Source of the DNA: Gemmatimonadota bacterium
GTDB lineage: Bacteria > Gemmatimonadota > Gemmatimonadetes > Longimicrobiales > Gaopeijiaceae
Assembly: GCA_030827315.1 (NCBI GenBank)
Contig: JAURER010000019.1
Location: 1 to 58,602, forward strand
Length of the DNA: 58,602 bases
Direction: 5' to 3'
The position numbers and the translations under genes were made by a program. Within the stretch, counting starts at the first letter, position 1. Every line of letters starts with the position of its first letter. Of the stretch, positions 1 through 58,602 are shown one piece after another. The notes under the pieces were generated by a model, which saw only the letters and a list, made by a program, of their open reading frames with translations, was not told where the DNA came from and made no database searches.

Positions 1-130
1 CCGTCCCGCCCCACTTCTTCGCCTGCGTCGCCGTGATCGCTGCCGTCAGCGTCGTCTTGCCGTGATCCACGTGCCCAATCGTACCGACGTTCACGTGAGG
101 CTTAGTACGCTCGAACTTCTCCTTGCCCAT
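1..130 (-). CDS. tuf: Elongation factor Tu, N-terminal fragment
   Basis: Translation elongation factor Tu, the GTPase that carries aminoacyl-tRNA to the ribosome. Only the first 43 or so residues lie in the window; the gene runs off the left edge. The visible part opens [20 protein letters not shown] and continues through the P-loop GHVDHGKTT, which is diagnostic for EF-Tu. A purine-rich ribosome site (GAGAGGA) lies just ahead of the ATG. It is the last gene of a tRNA-Thr/Tyr/Gly/Thr cluster on the same strand, the context of tufB in enterobacteria. Confidence 0.97.
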
Positions 131-216
131 CGCTGTCCTCTCGGATCTCTCTGGCTTCGGTTGTGACGGGACGCGAATCCCGCGCTTCTGTCGCGCTCAC
201 GCGTGACGTCCTGCAG

Positions 217-288
<72 letters not shown>

Positions 289-330
289 AACTCCGGCGCT
301 CGCCGGTCCCGCGGTCCTGCCTTGCATCAG

Positions 331-404
331 AGCGGGAGACGGGACTCGAACCCGCGACCCTCAGCTTGGAAGGCTGATGCTCTAGCCAACTGAGCTACTC
401 CCGC
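331..404 (-). tRNA. tRNA-Gly (anticodon TCC)
   Basis: Cloverleaf on the minus strand with acceptor GCGGGAG/CTCCCGC, anticodon stem TCAGC/GCTGA, loop CTTCCAA (anticodon TCC, codon GGA) and T-loop GGTTCGAGT. CCA is not encoded. It is the third tRNA of the cluster, corresponding in order to glyT. Confidence 0.96.
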
Positions 405-427
405 CTCGCTCTTGCTGCACCTGCCCA

Positions 428-509
428 TGGTGGGGGGAGGATTCGAACCTCCGAAGGCTATGCCAACAGATTTACAGTCTGCCCCGTTTGACCGCTTCGG
501 TACCCCACC
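428..509 (-). tRNA. tRNA-Tyr (anticodon GTA)
   Basis: This 82-nt tRNA on the minus strand has the long variable arm of bacterial tRNA-Tyr. Acceptor GGTGGGG pairs with CCCCACC, the discriminator is A, and the anticodon loop CTGTAAA gives GTA. T-loop GGTTCGAAT. It is the second tRNA of the tuf-linked cluster, matching tyrU in order. Confidence 0.96.
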
Positions 510-861
510 GATGTCGCTCCCGAAGCCCGCGCTACCGGGACCGCCCCACCCGCGAATCCGCGATCATCCGAACGTGGAAAAGAGCCGCCCCCCGGGATGC
601 TGGAGCGGCTGCTTTGCGAGCGAGCAAAGGAAGGTAACCGGCACCCCCGGGAGCGTAAACCCCCGCCATGCCGTGACGTACTGTGGTTGCGGCACCTTCC
701 CCGGGCGGGGTACCTCGAGGAGCGCACCCGTGGGCGACGTCCGGCGTGCCCTCGATCGATCGACGGCCCGGTGAGCGGACGCTCCGGCGCGCGAGGGGGT
801 CCGCAGCGAGCGGCCGCGGGTGGGAAGCGGGCGAGGCGCCGCGTCGCATTCCTGCGCTGGA
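510..861 (-). other. 352-bp spacer splitting the tRNA cluster
   Basis: No convincing gene is seen here in either direction; the open frames are short and unlike any family I recognise. The stretch separates tRNA-Thr(TGT) from tRNA-Tyr, whereas the other tRNAs of the cluster are under 50 bp apart. It holds one terminator-like hairpin (577-611). A promoter for the Tyr-Gly-Thr-tuf unit would be expected between the hairpin and 510, but I could not pick one out with confidence. Confidence 0.6.
577..611 (-). terminator. Possible intrinsic terminator between tRNA-Thr(TGT) and tRNA-Tyr
   Basis: On the minus strand AGCCGC (605-610) pairs with GCGGCT (583-588) across a 16-nt loop that is itself C/G rich, and is followed directly by CTTTTCC. 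The stem is only 6 bp and the T-run is four long, so this is a moderate call. If active it would end a cysS/tRNA-Thr transcript and require a separate promoter for the rest of the cluster. Confidence 0.45.
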
Positions 862-934
862 AGCTGGCGAAGGGACTCGAACCCCCAACCTGCTGATTAC
901 AAATCAGCTGCTCTACCAGTTGAGCTACGCCAGC
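862..934 (-). tRNA. tRNA-Thr (anticodon TGT)
   Basis: Cloverleaf on the minus strand: acceptor GCTGGCG/CGCCAGC, D-arm with AGCTCAACTGGTAGAGC, anticodon stem GCTGA/TCAGC, loop TTTGTAA (anticodon TGT, codon ACA), T-loop GGTTCGAGT. CCA is not encoded. It starts only 23 bp after the cysS stop codon, so it is probably transcribed with cysS or from a promoter inside it. It corresponds in order to thrU of the enterobacterial tufB operon. Confidence 0.96.
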
Positions 935-957
935 GGGAGGAGGGAAAAGCTAGCCCG

Positions 958-2391
958 CTAGCTCACGACCTTCCAGCGCGTGCCGCCCGAGCCGTCCTCG
1001 AGCACGATGTTGCGTGCGGCGAGCTCTTGGCGAATGGCGTCCGCGGTCGCGAAGTCACGGTCGGCACGGGCGGCGGCCCGCTCCTCGATCTTCTGTTCGA
1101 CCCACGCCGCGAGGTCATCGTCCACGGACCGGGCGGCGCGCGCCACCTCCAGCAGCCCGAGTACCTGGTCCATGGATCGGAGCGCGTCGAGCGCCGAGTC
1201 ACGGTCGGCGGGGCGGACGGCGTCACGGCGGTCCAGCGCCGCATTGACGCCGCTCACGAAGCGGAAGACCGCGGCCAGGGCGTCTGCGGAGTTGAAGTCG
1301 GCATCCATGGCCACCCGGAAGGCCGCTCGCGCCTCCTCGGCGAGCCCGGGAAGCTCGGAGGCCTCGGCCATGGCGTCGACCGTTACCCCCGCCAGGCGCG
1401 TCTCGAAGTCGAGGAGCCTCTGGACCGCGGCCCTGGAGCCCTCGAGACCGGCGCGGGTGAAGTTCAGGTCGCCCCGGTAGTGCGAAGAAATCAGCAGGTG
1501 GCGGATCGCCGCCGGATCATACCCTTCCTCGAGGAGTTCGCGCACGCGGATGAAGTTGCCGAGAGACTTCGACATCTTCCTCCCCTCGACGAAGAGGTGC
1601 TTCACATGCATCCAGTGCCGGACGAACGGCTTTCCGGTCGCGCCCTCCGACTGGGCGATCTCGTTCTCGTGGTGCGGAAAGATCAGGTCTTCGCCACCCA
1701 GGTGCATGTCGAGGGTCTCTCCTAGCTCCGCGGTGCTCATCACCGAGCACTCGAGGTGCCAGCCCGGGCGCCCGCGGCCCCACGGCGAGTCCCACGCGGC
1801 GCCGACCCGCTCGTCCATCTCCGTGGCGGGCTTCCAGAGTGCGAAGTCACGGGCGTCCTCCTTCTCGTACTCGTCCTGCTCGACGCGGGCACCGGCCATG
1901 AGCGTCGACGTGTCGATGCCCTTGAGCCTCCCGTAGGTGGGGAAGCTCGCGATCGAGAAGTAGACGGCCCCGTCGTCCGCGGCGTAGGCGTGACCGCGCG
2001 CCACGAGACGCTCGATGAAGTCGACCATCGGCCCGATGTAGTGCGTGGCCCGCGGATAGCGATCGACCGGACGAACCCCGAGCGTCCGACAGTCGTCCAG
2101 AAAGATCTCGCCGAAGGGACCGGTATGGTCGGAGATCGACGTCCGCGCCGCGTCCGCGGCCTCGATCACCTTGTCGTCCACGTCGGTCAGGTTCATCACG
2201 AAGCGAACGTCGTACCCGCTCCACTCCAGGTAGCGGTGGACGAGATCGAAAAAGAGGAACGTGCGGAAGTTGCCGATGTGCGCGTGGTTGTAGATGGTCG
2301 GGCCGCAGGCATAAACCGTGGCCCGGCCGTTCTCCAGGGGTTCGAACGTGTCGAGGGAGCGCGTGGCTGTGTTGTACACCTTGAGGGACAT
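958..2391 (-). CDS. cysS: Cysteine--tRNA ligase
   Basis: Class I aminoacyl-tRNA synthetase that charges tRNA-Cys in the cytoplasm. The 477-residue protein has the family's full length. The HIGH-type motif is HIGN at 38-41 inside GPTIYNHAHIGN, and KMSKS is at 272-276. The zinc ligands expected for the family are present: Cys29, Cys215, His240 and Glu244 (in HHENE). The ATG start gives the typical N-terminus. It is the last protein gene before the tRNA cluster, 78 bp downstream of pyrF. Confidence 0.98.
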   Translation of the reverse strand: MSLKVYNTATRSLDTFEPLENGRATVYACGPTIYNHAHIGNFRTFLFFDLVHRYLEWSGYDVRFVMNLTDVDDKVIEAADAARTSISDHTGPFGEIFLDDCRTLGVRPVDRYPRATHYIGPMVDFIERLVARGHAYAADDGAVYFSIASFPTYGRLKGIDTSTLMAGARVEQDEYEKEDARDFALWKPATEMDERVGAAWDSPWGRGRPGWHLECSVMSTAELGETLDMHLGGEDLIFPHHENEIAQSEGATGKPFVRHWMHVKHLFVEGRKMSKSLGNFIRVRELLEEGYDPAAIRHLLISSHYRGDLNFTRAGLEGSRAAVQRLLDFETRLAGVTVDAMAEASELPGLAEEARAAFRVAMDADFNSADALAAVFRFVSGVNAALDRRDAVRPADRDSALDALRSMDQVLGLLEVARAARSVDDDLAAWVEQKIEERAAARADRDFATADAIRQELAARNIVLEDGSGGTRWKVVS

Positions 2392-2469
2392 CGAACGCGG
2401 GGTCGAAAGGCGGCGGTGCGGGTTTCGGAAGCGGCGTTTCGCCGCGGAAGATAGCGACAGGTGGAGCGC

Positions 2470-3171
2470 TCAGGCCTCGGCTTCGGCAGAGGAGATCTCG
2501 GCGAGCACGGCGCCGAGCGCGGCCTCGGGGTCCCGGGCCTGCGTGATGGGCCTGCCGATCACCAGGTAGTCGGAGCCCGCACGGATGGCCTCGGCCGGGG
2601 TCGCAACCCGGTTCTGGTCGTCGGGCGATGCGCCCGCCGGCCGGATCCCCGGCGTGACCAAGAGAAAGTCCGCGCCGACGTGGCCGCGCAACCACGGGGC
2701 CTCGAGCGCGGACGCGACGACGCCGTCGATCCCGGCATGCTGCGCCGAGAGGGTCAGCCGCCCCACCTCCTCGCGAACCGACCGGATCTCTCGGCCCCAG
2801 ACCGCGGACATCTCGTCCGGGCTCAGCGAGGTGAGCGCGGTCACGGCCAAGAGTCGCAGGTTACCGCGCCGCGCACGCGCGGCAGCCTCCAGCATGGTGG
2901 GACCGCCCGAGGCGTGGACGGTGAGCAGGTCGACGCCGAGATCCGAGGCGGCGGATACCGCACCTGCCACGGTGTTCGGGATATCGTGCAGCTTGAGGTC
3001 CAGAAAGACGCGTTTGCCCATGCGCTGCAGCCGCCGGACCACTTCGGGGCCGCACGAAGTGAACAACTCCAGGCCGACCTTGTAGAAGTCCGCTCGTTCT
3101 CCCAGTCGGTCCACGAGGTCGAACGCCTCGTGTTCGGAAGAGACGTCGAGGGGGATGATGACTCGGTTCAT
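2470..3171 (-). CDS. pyrF: Orotidine 5'-phosphate decarboxylase
   Basis: Catalyses the last step of UMP synthesis, decarboxylating OMP. The 233-residue TIM barrel opens NRVIIPLDV and carries the signature DLKLHDIPNTV at 58-68, with the catalytic Asp58, Lys60 and Asp63 in place. The phosphate-binding region near the C-terminus (TPGIRP, YLVIGRPI) is intact. Its ATG overlaps the pyrD stop by 4 nt (ATGA), so the two pyrimidine genes are probably translationally coupled. Confidence 0.97.
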   Translation of the reverse strand: MNRVIIPLDVSSEHEAFDLVDRLGERADFYKVGLELFTSCGPEVVRRLQRMGKRVFLDLKLHDIPNTVAGAVSAASDLGVDLLTVHASGGPTMLEAAARARRGNLRLLAVTALTSLSPDEMSAVWGREIRSVREEVGRLTLSAQHAGIDGVVASALEAPWLRGHVGADFLLVTPGIRPAGASPDDQNRVATPAEAIRAGSDYLVIGRPITQARDPEAALGAVLAEISSAEAEA

Positions 3172-4112
3172 GACGTGGTTCCTCGGGTCGCTTCGAGGGT
3201 GTGCGCGCGGACCAGCTCATCACGCCAGCTCGTTACACCGTGCCTGCGACCCCAGCGCTCGAGCCCGCGGATCAGGGCCGGGGCGGCGCGGGCGGCGGCG
3301 AAGGTCGCCGTACCCATCTGTACCAGGTCCGCTCCAGCCCGCGCGTACGCGACGGCGTCCGGCGCCGCGAGGACCCCGCCGACCCCGAAGATCGGAAGCG
3401 CCGTGGCCGTACGCGCCTCGCGAACCGCCCGCAGACCCGCCGGGCGCAACCCGGGCCCGCTCATGCCGCCGGCGCCCGCGCCGAGCTCGGGCGAACCGGT
3501 CGAAGGGTGAAGCAGCAGGCCGGGCAGCGTGTTGACGAGGGTCAGGGCGTCGGCGCCCGCGGCCTCGGCACGCCGCACCGTCCCCGCGAGGTTCGGGTCG
3601 TTCGGGGCGAGCTTGGCGACAAGGGGCCGCTGGGTCCTCGCGCGGCACCCCGACAGGACGTCGGAAACCGCGTCGGGGTCGAGCGCGAAGGGTGCGCCAC
3701 CTCGCCTGGCGTCGTTGGGGCACGAGAGGTTGACCTCGAACCCGACGAAGCCGTCGACCCCGTCCAGACCCTCCACGAGCCGGAGATATTCGTCTACCGT
3801 GTGCCCCGCGATGCTCACGAAGACGCGGGCGTTCCGGACGTTCCTGGCGATCCAGGGAAGCTTCTCCGACCGTGCCGCGGCGAGGCCCGGGTTGGCCAGG
3901 CCGATCGAATTGAGCATGCCCGCCGGGAACTCCGCGACACGCGGCGCAGGGTTTCCCCGTCGGGGTTCGAGCGTGACCGACTTCGTCACGAAGCCACCGA
4001 GAGCCTCGAGATCGAGAACGTCCTCGAGTTCCATGCCGAAGCCGCAGGTGCCGGCGGCCAGCAGGACGGGGTTCTGGAAGTCCATGCCCAGTACGTGGGT
4101 CTGCAGCCTCAT
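3168..4112 (-). CDS. pyrD: Dihydroorotate dehydrogenase, class 1B-type catalytic subunit
   Basis: FMN enzyme that oxidises dihydroorotate to orotate. The ATG at 4112 was chosen because it overlaps the upstream stop (ATGA) and gives the normal N-terminus MRLQTHVLGMDFQNPV, making 314 residues. NPVLLAAGTCGFG (14-26) is the class 1 N-terminal motif, and the base is Cys131 in VNLSCPN, as in cytosolic class 1 enzymes (class 2 uses Ser). Class 1B enzymes normally pair with the PyrK electron-transfer subunit; no pyrK is present in this window. Confidence 0.94.
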   Translation of the reverse strand: MRLQTHVLGMDFQNPVLLAAGTCGFGMELEDVLDLEALGGFVTKSVTLEPRRGNPAPRVAEFPAGMLNSIGLANPGLAAARSEKLPWIARNVRNARVFVSIAGHTVDEYLRLVEGLDGVDGFVGFEVNLSCPNDARRGGAPFALDPDAVSDVLSGCRARTQRPLVAKLAPNDPNLAGTVRRAEAAGADALTLVNTLPGLLLHPSTGSPELGAGAGGMSGPGLRPAGLRAVREARTATALPIFGVGGVLAAPDAVAYARAGADLVQMGTATFAAARAAPALIRGLERWGRRHGVTSWRDELVRAHTLEATRGTTS

Positions 4113-5443
4113 CGACTCGTCAGCTCCCGAAGCTGCACGTCGAGCTCCTCTTCCAGCGCGGCGAAGCCGGCGGCGGGTCCGCCGAGCGCGGCAAGAACGT
4201 AAGGACTCCCGGGGTAGGCCTCCAGACGCCCCCGGATCCAGGCGCGGTCCCCCTCTTCCGACGAAGTGCCGAGAGCGGCGAGGAGCGCCTTCGGGGCCCA
4301 TGGGTCGGCGGGGGCCTGGTCGGCGTACGCCAGGAAGAGTCCGCGGGCCACGTAGGGGGCGTTCAGCCGGTCACGGGCCACCTCGCCGGCCGCGAACAGG
4401 CCGAGCGGCTCGACGAGACCCAGACCGACCAGCTGCTCCAGACGCGCCAGCGAGGCCAGCCACTCGGCCACCAGCGGATCCGATCCCGTGGGCAGGAGGA
4501 GCGCCCGAACCCTCGACAACTCCACGAGATCGCGCGCCCGCTCGACGCGCCAGGAGGCCAGAAGGAGCCGGGCCTCCGCGGCCGAGAGACCGAGTCTCTC
4601 GGCCACGGCCAACGCCACCTCGACCGCCCGGGCGGTGTCCCCCGCCTGGTCCAGGAAGCGGGCCCTCGCGAGGGCGAGCCGACCGCGTGGCACCCGGTCC
4701 CATGTCGAGGAATCGACCCGGGAGAGCAGTGCGGCGGCCCCCGCGGGCCCCCAACGCGCGTCGGCCCGGTTCAGCAGAGCGAGTACCGTGTCGGCTCGCG
4801 TGCTCGCGCGCGACTCCGCGAGGAGGGCGTCGAGGGCCCGCGTGCTCCGCTCGCGGTCGCCGGTCAGCAGGCCCCACCGAAGGCGCTCCAGGCCGGCTTC
4901 CGTACGCACCGAGGGGTCGAGTTCGGTCGCCCGGTCCAGATCCCACGAGGCAGCCTCGGGCAGGCCGCTCCTCAGCAGGAGTCGGGCGCGCAGGAGGTGG
5001 GCGTCGACGCGCGGCCCCTCGGAGAGGCCCGCGTCCAGCGCCCGGTTCACCCGCTCGAGTGCCGCGACAGGATCGCCCGTACGTTCCTCGAGGAGGCCAC
5101 GGTACAGGTCGATCTCGGTGCGCACTGTAGGAGCGGGCGCCAGGCCTTCGAGTTCGCCGAGCGCCGCCGCCGCCGCCGCGTATTCGCCCAGGTGGAGGTG
5201 GGAGCGCGCCAGCAGGAGGAGCGCCTGCCCGGCCCACTCCGCACCCGGTCGCGCGCGGTACGCTTCGCCCGTCTTTCGAACGACATCGCTGTACCCCGCG
5301 ACTGCGGCATCGTCACGGCCCGCGCGGCGATCGACTTCCGCCCGCTGGAAGAGACGATCCGCGTTGAAGATCACGTTGTGGTAGGCGCACCCCGACGCGA
5401 GCGCGAGAAGCAACCCGACGCCGGAACGCCGCCACGCCCTCAA
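4109..5443 (-). CDS. TPR-repeat lipoprotein
   Basis: The 444-residue protein starts with a signal peptide ending in the lipobox LASGC (Cys19), so it should be lipid-anchored on the periplasmic side. The rest is Ala/Leu/Arg-rich helical repeats of the TPR type from about residue 30 to 330. The start is a TTG whose last bases overlap the amidase stop (TTGA), and its own stop overlaps the pyrD ATG. It may be an envelope assembly or scaffold factor; substrate and partner are unknown. Its place behind a cell-wall amidase gene is the only functional hint. Confidence 0.8.
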   Translation of the reverse strand: MRAWRRSGVGLLLALASGCAYHNVIFNADRLFQRAEVDRRAGRDDAAVAGYSDVVRKTGEAYRARPGAEWAGQALLLLARSHLHLGEYAAAAAALGELEGLAPAPTVRTEIDLYRGLLEERTGDPVAALERVNRALDAGLSEGPRVDAHLLRARLLLRSGLPEAASWDLDRATELDPSVRTEAGLERLRWGLLTGDRERSTRALDALLAESRASTRADTVLALLNRADARWGPAGAAALLSRVDSSTWDRVPRGRLALARARFLDQAGDTARAVEVALAVAERLGLSAAEARLLLASWRVERARDLVELSRVRALLLPTGSDPLVAEWLASLARLEQLVGLGLVEPLGLFAAGEVARDRLNAPYVARGLFLAYADQAPADPWAPKALLAALGTSSEEGDRAWIRGRLEAYPGSPYVLAALGGPAAGFAALEEELDVQLRELTSR

Positions 5444-6765
5444 CGCGGCTCCCGGTCTCCTCCGCCGCCACTCCCCGGCGGGTAGCGCTCGAAGAAGCGA
5501 AGCACCGCCTCGCCGATGGCGACGGCAGAGTTCTCGTGGAAGTCGGACTGTGCCAGGATGGGCCCCTCCTGGGGGTTCGACAGGTACCCGATCTCGATCA
5601 GCACCGAGGGCATGAGGGCGTTGGTGAGCACCGCGAGCACGCCCTGCTTGACCCCCCGATCCGGCCCCGGGTGGAAGTCCTTCAGCTCGGACTGCACGAG
5701 GCCCGCGAGATCCGCGGACCAGTGCGCGTGGTCGTAGTTGACCAGATCCCGGAGGATGAAGTCCAGGTCGTCGCCTTCCGGGCTGCCGTTGGAGTCCGGG
5801 TTCATGGCGAGCGGTGCGTTCTCGATTGCCGACACCCGGCGCTCGTGCTCGGTGCGCGCGTCCGAAAGGAAGTACGTCTCGAAGCCCCGCGCCTCCCTGC
5901 GGGCCGGGAACGAATTGGCGTGGATCGAGACGAAGATCCCGGGCCGCTCCCCCTTCGTGCGCGTCGCGATCTGGCCGCGCTCCCAGACGTCCACGAAGGT
6001 GTCGTCGTCCCGGATCAGGTGCACCTCCAGGCCTGGACGGCCGTCGAGATAGGCGGCGAGCCTGAGGCCGATCTCGAGCGCGACCGTCTTTTCCCGGATG
6101 CCCTCCGGCCCGAGCGCGCCGGGGTCGACACCTCCGTGACCGGGGTCGATGACGACCACACGAACACCGTCGTACGGCGAGGCGCCGGCGCGGCGGACCG
6201 CCTCGGCACTGTTCGCGGTGGGCGCCGCGACCGGCGGCGCCGCGGCAGGCGTGGCGGGCTGTTCGGCCGGCGGCGCGGCGAGGACGGGGTTCGGGGCAGG
6301 TGCGGCGGCGGTGGCGGGGCGGCCACCCTGCCCCCGCAGGAGGGCCGGGTCACCGGCCCGGAGGACGGTGGAAGGCCCGTCGAACTCATAGAGACCCGGC
6401 AGTCGACGCGGCAGGAAGTCGGACAGGAACTGGAGCGGCACGAACGTCTGACTGCCGACCCGGTACGGTGCGTCCGACATCTGCAGGACGATCCCGTCCC
6501 ATCGAAAGAACGGCGAGCCGACGCGCAGCGTGACCGTGATCTCGCCGGCCGCGGACAGCACGACGCCCCCGCCATCCTCGGACACCTGCCACCCGAGCTC
6601 GTCGAGGAGCCCGACCGGCACCACGGCATAACCCCGGTCGAGGCGGATCGCGACGGTACTCGACGTTCCATCCTCACGCTCCACCTCCAGCCGCGGACTC
6701 GTCTGGGCGCCCACCCCGGTGCTGGCCCCGGCCAGCAGGAGCAGCGTCAGGACGACGCGCCTCAT
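5440..6765 (-). CDS. N-acetylmuramoyl-L-alanine amidase (Amidase_3)
   Basis: Periplasmic zinc hydrolase that cuts the amide bond between muramic acid and the stem peptide. The 441-residue protein has a signal peptide ending near GAQ (about 21). Residues 30-140 form a beta-rich domain resembling the copper-amine-oxidase-N fold, followed by an Ala/Pro-rich linker to about 190. The Amidase_3 domain has IDPGHGG (His210), Glu225, SIHAN (His282) and EIGYLSN (Glu391), the expected zinc and catalytic set. The ATG overlaps the smpB stop (ATGA). Confidence 0.93.
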   Translation of the reverse strand: MRRVVLTLLLLAGASTGVGAQTSPRLEVEREDGTSSTVAIRLDRGYAVVPVGLLDELGWQVSEDGGGVVLSAAGEITVTLRVGSPFFRWDGIVLQMSDAPYRVGSQTFVPLQFLSDFLPRRLPGLYEFDGPSTVLRAGDPALLRGQGGRPATAAAPAPNPVLAAPPAEQPATPAAAPPVAAPTANSAEAVRRAGASPYDGVRVVVIDPGHGGVDPGALGPEGIREKTVALEIGLRLAAYLDGRPGLEVHLIRDDDTFVDVWERGQIATRTKGERPGIFVSIHANSFPARREARGFETYFLSDARTEHERRVSAIENAPLAMNPDSNGSPEGDDLDFILRDLVNYDHAHWSADLAGLVQSELKDFHPGPDRGVKQGVLAVLTNALMPSVLIEIGYLSNPQEGPILAQSDFHENSAVAIGEAVLRFFERYPPGSGGGGDREPR

Positions 6766-7223
6766 CCGGCCCCCATGGCCCGTCGCGCCTCGCGGTCCTG
6801 CTGGCGACGCTTCAGCGTCTCGCGCTTGTCGTAAAGCTTCTTTCCTCGCGCGACCGCGAGCGTGAGCTTGGCGTATCCGCGCACGAAGTAGATCTCCAGT
6901 GGTACCAGCGTGAGTCCCTTTTCCTCGGTCTTCACCACGAGCTGCCGGATCTCGTTGCGGTTCAGCAGCAGACGGCGGGAGCGGACCGGGTCGACGTTGT
7001 AGCGGTTCGCCTGTTCGTACGGGCTGATGTGCAGACTGTAGAGCCAGACCTGCCCTCCCTCCACCCGTGCGAACGAATCCTGGAAGGACACCGCTCCGGC
7101 CCGCAGCGACTTCACCTCCGGTCCTCTCAGCTCGATGCCGGCCTCGAACGTCTCGAGGATTTCGAACTCGTGACGCGCCTTGCGGTTGCGGGCCACGACC
7201 CTTCGCCCGTCCTCGCCACTCAT
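6762..7223 (-). CDS. smpB: SsrA-binding protein SmpB
   Basis: Binds tmRNA and delivers it to stalled ribosomes for trans-translation. The 153-residue length is standard. The N-terminal beta-barrel carries ARNRKARHEF and GIELRGPEVKSLR, followed by VWLYSLHISPY, and the C-terminal tail is basic (KKLYDKRETLKRR), as needed to enter the A site. The start ATG follows the YihY stop by about 10 bp. No tmRNA gene was found in the window. Confidence 0.97.
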   Translation of the reverse strand: MSGEDGRRVVARNRKARHEFEILETFEAGIELRGPEVKSLRAGAVSFQDSFARVEGGQVWLYSLHISPYEQANRYNVDPVRSRRLLLNRNEIRQLVVKTEEKGLTLVPLEIYFVRGYAKLTLAVARGKKLYDKRETLKRRQQDREARRAMGAG

Positions 7224-7233
7224 GGCCTGGGCC

Positions 7234-8145
7234 TCAAGCGCCGCCCTCGAATGTCACGACTCCCACCCTGCTCGCCTTTCTCATCGCGGAAACCTGGGCG
7301 ATTTCGCCACCGAGGATAAACACCAGCGACTCGTAATAGATCCAGAAGAAGAAGACCGCGACGGTCGCGAGGTTTCCCAGCGTGGAGCCGTAGTTGGCCA
7401 CCTCCGTGGCGTACCAGGAGAAGCCCGCTTTGAGTGACTCGTGCGAAATCGCGGTAAACGTGGCAGCGATCACCGCGGCCCGCAGGGAGATCCGGCGCGC
7501 GGGCATGAAGCGGTAGAGCAGGAAGAGGAGGATCCAGATGGAGACGAAGGCGATGGCATGGCCGAGAAGACGCTCGGCGAGGCCGAAGTTCGGCCCTCCC
7601 AGACCGAAGAACGCCGCGGAGTAGTCGAAGGTCGCGGCGATCATGATCGAGACGCCGAGATTTGCGGTCAGGAGCACGAAGCCTACGAGTACGGCTCCGA
7701 TGTCGAAGAGCTTCGCGGTGACGATGTGCCGTTTGGCCCCGATGTCGAAGATCTCCCGGAGGGCGACCCGGAGCGAGCCCGACAGCCGGGTCGCCACCCA
7801 GAAGAGGAAGACGGCGCCCGCAGCCGTATAGCCCACCCGCCGCGAGAGCAGCCCGGCCGTCAGCTGCTCCACGAGTCCGGTCAGGTCCACGCCCGCTCCC
7901 TGGGGAAGGTTCGTGGTCAGCAGATCCAGGACCTGTTGCGTCGGCCGTGTCGGGTCCGTGAAGCCGGCGAGCACGAACCCCGCGATCCCGATGCCGAGAA
8001 CCATGATGGGGAAGATCGCCAGGATCAGATTGAACGCGATCGAACCCGCCATGAAGAAGATCTCGTCGTCATCGCACTTCTCGGCGAGACGCCGGACAAA
8101 CTCCCGGAAACGGTGTTCGCGCCGGTGGTGACGTGGCTTCGACAC
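7234..8145 (-). CDS. YihY/BrkB-family inner-membrane protein
   Basis: A 303-residue polytopic membrane protein of the YihY/BrkB (formerly 'ribonuclease BN-like') family, whose biochemical role is not settled. After a basic N-terminus comes DEIFFMAGSIAFNLILAIFP, typical of the family, and about six hydrophobic segments follow. Segments around GYTAAGAVFLFWVATRLS and VAVFFFWIYYESLVFILGGE match the family pattern. It uses a GTG start and sits 72 bp behind a YtxH-like gene. Confidence 0.88.
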   Translation of the reverse strand: MSKPRHHRREHRFREFVRRLAEKCDDDEIFFMAGSIAFNLILAIFPIMVLGIGIAGFVLAGFTDPTRPTQQVLDLLTTNLPQGAGVDLTGLVEQLTAGLLSRRVGYTAAGAVFLFWVATRLSGSLRVALREIFDIGAKRHIVTAKLFDIGAVLVGFVLLTANLGVSIMIAATFDYSAAFFGLGGPNFGLAERLLGHAIAFVSIWILLFLLYRFMPARRISLRAAVIAATFTAISHESLKAGFSWYATEVANYGSTLGNLATVAVFFFWIYYESLVFILGGEIAQVSAMRKASRVGVVTFEGGA

Positions 8146-8217
8146 GTGGGCCCCTCGCGGTCGGTTGGGGAGTCGTGGCTTCGAGCGCCTCGGCGAACGG
8201 GGCCGGGCGCCGGGCGG

Positions 8218-8634
8218 TCAGCCCTGCGACTCCTCCGCCGCGGCCGAGACGGTCTCCCTGGCCGCATCGACACCCGCACGATACGCGGCCTTGGAACGCT
8301 GGAGCTTGTCCTCGAGCTCCTCACGCGCCGACAGCGCGGCCTCCCGACCCGCACGCACCGCTTCGCGCACATCGTCGTACCGGGTCGAAACCCCCTCGCG
8401 AGCTTCACCCAGGCGCTCCTCGAGCTGCCGCTGCGCCTCGCGGACGCGCTCCTCGGCAGCCACTCGGAGTCTCCGGGCCTGCTCCTTGATCTCCTCCTGG
8501 GTCTCCTCGCCGGAGCGGGGTGCGAAGAGCAGCGCGAGACCGGCGCCGATCATCGCGCCCAGCAGAAAGGAGCCGACGCCACCGCCGCGCTCGCGCTCGA
8601 TGACGATGTAGGGAACTTCGTCCTGATCTCTCAT
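8218..8634 (-). CDS. YtxH-like small membrane protein
   Basis: A 138-residue protein with one membrane segment at about 18-38 (GSFLLGAMIGAGLALLFAPR), the glycine-zipper plus APRSG pattern of YtxH proteins, followed by a long charged helix likely to form a coiled coil. The ATG at 8634 was preferred over an upstream TTG because it is preceded by a GGAGGC ribosome site (8642-8647). Family members are linked to envelope stress, but the molecular role is unknown. Probably co-transcribed with yihY and smpB. Confidence 0.8.
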   Translation of the reverse strand: MRDQDEVPYIVIERERGGGVGSFLLGAMIGAGLALLFAPRSGEETQEEIKEQARRLRVAAEERVREAQRQLEERLGEAREGVSTRYDDVREAVRAGREAALSAREELEDKLQRSKAAYRAGVDAARETVSAAAEESQG

Positions 8635-8721
8635 CTCGTCTGCCTCCGTCGCCCGGTTCGAAAGGAAGTGGGCTTGCCTCACTGAAAGTAACGAGGGCAC
8701 CGTGGGTCGGCACCCGCCCGT

Positions 8722-10110
8722 TCAGAGAATCCAGGCCTCGTCGGGCTCGAGCATGTCCGGCCGCTCGGCGCCATCCCGGCCGAGGAGTCCGTAGGTGAGC
8801 TGCTTTCCGAGCTCCACCCCCGGCTGGTCGAGCGGGTCGACACCGTAGAGCGCCCCGGCGTAGACCGTGGCGAGCTGGAGCAGCATGAGGAGCTCGCCGA
8901 GCTCCCGGGCGCCGACGCGCGCCAGTGTGACGGTCGCATTGGGTCGCCCGGCACGGCGCAGTGCCTCGGCGGTCGCGAAACACTCGACGTCGAGCAGGTG
9001 CCCGAGCGTGTGCCCTCCGAGATACGCGAGGGCGCCGATGCCCGGGTGCCGCTCGGGAATGCGCACCTCCGCCTCCACGTCGTCGACCCGGACGAAGACG
9101 ACGACCTTGTCCTGCGGCCCCTCCATGAGCAGCTGCAGGAGCGAGTGCTGGTCCGTGGCACCCAGGGCGGCCACGGGCGTGGGTCCGGTGAGGCGGGACT
9201 CGCCCTCCAGGGTGACCGCCTTTCCCAGGCTCTCGGCCCACAGCTGTTGGAACCACAGAGCCACTGGGCGAAGTCGATCCGCATACGGCATCATCACGTG
9301 GATCGGGCGAGCCTGCTCGGTGTCGGCCTGGTGCAACAGGGTGGCGAAGATCCCCGCGGGGTTCCGGGTCAGTTCATCCGTCCGGCACCGGTCGTCCATG
9401 GCCGCGGCCCCGGCGAGGAGCTCGCGAGGATCGATTCCGCACACGGCGGCGGGGAGGAGGCCCACCGGAGACAGCACGGAGAATCGCCCGCCCACGTTCT
9501 CCGGCACCGGGAGCATCGGAATCTCCTCTGCCTCCCCGATCTGCCGGAGGGCGCCCCTCGAAGGGTCGGTCGTGAACAGGAAATGCCCGCGCGCCTTGTG
9601 CGCGTCGACGGCGGATTCGACCCACTCCCGAGCCACGAGGTACTGCGCCATCGTCTCCGCCGTGGCGCCCGACTTGCTGACGACGTTGAACAGGGTGCGG
9701 GCCGGGTCCAGGCGATCGAGGAGCGCCCGGAACGTGTGCGGATCCGGATTGTCGACCACGTGGAGGCGCGGGAAATGATCCCGTCGTTCGTCGCTCCAGG
9801 CGTTCCAGGCGGGACCGAGGAGCGCCTCCTTGAGCGCCGTGGCGCCGAGACCCGACCCGCCGATGCCGAGCACCACGACGTCCTCGAACCACTGCGCGAA
9901 GCCATCGGCGAGCGCCACGACCCGGTCGACGGTCTCCGCGGCGTAGGGCAGGTCGAGGAAGCCGAGCGACCCGGCCTGACGAGACGCCTCGACCGAGGCA
10001 TGCGCGGCGCGAAAGCGGTCGGCCAGATCCGCTCCGAGGCGGTGGGCGGACACGCCCCCCTCCACGCGTGGCTCCATCAAGTTGCAGAAGTCGAATTTCA
10101 GGCCGTCCAT
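8722..10110 (-). CDS. pgi: Glucose-6-phosphate isomerase
   Basis: Interconverts glucose 6-phosphate and fructose 6-phosphate. The 462-residue protein is of the shorter bacterial type. It shows VVLGIGGSGLG, the sugar-phosphate-binding SKSGAT, and PENVGGRFSVLSPVGLLPAA, which overlaps the Pgi signature. The ATG at 10110 overlaps the stop of the MBL-fold gene by one base (TGATG), which decides the start. With pyk 0.8 kb upstream on the same strand it places two glycolytic enzymes in one run. Confidence 0.96.
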   Translation of the reverse strand: MDGLKFDFCNLMEPRVEGGVSAHRLGADLADRFRAAHASVEASRQAGSLGFLDLPYAAETVDRVVALADGFAQWFEDVVVLGIGGSGLGATALKEALLGPAWNAWSDERRDHFPRLHVVDNPDPHTFRALLDRLDPARTLFNVVSKSGATAETMAQYLVAREWVESAVDAHKARGHFLFTTDPSRGALRQIGEAEEIPMLPVPENVGGRFSVLSPVGLLPAAVCGIDPRELLAGAAAMDDRCRTDELTRNPAGIFATLLHQADTEQARPIHVMMPYADRLRPVALWFQQLWAESLGKAVTLEGESRLTGPTPVAALGATDQHSLLQLLMEGPQDKVVVFVRVDDVEAEVRIPERHPGIGALAYLGGHTLGHLLDVECFATAEALRRAGRPNATVTLARVGARELGELLMLLQLATVYAGALYGVDPLDQPGVELGKQLTYGLLGRDGAERPDMLEPDEAWIL

Positions 10111-10886
10111 CAGTCGATCTCCACGATGAGCCCGTCGTACGCGGGCATCACGCCTTCCGGGAGCCGCTCGAGCAGCTCGGCGTGGGTGACGCGATGCGTA
10201 AGATGGGTCAGGAAGGTGCGGCGGGCCCCGACCTCGCGGGCGGCCTCGACGGCCTCCTCGATGTTGAAGTGAGATCCGTGCGGCTTCCCGAACCAGAGTG
10301 CGTTGAGCACCAGCACGTCGACTCCACGCAGCGTCTCGATGGCCTCGCGGGGAAGCGACTTCGCGTCCGTGACGTACCCCAGCCTCCCCGCGCGGAAGCC
10401 GTACACGCTCACGTCGCCGTGCGGGACGCGCACCGGGAGGAAGTCCTCGCCCAGGAGCGGGACAGGCCGCCCTTCCTCGAAGCTGTGGACCCGGATGCGG
10501 GGCTTCGAGCTGCCCATGGGCGGTCGCACCGAGTCGTCGAAGATGTACCGGAAGTGTCTCTGGACGTCGTCCACGTACTCGGCCGGCACGTAGGCCGGCA
10601 TGTCGCCCCGGCGCACGGTGAAGACGCGCAGGTCGTCGATGCCGTGGATGTGATCGGCATGGACATGCGTGAACCACACTGCGTCGATGCTCGTCACCCG
10701 TGCGTGCAGCAGCTGCAGACGTAGCTCGGGTGGGGTGTCGACGAGCAGGCGTCCCTGCTCCGTCTCGACAATGGCCCCGTGTCTCGTCCGCCGGTCGCGT
10801 GGGTCGTCCGAGACGCATGCCGCACAGTCGCACCCGATCACCGGGACGCCGAAGGACGTCCCCGTGCCGAGGAAGGTCAGCCTCAC
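10110..10886 (-). CDS. MBL-fold metallo-hydrolase (PhnP-like)
   Basis: A 258-residue metallo-beta-lactamase-fold enzyme opening LTFLGTGTSFGVPVIGC, with Cys residues in CDCAACVSDD resembling the structural zinc site of PhnP-like phosphodiesterases. The metal motif is HVHADHIHGIDD, with further ligands in VPHGD, VTDAK and THLTH. PhnP acts on phosphoribosyl cyclic phosphate; whether this one does is not known, as the subfamily is broad. GTG start, coupled to pgi. Confidence 0.85.
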   Translation of the reverse strand: MRLTFLGTGTSFGVPVIGCDCAACVSDDPRDRRTRHGAIVETEQGRLLVDTPPELRLQLLHARVTSIDAVWFTHVHADHIHGIDDLRVFTVRRGDMPAYVPAEYVDDVQRHFRYIFDDSVRPPMGSSKPRIRVHSFEEGRPVPLLGEDFLPVRVPHGDVSVYGFRAGRLGYVTDAKSLPREAIETLRGVDVLVLNALWFGKPHGSHFNIEEAVEAAREVGARRTFLTHLTHRVTHAELLERLPEGVMPAYDGLIVEID

Positions 10887-10926
10887 CGTACCGGGCGTAC
10901 CGCGACCGCTCGCCTCATGCCGGACG

Positions 10927-12345
10927 CTAGAGGCGCTCGAGGCGCATGTTGTTCGTCGACCCCGACTCGTGGAAGGGGAAGCCAGCCGTGATCGCCACCG
11001 AATCGCCCGGTTCGCCGACGCCGGCGTCGATCACCGAACGGCGGCCGACCGCCGCGAGCGACTCGTAGCTGACCTCCACGTCCTGAGCCAGCACGGGCTT
11101 CACGCCCCAGACCGCAGCCAGCTGCCGGTAGGTGGACAGCTCAGTCGTCACCGCGAAGACGGGAACCGCCGGCCGGTAGGACGAGACGAGGCGAGCCGAG
11201 AAGCCCGAACGCGTGATCACGATGATCGCGGGGGCACCGATCTGACGGGCCGAATCGACAGTGGCGTCCGCGACCGCGTGCTCACGCAGCGTGGCACCGG
11301 CACGCGTGCGCAGCCCGGGCCGAGTGAGGTACCGGGGGCCCCGCTCGAGGAAGCCGCTCCGCTCGATCTCGGTCCCGATGCGCCCGACCGCCTGAAGCGC
11401 CAGGAGCGGGTACGCACCCACGGCGGTCTCCCCGGAAAGCATCACGGCGTCGGAACCGTCGAGGATCGCGTTGGCGACGTCCGAAGCCTCCGCACGCGTC
11501 GGCCGGGCGTGCTCGATCATCGACTCGAGCATCTGCGTCGCAGTGATCACCGGACGGCCGTAGTAGTTGGCGAGCTGGATGATGCGCTTCTGAGCGAGCG
11601 GCACGCGCTCGAAGGGAAGCTCCACCCCCAGGTCGCCACGCGCGACCATGACCGCGTCGGTCTCGACGAGGATCTCCTCGATAGCACGGAGAGCCTGGAC
11701 CTTCTCGATCTTCGCCACCACCAGGGCCCTTCCGGCGATACGCTCCTTCAGGTCGGCCACGTCCGACGGGGTGCGCACGAACGAGAGACCGACGTATTCG
11801 ACATTCTGCTCGAGGGCGAAGTCGAGGTCCGAAAGATCCTTCTCGGTGAGCGACGGCGCCTTGACGTTCACCATCGGGAGATTGATGCCCTTGCGGCTCT
11901 TGAGCAGACCCCCGCGGACAACCTCCAGGAGCGTGCGGTCGCCGCGGGTTTCGTTGCAGCGAAGCTCGAGCAGGCCGTCGTCCAGAAGGACGAAGTCGTT
12001 GGGCTGGATCTCTTCGGCCAGCGGCGCGTACGTCGTCGGGATCTCGCCGGCCTGCGCACTCGCCTCCGGCGCGAGGGTGACCGTGGAGCCGCGCACGAGT
12101 TCGATCGGTTCTGGAAGGTCGCCGACACGGATCTTGGGGCCCGCGAGGTCCACGAGGATGGCGATCGGGCGCCCAACCTCCTCCGCAGCCGCCCGCACGT
12201 TCTCGATCGAACGTCGGTGATCGTCCCGCGAGCCGTGGGACATGTTGATCCGCGCGAGGTTCATGCCCCCGCGAACCATTCCCAAGACGACATCGGGGTT
12301 CGCGGTGGCCGGGCCGAGGGTACAGACGACCTTGGTTCGAAGCAT
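10927..12345 (-). CDS. pyk: Pyruvate kinase
   Basis: Converts phosphoenolpyruvate and ADP to pyruvate and ATP. The ATG at 12345 gives 472 residues with the usual start MLRTKVVCTLGPAT. Signatures are DLAGPKIR, VVAKIE, the MVARGDLGVE metal site and ATQMLESMI. The C-terminal regulatory domain is complete, ending near the family's normal length. It heads the long minus-strand run and is divergent from rnd across a 179-bp gap that must contain its promoter. Confidence 0.97.
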   Translation of the reverse strand: MLRTKVVCTLGPATANPDVVLGMVRGGMNLARINMSHGSRDDHRRSIENVRAAAEEVGRPIAILVDLAGPKIRVGDLPEPIELVRGSTVTLAPEASAQAGEIPTTYAPLAEEIQPNDFVLLDDGLLELRCNETRGDRTLLEVVRGGLLKSRKGINLPMVNVKAPSLTEKDLSDLDFALEQNVEYVGLSFVRTPSDVADLKERIAGRALVVAKIEKVQALRAIEEILVETDAVMVARGDLGVELPFERVPLAQKRIIQLANYYGRPVITATQMLESMIEHARPTRAEASDVANAILDGSDAVMLSGETAVGAYPLLALQAVGRIGTEIERSGFLERGPRYLTRPGLRTRAGATLREHAVADATVDSARQIGAPAIIVITRSGFSARLVSSYRPAVPVFAVTTELSTYRQLAAVWGVKPVLAQDVEVSYESLAAVGRRSVIDAGVGEPGDSVAITAGFPFHESGSTNNMRLERL

Positions 12346-12398
12346 GGGGGTCGGTCGGAGAAGGCGTCGTCGAACGCAGACCTTCGAATTGTCGCGGG

Positions 12399-12414
12399 GC
12401 CCGCTGGAGCGGGC
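12399..12414 (-). other. Inverted repeat in the pyk leader
   Basis: GCCCGCT and AGCGGGC form a perfect 7-bp stem with a 2-nt loop, about 55 nt upstream of the pyk ATG and in the pyk/rnd divergent region. No T-run follows. It could be an mRNA leader hairpin or a dyad operator; nothing else in the gap distinguishes these. Confidence 0.3.
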
Positions 12415-12524
12415 AACTCCTCGGGGGTGGCGTCGGGAAGCGGTCGGATGTTCCTTGTTCCGGTCGCTTCCCCGCCTCAGGGCCGCGCGCCGCCCCCACG
12501 ACGTACGGCAGCCCGGTGAACCCC

Positions 12525-13673
12525 ATGAGCCACATCCATGTCCAGTCGGCCGACGACGCGGACAGCCTCGTCGAAGCCCTCGCCCACGCCCCACGCCTCG
12601 CGCTCGACTGCGAGGCCGCCGGCTTCCATCGCTATTCCGACCGGCTCTGTCTGGTTCAGATTACGGTCGGGGATCGTACCTGGGTGGTGGACCCGCTGGC
12701 GTTCGATGTGACGCCGATTCTTCGCGCTCCCCTCGAGCGCCCCGACGTCGGCGTCGTGATGCACGGCGCCGACTTCGACCTGCGGCTCCTCAGCCGCGAC
12801 CTCGGCATCCGCATCCATGGGCTGGTGGACACGCAGATCCAGGCGTCGCTGATCGGCGTCGAAGGCCTCGGACTTGCCTCACTGCTCGAGACCCACTTCG
12901 GCGTGACGCTCTCGAAGAAGTATCAGAGGGCGGACTGGGCGGAGCGCCCGCTGACCGACGGCATGCTCGAATACGCGGCCGACGACACCCGTTATCTCGA
13001 GCGGCTCACGGACATTCTCGACGGGGAGTTGGCGCGGCTGGGACGCCAGGCCTGGGCCGAGGAGGAGTACCTCGCCCTCGAGACCATCTCGGACGATCCC
13101 CGCGAGAATGGCGACACTCGCGAGGATCCCGTCGTTCGCGTGAAGGGCGCGCGCGACCTCCCGCCCCGGCAGGTCGCGGCGCTGCGCGAGGCCCTCGCCT
13201 GGCGGGACGAGATCGCCCGGCGCGACGACCGCGCGCCGTTCCGGGTGATCGGCGACCCACCGCTCATCGAGGCGGTGCTCGGAGGAGCGAGTGGTTTCGA
13301 GGCGATGACCGCGATCCGGGGCTTCCCCCGCGGGCTCGCCCGCGAGCACGGAGCGGAGCTGGTCCGTCGGCTCGAGGCGGTTACCCGCATCCCGGAACCG
13401 GAACTGGTCGGTTACCCCAGGCACGTACGACGCGGCCCGGGGCGCCCGCCACCGGAGCTGGAAGTGGCGGTCGAACGGCTCAAGGCGGTGCGCAACCGGC
13501 GCGCGGAAGAGATTCGGCTCCCCAAGGGAACCCTGATGTCCAACGCGCTCCTGCTGGCGATCGCACGCGCGGCACCCGCCACGATGGACGAACTGCTGGC
13601 GGTGGAAGGCATGCGCGCATGGAAGGCCCAGGTGGTCGGGGACGGCCTTCTCGAGGTCACCCGCGCCCTCTGA
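12525..13673 (+). CDS. rnd: Ribonuclease D
   Basis: DEDDy 3'-5' exoribonuclease that trims tRNA and other RNA 3' ends. From the ATG at 12525 it is 382 residues. Motif I is LALDCEAAG (Asp28, Glu30), motif II HGADFDL (Asp85) and motif III YAADDTRYL (Tyr150, Asp154), a complete catalytic set. A C-terminal HRDC domain follows, with LKAVRNRRAEEIRLPKGTLM and LLAVEGMRAW. A GTG nine bases upstream is an alternative start. Convergent with the DksA-like gene. Confidence 0.94.
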   Translation: MSHIHVQSADDADSLVEALAHAPRLALDCEAAGFHRYSDRLCLVQITVGDRTWVVDPLAFDVTPILRAPLERPDVGVVMHGADFDLRLLSRDLGIRIHGLVDTQIQASLIGVEGLGLASLLETHFGVTLSKKYQRADWAERPLTDGMLEYAADDTRYLERLTDILDGELARLGRQAWAEEEYLALETISDDPRENGDTREDPVVRVKGARDLPPRQVAALREALAWRDEIARRDDRAPFRVIGDPPLIEAVLGGASGFEAMTAIRGFPRGLAREHGAELVRRLEAVTRIPEPELVGYPRHVRRGPGRPPPELEVAVERLKAVRNRRAEEIRLPKGTLMSNALLLAIARAAPATMDELLAVEGMRAWKAQVVGDGLLEVTRAL

Positions 13674-13718
13674 CGGGGCGCACCTCAGGCGGGCACGGGC
13701 AGGGTCGGCCGCGCCCCG
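13674..13718. terminator. Possible shared terminator between rnd and dksA-like gene
   Basis: CGGGGCGC (13674-13681) and GCGCCCCG (13711-13718) are perfectly complementary across a 29-nt loop, in the gap between two convergent genes. There is no T-run on either side, so this would be a weak or Rho-assisted stop if it acts at all. Confidence 0.25.
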
Positions 13719-13724
13719 GCGAAT

Positions 13725-14108
13725 TCAGGCCGCGGACTCTTCCTTGAGCTTGCAGTCGATGCAGTATCGCGCGTGCGGGAGCGCGTCCAGACGCTCGAAG
13801 CCGACGTCGGCGCCGCACGTGTGACACTTCCCGAAGTTCTTTGGATCCGCGTAGAGGCGGCGCAAGGCCTCCTCGAGGCGGTAGAGGTAGCGACCTTCCT
13901 TCGTCGCGAACGCCGCGGCCTTTTCCCGCTCCTGGGCTTCCGTGCCCTGGTCCGCCATGTGATCGGTATAGGCCGAAAGGTCGGAGTCGCTCGAATCGCG
14001 GTCCGCCTGCGTAAGTCTGTCGAAGAGACCCAGGGCCTTCAGAGCACGCTCCCGCTCGTCCAGCAGTCGCTTCTCCAGGTGGTCCAGTTGCTTTTTGGTC
14101 AGCGCCAT
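13725..14108 (-). CDS. DksA/TraR-family zinc-finger regulator
   Basis: A 127-residue protein with an N-terminal coiled coil (KKQLDHLEKRLLDERERALK) and a C-terminal C4 zinc finger, CHTCGADVG...CIDCK. This is the DksA/TraR architecture; such proteins bind RNA polymerase through the secondary channel and modulate stringent-response promoters. Acidic residues at the coiled-coil tip (DRDSSDSDLS) are present. Start chosen at ATG 14108; ATG 14120 adds four residues (MGRP). Confidence 0.86.
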   Translation of the reverse strand: MALTKKQLDHLEKRLLDERERALKALGLFDRLTQADRDSSDSDLSAYTDHMADQGTEAQEREKAAAFATKEGRYLYRLEEALRRLYADPKNFGKCHTCGADVGFERLDALPHARYCIDCKLKEESAA

Positions 14109-14257
14109 CGGTCGCCCCATGCACTCGATTGAGGTTACAGCCTGGGAAAATAGCCCGGCCCTGTCGTGCCGTCCACGCATGGACCCGTCGATCGAGCGAC
14201 GGGTAGCCGAGGAGTCCAGGCACACCGCCGTCGCCCACGCTACCTACCCCGCGCCCG

Positions 14258-14542
14258 ATGAGCCCCGAAACCCTCGCATGCCGCCGCTGTGGCGCCGGTG
14301 CCCCTCCGCTCGACAGGCCCCCCTTCCGCAACGAGCTCGGCGCGCGCATTCAGGCGGAGATCTGCGCCGACTGCTGGAAGGAGTGGCTGCAGCACCAGAC
14401 GCTGCTCATCAACCACTACGGGCTCGATCCCCGGGAACCCAAGTCGCGTGACTTCCTCTACGGTCAGATCGAACAGGTCCTGCTTGGCGATGGAGAGGGC
14501 AAGGAGATCGACACGTCTCAGCAGGGCTCGATCGAGTGGTGA
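14258..14542 (+). CDS. YggX-like Fe(II)-trafficking / oxidative damage protection protein
   Basis: A 94-residue protein whose middle and end match the YggX family: GARIQAEICADCWKEWLQHQ and TLLINHYGLDP, then a C-terminal helix ending in VLLG. YggX is tied to iron-sulfur protection under oxidative stress. Unlike the classical protein it carries two CxxC pairs, CRRC at 8-11 and CADC at about 36-39, which could bind a metal. Divergent from the DksA-like gene across about 150 bp. Confidence 0.82.
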   Translation: MSPETLACRRCGAGAPPLDRPPFRNELGARIQAEICADCWKEWLQHQTLLINHYGLDPREPKSRDFLYGQIEQVLLGDGEGKEIDTSQQGSIEW

Positions 14543-14606
14543 CCCGGCGGTGATCTCCGCCCGGCACGCGCGCTGAGTCGGCACACCGCGCGCGGCTCGG
14601 GCCGGG

Positions 14607-15551
14607 CTACTCGAGGGGAGGGTGCGGACTCTCGTCCACGACGAGCCTGAACACGTCGGGCCGCGCGTAGTGGCCGGTAACGTCAAAATCGAACCTGCTG
14701 CGGGCGATGGCGCCGAGGTCGAGATCCGCGTATACGACCCCCTCCTCGTTCCAGAGCGGGCCGGCGAGGCGCTCGCCGAGCGGTCCGTAGATGGCCGAGC
14801 CGCCCGCGCAGAGAGTTTCGGGCCAGGCGTCGAGTTCGTGGGCGATCTCCAGATCGTCCGGGTACATGTCCCGATGCACGTACTGGTTGCAGCCGAGCAC
14901 GAAGCAGCGCCCCTCAAGGGCGATATGCTGGAGCGTGGACTGCCACCGTTCCCGGGCATCCGCGGTGGGCGCCAGGTAGATGCTGAGCCCCTTCCCGTAC
15001 ATCGCCATGCGGGCGAGCGGCATGTAGTTCTCCCAGCAGATGAGCCCGCCGACGGCGCCCCACGGCGTCTCCACCGCCGTGAGCGTGCTGCCGTCGCCCT
15101 CACCCCAGATGAGCCGCTCGGCCGCCGTGGGCTTGAGCTTCCTGTGCTTGCCCAGCAGCGAGCCGTCCGGGCCGAAGTAGAGGAGCGTGCAGAAAAGCGT
15201 GCCACCACCGTACGTGCTGTCTCGCTCGATCACCCCGACGCACAGGTAGACCCCGGCGGAGCGAGCCGCATCCGCCATGCGCCCGACTTCGGGCCCCGGG
15301 ACGTCAATGGCGGATGCCCAGTAGCGCTCCCAGCTTCGACGTCCGGGATCCGAACGACCCCCGACCGCTGTGCCGAAGGACAGCCCCCACGGATATCCGC
15401 CGACATACGCTTCAGGAAAGAGAAGCAGCCTCGCCCCCTGCGCCGCCGCCTCGGCGGTCATGGCACACACCTCGTCGACGGCTCCCGGGGTGTCGAAGGG
15501 GCGGCCGGCGGCCTGCACGACGGCGACGCGGACGTTCTGCTCTGCTGACAA
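14607..15551 (-). CDS. Nitrilase (carbon-nitrogen hydrolase)
   Basis: Thiol hydrolase of the nitrilase superfamily, branch 1, expected to convert nitriles to acids. The Glu-Lys-Cys triad is visible as FPEAYVGGYP (Glu47), KHRKLKPT (Lys138) and ICWENYMPLAR (Cys172), with the C-terminal GGSAIYGPLGE strand. The Gly-Tyr-Pro after the Glu favours a true nitrilase over an amidase. I chose the TTG at 15551, preceded by AGGAG, giving 314 residues; an in-frame GTG at 15593 would add 14. Convergent with the YggX-like gene. Confidence 0.9.
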   Translation of the reverse strand: MSAEQNVRVAVVQAAGRPFDTPGAVDEVCAMTAEAAAQGARLLLFPEAYVGGYPWGLSFGTAVGGRSDPGRRSWERYWASAIDVPGPEVGRMADAARSAGVYLCVGVIERDSTYGGGTLFCTLLYFGPDGSLLGKHRKLKPTAAERLIWGEGDGSTLTAVETPWGAVGGLICWENYMPLARMAMYGKGLSIYLAPTADARERWQSTLQHIALEGRCFVLGCNQYVHRDMYPDDLEIAHELDAWPETLCAGGSAIYGPLGERLAGPLWNEEGVVYADLDLGAIARSRFDFDVTGHYARPDVFRLVVDESPHPPLE

Positions 15552-15707
15552 GAGGGGACGCTCCTGCTGGAATCTGGGTCGCGGGCTCTCCACGAACGCC
15601 TCGGGCTCGGAACGAGCCGCCGCGGGACCGCGAATGTGCGCCGTGCATGGGCGCGTGCCAAGGGTGCCCCGAGGCGGAGGGGAGCGTCTATGCGCCGCCC
15701 GAACCCG

Positions 15708-16661
15708 TCAGCCGCCGGAGTAGATGAGCTCGGTGACGACCTCGCCCACCATGCCCAGCGTCTCGGCACTGACGTTGGACGGTACGTCGTCGGGCGTGTG
15801 CCAGAACGCGTTGGCCGGCCCGTACGAGAAGTCGATCACGTTGGCGGTCGGGATCCCGGCCTGGATGAGCGGGACGTGGTCGTCCGTCAGGTCCTGTCCG
15901 ACGCTCGACGGGAAGTACCGCGCATGGCCCAGCCGCTCGGCCGCGCGCCAAACCTTGCGGACCACGGGACTCGCGAACTGCGAAGAGATTCCCTCGACGG
16001 GGAAGAGGGGGTCGGCGTCCCCGACCATGTCGAGCAGGACGCCATAGATCGGGCGGTCATCCTCCTCGAGGGTATCCGCGTACCTCCGGGCACCCAGGAG
16101 CATGTCCTCGACGCCGGGGCCGTAGTCCTCACCGTCCACGAAGAGGAGATCGACGCCCAGAGGCGGCGGCGCGCTGGCCAGCAGCTCGGCGAGGGCGAGC
16201 AGGACCGCGGTTCCCGAGCCACCGTCGTTCGCTCCCGGAACGGGCAGCGCAGCCCGCTCGGGATCGGTCGACTGATCCGACGTGGGCCTCGTGTCCCAGT
16301 GTGCCAGCAGGAGAATCCGACGCGTGGCCTCCGGCTGGAAGCGCGCGCGAACGTTGACCAGCGTGAGCGTGTCGGCCGAAGCGGTGGTGACGTGGGTGAA
16401 CGTGTCGGCGGTGACGACGGGCGCGAGCGAGTCGAGCCGCGCGAGCATCCACGCCAGCTGCGCAGCATGCCCGTCGGTTCCCGGGACGCGCGGACCGAAT
16501 GCGACCTGCGTGCGGACCAGGTCCAGCGCGAGACTCCCGTCGAACGCAGGACGGCCGGGCGTGGGTCCCTGCACGCCGTCGTCACAGCCGGAGACGATCG
16601 CGGCCGCGAGAAGGAAGAGAAGGCCCCGGACGGACACGGGTCGTCGCGGCACGGCGGTCAC
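15708..16661 (-). CDS. M28-family zinc peptidase, glutaminyl cyclase-like lipoprotein
   Basis: A 317-residue protein with a signal peptide and lipobox VSGC (Cys26), so probably lipid-anchored. The M28 zinc ligands are seen in LLAHWDTRP (His121), PGANDGGSG (Asp146), DGEDYG (Glu178), DMVGD and HTPDD. The HWDTRP and GANDGGSG pattern is typical of the branch that includes glutaminyl-peptide cyclotransferases, so it may be a cyclase rather than an aminopeptidase. The GTG start overlaps the TPR gene stop (GTGA). Confidence 0.86.
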   Translation of the reverse strand: MTAVPRRPVSVRGLLFLLAAAIVSGCDDGVQGPTPGRPAFDGSLALDLVRTQVAFGPRVPGTDGHAAQLAWMLARLDSLAPVVTADTFTHVTTASADTLTLVNVRARFQPEATRRILLLAHWDTRPTSDQSTDPERAALPVPGANDGGSGTAVLLALAELLASAPPPLGVDLLFVDGEDYGPGVEDMLLGARRYADTLEEDDRPIYGVLLDMVGDADPLFPVEGISSQFASPVVRKVWRAAERLGHARYFPSSVGQDLTDDHVPLIQAGIPTANVIDFSYGPANAFWHTPDDVPSNVSAETLGMVGEVVTELIYSGG

Positions 16662-17458
16662 CGCGACGGGGAGAGCGAGTCCGGCACTACGTTCCACTCG
16701 ACGAGCGCCTCGCGCGCCTGGGCCTGGAGGCGGTGGTCCGTGGGATGCACGGCCGGGAGAGCGAGGGCACGCTCGTACGCAGAGACGGCCTCCTCGCGGC
16801 GACCTCTCTTCCTGTAGAGCTGCGCGAGGTCGAAGTGGAAGAGCACGAAGTCCGGCCACGTCTCCGCCGCCCGCCGGAGGTGATGCTCCGCCTGCTCCCA
16901 GCTCGAGTCGTCCAGCGCCGGATTGCCCATGAAGGTCCGGGCGATCAGGCGCTTCACCCGTGACAGGCTCATGATCTCGTAGTTGAGCTTCCCGAGCATG
17001 TTGTGCGCACCCCCGTGCAGGGAGTCCAGCGCCAGAATCGCGTTCGCGTCGGCGTAGACCACCTGGGCCAGCTCGACCGCGTACCCGGGGCCCGCGTTCA
17101 TGGCGCGACGTCCGGCCGACACACCCCGCCAGTACAAGCCGTCGATGTCCCCCGGCCGCTCGTCGGCGGCGCGGCTGGCGTAGTCGAGGGCCGGGTCGAG
17201 CCAACCGTTCTGGACGCGGTTGTCCTCCTCTTCGATTCCGATGACCACGGCGGCGCGAGCGGCCCGCCAGAGGGCGTCGTAGTCCGTCGAGTCCGTCTCG
17301 AGGTGGGCCTGAAGGCGTTCGAGCGACAGCCGCGGATCACCCGCTCGATAGAGCATGTCGGCTTCGGCCACCGGCCCGCCGAAGGTCGACGACTGGCTCG
17401 CGACGGGGGCACCCGTCGAGACGGCCAGGAGCGTAAGCTGAACGAGGATGCGGCGCAT
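16658..17458 (-). CDS. TPR protein resembling bacterial RMDN-like proteins
   Basis: A 266-residue protein with a signal peptide cut near VASQ (about 22) and helical repeats. Blocks such as ALWRAARAAVV, ALDYASRAADE, YWRGVSAGRR, SRVKRLIARTF and AEHHLRRAAETWP resemble by eye the regulator-of-microtubule-dynamics (RMDN) TPR family and its bacterial relatives; this is a pattern judgement, not a search result. The stop overlaps the M28 peptidase GTG, so the two are probably made together in the periplasm. Confidence 0.75.
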   Translation of the reverse strand: MRRILVQLTLLAVSTGAPVASQSSTFGGPVAEADMLYRAGDPRLSLERLQAHLETDSTDYDALWRAARAAVVIGIEEEDNRVQNGWLDPALDYASRAADERPGDIDGLYWRGVSAGRRAMNAGPGYAVELAQVVYADANAILALDSLHGGAHNMLGKLNYEIMSLSRVKRLIARTFMGNPALDDSSWEQAEHHLRRAAETWPDFVLFHFDLAQLYRKRGRREEAVSAYERALALPAVHPTDHRLQAQAREALVEWNVVPDSLSPSR

Positions 17459-17507
17459 GCAGGATCGATCGTGATGGCTGCGGTGAGGACGAGCGGGGCG
17501 GGCCGAC

Positions 17508-17547
17508 CCAAAGAACGAAGGGGGGCGGCGGATCCGCCACCCCCCCT
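17508..17547 (-). terminator. Intrinsic terminator after nrdJ
   Basis: Downstream of the nrdJ stop the minus strand shows a run of G, T, GGCG, loop GATC, CGCC, G and a run of C, forming a stem of about 11 bp with one G-T pair, followed by TTCGTTCTTT. This is a strong Rho-independent terminator and separates nrdJ from the TPR/M28 pair. A smaller inverted repeat (GGCCGG/CCGGCC) lies just before it, at about 17560-17580. Confidence 0.8.
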
Positions 17548-17607
17548 CTACACCCAGCGGCCGGTTTGTTCTCCGGCCCGGTCAGTCCCGGCACTCGCTC
17601 GAGCGCG

Positions 17608-20148
17608 TCAACCGCACTCCGAGTACCCGCACACGTGGCACTTCTTGCACCCTTCCTCGAAGGCGAGGTGACCGGTGCCGCAGTCGGGACAGGTGCCCAT
17701 GTCGAAGACCTCGGGACCCGAAGTCGACACCAGCGCCTGCGTCTGGGTCGCGCCCTGGGTCGCGGTCACGCTGAGCGGAAGCGCCTCCTGAACGCCCTCC
17801 TTCTCCTCGAGGTAGCGCTCGATCGCCTGCCCGATCGCGTCCGGCGCGGAGAGCACCTTGTTGGGCCCGAGTCCGACGGCGCGATCACACGAGATGCCGC
17901 GAAGCTGGTCCTTGACCTGCGTGATCGAGATGCCGGACCGGAGGGCGAGGGACATCAGTCGACCGATGGCCTCGGCGTCGGCATTCGCGGCACCGCCCGC
18001 TTTCCCGAGCGTGCAGAAGACCTCGAAGGGCCGCCCGTGCAGATCCTCGTTGATCGTCACGTAGAGATCACCGAGCGGGGACATCATCTTCATGGTGTAG
18101 CCCCGGAGCGCGGCCGGCCGCTGACGCTTGTGGCGCGCGGCGCCGCGGGTTTCGTCGCGGTCGAGGAGCTCGGCCTTCACCTGGTCGAGTTCGATGCGGA
18201 GGTTGTGCGCCTCTTCACGAGCGTCGGCGAGCTGATGCTGGAGATCGGTGATCTCGACGGATACCGCCGCCGCTTCGCCGCCCTTCGCGGTCGCACCGGT
18301 GGAGAGGACCTGGCCCTCGCGCGAGCCGTCACGGTACACGGTCACGCCTTTGCAACCGAGGCTGAACGCGAGCTCGTAGATCTTGCGGACGTCCTGCTCC
18401 GTGGCCTCCCTCGGGAAGTTCGTGGTCTTCGAGATCGCCGAGTCGGTGTGCTCCTGGAAGGCCGCCTGCATGCGCACGTGCCACTCGGGCGTGATGTCGT
18501 GTGCGGTGCGGAAGACCTGCTGGACCGAAGCCGGAACCTCGTCGAAGTGGATGTGGCCCTCCTGCGCGATCCGCTCCATGAGCTCGTCGGAGTACCACCC
18601 TCCTTCCTTGGCCATCCGAACGAAGTCCGGATTCACGTCGGGCATGAGCGAACCCGCCTGGTTGCGCATGAACGCGACGGCGAAGAGGGGTTCGATGCCG
18701 CCGGAGCACCCGGCGAAGATCGAGATGGTCCCGGTGGGCGCGACCGTCGTGAGGTTGCAGTTGCGAAGCTTGCGCACGGGCCGAATCCGCTCACCCGGCG
18801 CACGGACCGCCGCGGTGGCGTCGGGGCCCCAGATCGACTCCTGCCAGTGTGGGAAGACGCCGCGCGTCTCGGCGAGCTTCTCGGAGGCGTTGCGCGACTC
18901 CTCGTTCACGAACTCCATGACCCGCCGTCCGAGCTCCACACCCTCGGTCGAGTCGTACGGCACCCCGAGCCGAACGAGCATGTCTGCCCACCCCATGACG
19001 CCCAGGCCGATGCGGCGGATCCCCTGCGCCAGATCGTGGATCTCCTGGAGCGGGTAGACGTTGGCGTCGATGACGTTGTCGAGGAAATGCGTCGACAGGT
19101 GGATCACCTGGCGAAGCGCCTCCCAGTCCACCGCCTCGTCGGGATCGGCTCCCGGGCGCGCGTCGCTGCGGACGAACTTGCCGAGGTTGATGCTGCCAAG
19201 GTTGCAGACGTCGTAGGGCAGGAGCGGCTGCTCCCCGCAGGGGTTGGTGGCCTCGTAGCTGCCGAGCGCCGGCACCGGGTTGTACTCGTTGGCGCGGTCG
19301 ATGAAGAAGGTTCCCGGCTCACCGGTCAGCCACGCGCCGTGCACGATCATGTCGAAGATCTCACGGGCGTTCTCCTGCCCGGCGACCTTGCCGTCGCGCG
19401 GGTTGAGGAGGTCGTACGTCTCGCCCTTGCTCACCGCGTCCATGAACGCGTCGGTGATGGCAACGGAGATGTTGAAGTTCGTCACCTGCGTCGTGTCGTT
19501 CTTGCACGCGATGAAGCTGCGGATGTCGGGGTGGTCGACGCGCAGGATGCCCATGTTGGCACCCCGCCGCGTGCCGCCCTGCTTCACGACGTCGGTGCTC
19601 GCGTCGTAGAGCTTCATGAACGAGACCGGTCCCGACGCCACGCCCATCGTCGAGCGCACGTTCTCGCCCTCGGGCCGCAGACGCGAGAAGGAGAAGCCGG
19701 TGCCTCCGCCGGACTGGTGCACGAGCGCCATGGCCCGAAGCGTGTCGTAGATCCCGTCCTGGCCGTTGGAGATCGCGTCCTCGACGGGAAGGACGAAACA
19801 CGCCGAGAGCTGGCCCAGGGGACGACCCGCGTTCATGAGCGTCGGCGAATTCGGCTCGAACTTGCCGTTGATCATCAGGTCGTAGAAATGGCGCGCCGCC
19901 TCGTCCACCGCCGAGTCGGACGCACCGTAGTCGGCATCCACGGCGGCGATCGTGCGGGCGACACGCCAGAACATCACCTCCGCTTCCTCGACGGGCGTTC
20001 CGGCCTCGTTCTTCTTCAGATAGCGCTTGCCCAGCACGATCCGCGCGTTTTCGGTCAGCTCCGCCATCGGAAGGTCGTCGGGGAGCACGTCGTCGAAGAT
20101 GACGGACTCTTTGCGAGGGCGGGGCTTGTGGACGCGTACGCGGGTCAT
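17608..20148 (-). CDS. nrdJ: Adenosylcobalamin-dependent (class II) ribonucleotide reductase
   Basis: Reduces ribonucleotides to deoxyribonucleotides with a B12-derived radical, independent of oxygen. The 846-residue protein has PNSPTLMNAGRPLGQLSACF (active-site Cys), QGGTRRGANMG, the radical-site loop NPCGEQPLLPYDVCNLGSIN and TVAPTGTISIFAGCSGGIEP. The C-terminus has four cysteines in a CPDCG/CKKCHVCGYSEC cluster, matching B12-type enzymes that carry a zinc or redox tail. The ATG at 20148 is preferred over an in-frame TTG at 20256 that would run through the leader hairpin. See the NrdR boxes upstream. Confidence 0.96.
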   Translation of the reverse strand: MTRVRVHKPRPRKESVIFDDVLPDDLPMAELTENARIVLGKRYLKKNEAGTPVEEAEVMFWRVARTIAAVDADYGASDSAVDEAARHFYDLMINGKFEPNSPTLMNAGRPLGQLSACFVLPVEDAISNGQDGIYDTLRAMALVHQSGGGTGFSFSRLRPEGENVRSTMGVASGPVSFMKLYDASTDVVKQGGTRRGANMGILRVDHPDIRSFIACKNDTTQVTNFNISVAITDAFMDAVSKGETYDLLNPRDGKVAGQENAREIFDMIVHGAWLTGEPGTFFIDRANEYNPVPALGSYEATNPCGEQPLLPYDVCNLGSINLGKFVRSDARPGADPDEAVDWEALRQVIHLSTHFLDNVIDANVYPLQEIHDLAQGIRRIGLGVMGWADMLVRLGVPYDSTEGVELGRRVMEFVNEESRNASEKLAETRGVFPHWQESIWGPDATAAVRAPGERIRPVRKLRNCNLTTVAPTGTISIFAGCSGGIEPLFAVAFMRNQAGSLMPDVNPDFVRMAKEGGWYSDELMERIAQEGHIHFDEVPASVQQVFRTAHDITPEWHVRMQAAFQEHTDSAISKTTNFPREATEQDVRKIYELAFSLGCKGVTVYRDGSREGQVLSTGATAKGGEAAAVSVEITDLQHQLADAREEAHNLRIELDQVKAELLDRDETRGAARHKRQRPAALRGYTMKMMSPLGDLYVTINEDLHGRPFEVFCTLGKAGGAANADAEAIGRLMSLALRSGISITQVKDQLRGISCDRAVGLGPNKVLSAPDAIGQAIERYLEEKEGVQEALPLSVTATQGATQTQALVSTSGPEVFDMGTCPDCGTGHLAFEEGCKKCHVCGYSECG

Positions 20149-20202
20149 CTCGGCGGACTCTCTCAGCAAAAGGGTGTGGAAATTGTGTGAATTCAGGGGT
20201 TG

Positions 20203-20229
20203 AAAAACGGCGGGAGGCCTCTCCCGCCG
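20203..20229 (-). terminator. Terminator-like hairpin in the nrdJ leader
   Basis: On the minus strand CGGCGGGAG pairs perfectly with CTCCCGCCG (9 bp, 4-nt loop) and is followed by TTTTTCA. It sits between the predicted nrdJ promoter and the nrdJ ATG, 55 nt before the ATG. Either it attenuates nrdJ transcription, or it stops read-through from the upstream protease gene and the true nrdJ promoter is later. The hairpin itself is clear; the role is inferred. Confidence 0.75.
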
Positions 20230-20260
20230 CCATTTTCTCTGTGGAAAAGCGCCCAAACGC

Positions 20261-20276
20261 CTACGACATATGGGGC
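20261..20276 (-). promoter_or_regulatory. NrdR box 2 (nrdJ operator)
   Basis: Minus-strand GCCCCATATGTCGTAG matches 9 of 16 positions of the published NrdR-box consensus ACACWATATATWGTGT, including all six of the most conserved core positions (C, A, A, T, T, G). It overlaps the predicted transcription start and is centred exactly 31 bp from box 1, the three-turn spacing typical of paired NrdR sites. Confidence 0.65.
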
Positions 20277-20311
20277 CTCGTCATACTACGGGCCCAATAT
20301 CTTGTGGTCAA
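20276..20311 (-). promoter_or_regulatory. Sigma-70-type promoter of nrdJ
   Basis: TTGACC (20306-20311) and TAGTAT (20283-20288) are separated by exactly 17 bp on the minus strand, placing the start near 20276 and a leader of about 128 nt. The -35 matches 5 of 6 and the -10 4 of 6 consensus bases. NrdR box 1 fills the spacer and box 2 covers the start site, which fits repression by occlusion. Confidence 0.65.
20292..20307 (-). promoter_or_regulatory. NrdR box 1 (nrdJ operator)
   Basis: Minus-strand CCACAAGATATTGGGC matches 12 of 16 positions of the NrdR consensus, including all core positions. It lies between the -35 and -10 elements of the nrdJ promoter. NrdR is the ATP/dATP-sensing repressor of ribonucleotide reductase genes; its gene is not in this window. 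Confidence 0.75.
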
Positions 20312-20423
20312 GCACAGGACTCGGGGCTACAGATGTTTGTTCCGAAAAGGGCAGAAAAACCAGCGATGTTCGGTCTATCTTCGGGTTTGTCGCGGCTGCC
20401 GGCAAGGGGCGAACCCGCACGGT

Positions 20424-23400
20424 TCAGAAGGGGAGCCCGGCCCGGAGCCACACCCGCGGGCCCTGCGCCCCGGGTACTTCGAGCAGCGGGAAGCCGATGC
20501 CCACACGCAGCCGCAGGGCGACGTCGTAGAGGCCCAGGACCTCCGTCGTGATCTCCGCACCGGCAGACGCGAGCGGGCTGCGCAGGGTGTTGTCGAATCC
20601 GGCGTCCGTGACGTCGGGGCCCCACGCGTTGCCGGCGTCGAAGAAGAGCGAGGCGATGGCCCGGTCGATGTGGATGGGCCAGGCCCCGAGCCCGCGGTTG
20701 ACGAGAAGGAGCGGGAAGCGGTAATCGGCCGACACGCTCCACGCGTTGACGCCGTAGCGGCTCGACGTGGGATAGCCGCGCACCGGGAAGAAGACGAACG
20801 AGCCGCCGAACAGATCGAAGCCGGTGAGTGACTCCGACTCGCCCGACGCGCCACCGACCCGGTACTGCAGCGCTCCCGCCCCGGGGCCCCGCGCGACCCC
20901 CGCACTCGCCTGAACCGCCAGGATGTGGCGCGCGTACCCGCCGCCCCAAAGGGGTACGGCGCCGCGCACGCGGGTGAGGACCTCTCCGAGCGACCCGTCC
21001 GCGCCCCGGACGCGGGCGAGCGAATCCGGTAGCGCGAGCTCGTCGGTGATCCCCGCGAAGACGAAGACGCCGACGCCCCGCGCCGCTCCCATTTGGAAGG
21101 CGTGGTTCCGCTGCGAGCTGAAGTTGACCGATGCGCCGTACTCGGCGAACCGGCGTGTGGGACGCCCGAGGCGATACTCCCTGGACGGCTTCAGTCGCTG
21201 GTCGAACAGCTCGCGACGCTCCCAGCGGAGACCTGCCTGAAGCGTGAGGGCCAGGCCGTGTCGCCAGCGCGGGGCGAGGACGGTGACCGCGCCGTCCACG
21301 ACGCGGTCGCGCTCCAGGAGGATGAGCGTGTCCGGGGGGGCCAGGCCGGTGCTGTCGTCGGCGGGGGTGAGCGCGAACTGACCACCATCGCCGTACTCCT
21401 GGCGGGTGGACACCGAGAGGACCGGATTGCCCAGCCCTCGGTAGACGTAGTCGAAGGCGCCCTCGAAGCGGACCTTCTGCGTGGTCAACCGGCCGACGGC
21501 GCCCCACGCGTGCCGCCCGACCAGGTCGGTGCCGGAGGTGCGCAGCCCGACCCCGAAGCCGAGGAGTTCCCTTCGACGCAGGTACGTGCTGTCGCGCGAG
21601 ACGTCGGGAGTCACGAGGGGCGGCGAGTACGACAGCTCCCAGTAGGTCGGGCCGAGCGTCGGCATGGCCGAGTACGGCTCCGAGGGGTCCTGCACCTCGC
21701 CGCGGGCAACCGGCTCCCGGGTCGGGTCGAAGTGGGTGACCGACGGACGTGCGGCGGCGGCCTCGGCGGGTGCGAACGGCACTCGCTCCACTTCCCATCC
21801 GTCGACGTGGTACCCGGAGAAGTACAGCCACGCCCCCGACGGATCGATCGAGGGGAAGGCAGCGCCCGTCCGGACATTGGTGAGCAGTACGGGAGAGCCG
21901 GCGGCGCCGGTCGCCGGATCCACCGGCGCGCCGAGGATGTTGAAGACCCCGCTCCGGTCCGAACTCCACACGAGCCAGCGTCCGTCGGGACTCCACGACG
22001 GGGCCAGATCCAGGGAACGGTCGCGGGTCAGCTGCTGGACGAGACGCCCGGTCTCTGCGTCGAGCAGCACGACGTCGTGATACGCGTTCGGCTCCCACCG
22101 CGTCACGGCGATCCAGCGCCCGTCGGGGGACCAGCGGGGAAAGGCCCAGAGAACGTCCGGGTCGGGCGCGACGAGCGGGGTCACCTCACCGTTCTCGAGG
22201 TCGACGAGTACGAGCGCCGTAGTGCCCGCACCCTGCTGAACCGCCACCGCGCGGAGTCCGTCCGGTGCCACGGAGGGTTGATCGAGGCGCGCGCCCCGTG
22301 TGAGGCGACGCTGCGCGCCGGACCGATCGAAGCGGTAGAGGTCGCCGTAGACGCGATACGGCCCGGAACGCTCGAGCTGCGAGACGATCAGCGCCCCGTC
22401 CGGCGTCCACGAGAAGGTGGAGACCCCGTTCGTCCGTCCGAGCGAACGGGAGGTTCCGTCCTCGGCATCCCGAAGACGGATCTGCACGTCGGACCGTCCG
22501 TCGGAGCGCGCATGAGCCACGAGTGTGCCGTCGGGCGACACGGTCGGGTACAGCCCCCAGCGGGCTCCGACGGTGAGTCGCTGCGCCTCCGTGACCGGGG
22601 CGACCGCCGCGAGGCGTTCGTCGAAGTCGGCCAGCTGCTCACGCAGCGTCTCACCCCACGCATTCCAGGCATCCGAGAGCGATACGCCGAACGCGTCCCG
22701 CCCGGCCGCGTCGATCCGATAGGGAATCCACTGGCCGCCGACCGCGTCGGCGAACGCCGCCATCTTCTTCTCGCCATACGTGTCGAGGAGGTAGGCCAGG
22801 AAGAGCGATCCGTAGGCATAGGCTCGATTCCCCCCGGGCCACAGTGGCGAGTCGCCGGAAGCCTGGCCGATGTTCTCGAAGCGTCCCTCGAGCACCGCCG
22901 TGCGGATCTGCATGTCCAGGAACGAGCCGTGGACGCGCCCCGCATCCGTGAGGCTGGACTCGTACCAGGTCGCGAGCCCCTCGACGATCCAGCGGGGCGT
23001 CGCCAGCTGGGGGAAGAAGGGCCAGTCCAGGTTCACGCGCCCGAACACCGACCGCGCGGCCTCGCCGATCGGGTTCGTGACGTGGTCGAGGTGGACGACG
23101 TGGGCGAGTTCGTGGGTGATCACGAGTTCGAGCCATTCGTCCGTGTGCCCGATGGACATCTCGTCCACCGGGGGGCGGGCGAAGATCGTGATGCGGTTCG
23201 ACGGCGTAACCTGAGCATAGCCGTTCGAGACGTCCGCGTGGTCGGTGACCAGGAGGTCGATCACTCCTTCGGGCGGCTCCACGAAACTCTCGGCGAGTCG
23301 ACCCCAGGCGCGCTCGGCGCGGTCGGCAGCCCGTCTTCCCAGCTCCTCGAGCTCTTTCGGAAAGGTGACGCGGAAGTGTTCGGTCCGGATCGTCCACCAC

Positions 23401-23489
23401 GCCTCGTCGGGTGCCTGCGCCTCCACTCGCCCTGTGAGAACGAGACCGGACGCCGCCGCGACGAGCACACAGGCCAGCCTCGGAAGCAC
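20424..23489 (-). CDS. Zinc protease-like / TolB-type propeller / outer-membrane barrel protein
   Basis: A 1021-residue exported protein. A signal peptide ending near VEAQA (about 26) is followed by a domain with the zincin motif VITHELAHVVHLDH and a later GLATWYE, as in peptidase-MA-like proteins. About residues 310-640 carry TolB/PD40-type propeller repeats (WSPDGRWIAV, WSPDGRWLVW, DPSGAWLYF). The last 350 residues look like an outer-membrane beta-barrel ending LRAGLPF with a C-terminal Phe. The GTG start gives the signal peptide; no better start is in frame. Substrate unknown. Divergent from the 23553 gene. Confidence 0.82.
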   Translation of the reverse strand: MLPRLACVLVAAASGLVLTGRVEAQAPDEAWWTIRTEHFRVTFPKELEELGRRAADRAERAWGRLAESFVEPPEGVIDLLVTDHADVSNGYAQVTPSNRITIFARPPVDEMSIGHTDEWLELVITHELAHVVHLDHVTNPIGEAARSVFGRVNLDWPFFPQLATPRWIVEGLATWYESSLTDAGRVHGSFLDMQIRTAVLEGRFENIGQASGDSPLWPGGNRAYAYGSLFLAYLLDTYGEKKMAAFADAVGGQWIPYRIDAAGRDAFGVSLSDAWNAWGETLREQLADFDERLAAVAPVTEAQRLTVGARWGLYPTVSPDGTLVAHARSDGRSDVQIRLRDAEDGTSRSLGRTNGVSTFSWTPDGALIVSQLERSGPYRVYGDLYRFDRSGAQRRLTRGARLDQPSVAPDGLRAVAVQQGAGTTALVLVDLENGEVTPLVAPDPDVLWAFPRWSPDGRWIAVTRWEPNAYHDVVLLDAETGRLVQQLTRDRSLDLAPSWSPDGRWLVWSSDRSGVFNILGAPVDPATGAAGSPVLLTNVRTGAAFPSIDPSGAWLYFSGYHVDGWEVERVPFAPAEAAAARPSVTHFDPTREPVARGEVQDPSEPYSAMPTLGPTYWELSYSPPLVTPDVSRDSTYLRRRELLGFGVGLRTSGTDLVGRHAWGAVGRLTTQKVRFEGAFDYVYRGLGNPVLSVSTRQEYGDGGQFALTPADDSTGLAPPDTLILLERDRVVDGAVTVLAPRWRHGLALTLQAGLRWERRELFDQRLKPSREYRLGRPTRRFAEYGASVNFSSQRNHAFQMGAARGVGVFVFAGITDELALPDSLARVRGADGSLGEVLTRVRGAVPLWGGGYARHILAVQASAGVARGPGAGALQYRVGGASGESESLTGFDLFGGSFVFFPVRGYPTSSRYGVNAWSVSADYRFPLLLVNRGLGAWPIHIDRAIASLFFDAGNAWGPDVTDAGFDNTLRSPLASAGAEITTEVLGLYDVALRLRVGIGFPLLEVPGAQGPRVWLRAGLPF

Positions 23490-23552
23490 TCGCTTGAAAA
23501 TGCGCGGGGGGCGTGGCCATCTTCCCTGCTCCCGCCCCGAACCGAACTTCCC

Positions 23553-24209
23553 ATGGCCTCCAAGAAGAGTATCTGGTACCACGTGGGCCACGCGCTGGAG
23601 CGAGCCCGGCACACCCCGCCGGCGCGGCCGGGCGTGGCCGGGCTCGAGGCACGGCGGGGAGGCAACCAGGGGAAGGCCGGGAGTGCGCCCCTCCCCTCCG
23701 CCGACGACATGCTGGCGGCGGGTGTGGCGCTGGTCGTGGATCGCGTCCTGGCCGGATGGGGGCGAAAGGACCCGCCCGGCCTCACCCGCCTGGTGCGCGC
23801 AGGCGCGGCTGGCGCCGCGGCCGCGCTGCTGGTCGACCTGGTGCGCCCCCTGCTCCGGGGACAGCCGGAGCTCCCCACCATCGACCGCGCGACGGCCGAC
23901 CGGATGCTCCACGGCGCGGCGCAGGGCCTCCTCTACGGAGCGGTGGTCGAGCCGCGCCTTCCCGGCCCCGCCCTGGTCAAGGGCGCGACCTACGCGTCGG
24001 CGGAGTACTGGACGGACCCGATGGGCGGCCTGGCGGAGCTCCTCGGCGCGCATGCCCCGCACCGGAACCTCCCGGTCCTGGGGGAGGCACTCGACGCCCT
24101 CGGCGAACGGGACCGGGCCTACCTGGAGCATCTCGTCTTCGGCATCGCGCTGGCGCTCATCTATGAACCGGATTCGTCGAGCAAACGGATCGTGCCCGAC
24201 GCGGAATAA
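23553..24209 (+). CDS. Conserved hypothetical protein
   Basis: A 218-residue protein I do not recognise. It opens MASKKSIWYHVGHALERAR and has Ala/Leu-rich segments (LTRLVRAGAAGAAAALLVDLV, AAQGLLYGAVVEPRLPG) that may lie in or on the membrane, with a later APHRNLPVLGEAL segment. The pattern of GA-rich helices and a YGA-PRLPGPALVKGATYASAEY block faintly recalls DUF1440-like proteins. Its last 49 bp overlap, tail to tail, the glycosyltransferase gene on the other strand. Confidence 0.65.
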   Translation: MASKKSIWYHVGHALERARHTPPARPGVAGLEARRGGNQGKAGSAPLPSADDMLAAGVALVVDRVLAGWGRKDPPGLTRLVRAGAAGAAAALLVDLVRPLLRGQPELPTIDRATADRMLHGAAQGLLYGAVVEPRLPGPALVKGATYASAEYWTDPMGGLAELLGAHAPHRNLPVLGEALDALGERDRAYLEHLVFGIALALIYEPDSSSKRIVPDAE

Positions 24210-25861
24210 TCCACTTCCCGATCGCGCACGCCGTCTCGGAAATACCCATCGGGGCACCGACCGACCGTGACGTCGGAATCGGCCGGGCCTCCGCCCCGAC
24301 GAAGCTCGGGCGCCAGGATCCCCAGGAGCTGGGCGCCCCCCTCTTCCGGGCGGCCGAAGCCGGCCATCCAGCAAAAGGCGTCGGGCCTGCGCCGGACCGC
24401 CCCCGCCACGTACCGTGACGCGAGCGCGTCCCAGCGGTCGAGCAGGACGTAGCGCGCGCCGAGGCGGTCGGCAAGCGCGAGCTGCGCGTCGGGATCGTCG
24501 GTGAACGCGAACGCGCGGCTGGGGTGGCCGCTCTCGAGGTAGAAGAGGCGTGGCTTGCGGGTGAGCACCGAGGCACCTTCCGGGAGAGACGCCGCCGACC
24601 ACGTCGCGGCGGCCATGAAGCTGGGGACGGGGCTGGGGTAGCACCCCCAGATGCCCCCCGCTTCGATCGAAGCGGCGCAGATCCGGTTTTCGCGCACCTG
24701 GTGGGCCCACTGGAGTCCCGCCGCAGCGAAGAGGCCGGCGAATGCCAGCCCGGGCAGGAGCGCGCGCAGCAGCGGCGCGAGACGCCCCCCCAGGGCAGCG
24801 AGGGCGGCCGCCCCGTAGACGAAAACGAGCGGGAGGAGCGGGAGGGCGAAGCGGTCACCGCCCCAGACGGCGGGCCACAGGACGATCAGGCCGCCGTACA
24901 GCGGAAAGAACAGCTCCGCGACGCCAACGCGCTCACGGACCCGCAGCGCCCAGCCGGCGAGCGCCGTCACGGTGAGCGCGACGCCGAGGACGGCCAGCCA
25001 CCGCTCCCCCGCGCCGCCCACCACCCCGGCGGGCCCGTGCTGCACCGCGTACGTGACCACGTTCCCAACCGCCCGACCGATCAGCCCCCCCAGTCCGACG
25101 GTCCCGAGAGCCGGATTGTACGGATCGACGAGCCAGAACTCCGAGCCGTACTGCGCGACGCCCTCTCCGCGGCCGCGCGTCATCCAGGCGAGGAGCGGCA
25201 CGCATAGCACGACGCCCGACGTGAGCAGCGAGCGCCAACGACGTTCCCACGCGAGCCAGCCGGTGAGGGCCAGCACGAGCGGCAGCCCCGCGGACCGCGT
25301 GAAGCAGGCCAGCCCGGTGGCCGCCACGGCGAGGCCGAGCCACCGCGCGCGCAGGCCGGGTCGGTTTTCGGGCCCGGTTCCGGATTCGGTCGACGTCCGG
25401 TCCGCCGCCCAGAGCGCCAGGAGCGTGAAGGCCACGAAGAGCGGGTCCGAAAGGATCCACCGGCTGTAGTAGACGACGCCGGCGGAGATGGAGAAGAGGA
25501 GGGCCGCCGCGAACGCGCCCAAGGCACCGAGGCGCGGCCGGGCCCACAGGAAGGTGAGCGCCGCGGAAGCGACCGTGGGGACCGCGGCCGAGAGCTTGAG
25601 CGCGGCCCACGTTCGTGCACCCGCGGCGATGAGCAGCGCCAGCAGCCCCGGGAAGACGGGCGGGTACTTCGTATGCGGGAGCCCCTGAGGGTCGAAGACT
25701 TCCACGTAGGCGCCGCGCGTGAGGAGGCCGTGGGCCAGCGCGATGTACCCGGCGTTGTCGCCGCCGATGTGCGGCATCGGGGTGGCGACACTCCATACGA
25801 GGGCTCCGCTGACGACGATCACGACCGCCAGCAGACCGGCGTGCACGCGCGCGCTGCTCAC
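24161..25861 (-). CDS. GT-C-type membrane glycosyltransferase (ArnT/PMT-like)
   Basis: A 566-residue membrane protein with roughly ten or more hydrophobic segments. The first periplasmic loop has PHIGGDNAGYIALAHGLL and later HTKYPPVFPGLLALL, the pattern of dolichyl-phosphate-mannose-type and ArnT-type transferases that use lipid-linked sugars. The C-terminal 150 residues are soluble. The acceptor cannot be told from sequence. The GTG start overlaps the murQ stop (GTGA). The 3' end overlaps the convergent gene by 49 bp. Confidence 0.8.
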   Translation of the reverse strand: MSSARVHAGLLAVVIVVSGALVWSVATPMPHIGGDNAGYIALAHGLLTRGAYVEVFDPQGLPHTKYPPVFPGLLALLIAAGARTWAALKLSAAVPTVASAALTFLWARPRLGALGAFAAALLFSISAGVVYYSRWILSDPLFVAFTLLALWAADRTSTESGTGPENRPGLRARWLGLAVAATGLACFTRSAGLPLVLALTGWLAWERRWRSLLTSGVVLCVPLLAWMTRGRGEGVAQYGSEFWLVDPYNPALGTVGLGGLIGRAVGNVVTYAVQHGPAGVVGGAGERWLAVLGVALTVTALAGWALRVRERVGVAELFFPLYGGLIVLWPAVWGGDRFALPLLPLVFVYGAAALAALGGRLAPLLRALLPGLAFAGLFAAAGLQWAHQVRENRICAASIEAGGIWGCYPSPVPSFMAAATWSAASLPEGASVLTRKPRLFYLESGHPSRAFAFTDDPDAQLALADRLGARYVLLDRWDALASRYVAGAVRRRPDAFCWMAGFGRPEEGGAQLLGILAPELRRGGGPADSDVTVGRCPDGYFRDGVRDREVDYSASGTIRLLDESGS

Positions 25862-26760
25862 CCGTCGGGTGCCCCCACGACCCCTGCGATCACGCCGGAG
25901 GCGTCGTCGAGGCGTCGGCGCGCCTCGGCGGCGTCCACCCCGAGTCGTCCCATCACGAGCGCCGTCTTCACGTGCCCGCCTGCCTCCGACAGGAGCCGTG
26001 CCGCCTCCTCCCGTTCGACGCCCAGCATCCCCTGCAGGATCCGCTCACCGCGGTCCTGAAGCTTCTGGCACGTCACCTGGAGGTCCACCATCAGATTGCC
26101 CCACACCTTCCCGAGGCGCACCATCGCGCCCGTGGTGATGGTGTTGAGCACGAGCTTCGTGGCGGTGCCCGCCTTCATGCGTGTCGAGCCGGTGATCACT
26201 TCCGGGCCCACCAGCGGTGCGATCACGACGTCCATCTTCGCGCGCAGTTCGTCCGGCGGGGGCGTGCAGAGCAGAAAGCCGACCTTCGCGCCCCGTTCCT
26301 TCGCCCGGGCGAGCGCGGCGTGGACGTACGGCGTGGTGCCGGACGTGGCGATGCCCAGAACGAAATCACGCTCGTCGACGTCGAGTTCGTCGATGGCGGC
26401 CGCGCCGTCCTCCGCGTGGTCCTCGGCCCCCTCCCGGGCCCGGACCAGAGCCTCGTATCCGCCGGCGATCACCCCGCGGACCATGGCCGGGTCCGTGCCG
26501 TACGTGGGCGGCATCTCGGAGGCGTCGAGCACGCCCAGCCGCCCGGAGGTGCCGGCACCGACGTACACCAGGCGCCCGCCGGAGCGAAACGCGGCCTCCG
26601 CCAGGTCCATCGCGCGGGCGATCGGGATTCGCTCCGCGCCCACCGCCTCGGCCACGAGGCGGTCCTCGGCGTTGATGAGGTCGACGATGCCGAGCGCATC
26701 GAGTCTGTCGATGCGCGCGGACGCGGGGTTTCTCTGTTCCGTGAGTCGGCTGTCGCGCAT
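25858..26760 (-). CDS. murQ: N-acetylmuramic acid 6-phosphate etherase
   Basis: Cleaves the lactyl ether of MurNAc-6-phosphate during recycling of cell-wall sugars. The 300-residue protein is normal length. The SIS domain shows LVYVGAGTSGRLGVLDASEMPPTYG (catalytic Glu82), GIATSGTTPYV and TGSTRMKAGTATKLVLN, all family hallmarks, and the C-terminal helical domain is complete. Start at ATG 26760. Coupled to the downstream GT-C glycosyltransferase and divergent from ggt; no anmK or PTS gene is nearby. Confidence 0.96.
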   Translation of the reverse strand: MRDSRLTEQRNPASARIDRLDALGIVDLINAEDRLVAEAVGAERIPIARAMDLAEAAFRSGGRLVYVGAGTSGRLGVLDASEMPPTYGTDPAMVRGVIAGGYEALVRAREGAEDHAEDGAAAIDELDVDERDFVLGIATSGTTPYVHAALARAKERGAKVGFLLCTPPPDELRAKMDVVIAPLVGPEVITGSTRMKAGTATKLVLNTITTGAMVRLGKVWGNLMVDLQVTCQKLQDRGERILQGMLGVEREEAARLLSEAGGHVKTALVMGRLGVDAAEARRRLDDASGVIAGVVGAPDG

Positions 26761-26860
26761 GGATGCTTGTAACAGGCGTGGGGCGCCCTGATCTTCAGCG
26801 GCGTCCGAAGCTATGCGATCCCGCGCTCGAGCGGCAACGCACCCCGTACCCCGGATCCCC

Positions 26861-28621
26861 ATGTCGATGCGCTCCGTGTTCTGGCCCGTCCGGGCCTCCG
26901 CCTTCGCGCTGGTCCTCACCTGCGCGGGTTGCGATACCGCACCATCCGTAGAGTCGGCGCAAGTCTTCCCGTCGACCTGGCTCTACCCCGCGTCGGCGCA
27001 GCCGGTCACGGGGCAGAGCGGCATGGTCGTCACGACCGACGAATACGCCAGCCAGGTGGGCGTCGACGTCCTCCGCGCGGGGGGCACGGCCATCGACGCG
27101 GCGATCGCCGTACAGTTCGCGCTCGCCGTCGTGAACCCCGAGGCGGGCAACATCGGCGGCGGCGGGTTCATGGTGCTGCGGACGGCCACGGGAGAGACCG
27201 CGTCCATCGACTACCGCGAGAAGGCGCCCTTCGCAGCGACGCGGGACATGTTCCTCGACGCCGACGGCAATCTCACCGACCGGTCGGTGGTGGGACACCT
27301 CGCGGCCGGCGTACCCGGCACCGTCTCGGGCATGTGGGAGGCGCACCAGCGCTTCGGGACCCTCACGTGGGCGGATCTCGTCGAGCCGGCCATCCGCCTC
27401 GCCGACGGGTTCGAGGTGAAGGAGCGGTTTCTGCGCTCCCTCGACCCCTCGATGGTCGAGGCGCTCTCCGCGTTCCCGGCATCGGCGGCCCAGTTCCTCC
27501 CGCGTGGCGGTCAGCCGCCGCTCGTGGGAGACACGCTCCGACAGCCGGACCTCGCAGCGACGCTGAGACGGGTTCGCGACGCGGGTCCGGACGGCTTCTA
27601 CTCCGGCGAGACCGCCGACCTCATCGTCGCGGAAATGGAACGCGGCGGCGGAATCATGACGCACGAAGACCTCGCGGCGTACGAGGCCGCCTGGCGGGAG
27701 CCGATCGCGTTCACCTACCGGGGACACCGGGTCATCTCGATGCCCCCCTCGTCGTCCGGTGGCGCCACGATGGCGGAGATCGCAAACATCCTGGAAGGAT
27801 ACGACGTCGGCTCCCTCCCCTGGCACGGGACCGAGATGCTGCACCTTTACGCCGAGTCGTGGAAGCGCGCGTACGCGGACCGGAACCACTACCTCGCGGA
27901 CCCGGACTTCATCGACATGCCGCTCGAGCGGATGACGTCCGTCGAGTACGCGCGCGAACGGGCCGCCACGATCTCGACCACGGTCGCGACGCCCTCGGCC
28001 GAGATCGGCCCCGGCATGGCGGAAGGCCCCGACGAGGGCGAGAACACGACCCACTTCTCCATCGTCGACGCCGCCGGAAACGCGGTCGCCGTCACGACCA
28101 CGATCAACTCGTGGTACGGGAGCAAGGTCACCGTGGCGGGCGCGGGCTTCGTGCTGAACAACGAGATGGACGACTTCGCCGCGAAGCCCGGCACCCCCAA
28201 CCAGTTCGGTCTCGTGCAGGGTGAGAACAACGCGGTCGGACCGGGCAAGCGCATGCTCTCGGCGATGACGCCGACCATCGTACTCGACCCGCAGGGCGAG
28301 CTCCTCATGGTGACCGGCACGCCTGGAGGCTCCACCATCATCACCACGGTATTCCAGACGATCTCGAACGTGCTCGACTACGGCATGGACGTGGTCGCCG
28401 CCGTGAACGCCCCGCGCGTGCATCACCAGCACCTCCCGGATCAGATCTACTTCGAGCGCGCCGGCCTCGACCCCGCGACCATCGAGGCGCTCCAGGCGCT
28501 GGGGCACACCGTGGTGGAGCGGGGAGAGGTTTCGGGCGACGTGCAGGCGATCCTCGTCCGCGGCGGACTCCTGACGGCATGGTCGGACCCGCGGCGAGGA
28601 GGCGCCGCCATCGGGTACTGA
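26861..28621 (+). CDS. ggt: Gamma-glutamyltransferase
   Basis: N-terminal-nucleophile enzyme that cleaves glutathione and other gamma-glutamyl compounds in the periplasm. From ATG 26861 it is 586 residues, with a signal peptide and a possible lipobox TCAGC. The autoprocessing site is GENTTHFSIVD, with Thr396 as the new N-terminus of the small subunit. IGGGGFMVL, SMPPSSSGG and GTPGGSTIITT are the substrate-pocket motifs of the family. ATG 26813 is a possible longer start. It is followed after 6 bp by an ABC exporter gene. Confidence 0.94.
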   Translation: MSMRSVFWPVRASAFALVLTCAGCDTAPSVESAQVFPSTWLYPASAQPVTGQSGMVVTTDEYASQVGVDVLRAGGTAIDAAIAVQFALAVVNPEAGNIGGGGFMVLRTATGETASIDYREKAPFAATRDMFLDADGNLTDRSVVGHLAAGVPGTVSGMWEAHQRFGTLTWADLVEPAIRLADGFEVKERFLRSLDPSMVEALSAFPASAAQFLPRGGQPPLVGDTLRQPDLAATLRRVRDAGPDGFYSGETADLIVAEMERGGGIMTHEDLAAYEAAWREPIAFTYRGHRVISMPPSSSGGATMAEIANILEGYDVGSLPWHGTEMLHLYAESWKRAYADRNHYLADPDFIDMPLERMTSVEYARERAATISTTVATPSAEIGPGMAEGPDEGENTTHFSIVDAAGNAVAVTTTINSWYGSKVTVAGAGFVLNNEMDDFAAKPGTPNQFGLVQGENNAVGPGKRMLSAMTPTIVLDPQGELLMVTGTPGGSTIITTVFQTISNVLDYGMDVVAAVNAPRVHHQHLPDQIYFERAGLDPATIEALQALGHTVVERGEVSGDVQAILVRGGLLTAWSDPRRGGAAIGY

Positions 28622-28627
28622 CGGCGG

Positions 28628-30439
28628 ATGCACGAGCTCCGATCGATCCTCCCCTACTTTCGCCCGTACCGCCGGGCGATGGCGGCGGGGCTCGTGTGCG
28701 TGGTACTCGCGAACGCGTTCCACATCCTGGGCCCATGGCTGATGAAGCTCGCGATCGACGGGCTGGGCGACCCGGAGGTGACGAGGGCGCGGATCGCGAC
28801 GTACGCGGGGCTCATCGTGGCCGTGGCCTTCGCCGGAGGGGCGTTCCGTTACGGGATGCGCGAGCTCCTCAACGGGGTGAGCCGGCGCGTCGAGGCCGAC
28901 CTGCTGAACGACTTCTTTCGCCACCTGCTGCGGCTCGACGCGACGTTCTACGGGTCGACGCGAACCGGCGACCTCATGAGCCGGGCCACGAACGACACGC
29001 TCGCCGTCCGCATGGCGGCGGGCCCCGCGATCATGTACACCGTCAACACGATCGCCAGCTTCACGTTCGCCCTCGCGTTCATGGTCTGGATCAGCCCACG
29101 ACTGACGCTCTGGGCGATGCTCCCGATGATCGCGCTGCCGCCCCTCGTGCTCTTCTTCGGCCGCATCATCCACCGGCGTTTCGAGGAGATCCAGGAACAG
29201 TTCTCGAGCCTTTCCACCTTCGTCCAGGAGAACCTCACCGGCGTTCGCCTGATTCGCGCCTACACGCAGGAAGACGAGCAACGAAGGCACTTCGACACGT
29301 ACAACGCCGACTACCGCACCCGGAACATGCGCCTCGTGCTGACCGCCGGCGCCTTCCATCCCCTGCTCATGCTGATTGCCGGCACGGCGGCCGTGCTGGT
29401 GACGGGCCTGGGTGCGCTCGAGGTGATGGCCGGGCGGATGACCGTGGGCGACTTCGTCGCGTTCGGGTTCTACCTGACCCTGCTGGTATGGCCGATGATC
29501 GCTCTCGGGTGGGTCGTGAACCTCTACCAGCGCGCCGCGGCCTCCATGGGTCGGCTCAACGGGATCTTCCGGACCGAGCCCGCGGTCGGGACGCCGGCGG
29601 CACCGAGGGAGCTGACCGACGCACGCGGCGCCATCGAGTTCCGCAACGTCACCTTCCGGTACCCCGGAACGCGGCGCCCGGTGCTCGACGATGTGACCTT
29701 CGCGGTGACGGGCGGAAGCAACGTTGCCATCGTGGGGCCGACCGGCGCAGGCAAGTCGACGCTCGTGTCGCTGCTCGTGCGGCTCTACGATCCGACCCGT
29801 GGAGAAATCCTGCTGGACGGGATCCCGCTCACGGACATCGACCCTTCGGAGCTGCGCCGCCGCATCGGGATGGTGCCCCAGGACGCCTTCCTCTTCTCGG
29901 ACACGATTTCGGCGAACATCGGCCTGGGCGTGGAAGGTCCGGCCGACGAGGCCGTGCGGAGATCGGCGGAGGTCGCACAGCTCCGCGAGCAGATCGAAGA
30001 CTTCCCGAACGCCTGGGAGACGATGCTCGGCGAACGGGGCATCAACCTGTCCGGGGGACAGAAGCAGCGCGCCACCCTGGCGCGCGCCCTCGCGCGTGAC
30101 CCCCTCATCGTCGTGCTGGACGACGCGCTGAGCGCCGTGGACACGCACACGGAGGCGGCCATACTCGCGGACCTGCGCGGCATCACGGCCAGCCGCACCA
30201 CGTTCATCATCAGCCACCGGGTCAGCGCGGTGATGGGCGCGGACGAGATCCTCGTGCTCGACGGCGGCCGCATCGTGCAGCGGGGCACGCACCCGGAACT
30301 CATCGCGGCGGGTGGCACGTACGCCCGACTGCTGGAGCGTCAGCTGCTCGAGGAGGACCTCGAAGTCGAGCTGAACGCAGCGACGCCGGACGAGGCACGC
30401 CGGGGCGGCCCCGCTCCGCTCAGATCCGCTCCAGGATGA
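28628..30439 (+). CDS. ABC exporter half-transporter (fused permease-ATPase)
   Basis: A 603-residue type IV ABC exporter subunit. Residues 1-310 form the six-helix membrane domain, with the coupling region GVRLIRAYTQE. The nucleotide-binding domain has Walker A GPTGAGKST (370-378), Q-loop MVPQDAFLF, signature LSGGQ (474-478), Walker B IVVLDD (494-499) and switch ISHR. The residue after the Walker B Asp is Asp, not the catalytic Glu, as in degenerate subunits of heterodimeric exporters. Directly behind ggt, with a 20-bp tail-to-tail overlap with ccdA. Substrate unknown. Confidence 0.93.
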   Translation: MHELRSILPYFRPYRRAMAAGLVCVVLANAFHILGPWLMKLAIDGLGDPEVTRARIATYAGLIVAVAFAGGAFRYGMRELLNGVSRRVEADLLNDFFRHLLRLDATFYGSTRTGDLMSRATNDTLAVRMAAGPAIMYTVNTIASFTFALAFMVWISPRLTLWAMLPMIALPPLVLFFGRIIHRRFEEIQEQFSSLSTFVQENLTGVRLIRAYTQEDEQRRHFDTYNADYRTRNMRLVLTAGAFHPLLMLIAGTAAVLVTGLGALEVMAGRMTVGDFVAFGFYLTLLVWPMIALGWVVNLYQRAAASMGRLNGIFRTEPAVGTPAAPRELTDARGAIEFRNVTFRYPGTRRPVLDDVTFAVTGGSNVAIVGPTGAGKSTLVSLLVRLYDPTRGEILLDGIPLTDIDPSELRRRIGMVPQDAFLFSDTISANIGLGVEGPADEAVRRSAEVAQLREQIEDFPNAWETMLGERGINLSGGQKQRATLARALARDPLIVVLDDALSAVDTHTEAAILADLRGITASRTTFIISHRVSAVMGADEILVLDGGRIVQRGTHPELIAAGGTYARLLERQLLEEDLEVELNAATPDEARRGGPAPLRSAPG

Positions 30440-31151
30440 ACGCCGGCGTGTAACGGTTCAGCCACGCGGCGAGCACCGTGAACTGACCCGTCAGAAGCAG
30501 GAAGCCGAGAACGATCAGGAGCACGCCGGACGCCTTCTCCACGATGGGGATCCAGCGGCGGAAGCGCTGGAAGGTCTGGAGGAAACGGTCGAGCGCCAGC
30601 GACGCGACGAGGAAGGGTACGGCGAGCCCCAGCGAGTAGACGGAGAGAAGCCCGACGCCGGCCCACATCGTCTCCTGCGTCATCCCGTACGTGAGAATCG
30701 CACCGAGGATCGGCCCGATGCACGGCGTCCAACCCGCACCGAACGCCATCCCGACACCCAGCGTGCCGAGGTAGCCGGCCGGCTTGTCGTTCAGGTGGAC
30801 CCGCTTTTCGCGCATGAGCGGCGTAAGGCGGAAGACACCGGCGAGGTGCAGGCCGAGGAGGATGATGATCACGCCGCCGATGCGGGCGATCCACAGCTCG
30901 TAGACCCGGAGGAACTGCCCGAGAAAGGAGGCCGAGGCGCCGAGCAGGATGAAGATGACGCTGAACCCGGAGACGAAGAGGAGCGAGTGCAGGAAGGTCG
31001 CCTTCCGGTTCACGCCTCCCTGCAGGTCCTCGAGCGACATGCCGGTGACGAACGTCAGGTAGCTGGGCACCAGCGGAAGGACGCACGGCGACAGGAACGA
31101 GAACACGCCCGCCGTGAAGGCGATCGCGACTCCGACTTCGACTTCGTTCAC
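30420..31151 (-). CDS. ccdA: CcdA-type thiol-disulfide membrane transporter
   Basis: Moves reducing equivalents from cytoplasmic thioredoxin to periplasmic thiol proteins, for cytochrome c maturation among other uses. The 243-residue, roughly six-helix protein has the two redox cysteines in FLSPCVLPLVPSY (Cys23) and GAGWTPCIGPILG (Cys144), diagnostic of CcdA/DsbD-beta. The GTG start overlaps the stop of the phospholipase-D gene (GTGA). No thioredoxin-fold partner is adjacent. Confidence 0.93.
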   Translation of the reverse strand: MNEVEVGVAIAFTAGVFSFLSPCVLPLVPSYLTFVTGMSLEDLQGGVNRKATFLHSLLFVSGFSVIFILLGASASFLGQFLRVYELWIARIGGVIIILLGLHLAGVFRLTPLMREKRVHLNDKPAGYLGTLGVGMAFGAGWTPCIGPILGAILTYGMTQETMWAGVGLLSVYSLGLAVPFLVASLALDRFLQTFQRFRRWIPIVEKASGVLLIVLGFLLLTGQFTVLAAWLNRYTPAFILERI

Positions 31152-32806
31152 TCTGGGTCTCCGTGGTTTTCGTCTTCCTCAAGACGAGGATGCCGGACCG
31201 CGGCGCGTCCGGAGTGCTGCCCTGTGTCCTGTCCTGTGTCCTGTCCTGCGCCGTTCCGCAGCGCGGCCTCGCGACGCTCGCGCGCCGCAACCATCTCCTC
31301 CGCGTGCGCGCGACGCGCCTGGCCGTACGCGCGAGCCCCGCTCGCGAGCCCGACCCACCCCGCGAAAAGGGCGACGCCCCAGCCGACGATCCCGGGAAAG
31401 ATGGCCGCAAAGACCGCCACCGCCAGCACCACGATGGAAAGGGTGCCCAACAGCGTGCGATCCTCACGCCCGAGCGTGCGGTTGCCCGCCAGAGCATCGC
31501 CCAGCGATTCGCCGGCTCGTACGACCGCCGCCATCGTCAGTCTTCCGGGCGACTTTCCGATCTGCCTGAACCTGCGTTCGAGTCGCTCCGAGAGCGGCTC
31601 GTCCGGATCGAGCGACTCCGTCGACAACTCCGGCTCGGCGGGGACCATGCGCCGACCGATCGTCGCCCCCCCCGGAAGTACGATCTCAACCGAGCTGGCG
31701 AGGTCGGCAAGAAACAGCCCTTCGAGCTGGCCGCCGAGGTCCGCGTCCAGGACCCCCACGTCGAGTTCCCAGTTCCCGAGCAGGCTCGCGGAGTTGAGGT
31801 TGCTCGACCCGATCCGGCACCAGACGCCGTCCACGACCGACGTCTTGGCGTGGATCATCGGACCCTGCCACTCGAACAGCCGCACACCGGCCTCGAGGAG
31901 GTACCGGTACCCACCGCGGGACATCGATCCGACGATCGGCCAGTTGTTGTTCGCCGGCACGAGAATGCGCACATCGACGCCCTGCTGTGCCGCAGCGGCC
32001 AGGGCCTCGGCCATCGGACGGGGCGCGACGAAGTAGGCATCCGTGATCCAGATGGACCGACGCGCCCGGTTCGCGGCGAGGTGGAGCGTGCGGTACACCC
32101 GGGCCCGCCCGGGCTCGCCCTCGATCAGCCAAACCGGAACACCGCCCGCCTCGTCACGATCGGAGAGCGTCGCGGCGAGGTGGGTGGGAGAGGCGACGCG
32201 GTTCCAGAATCGCTCGAAGGCTCGAGCCGCCTCCAGGGCCGCGGGACCCCGCATCTCCACCCCGGTATCTCGCCAGGGAGCCTGACTTTCGGACCCCGCC
32301 CACTCCGACCCGACGCACAGCCCACCCAGGTGGGCGACCTCGCCGTCCACGACCACCAGCTTCCGATGGTCGCGCTGCAAGGCTACGAACGGATTGCGCG
32401 TCACGGCGCGGGGCGGGTTGAACGCGGCCACGTGCACGCCCGCCTCGCGAAACGGCTTCCAGAAGGAGGCGGGCGTAGCCCAGCACCCCATCCAGTCGTA
32501 CATCACGAAGACAGGTATGCCCTCCCTGGCCTTGCGCACGAGTGCCGACCTGAACTCGCGCCCCACGGCGTCGTCGCGCACCAGGTAGTTCTCGAAGTAG
32601 ACGAACCTGGTGGCCGACGCGATCGCGTCGAGCCAGGCGGAGAGCGTGTTCGGACCGTCGAAGTGAAGTGTCAGCCGGTTGCCCGTGATGGTCTCCGCAC
32701 CGGTCGTCCGGGCGAGGTCCATCCACGGAAAGCGTCGCTCGACCTCGTCACGTGACGGAGGCCGGAAGACGAACGGCCGGGGATTCAGTCCTTCGAGGTC
32801 GGTCAA
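31148..32806 (-). CDS. Phospholipase D-family protein (cardiolipin synthase-like)
   Basis: A 552-residue protein with two HKD motifs: HRKLVVVDG (His147, Lys149, Asp154) and HAKTSVVDG (His319, Lys321, Asp326), each followed by the usual Gly/Ser/Asn stretch. This is the cardiolipin synthase/PLD arrangement, but membrane segments are at the C-terminus (about 455-500) instead of the N-terminus. The tail has a GQDT repeat. The TTG start overlaps the speB stop (TTGA); no earlier in-frame ATG fits the family. It may transfer phosphatidyl groups; not certain. Confidence 0.84.
   Translation of the reverse strand: MTDLEGLNPRPFVFRPPSRDEVERRFPWMDLARTTGAETITGNRLTLHFDGPNTLSAWLDAIASATRFVYFENYLVRDDAVGREFRSALVRKAREGIPVFVMYDWMGCWATPASFWKPFREAGVHVAAFNPPRAVTRNPFVALQRDHRKLVVVDGEVAHLGGLCVGSEWAGSESQAPWRDTGVEMRGPAALEAARAFERFWNRVASPTHLAATLSDRDEAGGVPVWLIEGEPGRARVYRTLHLAANRARRSIWITDAYFVAPRPMAEALAAAAQQGVDVRILVPANNNWPIVGSMSRGGYRYLLEAGVRLFEWQGPMIHAKTSVVDGVWCRIGSSNLNSASLLGNWELDVGVLDADLGGQLEGLFLADLASSVEIVLPGGATIGRRMVPAEPELSTESLDPDEPLSERLERRFRQIGKSPGRLTMAAVVRAGESLGDALAGNRTLGREDRTLLGTLSIVVLAVAVFAAIFPGIVGWGVALFAGWVGLASGARAYGQARRAHAEEMVAARERREAALRNGAGQDTGQDTGQHSGRAAVRHPRLEEDENHGDPE
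31221..31244. repeat. 12-bp tandem repeat inside the PLD gene
   Basis: The unit CCTGTGTCCTGT occurs twice head to tail, with a partial third copy. It is in frame and encodes the (GQDT)2 part of the hydrophilic tail of the phospholipase-D protein. It looks like a slippage-prone microsatellite; a change of one unit would keep the frame. Confidence 0.8.
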
Positions 32807-33810
32807 CGGACTCCGGAGCCGAGGCGATCCTGGAACCGGTACGTTATCAGCTTGTACGCGAGCTTGGCCACCAGGAAGTCGGGCGCCGGCAGCCCCGGCG
32901 TGGGTGCAAGCTCGACGATGTCCGCAGCGACGACGTTGCGCTCCGCGAACACCTTCCGGAGGAACCGGAGGGTGCGGTACCACTCCCCGCCACCGGGCTC
33001 CGGCGTCCCGGTGGACGGCACGAAGGACGGATCGAAGTAGTCGACGTCGAAGGTGAGATAGACGTTCGGTCCCAGTGCCGCGAGGGCCCGGTCCATCCAG
33101 GCGTCGCTCTCCCACATCTCGTCGGCCCAGATGAGCGTGGAGGCGCCACCCGCGGCGACGGAGGCGTCGACCTCTTCCCTGCTCACGCCCCGAAGGCCCA
33201 CCGCGACCACGTCGGCCCGGTCGAGAACGCGCGCCATGGCGGAGGCATGCGAGTGCGGGGTCCCCTCATACTCCGCCCTGAGATCCGCGTGGGCATCGAG
33301 CTGCAGAACGCTCAGTCTCTCCCCCGGGGCGGACGCGGCGAGCCGATCCGCCTGCGCGAGGATGGCCGGCGACGAAATCGAGTGTTCCCCGCCGAGCATG
33401 AGCAGGAATCGGTCCGCGCAAGCCTCGGCGACGCGGTCGTACGCCTCGCGGAGCTCGGCCATGGCCGGCCCAGCGCCTGCCCGCGTTAGCTCCAGCGCGG
33501 GAAGCGTGTGCACGTGGTAGGCGGCCCCGGGCTCGCACCCGAACTCCTGGTCGTAGATCTCCACGTAGCGCGACGCGTGTACGATGGCGTCGGGTCCGCG
33601 GCGGGTGCCGCCCCCGAACGACGTCGTCGACTCGTACGGAACCGGCAGGAGAACCGCGTCCGAGGCCTCGAAGGAGTCGGCCGGCTCCACCATGCCCAGA
33701 AAGGTTCTGGGCAGCTCCCACGGCAGATCCCGGAGAACGCCCGGAACACCGCGCGGGGCCTGGTCTTCCTGCCCTCGGCCCGCGGCCTCGGGGTCCATTC
33801 GATTCGGCAC
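32803..33810 (-). CDS. speB: Agmatinase-type ureohydrolase
   Basis: Binuclear manganese hydrolase of the arginase/agmatinase fold; agmatinase converts agmatine to putrescine and urea. Metal ligands are in GGEHSISSPA, LDAHADLR, a His after TPHSHASA and FDVDYFDPSFVP. FGGGTRRGP and EPGGGEW suit agmatinase over arginase. I chose GTG 33810 (335 residues) because GGGAG lies at a good distance before it; ATG 33798 is an alternative. It leads the speB-PLD-ccdA coupled unit, 76 bp after fur. Confidence 0.88.
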   Translation of the reverse strand: MPNRMDPEAAGRGQEDQAPRGVPGVLRDLPWELPRTFLGMVEPADSFEASDAVLLPVPYESTTSFGGGTRRGPDAIVHASRYVEIYDQEFGCEPGAAYHVHTLPALELTRAGAGPAMAELREAYDRVAEACADRFLLMLGGEHSISSPAILAQADRLAASAPGERLSVLQLDAHADLRAEYEGTPHSHASAMARVLDRADVVAVGLRGVSREEVDASVAAGGASTLIWADEMWESDAWMDRALAALGPNVYLTFDVDYFDPSFVPSTGTPEPGGGEWYRTLRFLRKVFAERNVVAADIVELAPTPGLPAPDFLVAKLAYKLITYRFQDRLGSGVR

Positions 33811-33839
33811 GATCACGTCTCCCTGGAATACGGTTGCAC

Positions 33840-33860
33840 GCCGGGCCGACACGGCCCGGC
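33840..33860 (-). other. Perfect inverted repeat between fur and speB
   Basis: GCCGGGCC and GGCCCGGC form a perfect 8-bp stem with a 5-nt loop, in the 76-bp gap after the fur stop and about 30 nt ahead of the speB start. No T-run follows, so it may be a weak terminator for the fur unit, a leader hairpin for speB, or an operator. Confidence 0.4.
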
Positions 33861-33886
33861 TCCCCGGCGGCACCGGGAATGGAAGG

Positions 33887-34390
33887 TCAGCGCACGATTT
33901 CGATGGGGCAGATGAGCCCCTCGTTGGTCAGTTCGACCCCGGCGTCCTGGCACGCCTTGCAGAGCCCGTAGATCTCGAGACGACGACGCACGGGAATGAA
34001 GCCGAGCTCCGAGCGGACCCGGTTCTCGATCTGGTAGAGCTCCGCACTCTCGAACTTCTGCACTGTGCCGCACTCCACGCAGATCAGGTGCTCGTCGACG
34101 GAGCGGCCGGACAGGCGGTGCTCGTAGCGCTTGAAGCCTTCACCGAAGTCGTGCTCCTCCACCAGCCGGCTGCGCACGAGGAGGTCCAGCGTGCGGTAGA
34201 TCGTCGCCTTGCCGATGCGCTCGCCGCGCACACGGAGGGCGCTTTCGATGTCGTCAACCGACAGGTGCTCGTCCGACTCGAAGACGACCTCCGCCACGGC
34301 CGATCGCTGGTGGGTCATCGGCAGACCCTGGTCACGCAGGTAGCGCCCGAACAGCCTCAGGAAGGGCGGAGATCCCGGCTCGCGGCTCAC
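33887..34390 (-). CDS. Fur-family transcriptional regulator
   Basis: A 167-residue metal-responsive repressor. The winged helix has GLPMTHQRSAVAEVV and GKATIYRTLDLLVR. The metal-sensing region is EEHDFGEGFKRYEHR (His80, His91) and DEHLICVECG (His101, Cys104, Cys107), with a second Cys pair CKAC (144, 147), giving the structural zinc site of Fur. The histidine spacing fits Fur better than Zur or PerR, but the metal is not proven. The GTG start is coupled (GTGA) to the unknown gene upstream. Confidence 0.9.
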   Translation of the reverse strand: MSREPGSPPFLRLFGRYLRDQGLPMTHQRSAVAEVVFESDEHLSVDDIESALRVRGERIGKATIYRTLDLLVRSRLVEEHDFGEGFKRYEHRLSGRSVDEHLICVECGTVQKFESAELYQIENRVRSELGFIPVRRRLEIYGLCKACQDAGVELTNEGLICPIEIVR

Positions 34391-34824
34391 GGCTCGATCA
34401 CCTCGATGAACACGTCGTCGAACTCCTCCATGAGTGCCTCGAAGCTCGTGGGGGAGGTCTCGATGACGATCTCGCGCGGCTCTCCGGAATCGTCTCCCGA
34501 GCGCCTCACGACGCCCAGCATGACCGGCGGAAAGACGTCGGCGGGGGCCTCACCTACGCTCGCGAACGTGGGCTCCACGGTCACGCCCCTGCCCGTATGC
34601 TCGGCGGTATAGGAAACGGTCACCACCTCGCGCCGCTCCTGTCCTTCCTGGAAGAGGCTGACGGCCACGAGGCCCTGCTCGCGCCGTCCCCGGCGCACCG
34701 GCGGGAAGATCCAGAGGCGGTCGATGTTCTCAACACCGAGGTAGTCCCGCAGCCGGATGAGCGTCCTCGGCAGCGCCTCGGGCACGCCCGGATCCGCGCT
34801 CCTCGGCTGATCGGCACCGGTCAT
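34387..34824 (-). CDS. Conserved hypothetical protein between nrnA and fur
   Basis: A 145-residue soluble protein with no recognised domain. It contains TLIRLRDYLGVENIDRLWIF, beta-rich stretches (GLVAVSLFQE, VVTVSYTAE, EIVIETS) and an acidic C-terminus ending EEFDDVFIEVIEP. ATG 34824 overlaps the nrnA stop (ATGA) and its own stop overlaps the fur GTG, so all three are one coupled unit. That context suggests a role tied to nrnA or fur expression, but nothing in the sequence says which. Confidence 0.75.
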   Translation of the reverse strand: MTGADQPRSADPGVPEALPRTLIRLRDYLGVENIDRLWIFPPVRRGRREQGLVAVSLFQEGQERREVVTVSYTAEHTGRGVTVEPTFASVGEAPADVFPPVMLGVVRRSGDDSGEPREIVIETSPTSFEALMEEFDDVFIEVIEP

Positions 34825-35858
34825 TTCGATTCTCCACTTGCGCCCATCGTCCGAGCGACGGCGCGGCGGGTGGCGGCCAGTACATCTCCCACGGCGCGAT
34901 CCAGCGGTCCCGGAACGACCGCACCGGAGGCCTTCGTGTGTCCGCCTCCGTTCAGAGCGCGCGCCAGCGCGTTCACGTCCACGGGTCCGTTGGACCGAAA
35001 AGAGATCTTCACCTCGCCCGACGCCGTGGTCCGGAAGAGGAGGCCGACCTGCGTCCCTCCGATCGAACGAGGGATGTCCACGAGCCCCTCGAGGTCCTCG
35101 GCCGTGGCCTCGAGCTCGTTGTACGCGTCGAGCGGGATGATCATCCACGAGACGCCCGTGTGCGGCTCGTGCTCGAGCGTGTCCAGCGCGTGCCGCAGAA
35201 GGCGGTACTTCCGCAGGGGCGCCGCTCCGTACACGAGGTCGTGCAGCTTTTCCGGCTCGGCCCCGCGCGCGATCACCTCGGCCGTGATCCGGTGGCACCC
35301 CGGGGTCGAGTTGTCGAAGCGAAAGCCGCCGGTATCGGTCATGATCGCCACGTACACGCCGCGCGCGACGGCCTCAGTCCATGGTCCGTTCGCCGCGGCG
35401 ACGACGTCGAAGACGAGTTCACCGGCGGCGCAGGCCGTGCTGTCTCGCAACGAGACCCCGCCGATGGCCTGGACCCCCGTGGGATGATGGTCGATGACCA
35501 AGATCGGAAGGTCCCGGATCATGTCCCACACGCGCCCGACACGAGGAACCTCCCCCGTATCGAGCACGATCGCCAGATCCGCCGACTCGCAGACGCTGCG
35601 CGCCTTGCGCGACCCCACCGGAAGGATCCAGTCCTCGTTTTCGATGAGGAAGCGGAAGTGCGGAGGAAAGGTGGTCGGGTTCACGATCCAGGCCTCGGTC
35701 CCGTTTGCCCTTAGCCACGACACCAGCGCGGCCTGCGAGCCGGCGCCGTCACCGTCGGCGTTGAGGTGGGTCGTCAGGACAGCGCGACGCGACGCGAGGA
35801 GCGCGTTTCGGGCCTGGGTAACCGCCGCCGCCCTGTGCGCAGGCGTCCGGTAGCTCAA
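34821..35858 (-). CDS. nrnA: Bifunctional oligoribonuclease / PAP phosphatase (DHH family)
   Basis: Degrades nanoRNAs to mononucleotides and may dephosphorylate pAp. The 345-residue protein has motif I HLNADGDGAGS (His31, Asp35, Asp37), VLDTG (Asp100), the DHH motif VIDHHPTG (Asp123-His125) and the DHHA1 motif LNGGGHTKASG (304-307), all expected for NrnA. The TTG start at 35858 has AGGAT just upstream and gives the right N-terminus. 82 bp behind the CoaE-PHP fusion. Confidence 0.93.
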   Translation of the reverse strand: MSYRTPAHRAAAVTQARNALLASRRAVLTTHLNADGDGAGSQAALVSWLRANGTEAWIVNPTTFPPHFRFLIENEDWILPVGSRKARSVCESADLAIVLDTGEVPRVGRVWDMIRDLPILVIDHHPTGVQAIGGVSLRDSTACAAGELVFDVVAAANGPWTEAVARGVYVAIMTDTGGFRFDNSTPGCHRITAEVIARGAEPEKLHDLVYGAAPLRKYRLLRHALDTLEHEPHTGVSWMIIPLDAYNELEATAEDLEGLVDIPRSIGGTQVGLLFRTTASGEVKISFRSNGPVDVNALARALNGGGHTKASGAVVPGPLDRAVGDVLAATRRAVARTMGASGESK

Positions 35859-35940
35859 GTAAGATCCTGACCCTGGAGTGGATGGGTAGCCCGACGGGCT
35901 CGGGCGTGGCGAAAAAGTACGCTGACCGGGGGGGGCACCG

Positions 35941-37203
35941 CTACCGCGCCCCGGGGAGCCTCTTGCGGAGCTTCGCCCAGGTCGAGGCAAGGTGGACCAT
36001 GCGCGACGCCTCCCTGCCGCCGGCCGAGGCCGAGGCCAGGGCACCGCGGAGCGAATCCGGGCGGTTCGGATGCCACGCCACTTCGACGAAGGCGTTGCCC
36101 AGCTCGCGCAGCGTATGTGCGTCGGACCCAGCGCCGCGAAGCCTGCCGTGACGGACCGCCAGTTCCTCCGCTCGAACGTTCATAGCCGGCACGTGCAGCC
36201 TGGCGTTGAAGACTTCCACGACGTCACAAAGGGGTGCAAGCCGTTCGGCGTGCGCGCCGCCGCCGCCCTTTCCACCCGCGTACGGATGGGGCAGGTAGGA
36301 GATGCCGCCCTGATCCCCGATCCGCGCGATCGCTTCCTCGGCCGGTGTGCCCTTCGGGATCTCGTGGGTCAGATACAGCCCGATCAGGTCGACCCCCTCG
36401 GCCGTCCTCACCTCCTCACCGGGAATCACCGTCTCCGGGTGGGCCTCGGCCATGCGCAGGGCGACGTCGAGCCGGTTGTGGTCGGTGATCGCGAATCTCC
36501 CATACCCCAGGGCCACGAGCCTCTCCAGCACCCGTTCCGGATCGGAGAGGCAGTCCCATGAGCCCTCGGTGTGCAGGTGCAGGTCCATGCGCAGGGGGCG
36601 GATGCCCGCCCGGAGCCGAAGAGCCTCGAGCACCCGGTCGGCCTCCTGATCCAGTGCATCGAGATCGCCGCCGTTCTCGAGAACGAAATCGGCCCTCCTG
36701 CGCTTTTCGGCCGGGTCCATCTGCGACGCCACGATGCGCCGCGCCTCGTCCCGGTCGAGTCCGCGGTGCTCGACGATCCGGTCCAGACGCACCGATTCGG
36801 GCGCGTCGACGAAGACCACCGCGTCGAAGTCGCCCTCCCGGCCCGTCTCGAAGAGGAGCGGGATCTCGGATACCACGAGCGGAGCCCCCTCGTCGCGGCG
36901 GTCGTCCAGCCACCGCGCGCGGAGGCGCCACACGACGGGGTGGACGATACCCTCGAGGCGCGCGCGGGCGGCCTCGTCCGCGAAGACAACGTCCCGCATT
37001 CGTGCCCGGTCGAGGGAGCCGTCGGCCGCCAGGACTCCGTCGCCGAACGCGGCGACGACGGCGCCGAGCCCCTCGCTGCCGGGCGCCACCGCCTGGCGCG
37101 CGAGATCGTCGGCGTTCACGACGGGGACCCCCGCGGCGGCCCAGCGTCGCGCGACCGCGGACTTGCCCGCCGCGACGTTGCCCGTCAGGGCGACGCTCAG
37201 CAC
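35941..37203 (-). CDS. coaE: Dephospho-CoA kinase fused to a PHP-domain phosphoesterase
   Basis: A 420-residue single reading frame. Residues 1-205 are CoaE, the last step of coenzyme A synthesis: P-loop GNVAAGKS (8-15), PLLFE, VFVDAPE and the QMDPAEKRRRADFVLENGG lid/adenine region. Residues 206-420 are a PHP domain: HLHTEGSWD (His209, His211), AITDHN (Asp241, His242), Glu263/264, LPHPY (His306) and GSDAHT (Asp361, His363), a full metal-binding set. No stop separates them. The GTG start has GGGAGGAGG before it and overlaps the DedA stop by 7 nt. Met206 has no clear ribosome site of its own. Confidence 0.88.
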   Translation of the reverse strand: MLSVALTGNVAAGKSAVARRWAAAGVPVVNADDLARQAVAPGSEGLGAVVAAFGDGVLAADGSLDRARMRDVVFADEAARARLEGIVHPVVWRLRARWLDDRRDEGAPLVVSEIPLLFETGREGDFDAVVFVDAPESVRLDRIVEHRGLDRDEARRIVASQMDPAEKRRRADFVLENGGDLDALDQEADRVLEALRLRAGIRPLRMDLHLHTEGSWDCLSDPERVLERLVALGYGRFAITDHNRLDVALRMAEAHPETVIPGEEVRTAEGVDLIGLYLTHEIPKGTPAEEAIARIGDQGGISYLPHPYAGGKGGGGAHAERLAPLCDVVEVFNARLHVPAMNVRAEELAVRHGRLRGAGSDAHTLRELGNAFVEVAWHPNRPDSLRGALASASAGGREASRMVHLASTWAKLRKRLPGAR

Positions 37204-37901
37204 GCCCCCTCCTCCCGGCCGGTGGAATCCGGCGTCGACGTTCCGTGTGGGTCCGACTCCGGAGCGGTTCCTGGCAGCCTCCCCGCACGGGCCGCGGCTC
37301 GCTGCCGTCGGGTCAGCGTGAGGGCGACCACGGAAGCCACGACGAAGAGGGTGGCTCCCCCGACGCCGACCACGTCGGCGGCGGTCTTCCACCCCTGGCG
37401 TCCCGCAAGCCCGATGGTGACGTAGAGAAGAAGCCAGCCGACCAGCCCCGCCACCTCGTAGGGAAGGAAACGCCCATATGACATCCCGCTCATCCCGGCC
37501 GCCGAAGGCATCAGCGTTCGCACGAACGAGACGAGGCGCGCACCCGACACGGAGTAGATCGGATGCCGGCGGAATAGGTCGTCGATCTCCCGTCGCCTCG
37601 CGCCGAGCAGGCGCGACCACCGACTCCCGTCCCGAAAGAGCCACCTGCCCCAGCGCCGACCGACCCAGAATCCGATGGAGTCGCCGAGGAAGCCGCCGGT
37701 CCCCGCGGCGATCACCATGGGAATGAAGTCTGCACGCCCTTCCAGGGCGAGGATGGTGGCGAGGGAGGTGGCCACGCCGGACGGGACGACGAGTCCCGTG
37801 ACGAAGCACGTCTCGAGCACCGCCAGGGCGAACAGCAGCTTGGGTCCGTGCGCGGCCAGCTGCAGGAAGAGGTCCTCGAACGGGCCCACGGCCTCTGCCA
37901 C
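37197..37901 (-). CDS. DedA-family membrane protein
   Basis: A 234-residue membrane protein of the DedA/VTT family, some members of which flip lipid carriers such as undecaprenyl phosphate. Hallmarks are LETCFVTGLVVPSGV near the N-terminus, GGFLGDSIGFWVGR and the re-entrant segment GARLVSFVRTLMPSAAGMSGMSYGRFLPYE. The C-terminal 35 residues are hydrophilic. The GTG at 37901 follows the preceding stop by 10 bp. Confidence 0.88.
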   Translation of the reverse strand: MAEAVGPFEDLFLQLAAHGPKLLFALAVLETCFVTGLVVPSGVATSLATILALEGRADFIPMVIAAGTGGFLGDSIGFWVGRRWGRWLFRDGSRWSRLLGARRREIDDLFRRHPIYSVSGARLVSFVRTLMPSAAGMSGMSYGRFLPYEVAGLVGWLLLYVTIGLAGRQGWKTAADVVGVGGATLFVVASVVALTLTRRQRAAARAGRLPGTAPESDPHGTSTPDSTGREEGAC

Positions 37902-37911
37902 GCTCCCGACG

Positions 37912-38283
37912 TCAGCGCCGCGGCGCCGCGACGCGCACGTCGTCCGGCGTGGCACGGACGCGATCGGGACCGAACGACACCGTCACCACCGAGTCCGCGA
38001 GGACCTCGAGCTGGTAGACGGACCCCCACGGGTCCGAACGCAACTCCGGTGCCGAGTAGCGGTACTCGAGCCAGGGAAGCCACTCGGCGCCGGCGGGCAC
38101 GCGGCCCGTGAGCCTCTCGTGCTCGACCACGTTGCGCGCCAGCCCGGCCATCTCCTCCTGCGCGCTCCATCGCTGCAGGGGGACGAGTACGGGCTCCGCG
38201 AAGTCGACCAGCATCAGCCTCGAATCCGGGAAGTAGTACCACACCAGCACGCCCAGGACGACCAGGAGCGCGAGGCGCTTCAC
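37912..38283 (-). CDS. Membrane-anchored protein with GspG-like pseudopilin tail
   Basis: A 123-residue protein with one N-terminal membrane helix ([15 protein letters not shown]) and a periplasmic part. The end DPWGSVYQL...[10 protein letters not shown]...TPDDV resembles the C-terminus of type II secretion pseudopilin GspG (DPWG-Y, then SxGxDG), though no prepilin peptidase site is present. It may be a stand-alone relative of that fold; function unknown. The GTG start overlaps the stop of the small upstream gene (GTGA). Confidence 0.68.
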
Positions 38284-38516
38284 CGTCCGTCGCGCCTCAT
38301 CTGCCCGCGAATCCGAGCCGTCCAGACGAGGTACCGCTCGAGCTCGTCGAGCGAGGGCACCGCGTCCGCGTCCCCGTAGGCGGTCTCCATGCGCCACTCC
38401 ATGTAGGAGCGCGGCGGAAGCGGGAGAAACGGAGGGCGCCGATACCAGTCCCGGGCGCGAAACGCCCACCCGGCGCGCAGGAGCCAGGGGATCAGACGGG
38501 GGCGACGCAGCGCCAT
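38280..38516 (-). CDS. Small Trp/Arg-rich conserved protein
   Basis: A 78-residue protein of unknown function, rich in Trp, Arg and Pro: [32 protein letters not shown], then [13 protein letters not shown] and a final helix. It has no signal peptide. It starts a coupled minus-strand run (pseudopilin-like protein, DedA, CoaE-PHP) and faces the DUF255 gene across a 204-bp divergent gap, where both promoters must lie. Confidence 0.65.
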
Positions 38517-38720
38517 CAGAGCGATTCTCGAGTACAGCGTTCGGTCTCCGTGGGATCGAATGACCGGACCGGGAGTACCGGTCGTTTGGCAGGGACGATG
38601 CGCGTCAAGATAACGGATCCGCATGGCTTTTTGCCCCCTGTACGTCCGACCGGGTACCGTGACCCGGCCACTTCGGGCCACCCCCGGCGCCCGGACCGAT
38701 CCTCAGACGCAGACCGGACC

Positions 38721-40762
<2,042 letters not shown>

Positions 40763-40769
<7 letters not shown>

Positions 40770-40790
40770 CGCTACCGACTTCCGTATCTT
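40763..40790 (+). promoter_or_regulatory. Weak candidate promoter for the E1 dehydrogenase gene
   Basis: TTCGTA and TATCTT are 16 bp apart on the plus strand, at the end of the DUF255 gene and 39 bp before the E1 ATG. The -35 is poor. It is the only promoter-like pair in the short gap and would allow the E1 gene to be read apart from its neighbour. Confidence 0.25.
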
Positions 40791-40828
40791 TGGACCCTGT
40801 GCCGGTACGTCACTCCACCCCGGACCCG

Positions 40829-42964
40829 ATGGCTACCCAGGAACCAGAGCTTGTCCAGACCCGGGACCTCGCCGGTCTCTCCCACGAGCAGATCCTGAGG
40901 TTCTACCGCACCATGCTGACGTCGCGGCGCGTCGACGACCGCGAGATCAGCCTCAAGCGTCAGAACAAGATCTTCTTCCAGATTTCGGGAGCCGGTCACG
41001 AGGCGGTCGGCGTGGCCGTCGCCGAGCACTGCGTCGTCGGCCAGGACTGGTTCTACCCGTACTATCGGGACCGGGCGATGATGATCGCCCTCGGTCAGAC
41101 GGCCCTGGACCACCTGCTGCAGGCCGTGGGTGCGGAGGCCGACCCCGCGTCCGGCGGACGGCAGATGCCCGCTCACTACGGCGACCTCCGCTTCAACGTA
41201 CCGACGTCGTCTTCCCCCACGGGCACGCAGTTTCTTCAGGCCGTCGGCGCCGCCGAGGCCGGTACGAAGGTCAAGACGGTGCCCGGCCTGAGGGAGCGGA
41301 TCGAGCGCTTTCACGAGGACGAGATCGTCATCGTGTGCACCGGAGACGGCGCGACCTCCGAGGGTGAGTTCTGGGAGTCGCTGAACACCGCGTGCAACCT
41401 GAAGCTCCCCGTGGTCTACGTGGTGCAGGACAACGGCTACGCGATCAGTGTTCCGATCGAGGTCCAGACCGCGGGTGGAAGCGTTTCGGATCTGGCCTCC
41501 GGCTTCCCGGACCTGCACATCGTGAAGTGTGACGGGACGGACGTCGTGGACACCTTCCGCGCCGCGGGCGAAGCCATCGCCTACGCCCGGGCGCGCAGGG
41601 GTCCGGCGATGCTGCACGCGTATACCACGCGACCCTACTCGCACTCGATGTCCGACGATGAACGTCTGTACCGAACGGAGCAGGAGCGGGAGGACCAGGA
41701 CGCGAAGGACCCGCTCCGACGCACGCGCGACCTGCTCCTGTCCATCGGTGCCGCCACGGCCGAGGAGCTCGAAGCGCTGGAGGCCGAAGTCGAAGCCGAG
41801 GTCAATGCGGCGGGGGACGAGGCGCTCGAGTCGCCCCAGCCGGATCCGTCGACGGCCATGAAGCATCTGTACTCGGAAGAGGTTGACCCGACCTCGGCCG
41901 ACTTCGACACCGAGGACGCTCCCCAGTACGTCGACGATCGCCTCCTCACCATGGTCGATCTCCTCAACTCGTGCCTGCGCACCGAGATGGAGCGTGACCC
42001 GCGCATCGTCGTGTTCGGGGAGGACGTCGCCGACGCGTCGCGCGTCGAGATCCTCGAAGAGGTGAAGGGCAAGGGCGGGGTCTTCAAGGTTACCCACGGG
42101 CTGCAGTCACGTTTCGGCTCCGAGCGCGTCTACAACTCGCCCCTCGCCGAAGCGAACATCGCGGGTCGTGCGGTCGGTATGGCGACCCGGGGCCTGAAGC
42201 CGGTGGTCGAGATCCAGTTCTTCGACTACATCTGGCCGGCCATGATGCAGATCCGCAACGAGATGGCGACCATGCGCTACCGGTCGAACGGCCAGTTCTC
42301 GTCGCCCGCCGTGGTCCGCGTGACGTACGGCGGATACCTGAAGGGCGGAGCGATCTACCACTCGCAGACGGGCGAGACCCTCTTCACGCATACCCCGGGC
42401 ATCCGCGTGTGCATGCCGGCGACCGCGGAGGACGCTGCGGGCCTTCTGCGCACCGCGATCCGTTGCGAGGACCCGGTGCTCTTCCTCGAGCACAAGCACC
42501 TCTACCGTCAGGTCTACAACAAGGGGCGCGACCCGGGTCCCGAGTACATGATCCCGTTCGGCAAGGCGAAGATCGTCCGCGAGGGCTCGGACGTCACGCT
42601 CGTTACCTGTGGCGCGCTGGTGAAGCGCAGCCTCGACGCGGCGAAGCTCGCCGCCGACCAGCACGGCATCGAGACGGAGGTTATCGACCTCCGCACGGTC
42701 CAGCCGTTCGACATGGACCGGATCGCGACATCGGTGAAGAAGACCAACAAGGTGATGGTCGTCCACGAGGATTCGCTGTCGTGGGGGATCGGGTCCGAGA
42801 TCGCGGCGCGCATCGCCGACGACCTTTTCGAATACCTCGACGGCCCGGTCAAGCGCGTCGCGTCCATGGACACGTGGGTCGCGTACGCCCCGCAGGTCGA
42901 GAACGTCATCCTGCCGCAGACACCGGACGTGCTGGACGCGATCGTGCAGCTGGCCGCGTATTGA
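40829..42964 (+). CDS. 2-oxo acid dehydrogenase E1, alpha and beta subunits fused
   Basis: Thiamine-diphosphate E1 component of a pyruvate or branched-chain 2-oxo acid dehydrogenase complex. The 711-residue chain joins an alpha-type half (about 1-340; TPP motif GDGATSEGE...DN at 172-202, phosphorylation-loop-like YSHSMSDDE) to a beta-type half (about 375-711; [33 protein letters not shown]). The phosphate-loop and E1-alpha style favour the branched-chain type. E2 and E3 genes are not in the window. An in-frame GTG at 40799 is an alternative start. Confidence 0.92.
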
Positions 42965-43026
42965 CCCGCATCGGGCGGAACAGGGAACCCGGCGCCTCGG
43001 GCCCGTCCGGGCAGGGCGCGGAGACC

Positions 43027-43041
43027 GCTCCGCTTCGGAGC
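43027..43041. terminator. Short hairpin between convergent E1 and outer-membrane genes
   Basis: GCTCCG and CGGAGC form a perfect 6-bp stem with a 3-nt loop in the 79-bp gap between two convergent stop codons. No T-run is present, so it is only a possible weak terminator. Confidence 0.3.
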
Positions 43042-43043
43042 CT

Positions 43044-43556
43044 CTAGAAGCGCAAGCCGACGGTAAACGGAATCATCCGCCTCGACTGCGGTCCGTCCAT
43101 GCGCACGTACCGCACCTCCGCGAAGCCCGACAAGCCGGTCCCGCCCACGGCGACACCGAAGCCTCCATGGTACCCGTTTTCGGTGACGGTCTGCTCCGCG
43201 CCGACGGACCCCGCCTTCGTTCGATACGACCCGTACCCACCCAGGAGGTAGGGCTCCAGGCCGATACCGGGCAGGAAGTAGACGAGGCTCAGGGAGCCGG
43301 CGGTGATCTGCGTGGCGGAGACGTCCGGGATCGCCGAGGCGAGTGAATGCACCCCCCCGTCACCCCGCAGCGCCAAGGGGAGCGTAGGGATCGTGACCTG
43401 AAGTCCGGCCTGAGCGTGGAAGCCGGGATCGGCCTGGTCGCCGAGCGACCCGCTCGGCGCGCTGAAGCCTCCGCCCAGGAGGACCCGGAGCTGGGCGTCC
43501 GCCGCCTGGGGGATCACGAGCAGGAGAAGGGCCGGAAGGAGCAGGTGCCGTCGCAT
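43044..43556 (-). CDS. Outer-membrane beta-barrel protein (OmpX-like size)
   Basis: A 170-residue protein with a clear signal peptide ending DAQ (about 22), then alternating strands rich in Gly and aromatic residues (LEPYLLGGYGSY, GYHGGFGVAVGG, FAEVRYVRMDG) and a C-terminal Phe preceded by FTVGLR. This is the pattern of small eight-stranded outer-membrane barrels. Ligand or role unknown. It lies behind the MoeB-rhodanese run's end on the same strand but upstream neighbours differ. Confidence 0.78.
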   Translation of the reverse strand: MRRHLLLPALLLLVIPQAADAQLRVLLGGGFSAPSGSLGDQADPGFHAQAGLQVTIPTLPLALRGDGGVHSLASAIPDVSATQITAGSLSLVYFLPGIGLEPYLLGGYGSYRTKAGSVGAEQTVTENGYHGGFGVAVGGTGLSGFAEVRYVRMDGPQSRRMIPFTVGLRF

Positions 43557-43639
43557 GGGATCCTCTTGGGGAGTCGTCCGCTTCCCTGCTTACCATCGAA
43601 GGACGCCCGCGGATCCACGCGCACGTCAGGATACCCGAC

Positions 43640-44844
<1,205 letters not shown>

Positions 44845-44848
<4 letters not shown>

Positions 44849-47118
44849 GGCTCGATCTCCGCGGGGCGGCCGCGCGCTCCACCCTGGGCTACGAGCTGGA
44901 ACGCCGCGGAGTCGTCGAGCAGCCGCTCCACGACCGCCGTGTCTCCCCCGTCGACAGTGACCGCGTTCGAGAGCAGCAGCGCGAGCAGGTAGTACTGCCA
45001 CGGCATCATCGAGGTCGAACGATCCTGCCAGATGGGGCGGTCGCGCAGGCCCCGGAACTCGTACACCTCGTCATAGAGCCGCATCGAGTGATCGAGATCG
45101 AACCATACGCCACCGTACTCCGGTGACCCGCGGACCAGCCCCTCGTGCAGGTCCGTGTCGAGGTTGCGGATCTCGAGTTTCGTCGTGAGCCCGTGGCGCA
45201 CGCCCCAACGGTCCAGGCCGAGATCGCGCATGATCCCGGCGGACGACGAGAAGTAGATCGGGCGCTCCAGAACCGCATCGTTGATCATCCGGATCGCGAG
45301 TTGCTGGGCCCGGTCCAGGACCATGCCGGACGGGTACGTGACCGCGAGCTTCGGGAACGCCACCGTCATGTCATCCGGCAGGCGCACCGTGCCCACGCGA
45401 TCGAGCACGTCCTCGGAGAGACGAAGAACGGGTCCGCGCGGAGGAGCCCGGTCCGCGTAGAGCCCCGGTGCGAGCGCCGGGTCGAACCGGCGCTGGTTCT
45501 CGAGCAGCGTCAGCTCCTGCAGCTGCCGCGGATACCACGAGGTGTACAGGTACTGCCCTACCACCACCGTCACGTCCTGACGTATGCCCTCTACCTCCTG
45601 CAGGTACCAGAGCGGGAAGGTGTCGTTGTCCCCGTTCGTGAACAGCACCGCGTAGGGCTCGACGCTCATCAGCAGATCGTAGGCCCAGTCGCGCGCAGCG
45701 TAGTCGCCGGAACGACTCGCCCAGCTCCAGTTGAGCGCGAGCGGAATCAGCGCGACGGCGAGGATCGGCGAGGCAACCCGGTACCGCGGCCCTTCCCCGC
45801 CCAGGGCCTTGGCCACGGTGTGCCAGGTCCACGCCAGTCCGATCCCGGCGAGACAGCCCCAGAGCAGAAAGCCCGCGACGAAGAAGTAGTCGCGCTCGCG
45901 GACCTCTCTCTGTCCCTGGTCGAGCGCGGCGTGGAGCGAATACCCGTGCCGGAAGTTGAGGTAGAACACGAGCGCCACCGTCAGCGTGCTCGCCAGAACC
46001 GCCAGGTAGGCGAACAGCACCCGGTCCGTCCTCCACGCGGCGACGAGGCCGACGAGCCCCAACCCCGTAAAGAGCAGAGTGAAGGGGATCCGGGCCGGGC
46101 TGGGGAGCTCGGACGGATCGAGGCCCCGGGCCCACTGCCACTCGAAGTACTGCAGCCAGGTACCCATCTGCGCGGAGAACGGCGCCTTCCTCTGCGTGAC
46201 CGGCGGCGTCTGGTACTGCTCGCGGGTGAGGGTCGCACCCAGCGCCGGGCAGCCGGCCCGACCGTGCGTATAGATGGCCACGGCCGCGCCCGACACGGAG
46301 GCGCAGACCGGGTCCCCCTCGTTCACGACCGGATCCTGGGCCGCGCGGACGGGGAGGACGAAGTTGAAGGAGAGCCCCAGAAGGACCAGGAGGATCGCCC
46401 TGCCGAGGAATGCCGGCCTGAGCAGCCGCCACGGTTGCGAGAGGAGCACCAGAACGGCGACGGCCGGACCCGGCAGCACCGACATGAGGTGGTTCGTCGA
46501 TCCGAGGGCGAGCAGGAAGACGATCCACAGGAGGAGTCGTTCGCTCCCTTCCGAGTGGCGCGTGTCCCGCCAGCGCACCGCGAGCCAGCTCACCAGGGCG
46601 ATGATGAGGACGCTGACGGTGTAGACCTTTTCGTTGACGTTCGACTGGTTCCACACCGTGAACGCCGTGGCTCCGATCAGCGCGGACGCACCCGCACCCC
46701 AGCGCGCCAGCCTTTCGGAGGGGAAGAACCCGAGCAGGGCGCGCCACGCCACCAGGTAGAAGAGACCGGTGGCGGCAGCGCTCGTGGCCGCGGCGAGGAG
46801 GTTGATGCGGACCGCGACGGACAGCCCGGTGGGAGCGAGAAGAAGACTCCAGACCTTCGCCACGAATACGAAGAGCGCATTGCCCGGGGGATGCGGGATT
46901 CCGACGATGTGCGCCGTCGCGATGTATTCGCTGGTGTCCCAGAACGCCGTGGTCGGCGCGAGGGTGAGTACGTAGAGGGTGAGCGCCGCGAATGCAGCGA
47001 GCGCTGCCGCCCCCCAGGGGGGTCGGGCGGGAGGGGGCTCGGTCGCCGCGCTCGTCTCCGGTCGGAGCTCGCCCTGCCGGGTCTCGCGCTCCTCCCCGGG
47101 CCCGTCCGTGTCGATCAC
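44845..47118 (-). CDS. DUF2723 polytopic membrane protein
   Basis: A 757-residue membrane protein with about ten or more hydrophobic segments in its first two thirds and a soluble C-terminus. LAPTTAFWDTSEYIATAHIVGIPHPPGNAL and later GYSLHAAL, RERDYFF and NGDNDTFPLWYLQEVE mark the DUF2723 family, which resembles GT-C protein O-mannosyltransferases. A role in glycosylating exported proteins or lipids is inferred. I chose GTG 47118, which has GGAGG before it and overlaps the preceding stop (GTGA); ATG 47136 would add 6 residues. Confidence 0.85.
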
Positions 47119-48215
47119 GCCCCGCCTCCGATCCATCGAATACGGTAGATTCGGCCGCCGCCGTCGTCCGACAGGTACAGGCTTCCGTCTGGCCCGACCG
47201 CGACGTCGACCGGGCGCCCGCTCACACGGTCCCCCTTCAGCCATCCCCACGCGAAGTCCTCGTACGAGACCGGACGGCCGCCGTCGACCTGGACCCGGAC
47301 GAGCTTGTAACCGGTTCGCTCCGTGCGATTCCAGGAGCCGTGGAACGCCACGAAGAGGTCCCCGCGATATTCCTCGGGGAACTGTGCGGCGGTGTAGAAG
47401 ACCATCCCCAGAGGGGCGGAGTGCGCCTGCATGGCGAGCGCCGGAGGCACGGTCGAAGCGCAGAAGTCGGCGCGGTCGGCGTACTCGGGATTCGGCACGC
47501 GGTCGCCATAGCAGTACGGCCAACCGAAGTGGTCACCGTCGGTCAGGACGTTGATCTCCTCGTCCGGGATGTCGTCCCCGAGCGCGTCCCGCTCGTTCTG
47601 CGAAGCCCACAGCGCTCCGGTCTCCGGATGAAAGGCGAGCCCGGCCGAATTCCGAACGCCGCGGGCGATGATCGTCTCGCCCGTGCCGTCGGGTCGGTAG
47701 CGCATGACCGCGGCCCGGCGGGGGTCCACTTCCTCACACACGTTGCAGCTCGACCCGACGGAGAGGTACAGCATGTCGTCGGGGCCGAACGCGATCTCGC
47801 GCGTCCAGTGACTGCCACCGGTCGGAAGATCGGCGATCACCACCTCGGGCCCCGACAGGCTCGCGGCATCGTATCGCACGATGCGATGGCGCTCCCCGAC
47901 GTACACCCATCCTCCGTGGAACGCGAGTCCGTAGGGTCGGTTCAGCCCGTCGAGCACCCCCTCGGCCGAGCCGTCGCCCGCCGGATCGAGGCGCACCACC
48001 GCCCCGTCCATCGAGCGCACCGCCCAGAGCTTCCCGTCGGGTCCGAAGTCCAGGGTGCGGACCCCGTCGACACCCGACGCGAACTCGACGAGCTCGAAGC
48101 CGGGTGGGACCTGCAGGTCGCTCGCGACCGGCTCCATGCCACCGGGCCGGCACGCGGCGAGCAGCGCGAGCAGCGAGCCCGCTGCGCACGACCCTCTTCG
48201 AGACGATCTCCTCAC
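47115..48215 (-). CDS. PQQ-type sugar dehydrogenase-like lipoprotein (sorbosone dehydrogenase family)
   Basis: A 366-residue exported six-bladed propeller. It has a signal peptide with lipobox LAAC (Cys22) and family motifs LNRPYGLAFHGGWVYVGE, GGSHWTREIAFGPDDMLYLSVGSSCNVC, NSAGLAFHPETGALWASQNERDALGDD and HFGWPYCYG. Substrate and true cofactor are uncertain, as many relatives are annotated only by fold. The GTG start has GGAGGA upstream. Coupled to the DUF2723 gene. Confidence 0.86.
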   Translation of the reverse strand: MRRSSRRGSCAAGSLLALLAACRPGGMEPVASDLQVPPGFELVEFASGVDGVRTLDFGPDGKLWAVRSMDGAVVRLDPAGDGSAEGVLDGLNRPYGLAFHGGWVYVGERHRIVRYDAASLSGPEVVIADLPTGGSHWTREIAFGPDDMLYLSVGSSCNVCEEVDPRRAAVMRYRPDGTGETIIARGVRNSAGLAFHPETGALWASQNERDALGDDIPDEEINVLTDGDHFGWPYCYGDRVPNPEYADRADFCASTVPPALAMQAHSAPLGMVFYTAAQFPEEYRGDLFVAFHGSWNRTERTGYKLVRVQVDGGRPVSYEDFAWGWLKGDRVSGRPVDVAVGPDGSLYLSDDGGGRIYRIRWIGGGA

Positions 48216-48261
48216 TACGTCTTCCTCCAGAGCCGGCGCGCAGCCCTCAAGCTCGCGCGGA

Positions 48262-49515
48262 TTACGCGGGGACGCCGTCGCGGGCCGCCGACGCGAGCAG
48301 CTCGAGCACCCGCTCCACGTCGGCCGGCACGTTGTAGACGTGGGTGGAAAGCCGCATCCATCCGTATCCGTACTCGCCGATGACGCGCGTGCGCACGTCC
48401 GCCGCCCGGGAAAGGTGTCGCTGAAGGTCCGCCGACTCCACCCCGTCGATGGCGAACGAGACCATCGCCCCCTTGAGCGCCTCGTCCGCGGGCGTGGCCA
48501 CCGAAACGCCCGGGATCGCCCGCAGGCCCTGCTCCAGGGTGTCCCTGAGGTACCGCACCCGGGCCTCGACACGGTCCCGGCCGATGGCCTGCATGAACTC
48601 CAGCGCCGCGAGCAGACCCGCCAGCCGCGACTCGTCCATCGTCCCCATGTGGTTGAACCGATGGGCCCCGAGCGAGAGGTCGTCCCAGCCGCCGGAAGCG
48701 AGCGTCGGCCAGAGGCGTTCCCGCCACGCCCGAGTGATGTAGAGGAGGCCGGTGCCCTGGGGTGCCAGCAGCCACTTGTGCGGCGAGCTCGCGTAGAAGT
48801 CTCCGCCGACCTCCGCGAGGTCGATGCCGAGCATGCCGGGGGGATGCGCCCCGTCGACGGCCAGAACGATCCCGGCGTCCGCGCAACGCCGAGCCAGGGC
48901 CGACACCGGCATCAGGGTCCCGGTGGTGAAGGTCATGTGCGACACGCATACGACGCGCGTGGCCGGTGTGACCCGGCGCCAGACCGAGTCGGCGAGCTCG
49001 CCCGCGTCACGGGCCGGAGTCGGAAGCGACGCGACGATGAGCCGGGCTTCGCGACGCTTGGTCGCGAGCTTCCACGGCTCGAGCCCCCCGATGTGCTCGT
49101 GATCCGTGGTGACCACCTCGTCACCGGGCCTGAGGTCGAGTCCGTTGGCGACGAAGCTCATGGCCTCGGTCGTGTTGCGCGGAAAGACAAAGCCCTCCGG
49201 CTCCCCGCCGACGAGGGCCGCGGTGGCCGCCTTGACGTCGTCCCAGGCGACACCGGGTGGGAAGGTGCTCGCGACCCGTCTCGCGTGCTCCGCCACCGCA
49301 TCGACCACGACGCGCGGCGACGGACCGAGCGTCCCGTTGTTCAGGTATATCCGGTCCGGTGGAAGGAGGAACTGGCCGCGCACGAAGGACCAGAACGCCT
49401 CGTCGTCCGGCGCACCTCCGGAAGCGAGATCCCGCGCGAGCGCGTCCAGGGCACCCGGCCACGCCAGCGAGGCGCCGCCGAGGACGGAGACGAAGCGCCG
49501 CCGATCCCACCTCAT
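48262..49515 (-). CDS. Class V aminotransferase with twin-arginine signal (isopenicillin N epimerase-like)
   Basis: A 417-residue PLP enzyme. The N-terminus RRRFVSVLGGASLAWPGAL looks like a Tat signal, so it may act in the periplasm folded with its cofactor. YLNNGTLGPSP, VDGAHPPGMLGIDLAEVGGDFY and the PLP lysine in SSPHKWLLAPQGTG are class V features seen in isopenicillin-N epimerases and cysteine-desulfurase relatives. The reaction is not known. Seven bp after the RidA gene. Confidence 0.88.
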   Translation of the reverse strand: MRWDRRRFVSVLGGASLAWPGALDALARDLASGGAPDDEAFWSFVRGQFLLPPDRIYLNNGTLGPSPRVVVDAVAEHARRVASTFPPGVAWDDVKAATAALVGGEPEGFVFPRNTTEAMSFVANGLDLRPGDEVVTTDHEHIGGLEPWKLATKRREARLIVASLPTPARDAGELADSVWRRVTPATRVVCVSHMTFTTGTLMPVSALARRCADAGIVLAVDGAHPPGMLGIDLAEVGGDFYASSPHKWLLAPQGTGLLYITRAWRERLWPTLASGGWDDLSLGAHRFNHMGTMDESRLAGLLAALEFMQAIGRDRVEARVRYLRDTLEQGLRAIPGVSVATPADEALKGAMVSFAIDGVESADLQRHLSRAADVRTRVIGEYGYGWMRLSTHVYNVPADVERVLELLASAARDGVPA

Positions 49516-49522
49516 CGAGGGA

Positions 49523-49966
49523 TCAGTCCGCCTTGACCGCGATGAACGAGATCTCGATGATCGCGCCGCCCACCAGACCGGATACTTCGACGGCGACCCT
49601 CGAAGGGGCCTCGATGCCCTCGAAGTACTGCGCGTAGGCCTCGTTCATCTCGGCGTATCCGTCGATGTCGGTGACGTAGACGGTGGCGCGGACCAGATCG
49701 CCGTAGTCCATGCCGAGCTCCTCGAGCAGCGCTCCGAAGGCCCTCATGATGTTGTGGGTCTCCGCCGCCATCCGTCCTTCGGTCATGGCCCGCGTCTCGG
49801 CAGTCGCGCCGAGCTTGCCCGACAGCCAGTACGTGTTGTCCACCTGGATCGCGGCGCTGAATGGGAGTCGGGGCGAGGGCTGGTGCGCGATGCGCGGGCC
49901 CTCCTGGGCGAAGAGCGGGTGCGCGAACAGCGACGCGAGGGCGACGGCGAGAGCGATGCGCTTCAC
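49523..49966 (-). CDS. RidA-family protein with signal peptide
   Basis: A 147-residue RidA/YjgF/Rid family protein. RidA hydrolyses reactive 2-aminoacrylate-type enamines made by PLP enzymes. It has a signal peptide (MKRIALAVALASLFAHPLFAQ), uncommon for the family. The catalytic arginine is present in PSRVAVEV, and GGAIIEISFIAV closes the fold. GTG start with AGGAG six bases upstream. Directly ahead of a Tat-type PLP aminotransferase, which suggests the two act together outside the cytoplasm. Confidence 0.88.
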   Translation of the reverse strand: MKRIALAVALASLFAHPLFAQEGPRIAHQPSPRLPFSAAIQVDNTYWLSGKLGATAETRAMTEGRMAAETHNIMRAFGALLEELGMDYGDLVRATVYVTDIDGYAEMNEAYAQYFEGIEAPSRVAVEVSGLVGGAIIEISFIAVKAD

Positions 49967-50071
49967 GGATATCTCCTGGGACGGGCGGGACACGGTGTCG
50001 ATCCCGGATCTTGTTCGGCCCCGGGGCGAAGAGCAAGCGGGGTGACCCACCGATCGAGTACCTTGTCCGGC

Positions 50072-51166
50072 ATGCCTTCCCTGAGCAGCCGTACCGTACG
50101 CTACGCCCGCGCGTGGATCGCGGGTCCGCACCACTTCGTCGAGGAGGAGATCCTGCTCGACCGTGACGGCGTCGCCGTGCCGGCCACCGTCGTTCGGCCC
50201 CAGGGTCCGACACGGGGGCTTCCCGCGTGGGTCGTGATGCACGGCATCACGCGCCCGGGACGTGCCCACGCACAGTTGGTGCGCTTCACCCGCGCCGTAG
50301 CGTCGGCGGGGATCGCGTCGATCGTTCCCGAGGTGCCGGAGTGGCGTGAGCTCCGTCTCGCTCCGCACCTGTCCACGCCCACCATCGCCGCCGCCGTGCG
50401 TGGCCTCCGCGATACCGGCCTGGTTCACGATGCGCCCCTGGGCCTCGTCGGCTTCTCTTTCGGTGCGCCACACGCGATCGCGAGCGCCGCCGACCCCACG
50501 CTTGCCGAAGAGATCGGTGCGGTGTGCGCGTTCGGCGGCTATTGCCAGCCGGAGTCGACCTTTCGTTTCATGATGTCGGGTCGACACGAGTGGGCCGGAC
50601 AGTCCTTCGTTCTCGAGCCCGACCCGTATGGACGCTGGATCGTCGCGGCGAACTATCTCCCTGCGGTACCCGGCCACGAGCTCGCCACGGACGTGGCGGA
50701 CGCGCTCCGCACCTTGGCCGCGTGGGCCGGCGACATCGGGGCGGCGTCACGCGACCCCGTGTACGATCCCGTCATCGAGCGACTTCGCGCGGGCGTTGCC
50801 GAAGAGCGTCGCGCCCTCTTCGACGCGTTCGCACGCCGCTCGGACGCTCGCCCTGACGCCGACCCTCACCTCGACATCGCGGACGGACTGGCCCGCGCCG
50901 CCCGATCCATCGATCCGGCGATCGACGCGGCCTCCGGGCTCGAGCGGTTCGACAGGCCCCTCAGCATCCTGCACGGTCGGAGCGACCACCTGGTCCCCTT
51001 CACCGAGGCGTACCGCCTGCGCCAGGCGACGCGCTCGACCGCGCCGCACCTGACGGTTACACGCCTGTTCGGGCACTCCTCGCAGGACCCCTTCCCGTTC
51101 GGCAGCGCGCTGCGCGAGCTGCCGATGTTCGCGACCGCTCTCGACCGGGTCCTGCGCTACGTCTGA
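50072..51166 (+). CDS. Alpha/beta hydrolase (dienelactone hydrolase-like)
   Basis: A 364-residue alpha/beta-hydrolase without a signal peptide. The nucleophile is Ser129 in VGFSFGAPH, the acid Asp305 in HGRSDHLVPF and the base His335 in LFGHSSQDPF. WVVMHGIT with HG is the oxyanion strand. Substrate unknown. ATG 50072 is 105 bp from the divergent RidA gene. Confidence 0.84.
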   Translation: MPSLSSRTVRYARAWIAGPHHFVEEEILLDRDGVAVPATVVRPQGPTRGLPAWVVMHGITRPGRAHAQLVRFTRAVASAGIASIVPEVPEWRELRLAPHLSTPTIAAAVRGLRDTGLVHDAPLGLVGFSFGAPHAIASAADPTLAEEIGAVCAFGGYCQPESTFRFMMSGRHEWAGQSFVLEPDPYGRWIVAANYLPAVPGHELATDVADALRTLAAWAGDIGAASRDPVYDPVIERLRAGVAEERRALFDAFARRSDARPDADPHLDIADGLARAARSIDPAIDAASGLERFDRPLSILHGRSDHLVPFTEAYRLRQATRSTAPHLTVTRLFGHSSQDPFPFGSALRELPMFATALDRVLRYV

Positions 51167-51184
51167 CCCGCCTGAGCTGCCCGG

Positions 51185-52438
51185 TCAGCGCATCCCGAGG
51201 ATGCTTCTCACAGCGGCCTTCACCCCCGGGTCACGATCTTCGACGGCCCGGTTCAGCAGCTTGCGCGCATGCGGCGTACCGATGCCGTGAAGCGCTCGAT
51301 AGGCGGCGATGCGCACGTCGGCTCGCGGCTTCGAGAAGAGAGTCCTGACCGCGTGCTTCTCGATCGACGGAACCGCACCCGGGTCACCGATCTGACCGAG
51401 CGCGCGCAAGAGCGGCAGCGCCTGATCCGGATCTCTTGCGGCATCGAGCTTGGCGACGAGGGGGCGCACGGCACGCTGGACACGAAGTTCTCCGGCGGCG
51501 ACGGCAGCGGCGAGGCGGACGTCCTCGTCGGGATCGTCGAGCAGCCCCACGACGAGAAGGCCCGACTCCGCATCCCGGAGCTTGGCGAGCGAGCGCAGAG
51601 CTTCACGGCGGACGCGCGAATCGGGGTTGGCGAGTGCGCCCGTGACGAGCTCCACAGCCCGGGGCCCACCCGTGGTGCCGAGAATGATGACCGCGTTGCG
51701 CACCAGGAAGCGGTTGTCGTCGACCGCCATCTCCTCGATTACCCTCCGCCCCGCCTCGCCCATCGCGACCAGCGCGTCGCAGTGGATGCTGCGTGCGAGG
51801 CGGTCCGTGGTCTCGGCCAGATGGTCGCGGATCGCGACCGCCATGTCCTCGCCGATGACCCGGCAAACGCCGAAGTACTCCCGCCGTCTCTCCTCGACCC
51901 GTTCCGCCCCCATCTGGCGGGCGAGCCGTCCGAGGACGACGGGAGAGATCATCGACCGCGCGACGTCATGGACCGCCGGGTCGGGCGGCTCCCCCGCGGC
52001 CACGAGCAGCTTTGCGAGGCACCGCACGATCGGCTGGACCTCCCGCGACTCGAGCATCTCGCCGGCGAGCCTCCGGATCTCGTCGGCGCGGGCGCCGTCC
52101 CCGACCAGGTACGAGTCCACGGCCTGATCCAGGGGCGTGGGCTCGAACTCCTCCTCGCCACCCGGCGAGGCGACGTCCTGCGGCCGCGCCGGGTCAGCAT
52201 CCCGGGCCGGCGTCTCCGAGAGCGCGTCGTCGAACTCCAGCAGTGGGAGCGGCCCACCGTCGGCTGCGCCTTCGAGCTCCGGGAGCGGCGGGAACGCGTG
52301 GGCCGACCAGTCGGCGTCGCCCGGCACCTCCCCGGCGTCCATGAGCGTCGAGGACGCGGCGTGGACCGACGGCGCGAAGAGCGCGTCGATCGAACGGGCG
52401 AGTCCCGTGAGCTGCTTGCTACCCTCTGTCTCGGACAT
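51185..52438 (-). CDS. HEAT-repeat protein
   Basis: A 417-residue soluble protein. The first 100 residues are acidic and low-complexity; about 185-417 consists of HEAT/PBS-lyase-type repeats with the recurring pattern LGTTGGPRAVELVTGAL, SRVRREALRSLAKL, DVRLAAAVAAGELR and ALGQIGDPGAVPSIEK. Such repeats serve as protein scaffolds. No partner can be named. ATG 52438; convergent with the hydrolase and divergent from the STAS-like gene. Confidence 0.78.
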   Translation of the reverse strand: MSETEGSKQLTGLARSIDALFAPSVHAASSTLMDAGEVPGDADWSAHAFPPLPELEGAADGGPLPLLEFDDALSETPARDADPARPQDVASPGGEEEFEPTPLDQAVDSYLVGDGARADEIRRLAGEMLESREVQPIVRCLAKLLVAAGEPPDPAVHDVARSMISPVVLGRLARQMGAERVEERRREYFGVCRVIGEDMAVAIRDHLAETTDRLARSIHCDALVAMGEAGRRVIEEMAVDDNRFLVRNAVIILGTTGGPRAVELVTGALANPDSRVRREALRSLAKLRDAESGLLVVGLLDDPDEDVRLAAAVAAGELRVQRAVRPLVAKLDAARDPDQALPLLRALGQIGDPGAVPSIEKHAVRTLFSKPRADVRIAAYRALHGIGTPHARKLLNRAVEDRDPGVKAAVRSILGMR

Positions 52439-52635
52439 GGCTCGCACTGGCTGTGGATCAAGGACCGCGGCGGTGCCAATGTACGCCCCGACACCGCGTC
52501 AAGCGACGATTTCTTGCATGCCCCTGGGCGGCCCGGCATCTTCACGCCGCTTCTGCGCGGTCCCCCGTGCGGCCCGGGCCAGGGCGTGCCCGAGCCGCGC
52601 TACCGCCCCACGGACCGAACTTCAAGGAGGTCACG

Positions 52636-53007
52636 ATGCCCGTCTTCACCCGCCTTCGGGACGGAGTCCTCGTACTGACGGTCGACGGAGACTTCACGGC
52701 GAACGAGGTGCGTCGCGTCACCTCCGGGGCCTTCGAGAACGCGGGCACACCGGCTCTCGTGCCGGTGCTGCTGGACATGAGCGGAGCCGCCGGCGTCTCG
52801 GCCAAGTCCAGTGAGGAGATGCAGGCGACTGGGGCGATTTTCGGCGCCTACCGGGACCGCATCCAGGGCCTCGCGGTGGTCGCGGCCTCGGACGTCCATC
52901 ACTTCTTCACGGGTGAGGGTGATTTCGCCCGCGAAGCCGGGACGGCCGTGTACCCCTGCCACTCGCATGCCGATGCGAGAACCTGGCTGGGGGGCGGCGG
53001 TGCATAG
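52636..53007 (+). CDS. Small STAS/SpoIIAA-like protein
   Basis: A 123-residue protein with the pattern LRDGVLVLTVDGDFTANEVRRV...VPVLLDMSGAAGV, like STAS or SpoIIAA-type single-domain proteins; no phosphorylatable Ser is obvious at the usual place. It has a near-ideal ribosome site (AAGGAGG, 6 bases before ATG). Its stop overlaps the start of the amidohydrolase gene, so the two are coupled. Confidence 0.7.
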   Translation: MPVFTRLRDGVLVLTVDGDFTANEVRRVTSGAFENAGTPALVPVLLDMSGAAGVSAKSSEEMQATGAIFGAYRDRIQGLAVVAASDVHHFFTGEGDFAREAGTAVYPCHSHADARTWLGGGGA

Positions 53008-54415
53008 CGGGCTGGTGACGCGAGCCGGGCGCAGCTACGCGGGGCACGGCGTCGTCACGCTTCTGGCCCTCGCCGTCAGCTCGGCGGCCGCCGAGGCACA
53101 GCCGGGCGCGGGAGCGACCGCGTTCACCGACGTAACCGTTCTGCCCATGGACCGCCCGGGCACACTCACCGGGCAGACGGTTCTGGTCCGGGACGGCGTC
53201 ATCACCGAAATCGGCGACGCGGCTTGGGTTCGCGTCCCGGCCGGCGCGACCGTCATCGACGGAGCCGGTCGTTATCTCATGCCCGGGCTCGCCGAAATGC
53301 ACGCGCACGTGCCGCCCGGCGCGGACCCCCCGCGCGACGCGGTGGAGGACATCCTCTTCCTGTACGTGGCCAACGGCATCACCACGATCCGCGGCATGCT
53401 CGGCAGCGACTACCAGATCCCGCTCGCGCGCGAGCTCGGGGAGGGTGCGCTCCTCGGCCCCACGTTCTACGTCGGCGCGCCTTCGATCAACGGCAACTCC
53501 GCCCCGACCCCGGCGGATGCGGAGCGTCTGGTACGGGCGCACGCCGCCGCCGGCTACCATTTGCAGAAGATCCACCCCGGCGTGTCCCGGACGACGTGGG
53601 ACCACATGGTGGCCGTGGCCGAGGAAGCGGGCCTGACCTTCGGCGGGCACGTTCCGGCCGCCGTCGGGCTCGTCCACGCCATGGAGTCGGGCATGTCGAC
53701 CGTCGATCACCTCGACGGGTACGTCCAGGCCGTCGCCTCCCCCGGCGTCGTGGCGCAGATCAACAGCGGCGCACCCATCGACCTCGAGGGGCTGGTCGAG
53801 GGTATCGACGAGGACAGGGTCGAAGAACTCGTCGCGATGACCGTCGAACACGACGTCTACGTGGTGCCGACGATGTACCTGTGGGAGAACCTTTACGGAA
53901 CGTCCGACCCCGAGCCGTTCCTCAGCCAGCCCGAGATGCGCTACGTCTCGGTGGCGCAGCGGGACGCCTGGCGCCGCCAGGCCGCCCCGGGACCGCAGGG
54001 AAGCCCGCAAGCGGTGCGCGCGTTCATCGACGTTCGCAACCGGATCCTGAAGCGTCTCGCCGACGCGGGCGCGCACGTCATGATGGGGACCGACTCGCCT
54101 CAGCTGTTCAACGTTCCCGGGTTCGCCCTGCACCGGGAAATCGCGGTCATGTCCCGGGCCGGAATGACCAACCAGCAGATCCTCGAGAGCGGCACCGTGA
54201 ACGTCGGTCGCTACGTACGCGAACATCTCGGGCTCGAAGACTCGTTCGGCGTGGTCGCGCCGGGTCAGAGGGCCGACCTGGTTCTGCTCGGCTCGAACCC
54301 GCTGGAAGATCTCGACAACCTCACGGACCGAGTGGGCGTCATGGTGCGCGGTCGGTGGGTGCCCAGGGCCGAGATCGACGCGGGACTCGCGGCGCTGGAG
54401 GCGAAGCACCGCTGA
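53000..54415 (+). CDS. Exported amidohydrolase
   Basis: A 471-residue metal-dependent amidohydrolase with an N-terminal export segment (VVTLLALAVSSAAAEAQ). Metal and active-site residues are visible in LAEMHAHVPP (His101, His103), QKIHPG, FGGHVP, TVDHLDGY and MMGTDSPQ, and the C-terminal GQRADLVLLGSNPL is the usual beta-domain return. Related enzymes act on imides, prolidase substrates and similar. The GTG overlaps the STAS-like stop by 8 nt; GTG 53018 is also possible. Confidence 0.85.
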   Translation: MHSGLVTRAGRSYAGHGVVTLLALAVSSAAAEAQPGAGATAFTDVTVLPMDRPGTLTGQTVLVRDGVITEIGDAAWVRVPAGATVIDGAGRYLMPGLAEMHAHVPPGADPPRDAVEDILFLYVANGITTIRGMLGSDYQIPLARELGEGALLGPTFYVGAPSINGNSAPTPADAERLVRAHAAAGYHLQKIHPGVSRTTWDHMVAVAEEAGLTFGGHVPAAVGLVHAMESGMSTVDHLDGYVQAVASPGVVAQINSGAPIDLEGLVEGIDEDRVEELVAMTVEHDVYVVPTMYLWENLYGTSDPEPFLSQPEMRYVSVAQRDAWRRQAAPGPQGSPQAVRAFIDVRNRILKRLADAGAHVMMGTDSPQLFNVPGFALHREIAVMSRAGMTNQQILESGTVNVGRYVREHLGLEDSFGVVAPGQRADLVLLGSNPLEDLDNLTDRVGVMVRGRWVPRAEIDAGLAALEAKHR

Positions 54416-54436
54416 GCCGCGCGGTGCGGAGGGTCT

Positions 54437-55063
54437 TCACCCCGAGGAAGCGCCGGGGAACGGGACCGGAACCCGGGGCAGCTCGAAGGCCCCGGGGAAA
54501 TCCGTGGCGACCTCCTTCTGCTTCCCGCTCCACGCCTCGATGTCCACCCGGTACACCGCCGTGCGCGCCAGCTCCTCGTCCGTCGTCGGGCGGTAGTCGC
54601 GGCCGGCCAGCAGATGCGGCGCATACCTGTCGAGCAGCGCTTGCAGCGCGTCTCGGGCTTCGGCGGGATCCTCGACGACGCGGCCCGTGCCGAAGGCCAC
54701 GACGCCGCAGTATTCGACGGAGAACTCGAGCGCTTCGGGAGCGGGCAGAAGGCGACCCATGGCGGACACGCTGAACGCGACCTTGCGCCCCACGTCCACG
54801 TTGTCTCTCGTCCGACCGGAGCGGTGGGTGTGCAGGTAGATGCAGTGCCGCTGCGGATCGTAGACGAAGAGATTCGAGTTGAGGAACGGCTGGCCGTCCT
54901 CTCCAACCGTCGCGAGATGGCCGTAGGGCGCCGTTTCGAGGAACGACCGCACCCAGGCGTCGTTCTTGCCACGGTCGCGCCGGCGCAGCCGGCTGCGCTC
55001 GTCGTCGCGGCCGGCGTTGTCCGCCCCGACCCTGTCCGGGTCCGTCGGGCGGTACGCGCTCAC
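54437..55063 (-). CDS. Pyridoxamine 5'-phosphate oxidase-like flavoprotein
   Basis: A 208-residue split-barrel flavoprotein. APYGHLATVGEDGQPFLNSN and LFVYDPQRHCIYLHTHRSGR fit the FMN-binding fold shared by PNPOx-like and haem-oxygenase-like proteins, and EWSGKQKE near the C-terminus is typical of the 'pyridoxamine oxidase family' group. Substrate unknown. The GTG start overlaps the DinB stop (GTGA). Confidence 0.83.
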   Translation of the reverse strand: MSAYRPTDPDRVGADNAGRDDERSRLRRRDRGKNDAWVRSFLETAPYGHLATVGEDGQPFLNSNLFVYDPQRHCIYLHTHRSGRTRDNVDVGRKVAFSVSAMGRLLPAPEALEFSVEYCGVVAFGTGRVVEDPAEARDALQALLDRYAPHLLAGRDYRPTTDEELARTAVYRVDIEAWSGKQKEVATDFPGAFELPRVPVPFPGASSG

Positions 55064-55590
55064 CCCGCCTCCGCCAGGTAGTCGCGCCGCAGGAGGTAGC
55101 GGTGCCAGAGCTCGTGTCCGGCGATGATCCACGGGAAGCTGCGGACCGAGAACTGGAAGCCGCTCGCGACCCCCGTCCGCGCACCCTCCTCCTCGTTCAG
55201 GGTGGCGAAGAAGTGGAGGTTGGCCCGCCGGACCGCGGCCCATTCCCCGCACAGGTCGTCGAGCGTTCGCGCGTCGGCCCGCGACGCGGACACCCAGGCG
55301 TCCTGGGCCATCGCCGGCAGCTGGATGCCTGGCTCGCGCACCATGTGGAGCGCCCGGTACCCGAAGACGCGCTCCGAGTCGACGACGTGCCCGACGACCT
55401 CGCGCAGACTCCACTTCCCTTCGGCATAGCGGTACGTCTCCCGCGCCTCGGGGACCGACTGCAGCAGCGCGAGCGTATCGCCGAGCTGATCGCGAAGAAT
55501 CTGAAGAATGTCGCCGTCCGGGACCTGCGCCACGTAGCGCGCGTAGTACTCGGCGTACTCCGAAGAATCGGGACGGTGCAGAGCGCTCAT
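55060..55590 (-). CDS. DinB-family protein
   Basis: A 176-residue four-helix protein of the DinB/YfiT superfamily. The metal-site histidines are expected in REVVGHVVDSERVFGYRAL and ELWHRYLLRRDYL, both present. These proteins are often thiol-dependent transferases or have no known substrate. ATG coupled (ATGA) to the M19 dipeptidase stop, and its own stop to the PNPOx-like gene. Confidence 0.86.
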   Translation of the reverse strand: MSALHRPDSSEYAEYYARYVAQVPDGDILQILRDQLGDTLALLQSVPEARETYRYAEGKWSLREVVGHVVDSERVFGYRALHMVREPGIQLPAMAQDAWVSASRADARTLDDLCGEWAAVRRANLHFFATLNEEEGARTGVASGFQFSVRSFPWIIAGHELWHRYLLRRDYLAEAG

Positions 55591-56744
55591 CGGTCGTCTC
55601 CTATCCGACCATCGAGTTGCTCGATCGTCTGCGTGGACGGGTCACGCTCGCGCTGCAGCCGCCGCGCGGCGGTCTCGGCGTCGCGCCAGGCCCGAAGCAC
55701 GTTCTCGCCGGCGAGCTTCGCGAGATCCTCCTCCGTCCAGCCGCGCCGCGAAAGCTCGGCGAAGAGCATCGGGAAGGTGGACACGTCTTCGAGCCCCACC
55801 GGCGTGGAGTCGATTCCGTCGAAGTCCGAACCGATCCCGACGTGGTCCACCCCTGCGATGCTGGCGATGTGGTCGATGTGGTCGGCCACGTCCGCGATCG
55901 TCGCCTCGTCGTTCGACGTGAGGAAGCCCGGGACGAACGTCACCATGACCACGCCGCCGTTCTCCGGCAGTCGGCGGAGCACCTGATCCGGGACGTTGCG
56001 GGCGTGGTCATGAACGCCCCGCGCCGACGCATGGGACCAGATGACCGGCGCCTCCGCGACGTCGAGGGCGTCGTTCATCGCCTCGGGCGAGGTGTGCGAG
56101 AGATCGACCAGCATGCCCATGCGGTTCATCTCGCGAACCACTTCCTTCCCGAATTCCGATAACCCTCCGTGGCGCGGCTCGTCGCAGCAGGAATCCGCCC
56201 AGTCCAGGGTACCGTTGTGCGTCAGGGTCATATAGCGCACGCCCATCGCGTAGTAGGCGCGCAAAGCGCCGAGCGAGTTCTCGATCGCGTGACCGCCCTC
56301 CATGCCGAGCATCGAGCCGATGCGCCCACGGCCGAACGCGCCCTCGAGGTCCGACGCGGTGAGCGCGAGCTCGAAGGCGTCCGGGTACCGCTCGATGATG
56401 CGGGCCGCGATGTCGATCTGCTCCAGCTGGACCTTCGCCGCGCCTTCCTCCGTCGCCTCGAACGGGATGTAGACAGACCAGAACTGCCCGCCGACCCGCC
56501 CCGCGCGCAGACGCGCGATGTCGGTGTGGAACGGCGTCGAACCACGGAGGTCGTGGGCGGACGCCTCGACGTCGTGGGGCGCGGATTCGCTTTGACGGAT
56601 GGCCCAGGGGAGATCGTTGTGGCCATCGATGAGGGGCGTCGTGGAAAGCACGCGCAGCGCCCTCTGCATGTGCGTGTCCTGCGCCCGGGCGCTCGGGGCG
56701 CCGACGGTTACGAGGGCGAGGGTGAGGATGGCGGCTCGTATCAT
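55587..56744 (-). CDS. M19 membrane-dipeptidase family enzyme
   Basis: A 385-residue zinc dipeptidase with a signal peptide ending SARAQ. The binuclear zinc ligands are in DGHNDLPWAIR (His42, Asp44), MLGMEGGHAI, VDLSHTS, WSHASAR and GIGSDFDG, a complete M19 set. These enzymes cleave a range of dipeptides in the periplasm. ATG 56744; it heads the M19-DinB-PNPOx coupled unit. Confidence 0.94.
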   Translation of the reverse strand: MIRAAILTLALVTVGAPSARAQDTHMQRALRVLSTTPLIDGHNDLPWAIRQSESAPHDVEASAHDLRGSTPFHTDIARLRAGRVGGQFWSVYIPFEATEEGAAKVQLEQIDIAARIIERYPDAFELALTASDLEGAFGRGRIGSMLGMEGGHAIENSLGALRAYYAMGVRYMTLTHNGTLDWADSCCDEPRHGGLSEFGKEVVREMNRMGMLVDLSHTSPEAMNDALDVAEAPVIWSHASARGVHDHARNVPDQVLRRLPENGGVVMVTFVPGFLTSNDEATIADVADHIDHIASIAGVDHVGIGSDFDGIDSTPVGLEDVSTFPMLFAELSRRGWTEEDLAKLAGENVLRAWRDAETAARRLQRERDPSTQTIEQLDGRIGDDR

Positions 56745-56788
56745 GGCGTGTCGATCGTTGAGGTGCGTCCGGACCGTAGAATCGCAGA

Positions 56789-57376
56789 TCATCCCCGAGT
56801 CGGCCACTCCTCGGAGAGCAGCGCGTGCAGGACGTGATCCTCCCAGCGGCCGGCGATCTTCAGGTACGCGCGAGCGATGCCCTCGCGCCGGAAGCCCACC
56901 TTCTCCGCGATCCGGAGTGACGCCGCATTCGCCGGCATGATGCTGGCCTGCACTCGATGCAGCGCGAGGCCCTCGGGCGGCTGTGCGAAGGCGAAATCGA
57001 GGATGGCGCGCACGCCCTCGGTCCCGTAGCCGCGACCGACGAAGCCGGTCGAGACCTGCCAGGCGGCGTGCGCGCTCTGGGCGACGCCCCGTACGATCTC
57101 GTTGAGGGCGAACATGCCCACCATCATGCCGTCGGCCGCGAATGCGCCCATGCGAAAGTGTGTGCCCGCCTGTGCTCCGGACCGGCCCCGCCTCAGCTCT
57201 CGCTCGAAGCGCTCCTGCGGAGTCAGAGACGGATCCACGGCCGGCGTCCAGGGCCCCCAGGCTCCCGCGCTCTCGAGCAGCGCCCGGACCCACGCGCCCT
57301 CGTCGGAGGCCTCGAGCGGACGCAGCTCCATGCGTTCCGTCGAGCGCCGAAGCGCGGGGATCGGCCTCACGGTCAC
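56789..57376 (-). CDS. GNAT-family N-acetyltransferase (RimJ-like)
   Basis: A 195-residue acetyltransferase. GFVGRGYGTEGVRAIL is the acetyl-CoA loop and MPANAASLRIAEKVGFRREGIARAYLKI is the C-terminal signature of the RimJ/RimL type. Acceptor unknown. GTG 57376 overlaps the stop of the M24 remnant (GTGA); GTG 57370, five bases after GGAGG, is also plausible. Confidence 0.85.
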   Translation of the reverse strand: MTVRPIPALRRSTERMELRPLEASDEGAWVRALLESAGAWGPWTPAVDPSLTPQERFERELRRGRSGAQAGTHFRMGAFAADGMMVGMFALNEIVRGVAQSAHAAWQVSTGFVGRGYGTEGVRAILDFAFAQPPEGLALHRVQASIMPANAASLRIAEKVGFRREGIARAYLKIAGRWEDHVLHALLSEEWPTRG

Positions 57377-57709
57377 CCTCCGGACATGATCCGCTCGACC
57401 TCGTGGACCGAGCTCGGAGCGCTGGCGGAGAGGTTCTCGTGGCCGTTCTGCGTGACCAGGATGACGTCCTCGATCATGATCGCGAGGTCGAGCTCGGGAA
57501 CGTAGAGCTCGGGCTCGACGGTGAAGACCATACCCGCCTCGAGCGGAGTCGTGTAGTCGCGCCCATCGATGGATTCCAGCCCCACGGGGTGTTCGATGTC
57601 GCACACGCCGAGGCCGGCGACGGCTGTGTACAGCGTGAGTCCCTTCCCTTGGGTCAGGTAGTCGCCGGATCACGTCGAGGATCGTGGCGCCCGGGCGGGC
57701 AGACTAGAG
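57373..57709 (-). pseudogene. Decayed C-terminal fragment of an M24 metallopeptidase (Xaa-Pro aminopeptidase-like)
   Basis: In one frame (57373-57669) the translation contains HPVGLESIDGRDYTTPLEAGMVFTVEPELY, the conserved C-terminal metal-site block of M24 peptidases, running to a normal end. Just upstream an in-frame TGA at 57670-57672 blocks it, while a piece in another frame (57709 to about 57650, ARPGATILDVIRR) looks like the preceding segment of the same family. Nothing homologous continues beyond 57710. So it is 5'-truncated and frameshifted, lacking the N-terminal two thirds. It lies at a boundary between gene blocks. Confidence 0.7.
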
Positions 57710-57835
57710 AGCGCCGCGGCGTTTGGCAATCCGGATCGGTCCAATGAACTCTGGCGCGAGAGTCCGGAGGAGCCTCTCTTGCTGGAACCGATTGCGATGT
57801 GCGCCCGGGCACGGGTCGGGCGTCACACGACACAG

Positions 57836-57851
57836 GGGCCCGAACGGGCCC
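57836..57851 (+). other. Inverted repeat upstream of the TonB-anchor-like gene
   Basis: GGGCCCG and CGGGCCC are a perfect 7-bp dyad with a 2-nt centre, 35 bp before the GTG of the 57886 gene. It could be an operator or a leader hairpin. The surrounding 57710-57885 holds no recognisable gene. Confidence 0.35.
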
Positions 57852-57885
57852 TGCGGGGCACGAACAACGCACATCGGAGGCGGCT

Positions 57886-58449
57886 GTGACGACAACGGCG
57901 ATGAGGGTTGCCCGGCACCGCCGGGGGCTCTGGGCAGGTCTTGCGATCTCGGCCTCGGTGCACGTGGCCGTGCTCACCGGCGTCTACGTCCCGGGAGTCG
58001 GGCCCACGGAGGACGACGGCAGGGACGCCGCCACCCGGGTCGACGACTTCGACGCGCTGGAGCTCGTCACGCTACGCGAGCCGGCCCCGGTGGACCTCAC
58101 GTCGGTTCGGCCCTCGGACGCGACCAACTCTGCCGGCTCCGCGTCCGCGCCGACTCCAGAAGCGCCGGGTCGACCGTCGCTCTCCGAGATGCTGGCCCAT
58201 CTCTCGCCGGCTTCGGTCGCGGCCACCACGCCCGAAACGGGTCGACCCGTCGTCACCTTCCGCGACCTGGAGCCCGTGGCGCAGACCGACGCGATGCTCG
58301 CGGTCCTGGCCCTCGGAGGCGGGTTGCAGAACGGAGAGGAAGACGAGGGTGGCGGGTGGAGTGCCCTGCTCGGGGGAATCGCCGCCGCACTCAGCGGCGG
58401 CGGGCAGTGCCCGACTCCTGGCGGCGTGGGGCCGATGATCCTCCGCTGA
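57886..58449 (+). CDS. Inner-membrane protein with TonB-like anchor, no TonB C-terminus
   Basis: A 187-residue protein. A basic N-terminus (RVARHRRGLW) leads into one membrane helix AGLAISASVHVAVLTGVYV whose SxxxH pattern resembles TonB anchors. The rest is low-complexity, Ala/Pro/Ser-rich with no TonB C-terminal fold; it ends in a Gly-rich segment (CPTPGGVGPM). GTG start with GGAGG at good spacing. Function unknown; it may be a truncated or divergent TonB-like protein. Convergent with the NtrC-type regulator. Confidence 0.62.
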   Translation: MTTTAMRVARHRRGLWAGLAISASVHVAVLTGVYVPGVGPTEDDGRDAATRVDDFDALELVTLREPAPVDLTSVRPSDATNSAGSASAPTPEAPGRPSLSEMLAHLSPASVAATTPETGRPVVTFRDLEPVAQTDAMLAVLALGGGLQNGEEDEGGGWSALLGGIAAALSGGGQCPTPGGVGPMILR

Positions 58450-58454
58450 CAGTC

Positions 58455-58602
58455 CTAGGGCCGTTCGAGTCCCAGCGTCCGAATCTTCCTGTGCAGCGTT
58501 CGCGGAGACACACCCAGAGTCTCCGCGGCCCTGCCTTGGTGCCACCCCGCCTCCGCCAGCGCGAGCTGGATGGCGATGCGCTCGAGCTGTTCGAGTTCGA
58601 GC
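58455..58602 (-). CDS. NtrC-type response regulator, C-terminal Fis helix-turn-helix (partial)
   Basis: Only the last 48 residues are in the window. They read ELEQLERIAIQLALAEAGWH, then QGRAAETLGVSPRTLHRKIR, ending LGLERP, the Fis-type helix-turn-helix that closes sigma-54-dependent regulators. The gene extends to the right, so receiver and AAA domains are not visible. Five bases separate its stop from the convergent TonB-anchor-like gene. Confidence 0.85.
   Translation of the reverse strand, partial: LELEQLERIAIQLALAEAGWHQGRAAETLGVSPRTLHRKIRTLGLERP

Follow-up and report, generated by a model that had tools for sequence, protein, structure and literature searches.

The stretch of DNA analysed (the window, 58,602 nucleotides from a Gemmatimonadota bacterium) features on its minus strand a gene encoding a dephospho-CoA kinase (CoaE) that continues in the same frame into a PHP phosphoesterase domain (Table 1). 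The sequence-only reading had placed the gene at 35941-37203, which is correct, and had recognized in it a whole CoaE and a PHP domain equipped with metal ligands; profiles, ligand residues and the AlphaFold2 model agree with this description. The gene starts with a GTG (37203-37201) and terminates at 35943-35941. The product has a computed mass of 45.4 kDa and a pI of 5.9. Neither a stop codon nor a second ribosome site was found in the window gene between the CoaE and PHP parts. Two other claims also hold: the join is short, the last CoaE helix ending at residue 198 and the first PHP strand beginning at 204 in the model, and the PHP part has no ribosome site of its own. The internal ATG is possibly a relic of an earlier PHP start. 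The whole chain has been modelled by AlphaFold2 with a mean pLDDT of 94.5 and a pTM of 0.83. The source genome is a draft of 3.07 Mb in 99 contigs, and is 98% complete.

Table 1. Genes and sequence features at the coaE-PHP locus of the window.
Feature	Coordinates	Strand	Remarks
NrnA-like DHH-DHHA1 phosphoesterase gene, downstream	34821..35860 (start approximate)	minus	Pfam DHH and DHHA1
Fused coaE-PHP gene	35941..37203	minus	420 aa; one uninterrupted frame, shared by 12 same-genus genomes
PHP phosphoesterase domain, residues 204-420	35944..36594	minus	Pfam PHP and PHP_C, fold matches; no insertion domain
Internal ATG (Met206)	36586..36588	minus	Near the old PHP start position; no Shine-Dalgarno sequence
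Short join, residues 202-203	36595..36600	minus	AlphaFold2 model
Dephospho-CoA kinase domain, residues 1-201	36601..37203	minus	Pfam CoaE, TIGR00152, fold match to 4i1v
DedA/VTT membrane protein gene, upstream	37197..37955	minus	Pfam VTT_dom, 60.7 bits vs. 33.9
Shine-Dalgarno sequence AGGAGG	37208..37213	minus	4 nt ahead of the GTG; good ribosome site

CoaE enzymes phosphorylate the 3'-OH of dephospho-CoA. The N-terminal half of the window protein matches Pfam CoaE (residues 3-181, 168 bits vs. a cut-off of 27) and TIGR00152 (130.7 bits vs. 65.55), and aligns with structure 4i1v over 198 residues (VIA-align Z 26.3, rmsd 1.4). The P-loop reads T7-G8-N-V-A-A-G13-K14-S15; G8, G13, K14 and S15, as well as D32, are conserved in the related loci. 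No second CoaE match was found in the source genome. The half is thus a complete CoaE by sequence and fold, and as it is the sole CoaE found, the predicted phosphorylation of dephospho-CoA is likely.

The PHP half spans 217 residues and has no insertion between its two PHP portions. Pfam PHP matches residues 207-249 with 24.5 bits, just below the cut-off of 26.4, and PHP_C matches residues 342-389 with 34 bits (cut-off 21.3); both cut-offs are exceeded in three relatives carrying a further domain, described below. The metal motifs HxH (H209/H211), DH (D241/H242), E (E264), H (H306) and DxH (D361/H363) are all present. These and the other ligand-type residues, D217, D272 and E330, show no variation in 104 related loci, fused and split alike, apart from being absent in gapped or truncated rows. 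Because the ligands are kept across essentially all these loci, the domain very probably has enzymatic activity, predicted to be that of a metal-dependent hydrolase. Most of the half is modelled with a pLDDT of 95-98. The closest solved folds are PsfC (VIA-align Z 19.5), TM0559 (19.4) and BVU_3505 (18.7), followed by the PHP domain of RNase AM (17.7) and CV1693 (16.6); BAD_1165 and EndoQ also belong to this set, whose members, ranging overall from Z 19.5 to 16.6, are not clearly separable. The three best matches share 16-21% identity with the PHP half and, unlike it, have no CoaE partner. The structures of TM0559 and BVU_3505 are titled merely predicted phosphoesterases.

RNase AM (Rnm, YciV) and CV1693, a 3',5'-nucleotide bisphosphate phosphatase solved with AMP and phosphate bound (2yb1), resemble the PHP half in fold and in most metal ligands. 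They differ from it in an insertion domain that holds the 5' phosphate (PMC9410882). By-eye comparison with the same paper also places the third-metal Asp of the window protein one residue later than in RNase AM (S-x-D vs. S-D-G), and the invariant D272 at the position of the second-metal His83. Membership in the Rnm/RNase AM/CV1693 family was rejected on these grounds and because scores fall far under the cut-offs (NF041577, 23.9 bits vs. 400; NF047791, 23.5 vs. 375), only the first 63-79 residues of the half being matched. Assignment to the CehA/McbA metallohydrolases (NF038032) was similarly discarded, with 36.6 bits vs. a curated cut-off of 80.

Fifty-nine relatives were searched with the whole protein. 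Of the 13 other genomes in the genus, 12 encode the two halves in a single frame, at 61-71% identity; one of the 12 matches stops at a contig edge inside PHP, and the thirteenth genome, 63% complete, gave no match. By span of match, as counted from the table of hits, the fused form occurs in at least 74 of the 394 genomes of the class. About 100 loci were fetched and translated as stop-to-stop frames, and 104 non-redundant loci were analysed. CoaE and PHP share one frame in 63 of these, and are encoded in the remaining 41 by two adjoining genes lying in different frames. Split pairs were seen only in genera other than that of the window. In 8 of 40 such pairs the coaE stop and the PHP start share 4 nt; in the others the two lie close together. 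The two genes are adjacent in every analysed locus having both on the stretch, in five families. The join measures 11-12 residues between conserved edges in most of the clade of the window. ATG, GTG and TTG codons are all missing within three codons of the PHP core in 22 of the 63 fused genes, and PHP has there no start at the old site. Among the sequences flagged for internal stops, ten were examined (L003, L006, L018, L022, L025, L068, L070, L072, G127 and G291); each holds both halves in one stop-to-stop frame, and in L018, L022 and L025 the stops that raised the flag are located at the end. A pattern scan of 84,980 genomes, which detects close relatives only, retrieved seven fused loci, all from Gemmatimonadota. 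No paper describing a CoaE-PHP fusion turned up among those searched. It is practically certain that the fusion is genuine and conserved.

In the window DedA is encoded by a separate gene upstream of coaE, in a different frame, and the two genes share 7 nt at the coaE start. A single reading frame, 629-662 residues long, covers DedA, CoaE and PHP in three genera: g4 (four genomes), g58 (one) and g14 (two). The seven loci are L021:1495-3480, L063:4037-5956, L068:3345-5231, L070:4024-5910, L145, L146 and L147. No start codon is found directly at CoaE in these genes, and VTT_dom and CoaE, along with the two PHP profiles, score over cut-off in three of the proteins. An AlphaFold2 model of the triple fusion, built with just seven sequences, has a mean pLDDT of 49, too low to be informative. 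In L106 (family f2) DedA and CoaE are fused and PHP is separate. The triple fusions suggest that the completion of CoA can be tied to the membrane. No paper linking DedA with dephospho-CoA kinase was found in the literature search.

On the other side, the very next gene is nrnA, which encodes an oligoribonuclease, in 73 of 96 loci. Sequence motifs reveal another DHH phosphoesterase gene directly upstream of coaE in families f4 and f9, and an Rnm-like PHP gene further upstream in f4. L073, L077 and L115 have a DHH gene in that position and, further up, genes for thioredoxin reductase and a metallo-beta-lactamase-like protein; an Rnm-like PHP fragment is also found upstream in L073 and L077. Genera such as g41 have kept coaE and nrnA and lack PHP. 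In L119, L120 and L121, from same-family genera with no recognizable PHP, nrnA comes directly after coaE, which would fit either a loss of the PHP gene or its original absence. The source genome also encodes, separately, an Rnm/CV1693-like PHP protein about 276-299 residues long (L142, G000:C74:5922-6182), which scores 149.5 bits to NF041577, below the cut-off of 400, and two genes of the inositol-monophosphatase family.

The history of the fusion was followed on a maximum-likelihood tree built on both domains, the join being left out. At least nine changes of state are needed on the unrooted tree, four of them forced by well-supported branches. The largest fused clade comprises 38 loci, the window included. 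Rooting with clostridial CoaE gave, under equal-cost parsimony, ten gains and no losses; a two-fold penalty on gains turns this into two gains and nine losses, so the direction is likely, not proven. Since other genera keep adjacent, often 4-nt-overlapping genes, the fusion came from the in-frame merging of an old gene pair, and this likely occurred about ten times in the class. The sequence-only reading had set a real fusion against two genes joined by loss of a stop. Both are true in a sense: two genes fused long ago through loss of the stop between them. It had also looked to close relatives for two genes and a stop; such pairs exist, but in other genera, and all same-genus genomes with the locus carry the fused form.

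Merging of this kind may be near-neutral. Single indels would fuse genes that share an operon and overlap at their ends, in stop-poor, GC-rich DNA, and selection would tolerate the product; the substrate of PHP would be unrelated to CoA, and fusion would just fix a 1:1 ratio. The overlaps and short gaps of the split relatives are in line with this view, as is the count of just two stops in 420 codons when the window gene is read in one alternative frame. DedA, too, has become joined to CoaE, in 7 of the 36 closely spaced pairs. In the rest of the cluster, though, neighbouring genes were never found in one frame: PHP-NrnA (0/73), NrnA and the next gene (0/62), the next gene and Fur (0/31), gspG-DedA (0/30), Fur-agmatinase (0/22), gspG-coaE (0/16) and agmatinase-Cls (0/16), in contrast to the 63/104 of CoaE-PHP, DedA-coaE being the exception. 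As loci are not independent, what should be weighed is about ten events against none. The constant adjacency of coaE and PHP also speaks against mere tolerance. Near-neutral merging is a serious possibility, ranked second among the explanations.

The best explanation, held tentatively and with its substrate class included, is a bifunctional enzyme. The N-terminal half would phosphorylate dephospho-CoA to CoA. The C-terminal half would be a catalytically active PHP phosphoesterase that depends on metal and is tied covalently to CoaE because an old overlapping gene pair merged in frame; its substrate would be a small adenine nucleotide with a 3' phosphate, connected with the use of CoA. Nucleotide phosphoesterases are encoded in the surroundings (NrnA downstream, the extra DHH gene in f4 and f9), and this context is the sole lead to the substrate; it agrees with the earlier suggestion of a CoA-pathway or nucleotide by-product as the target of PHP. 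The transfer of phosphopantetheine from CoA to carrier proteins releases pAp (3',5'-ADP). For this reason pAp, or the 3'-phospho-ADP group of CoA itself, are the first candidates. The fold matches to RNase AM and CV1693 count in favour of this reading; the missing insertion domain argues against it, as do the folds of PsfC and TM0559, which are at least as close. NrnA degrades RNA of 2-4 nt from the 5' end and cleaves pAp only weakly (PMC9757072). The source genome has, besides NrnA, the Rnm/CV1693-like PHP and the two inositol-monophosphatase-family genes, so other enzymes may already take care of removing pAp. The literature search returned no paper on a PHP-type pAp phosphatase linked to CoA. 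Given the separate Rnm-like PHP, the inositol-monophosphatase-family genes and the PHP-free genera, the proposed substrate class is put forward as somewhat doubtful, and pAp in particular as unlikely, even if first in line. That an essential CoA enzyme has repeatedly been fused to an intact hydrolase points to a step so far unrecognized, either where CoA biosynthesis ends or in the fate of the 3'-phosphoadenosine group of CoA. The 45 kDa protein offers a direct route to the substrate of an orphan PHP subfamily.

PHP might alternatively strip the 3' phosphate from CoA and reverse the CoaE reaction, the protein setting the ratio of CoA to dephospho-CoA. CoA shares its 3'-phospho-ADP group with pAp, which is handled by the related PHP enzyme CV1693 (2yb1), and it would be reasonable for such an enzyme to be linked covalently to the kinase that it opposes. 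Such a switch would waste ATP unless regulated, and no regulatory domain is present, which leaves it improbable. By analogy with RNase AM, which frees intact FAD from FAD-capped RNA (PMC9410882), the PHP half could remove dephospho-CoA caps from RNA 5' ends and pass dephospho-CoA to the CoaE half, with NrnA finishing the short RNA and DedA anchoring the machine to the membrane in some genera; this scheme is highly speculative and very improbable.

CoaE is known for carrying partner domains, and CoaE-PHP is a further instance of this habit. In animals CoaE is fused to another enzyme in the bifunctional CoA synthase (PPAT-CoaE, 2f6r). There the partner is the preceding pathway enzyme, placed N-terminally, and not a PHP hydrolase. 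Closer in layout is the mycobacterial CoaE-UPF0157 (GrpB) protein (Rv1631, 6n39, PRK03333), in which CoaE is followed in one chain by a C-terminal domain of about 210 residues. The CoaE half of 6n39 is the best PDB sequence match of the window protein. The second domains are unrelated, however, PRK03333 matching residues 1-193 only (185.8 vs. 215 bits). The UPF0157 domain aids the folding of M. tuberculosis CoaE (PMC2765170), and a non-catalytic PHP occupying the same C-terminal position might by analogy assist folding or stability. The second domain of the window protein looks catalytic from its residues, and ligand invariance is the pattern expected of selection on catalysis, which argues against a mere folding domain; CoaE moreover stands alone in genera lacking PHP. 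A folding partner is thus very improbable. That a stop was lost in this record only, conceivable in a draft of 99 contigs, is a negligible prospect, as the same fusion in the 12 same-genus genomes rules out sequencing or assembly error.

Short PHP relatives with no CoaE part were noticed on a Thermoplasmata contig (L042:5001-5507, 38% identity) and a Verrucomicrobia contig (L043:4377-5030, 32%); no coaE was found beside them within the contig stretch examined. An ATG within three codons ahead of the PHP core is commoner in fused (26/63) than in split genes (7/40), and may be a remnant of the former start or allow some internal initiation at a low level.
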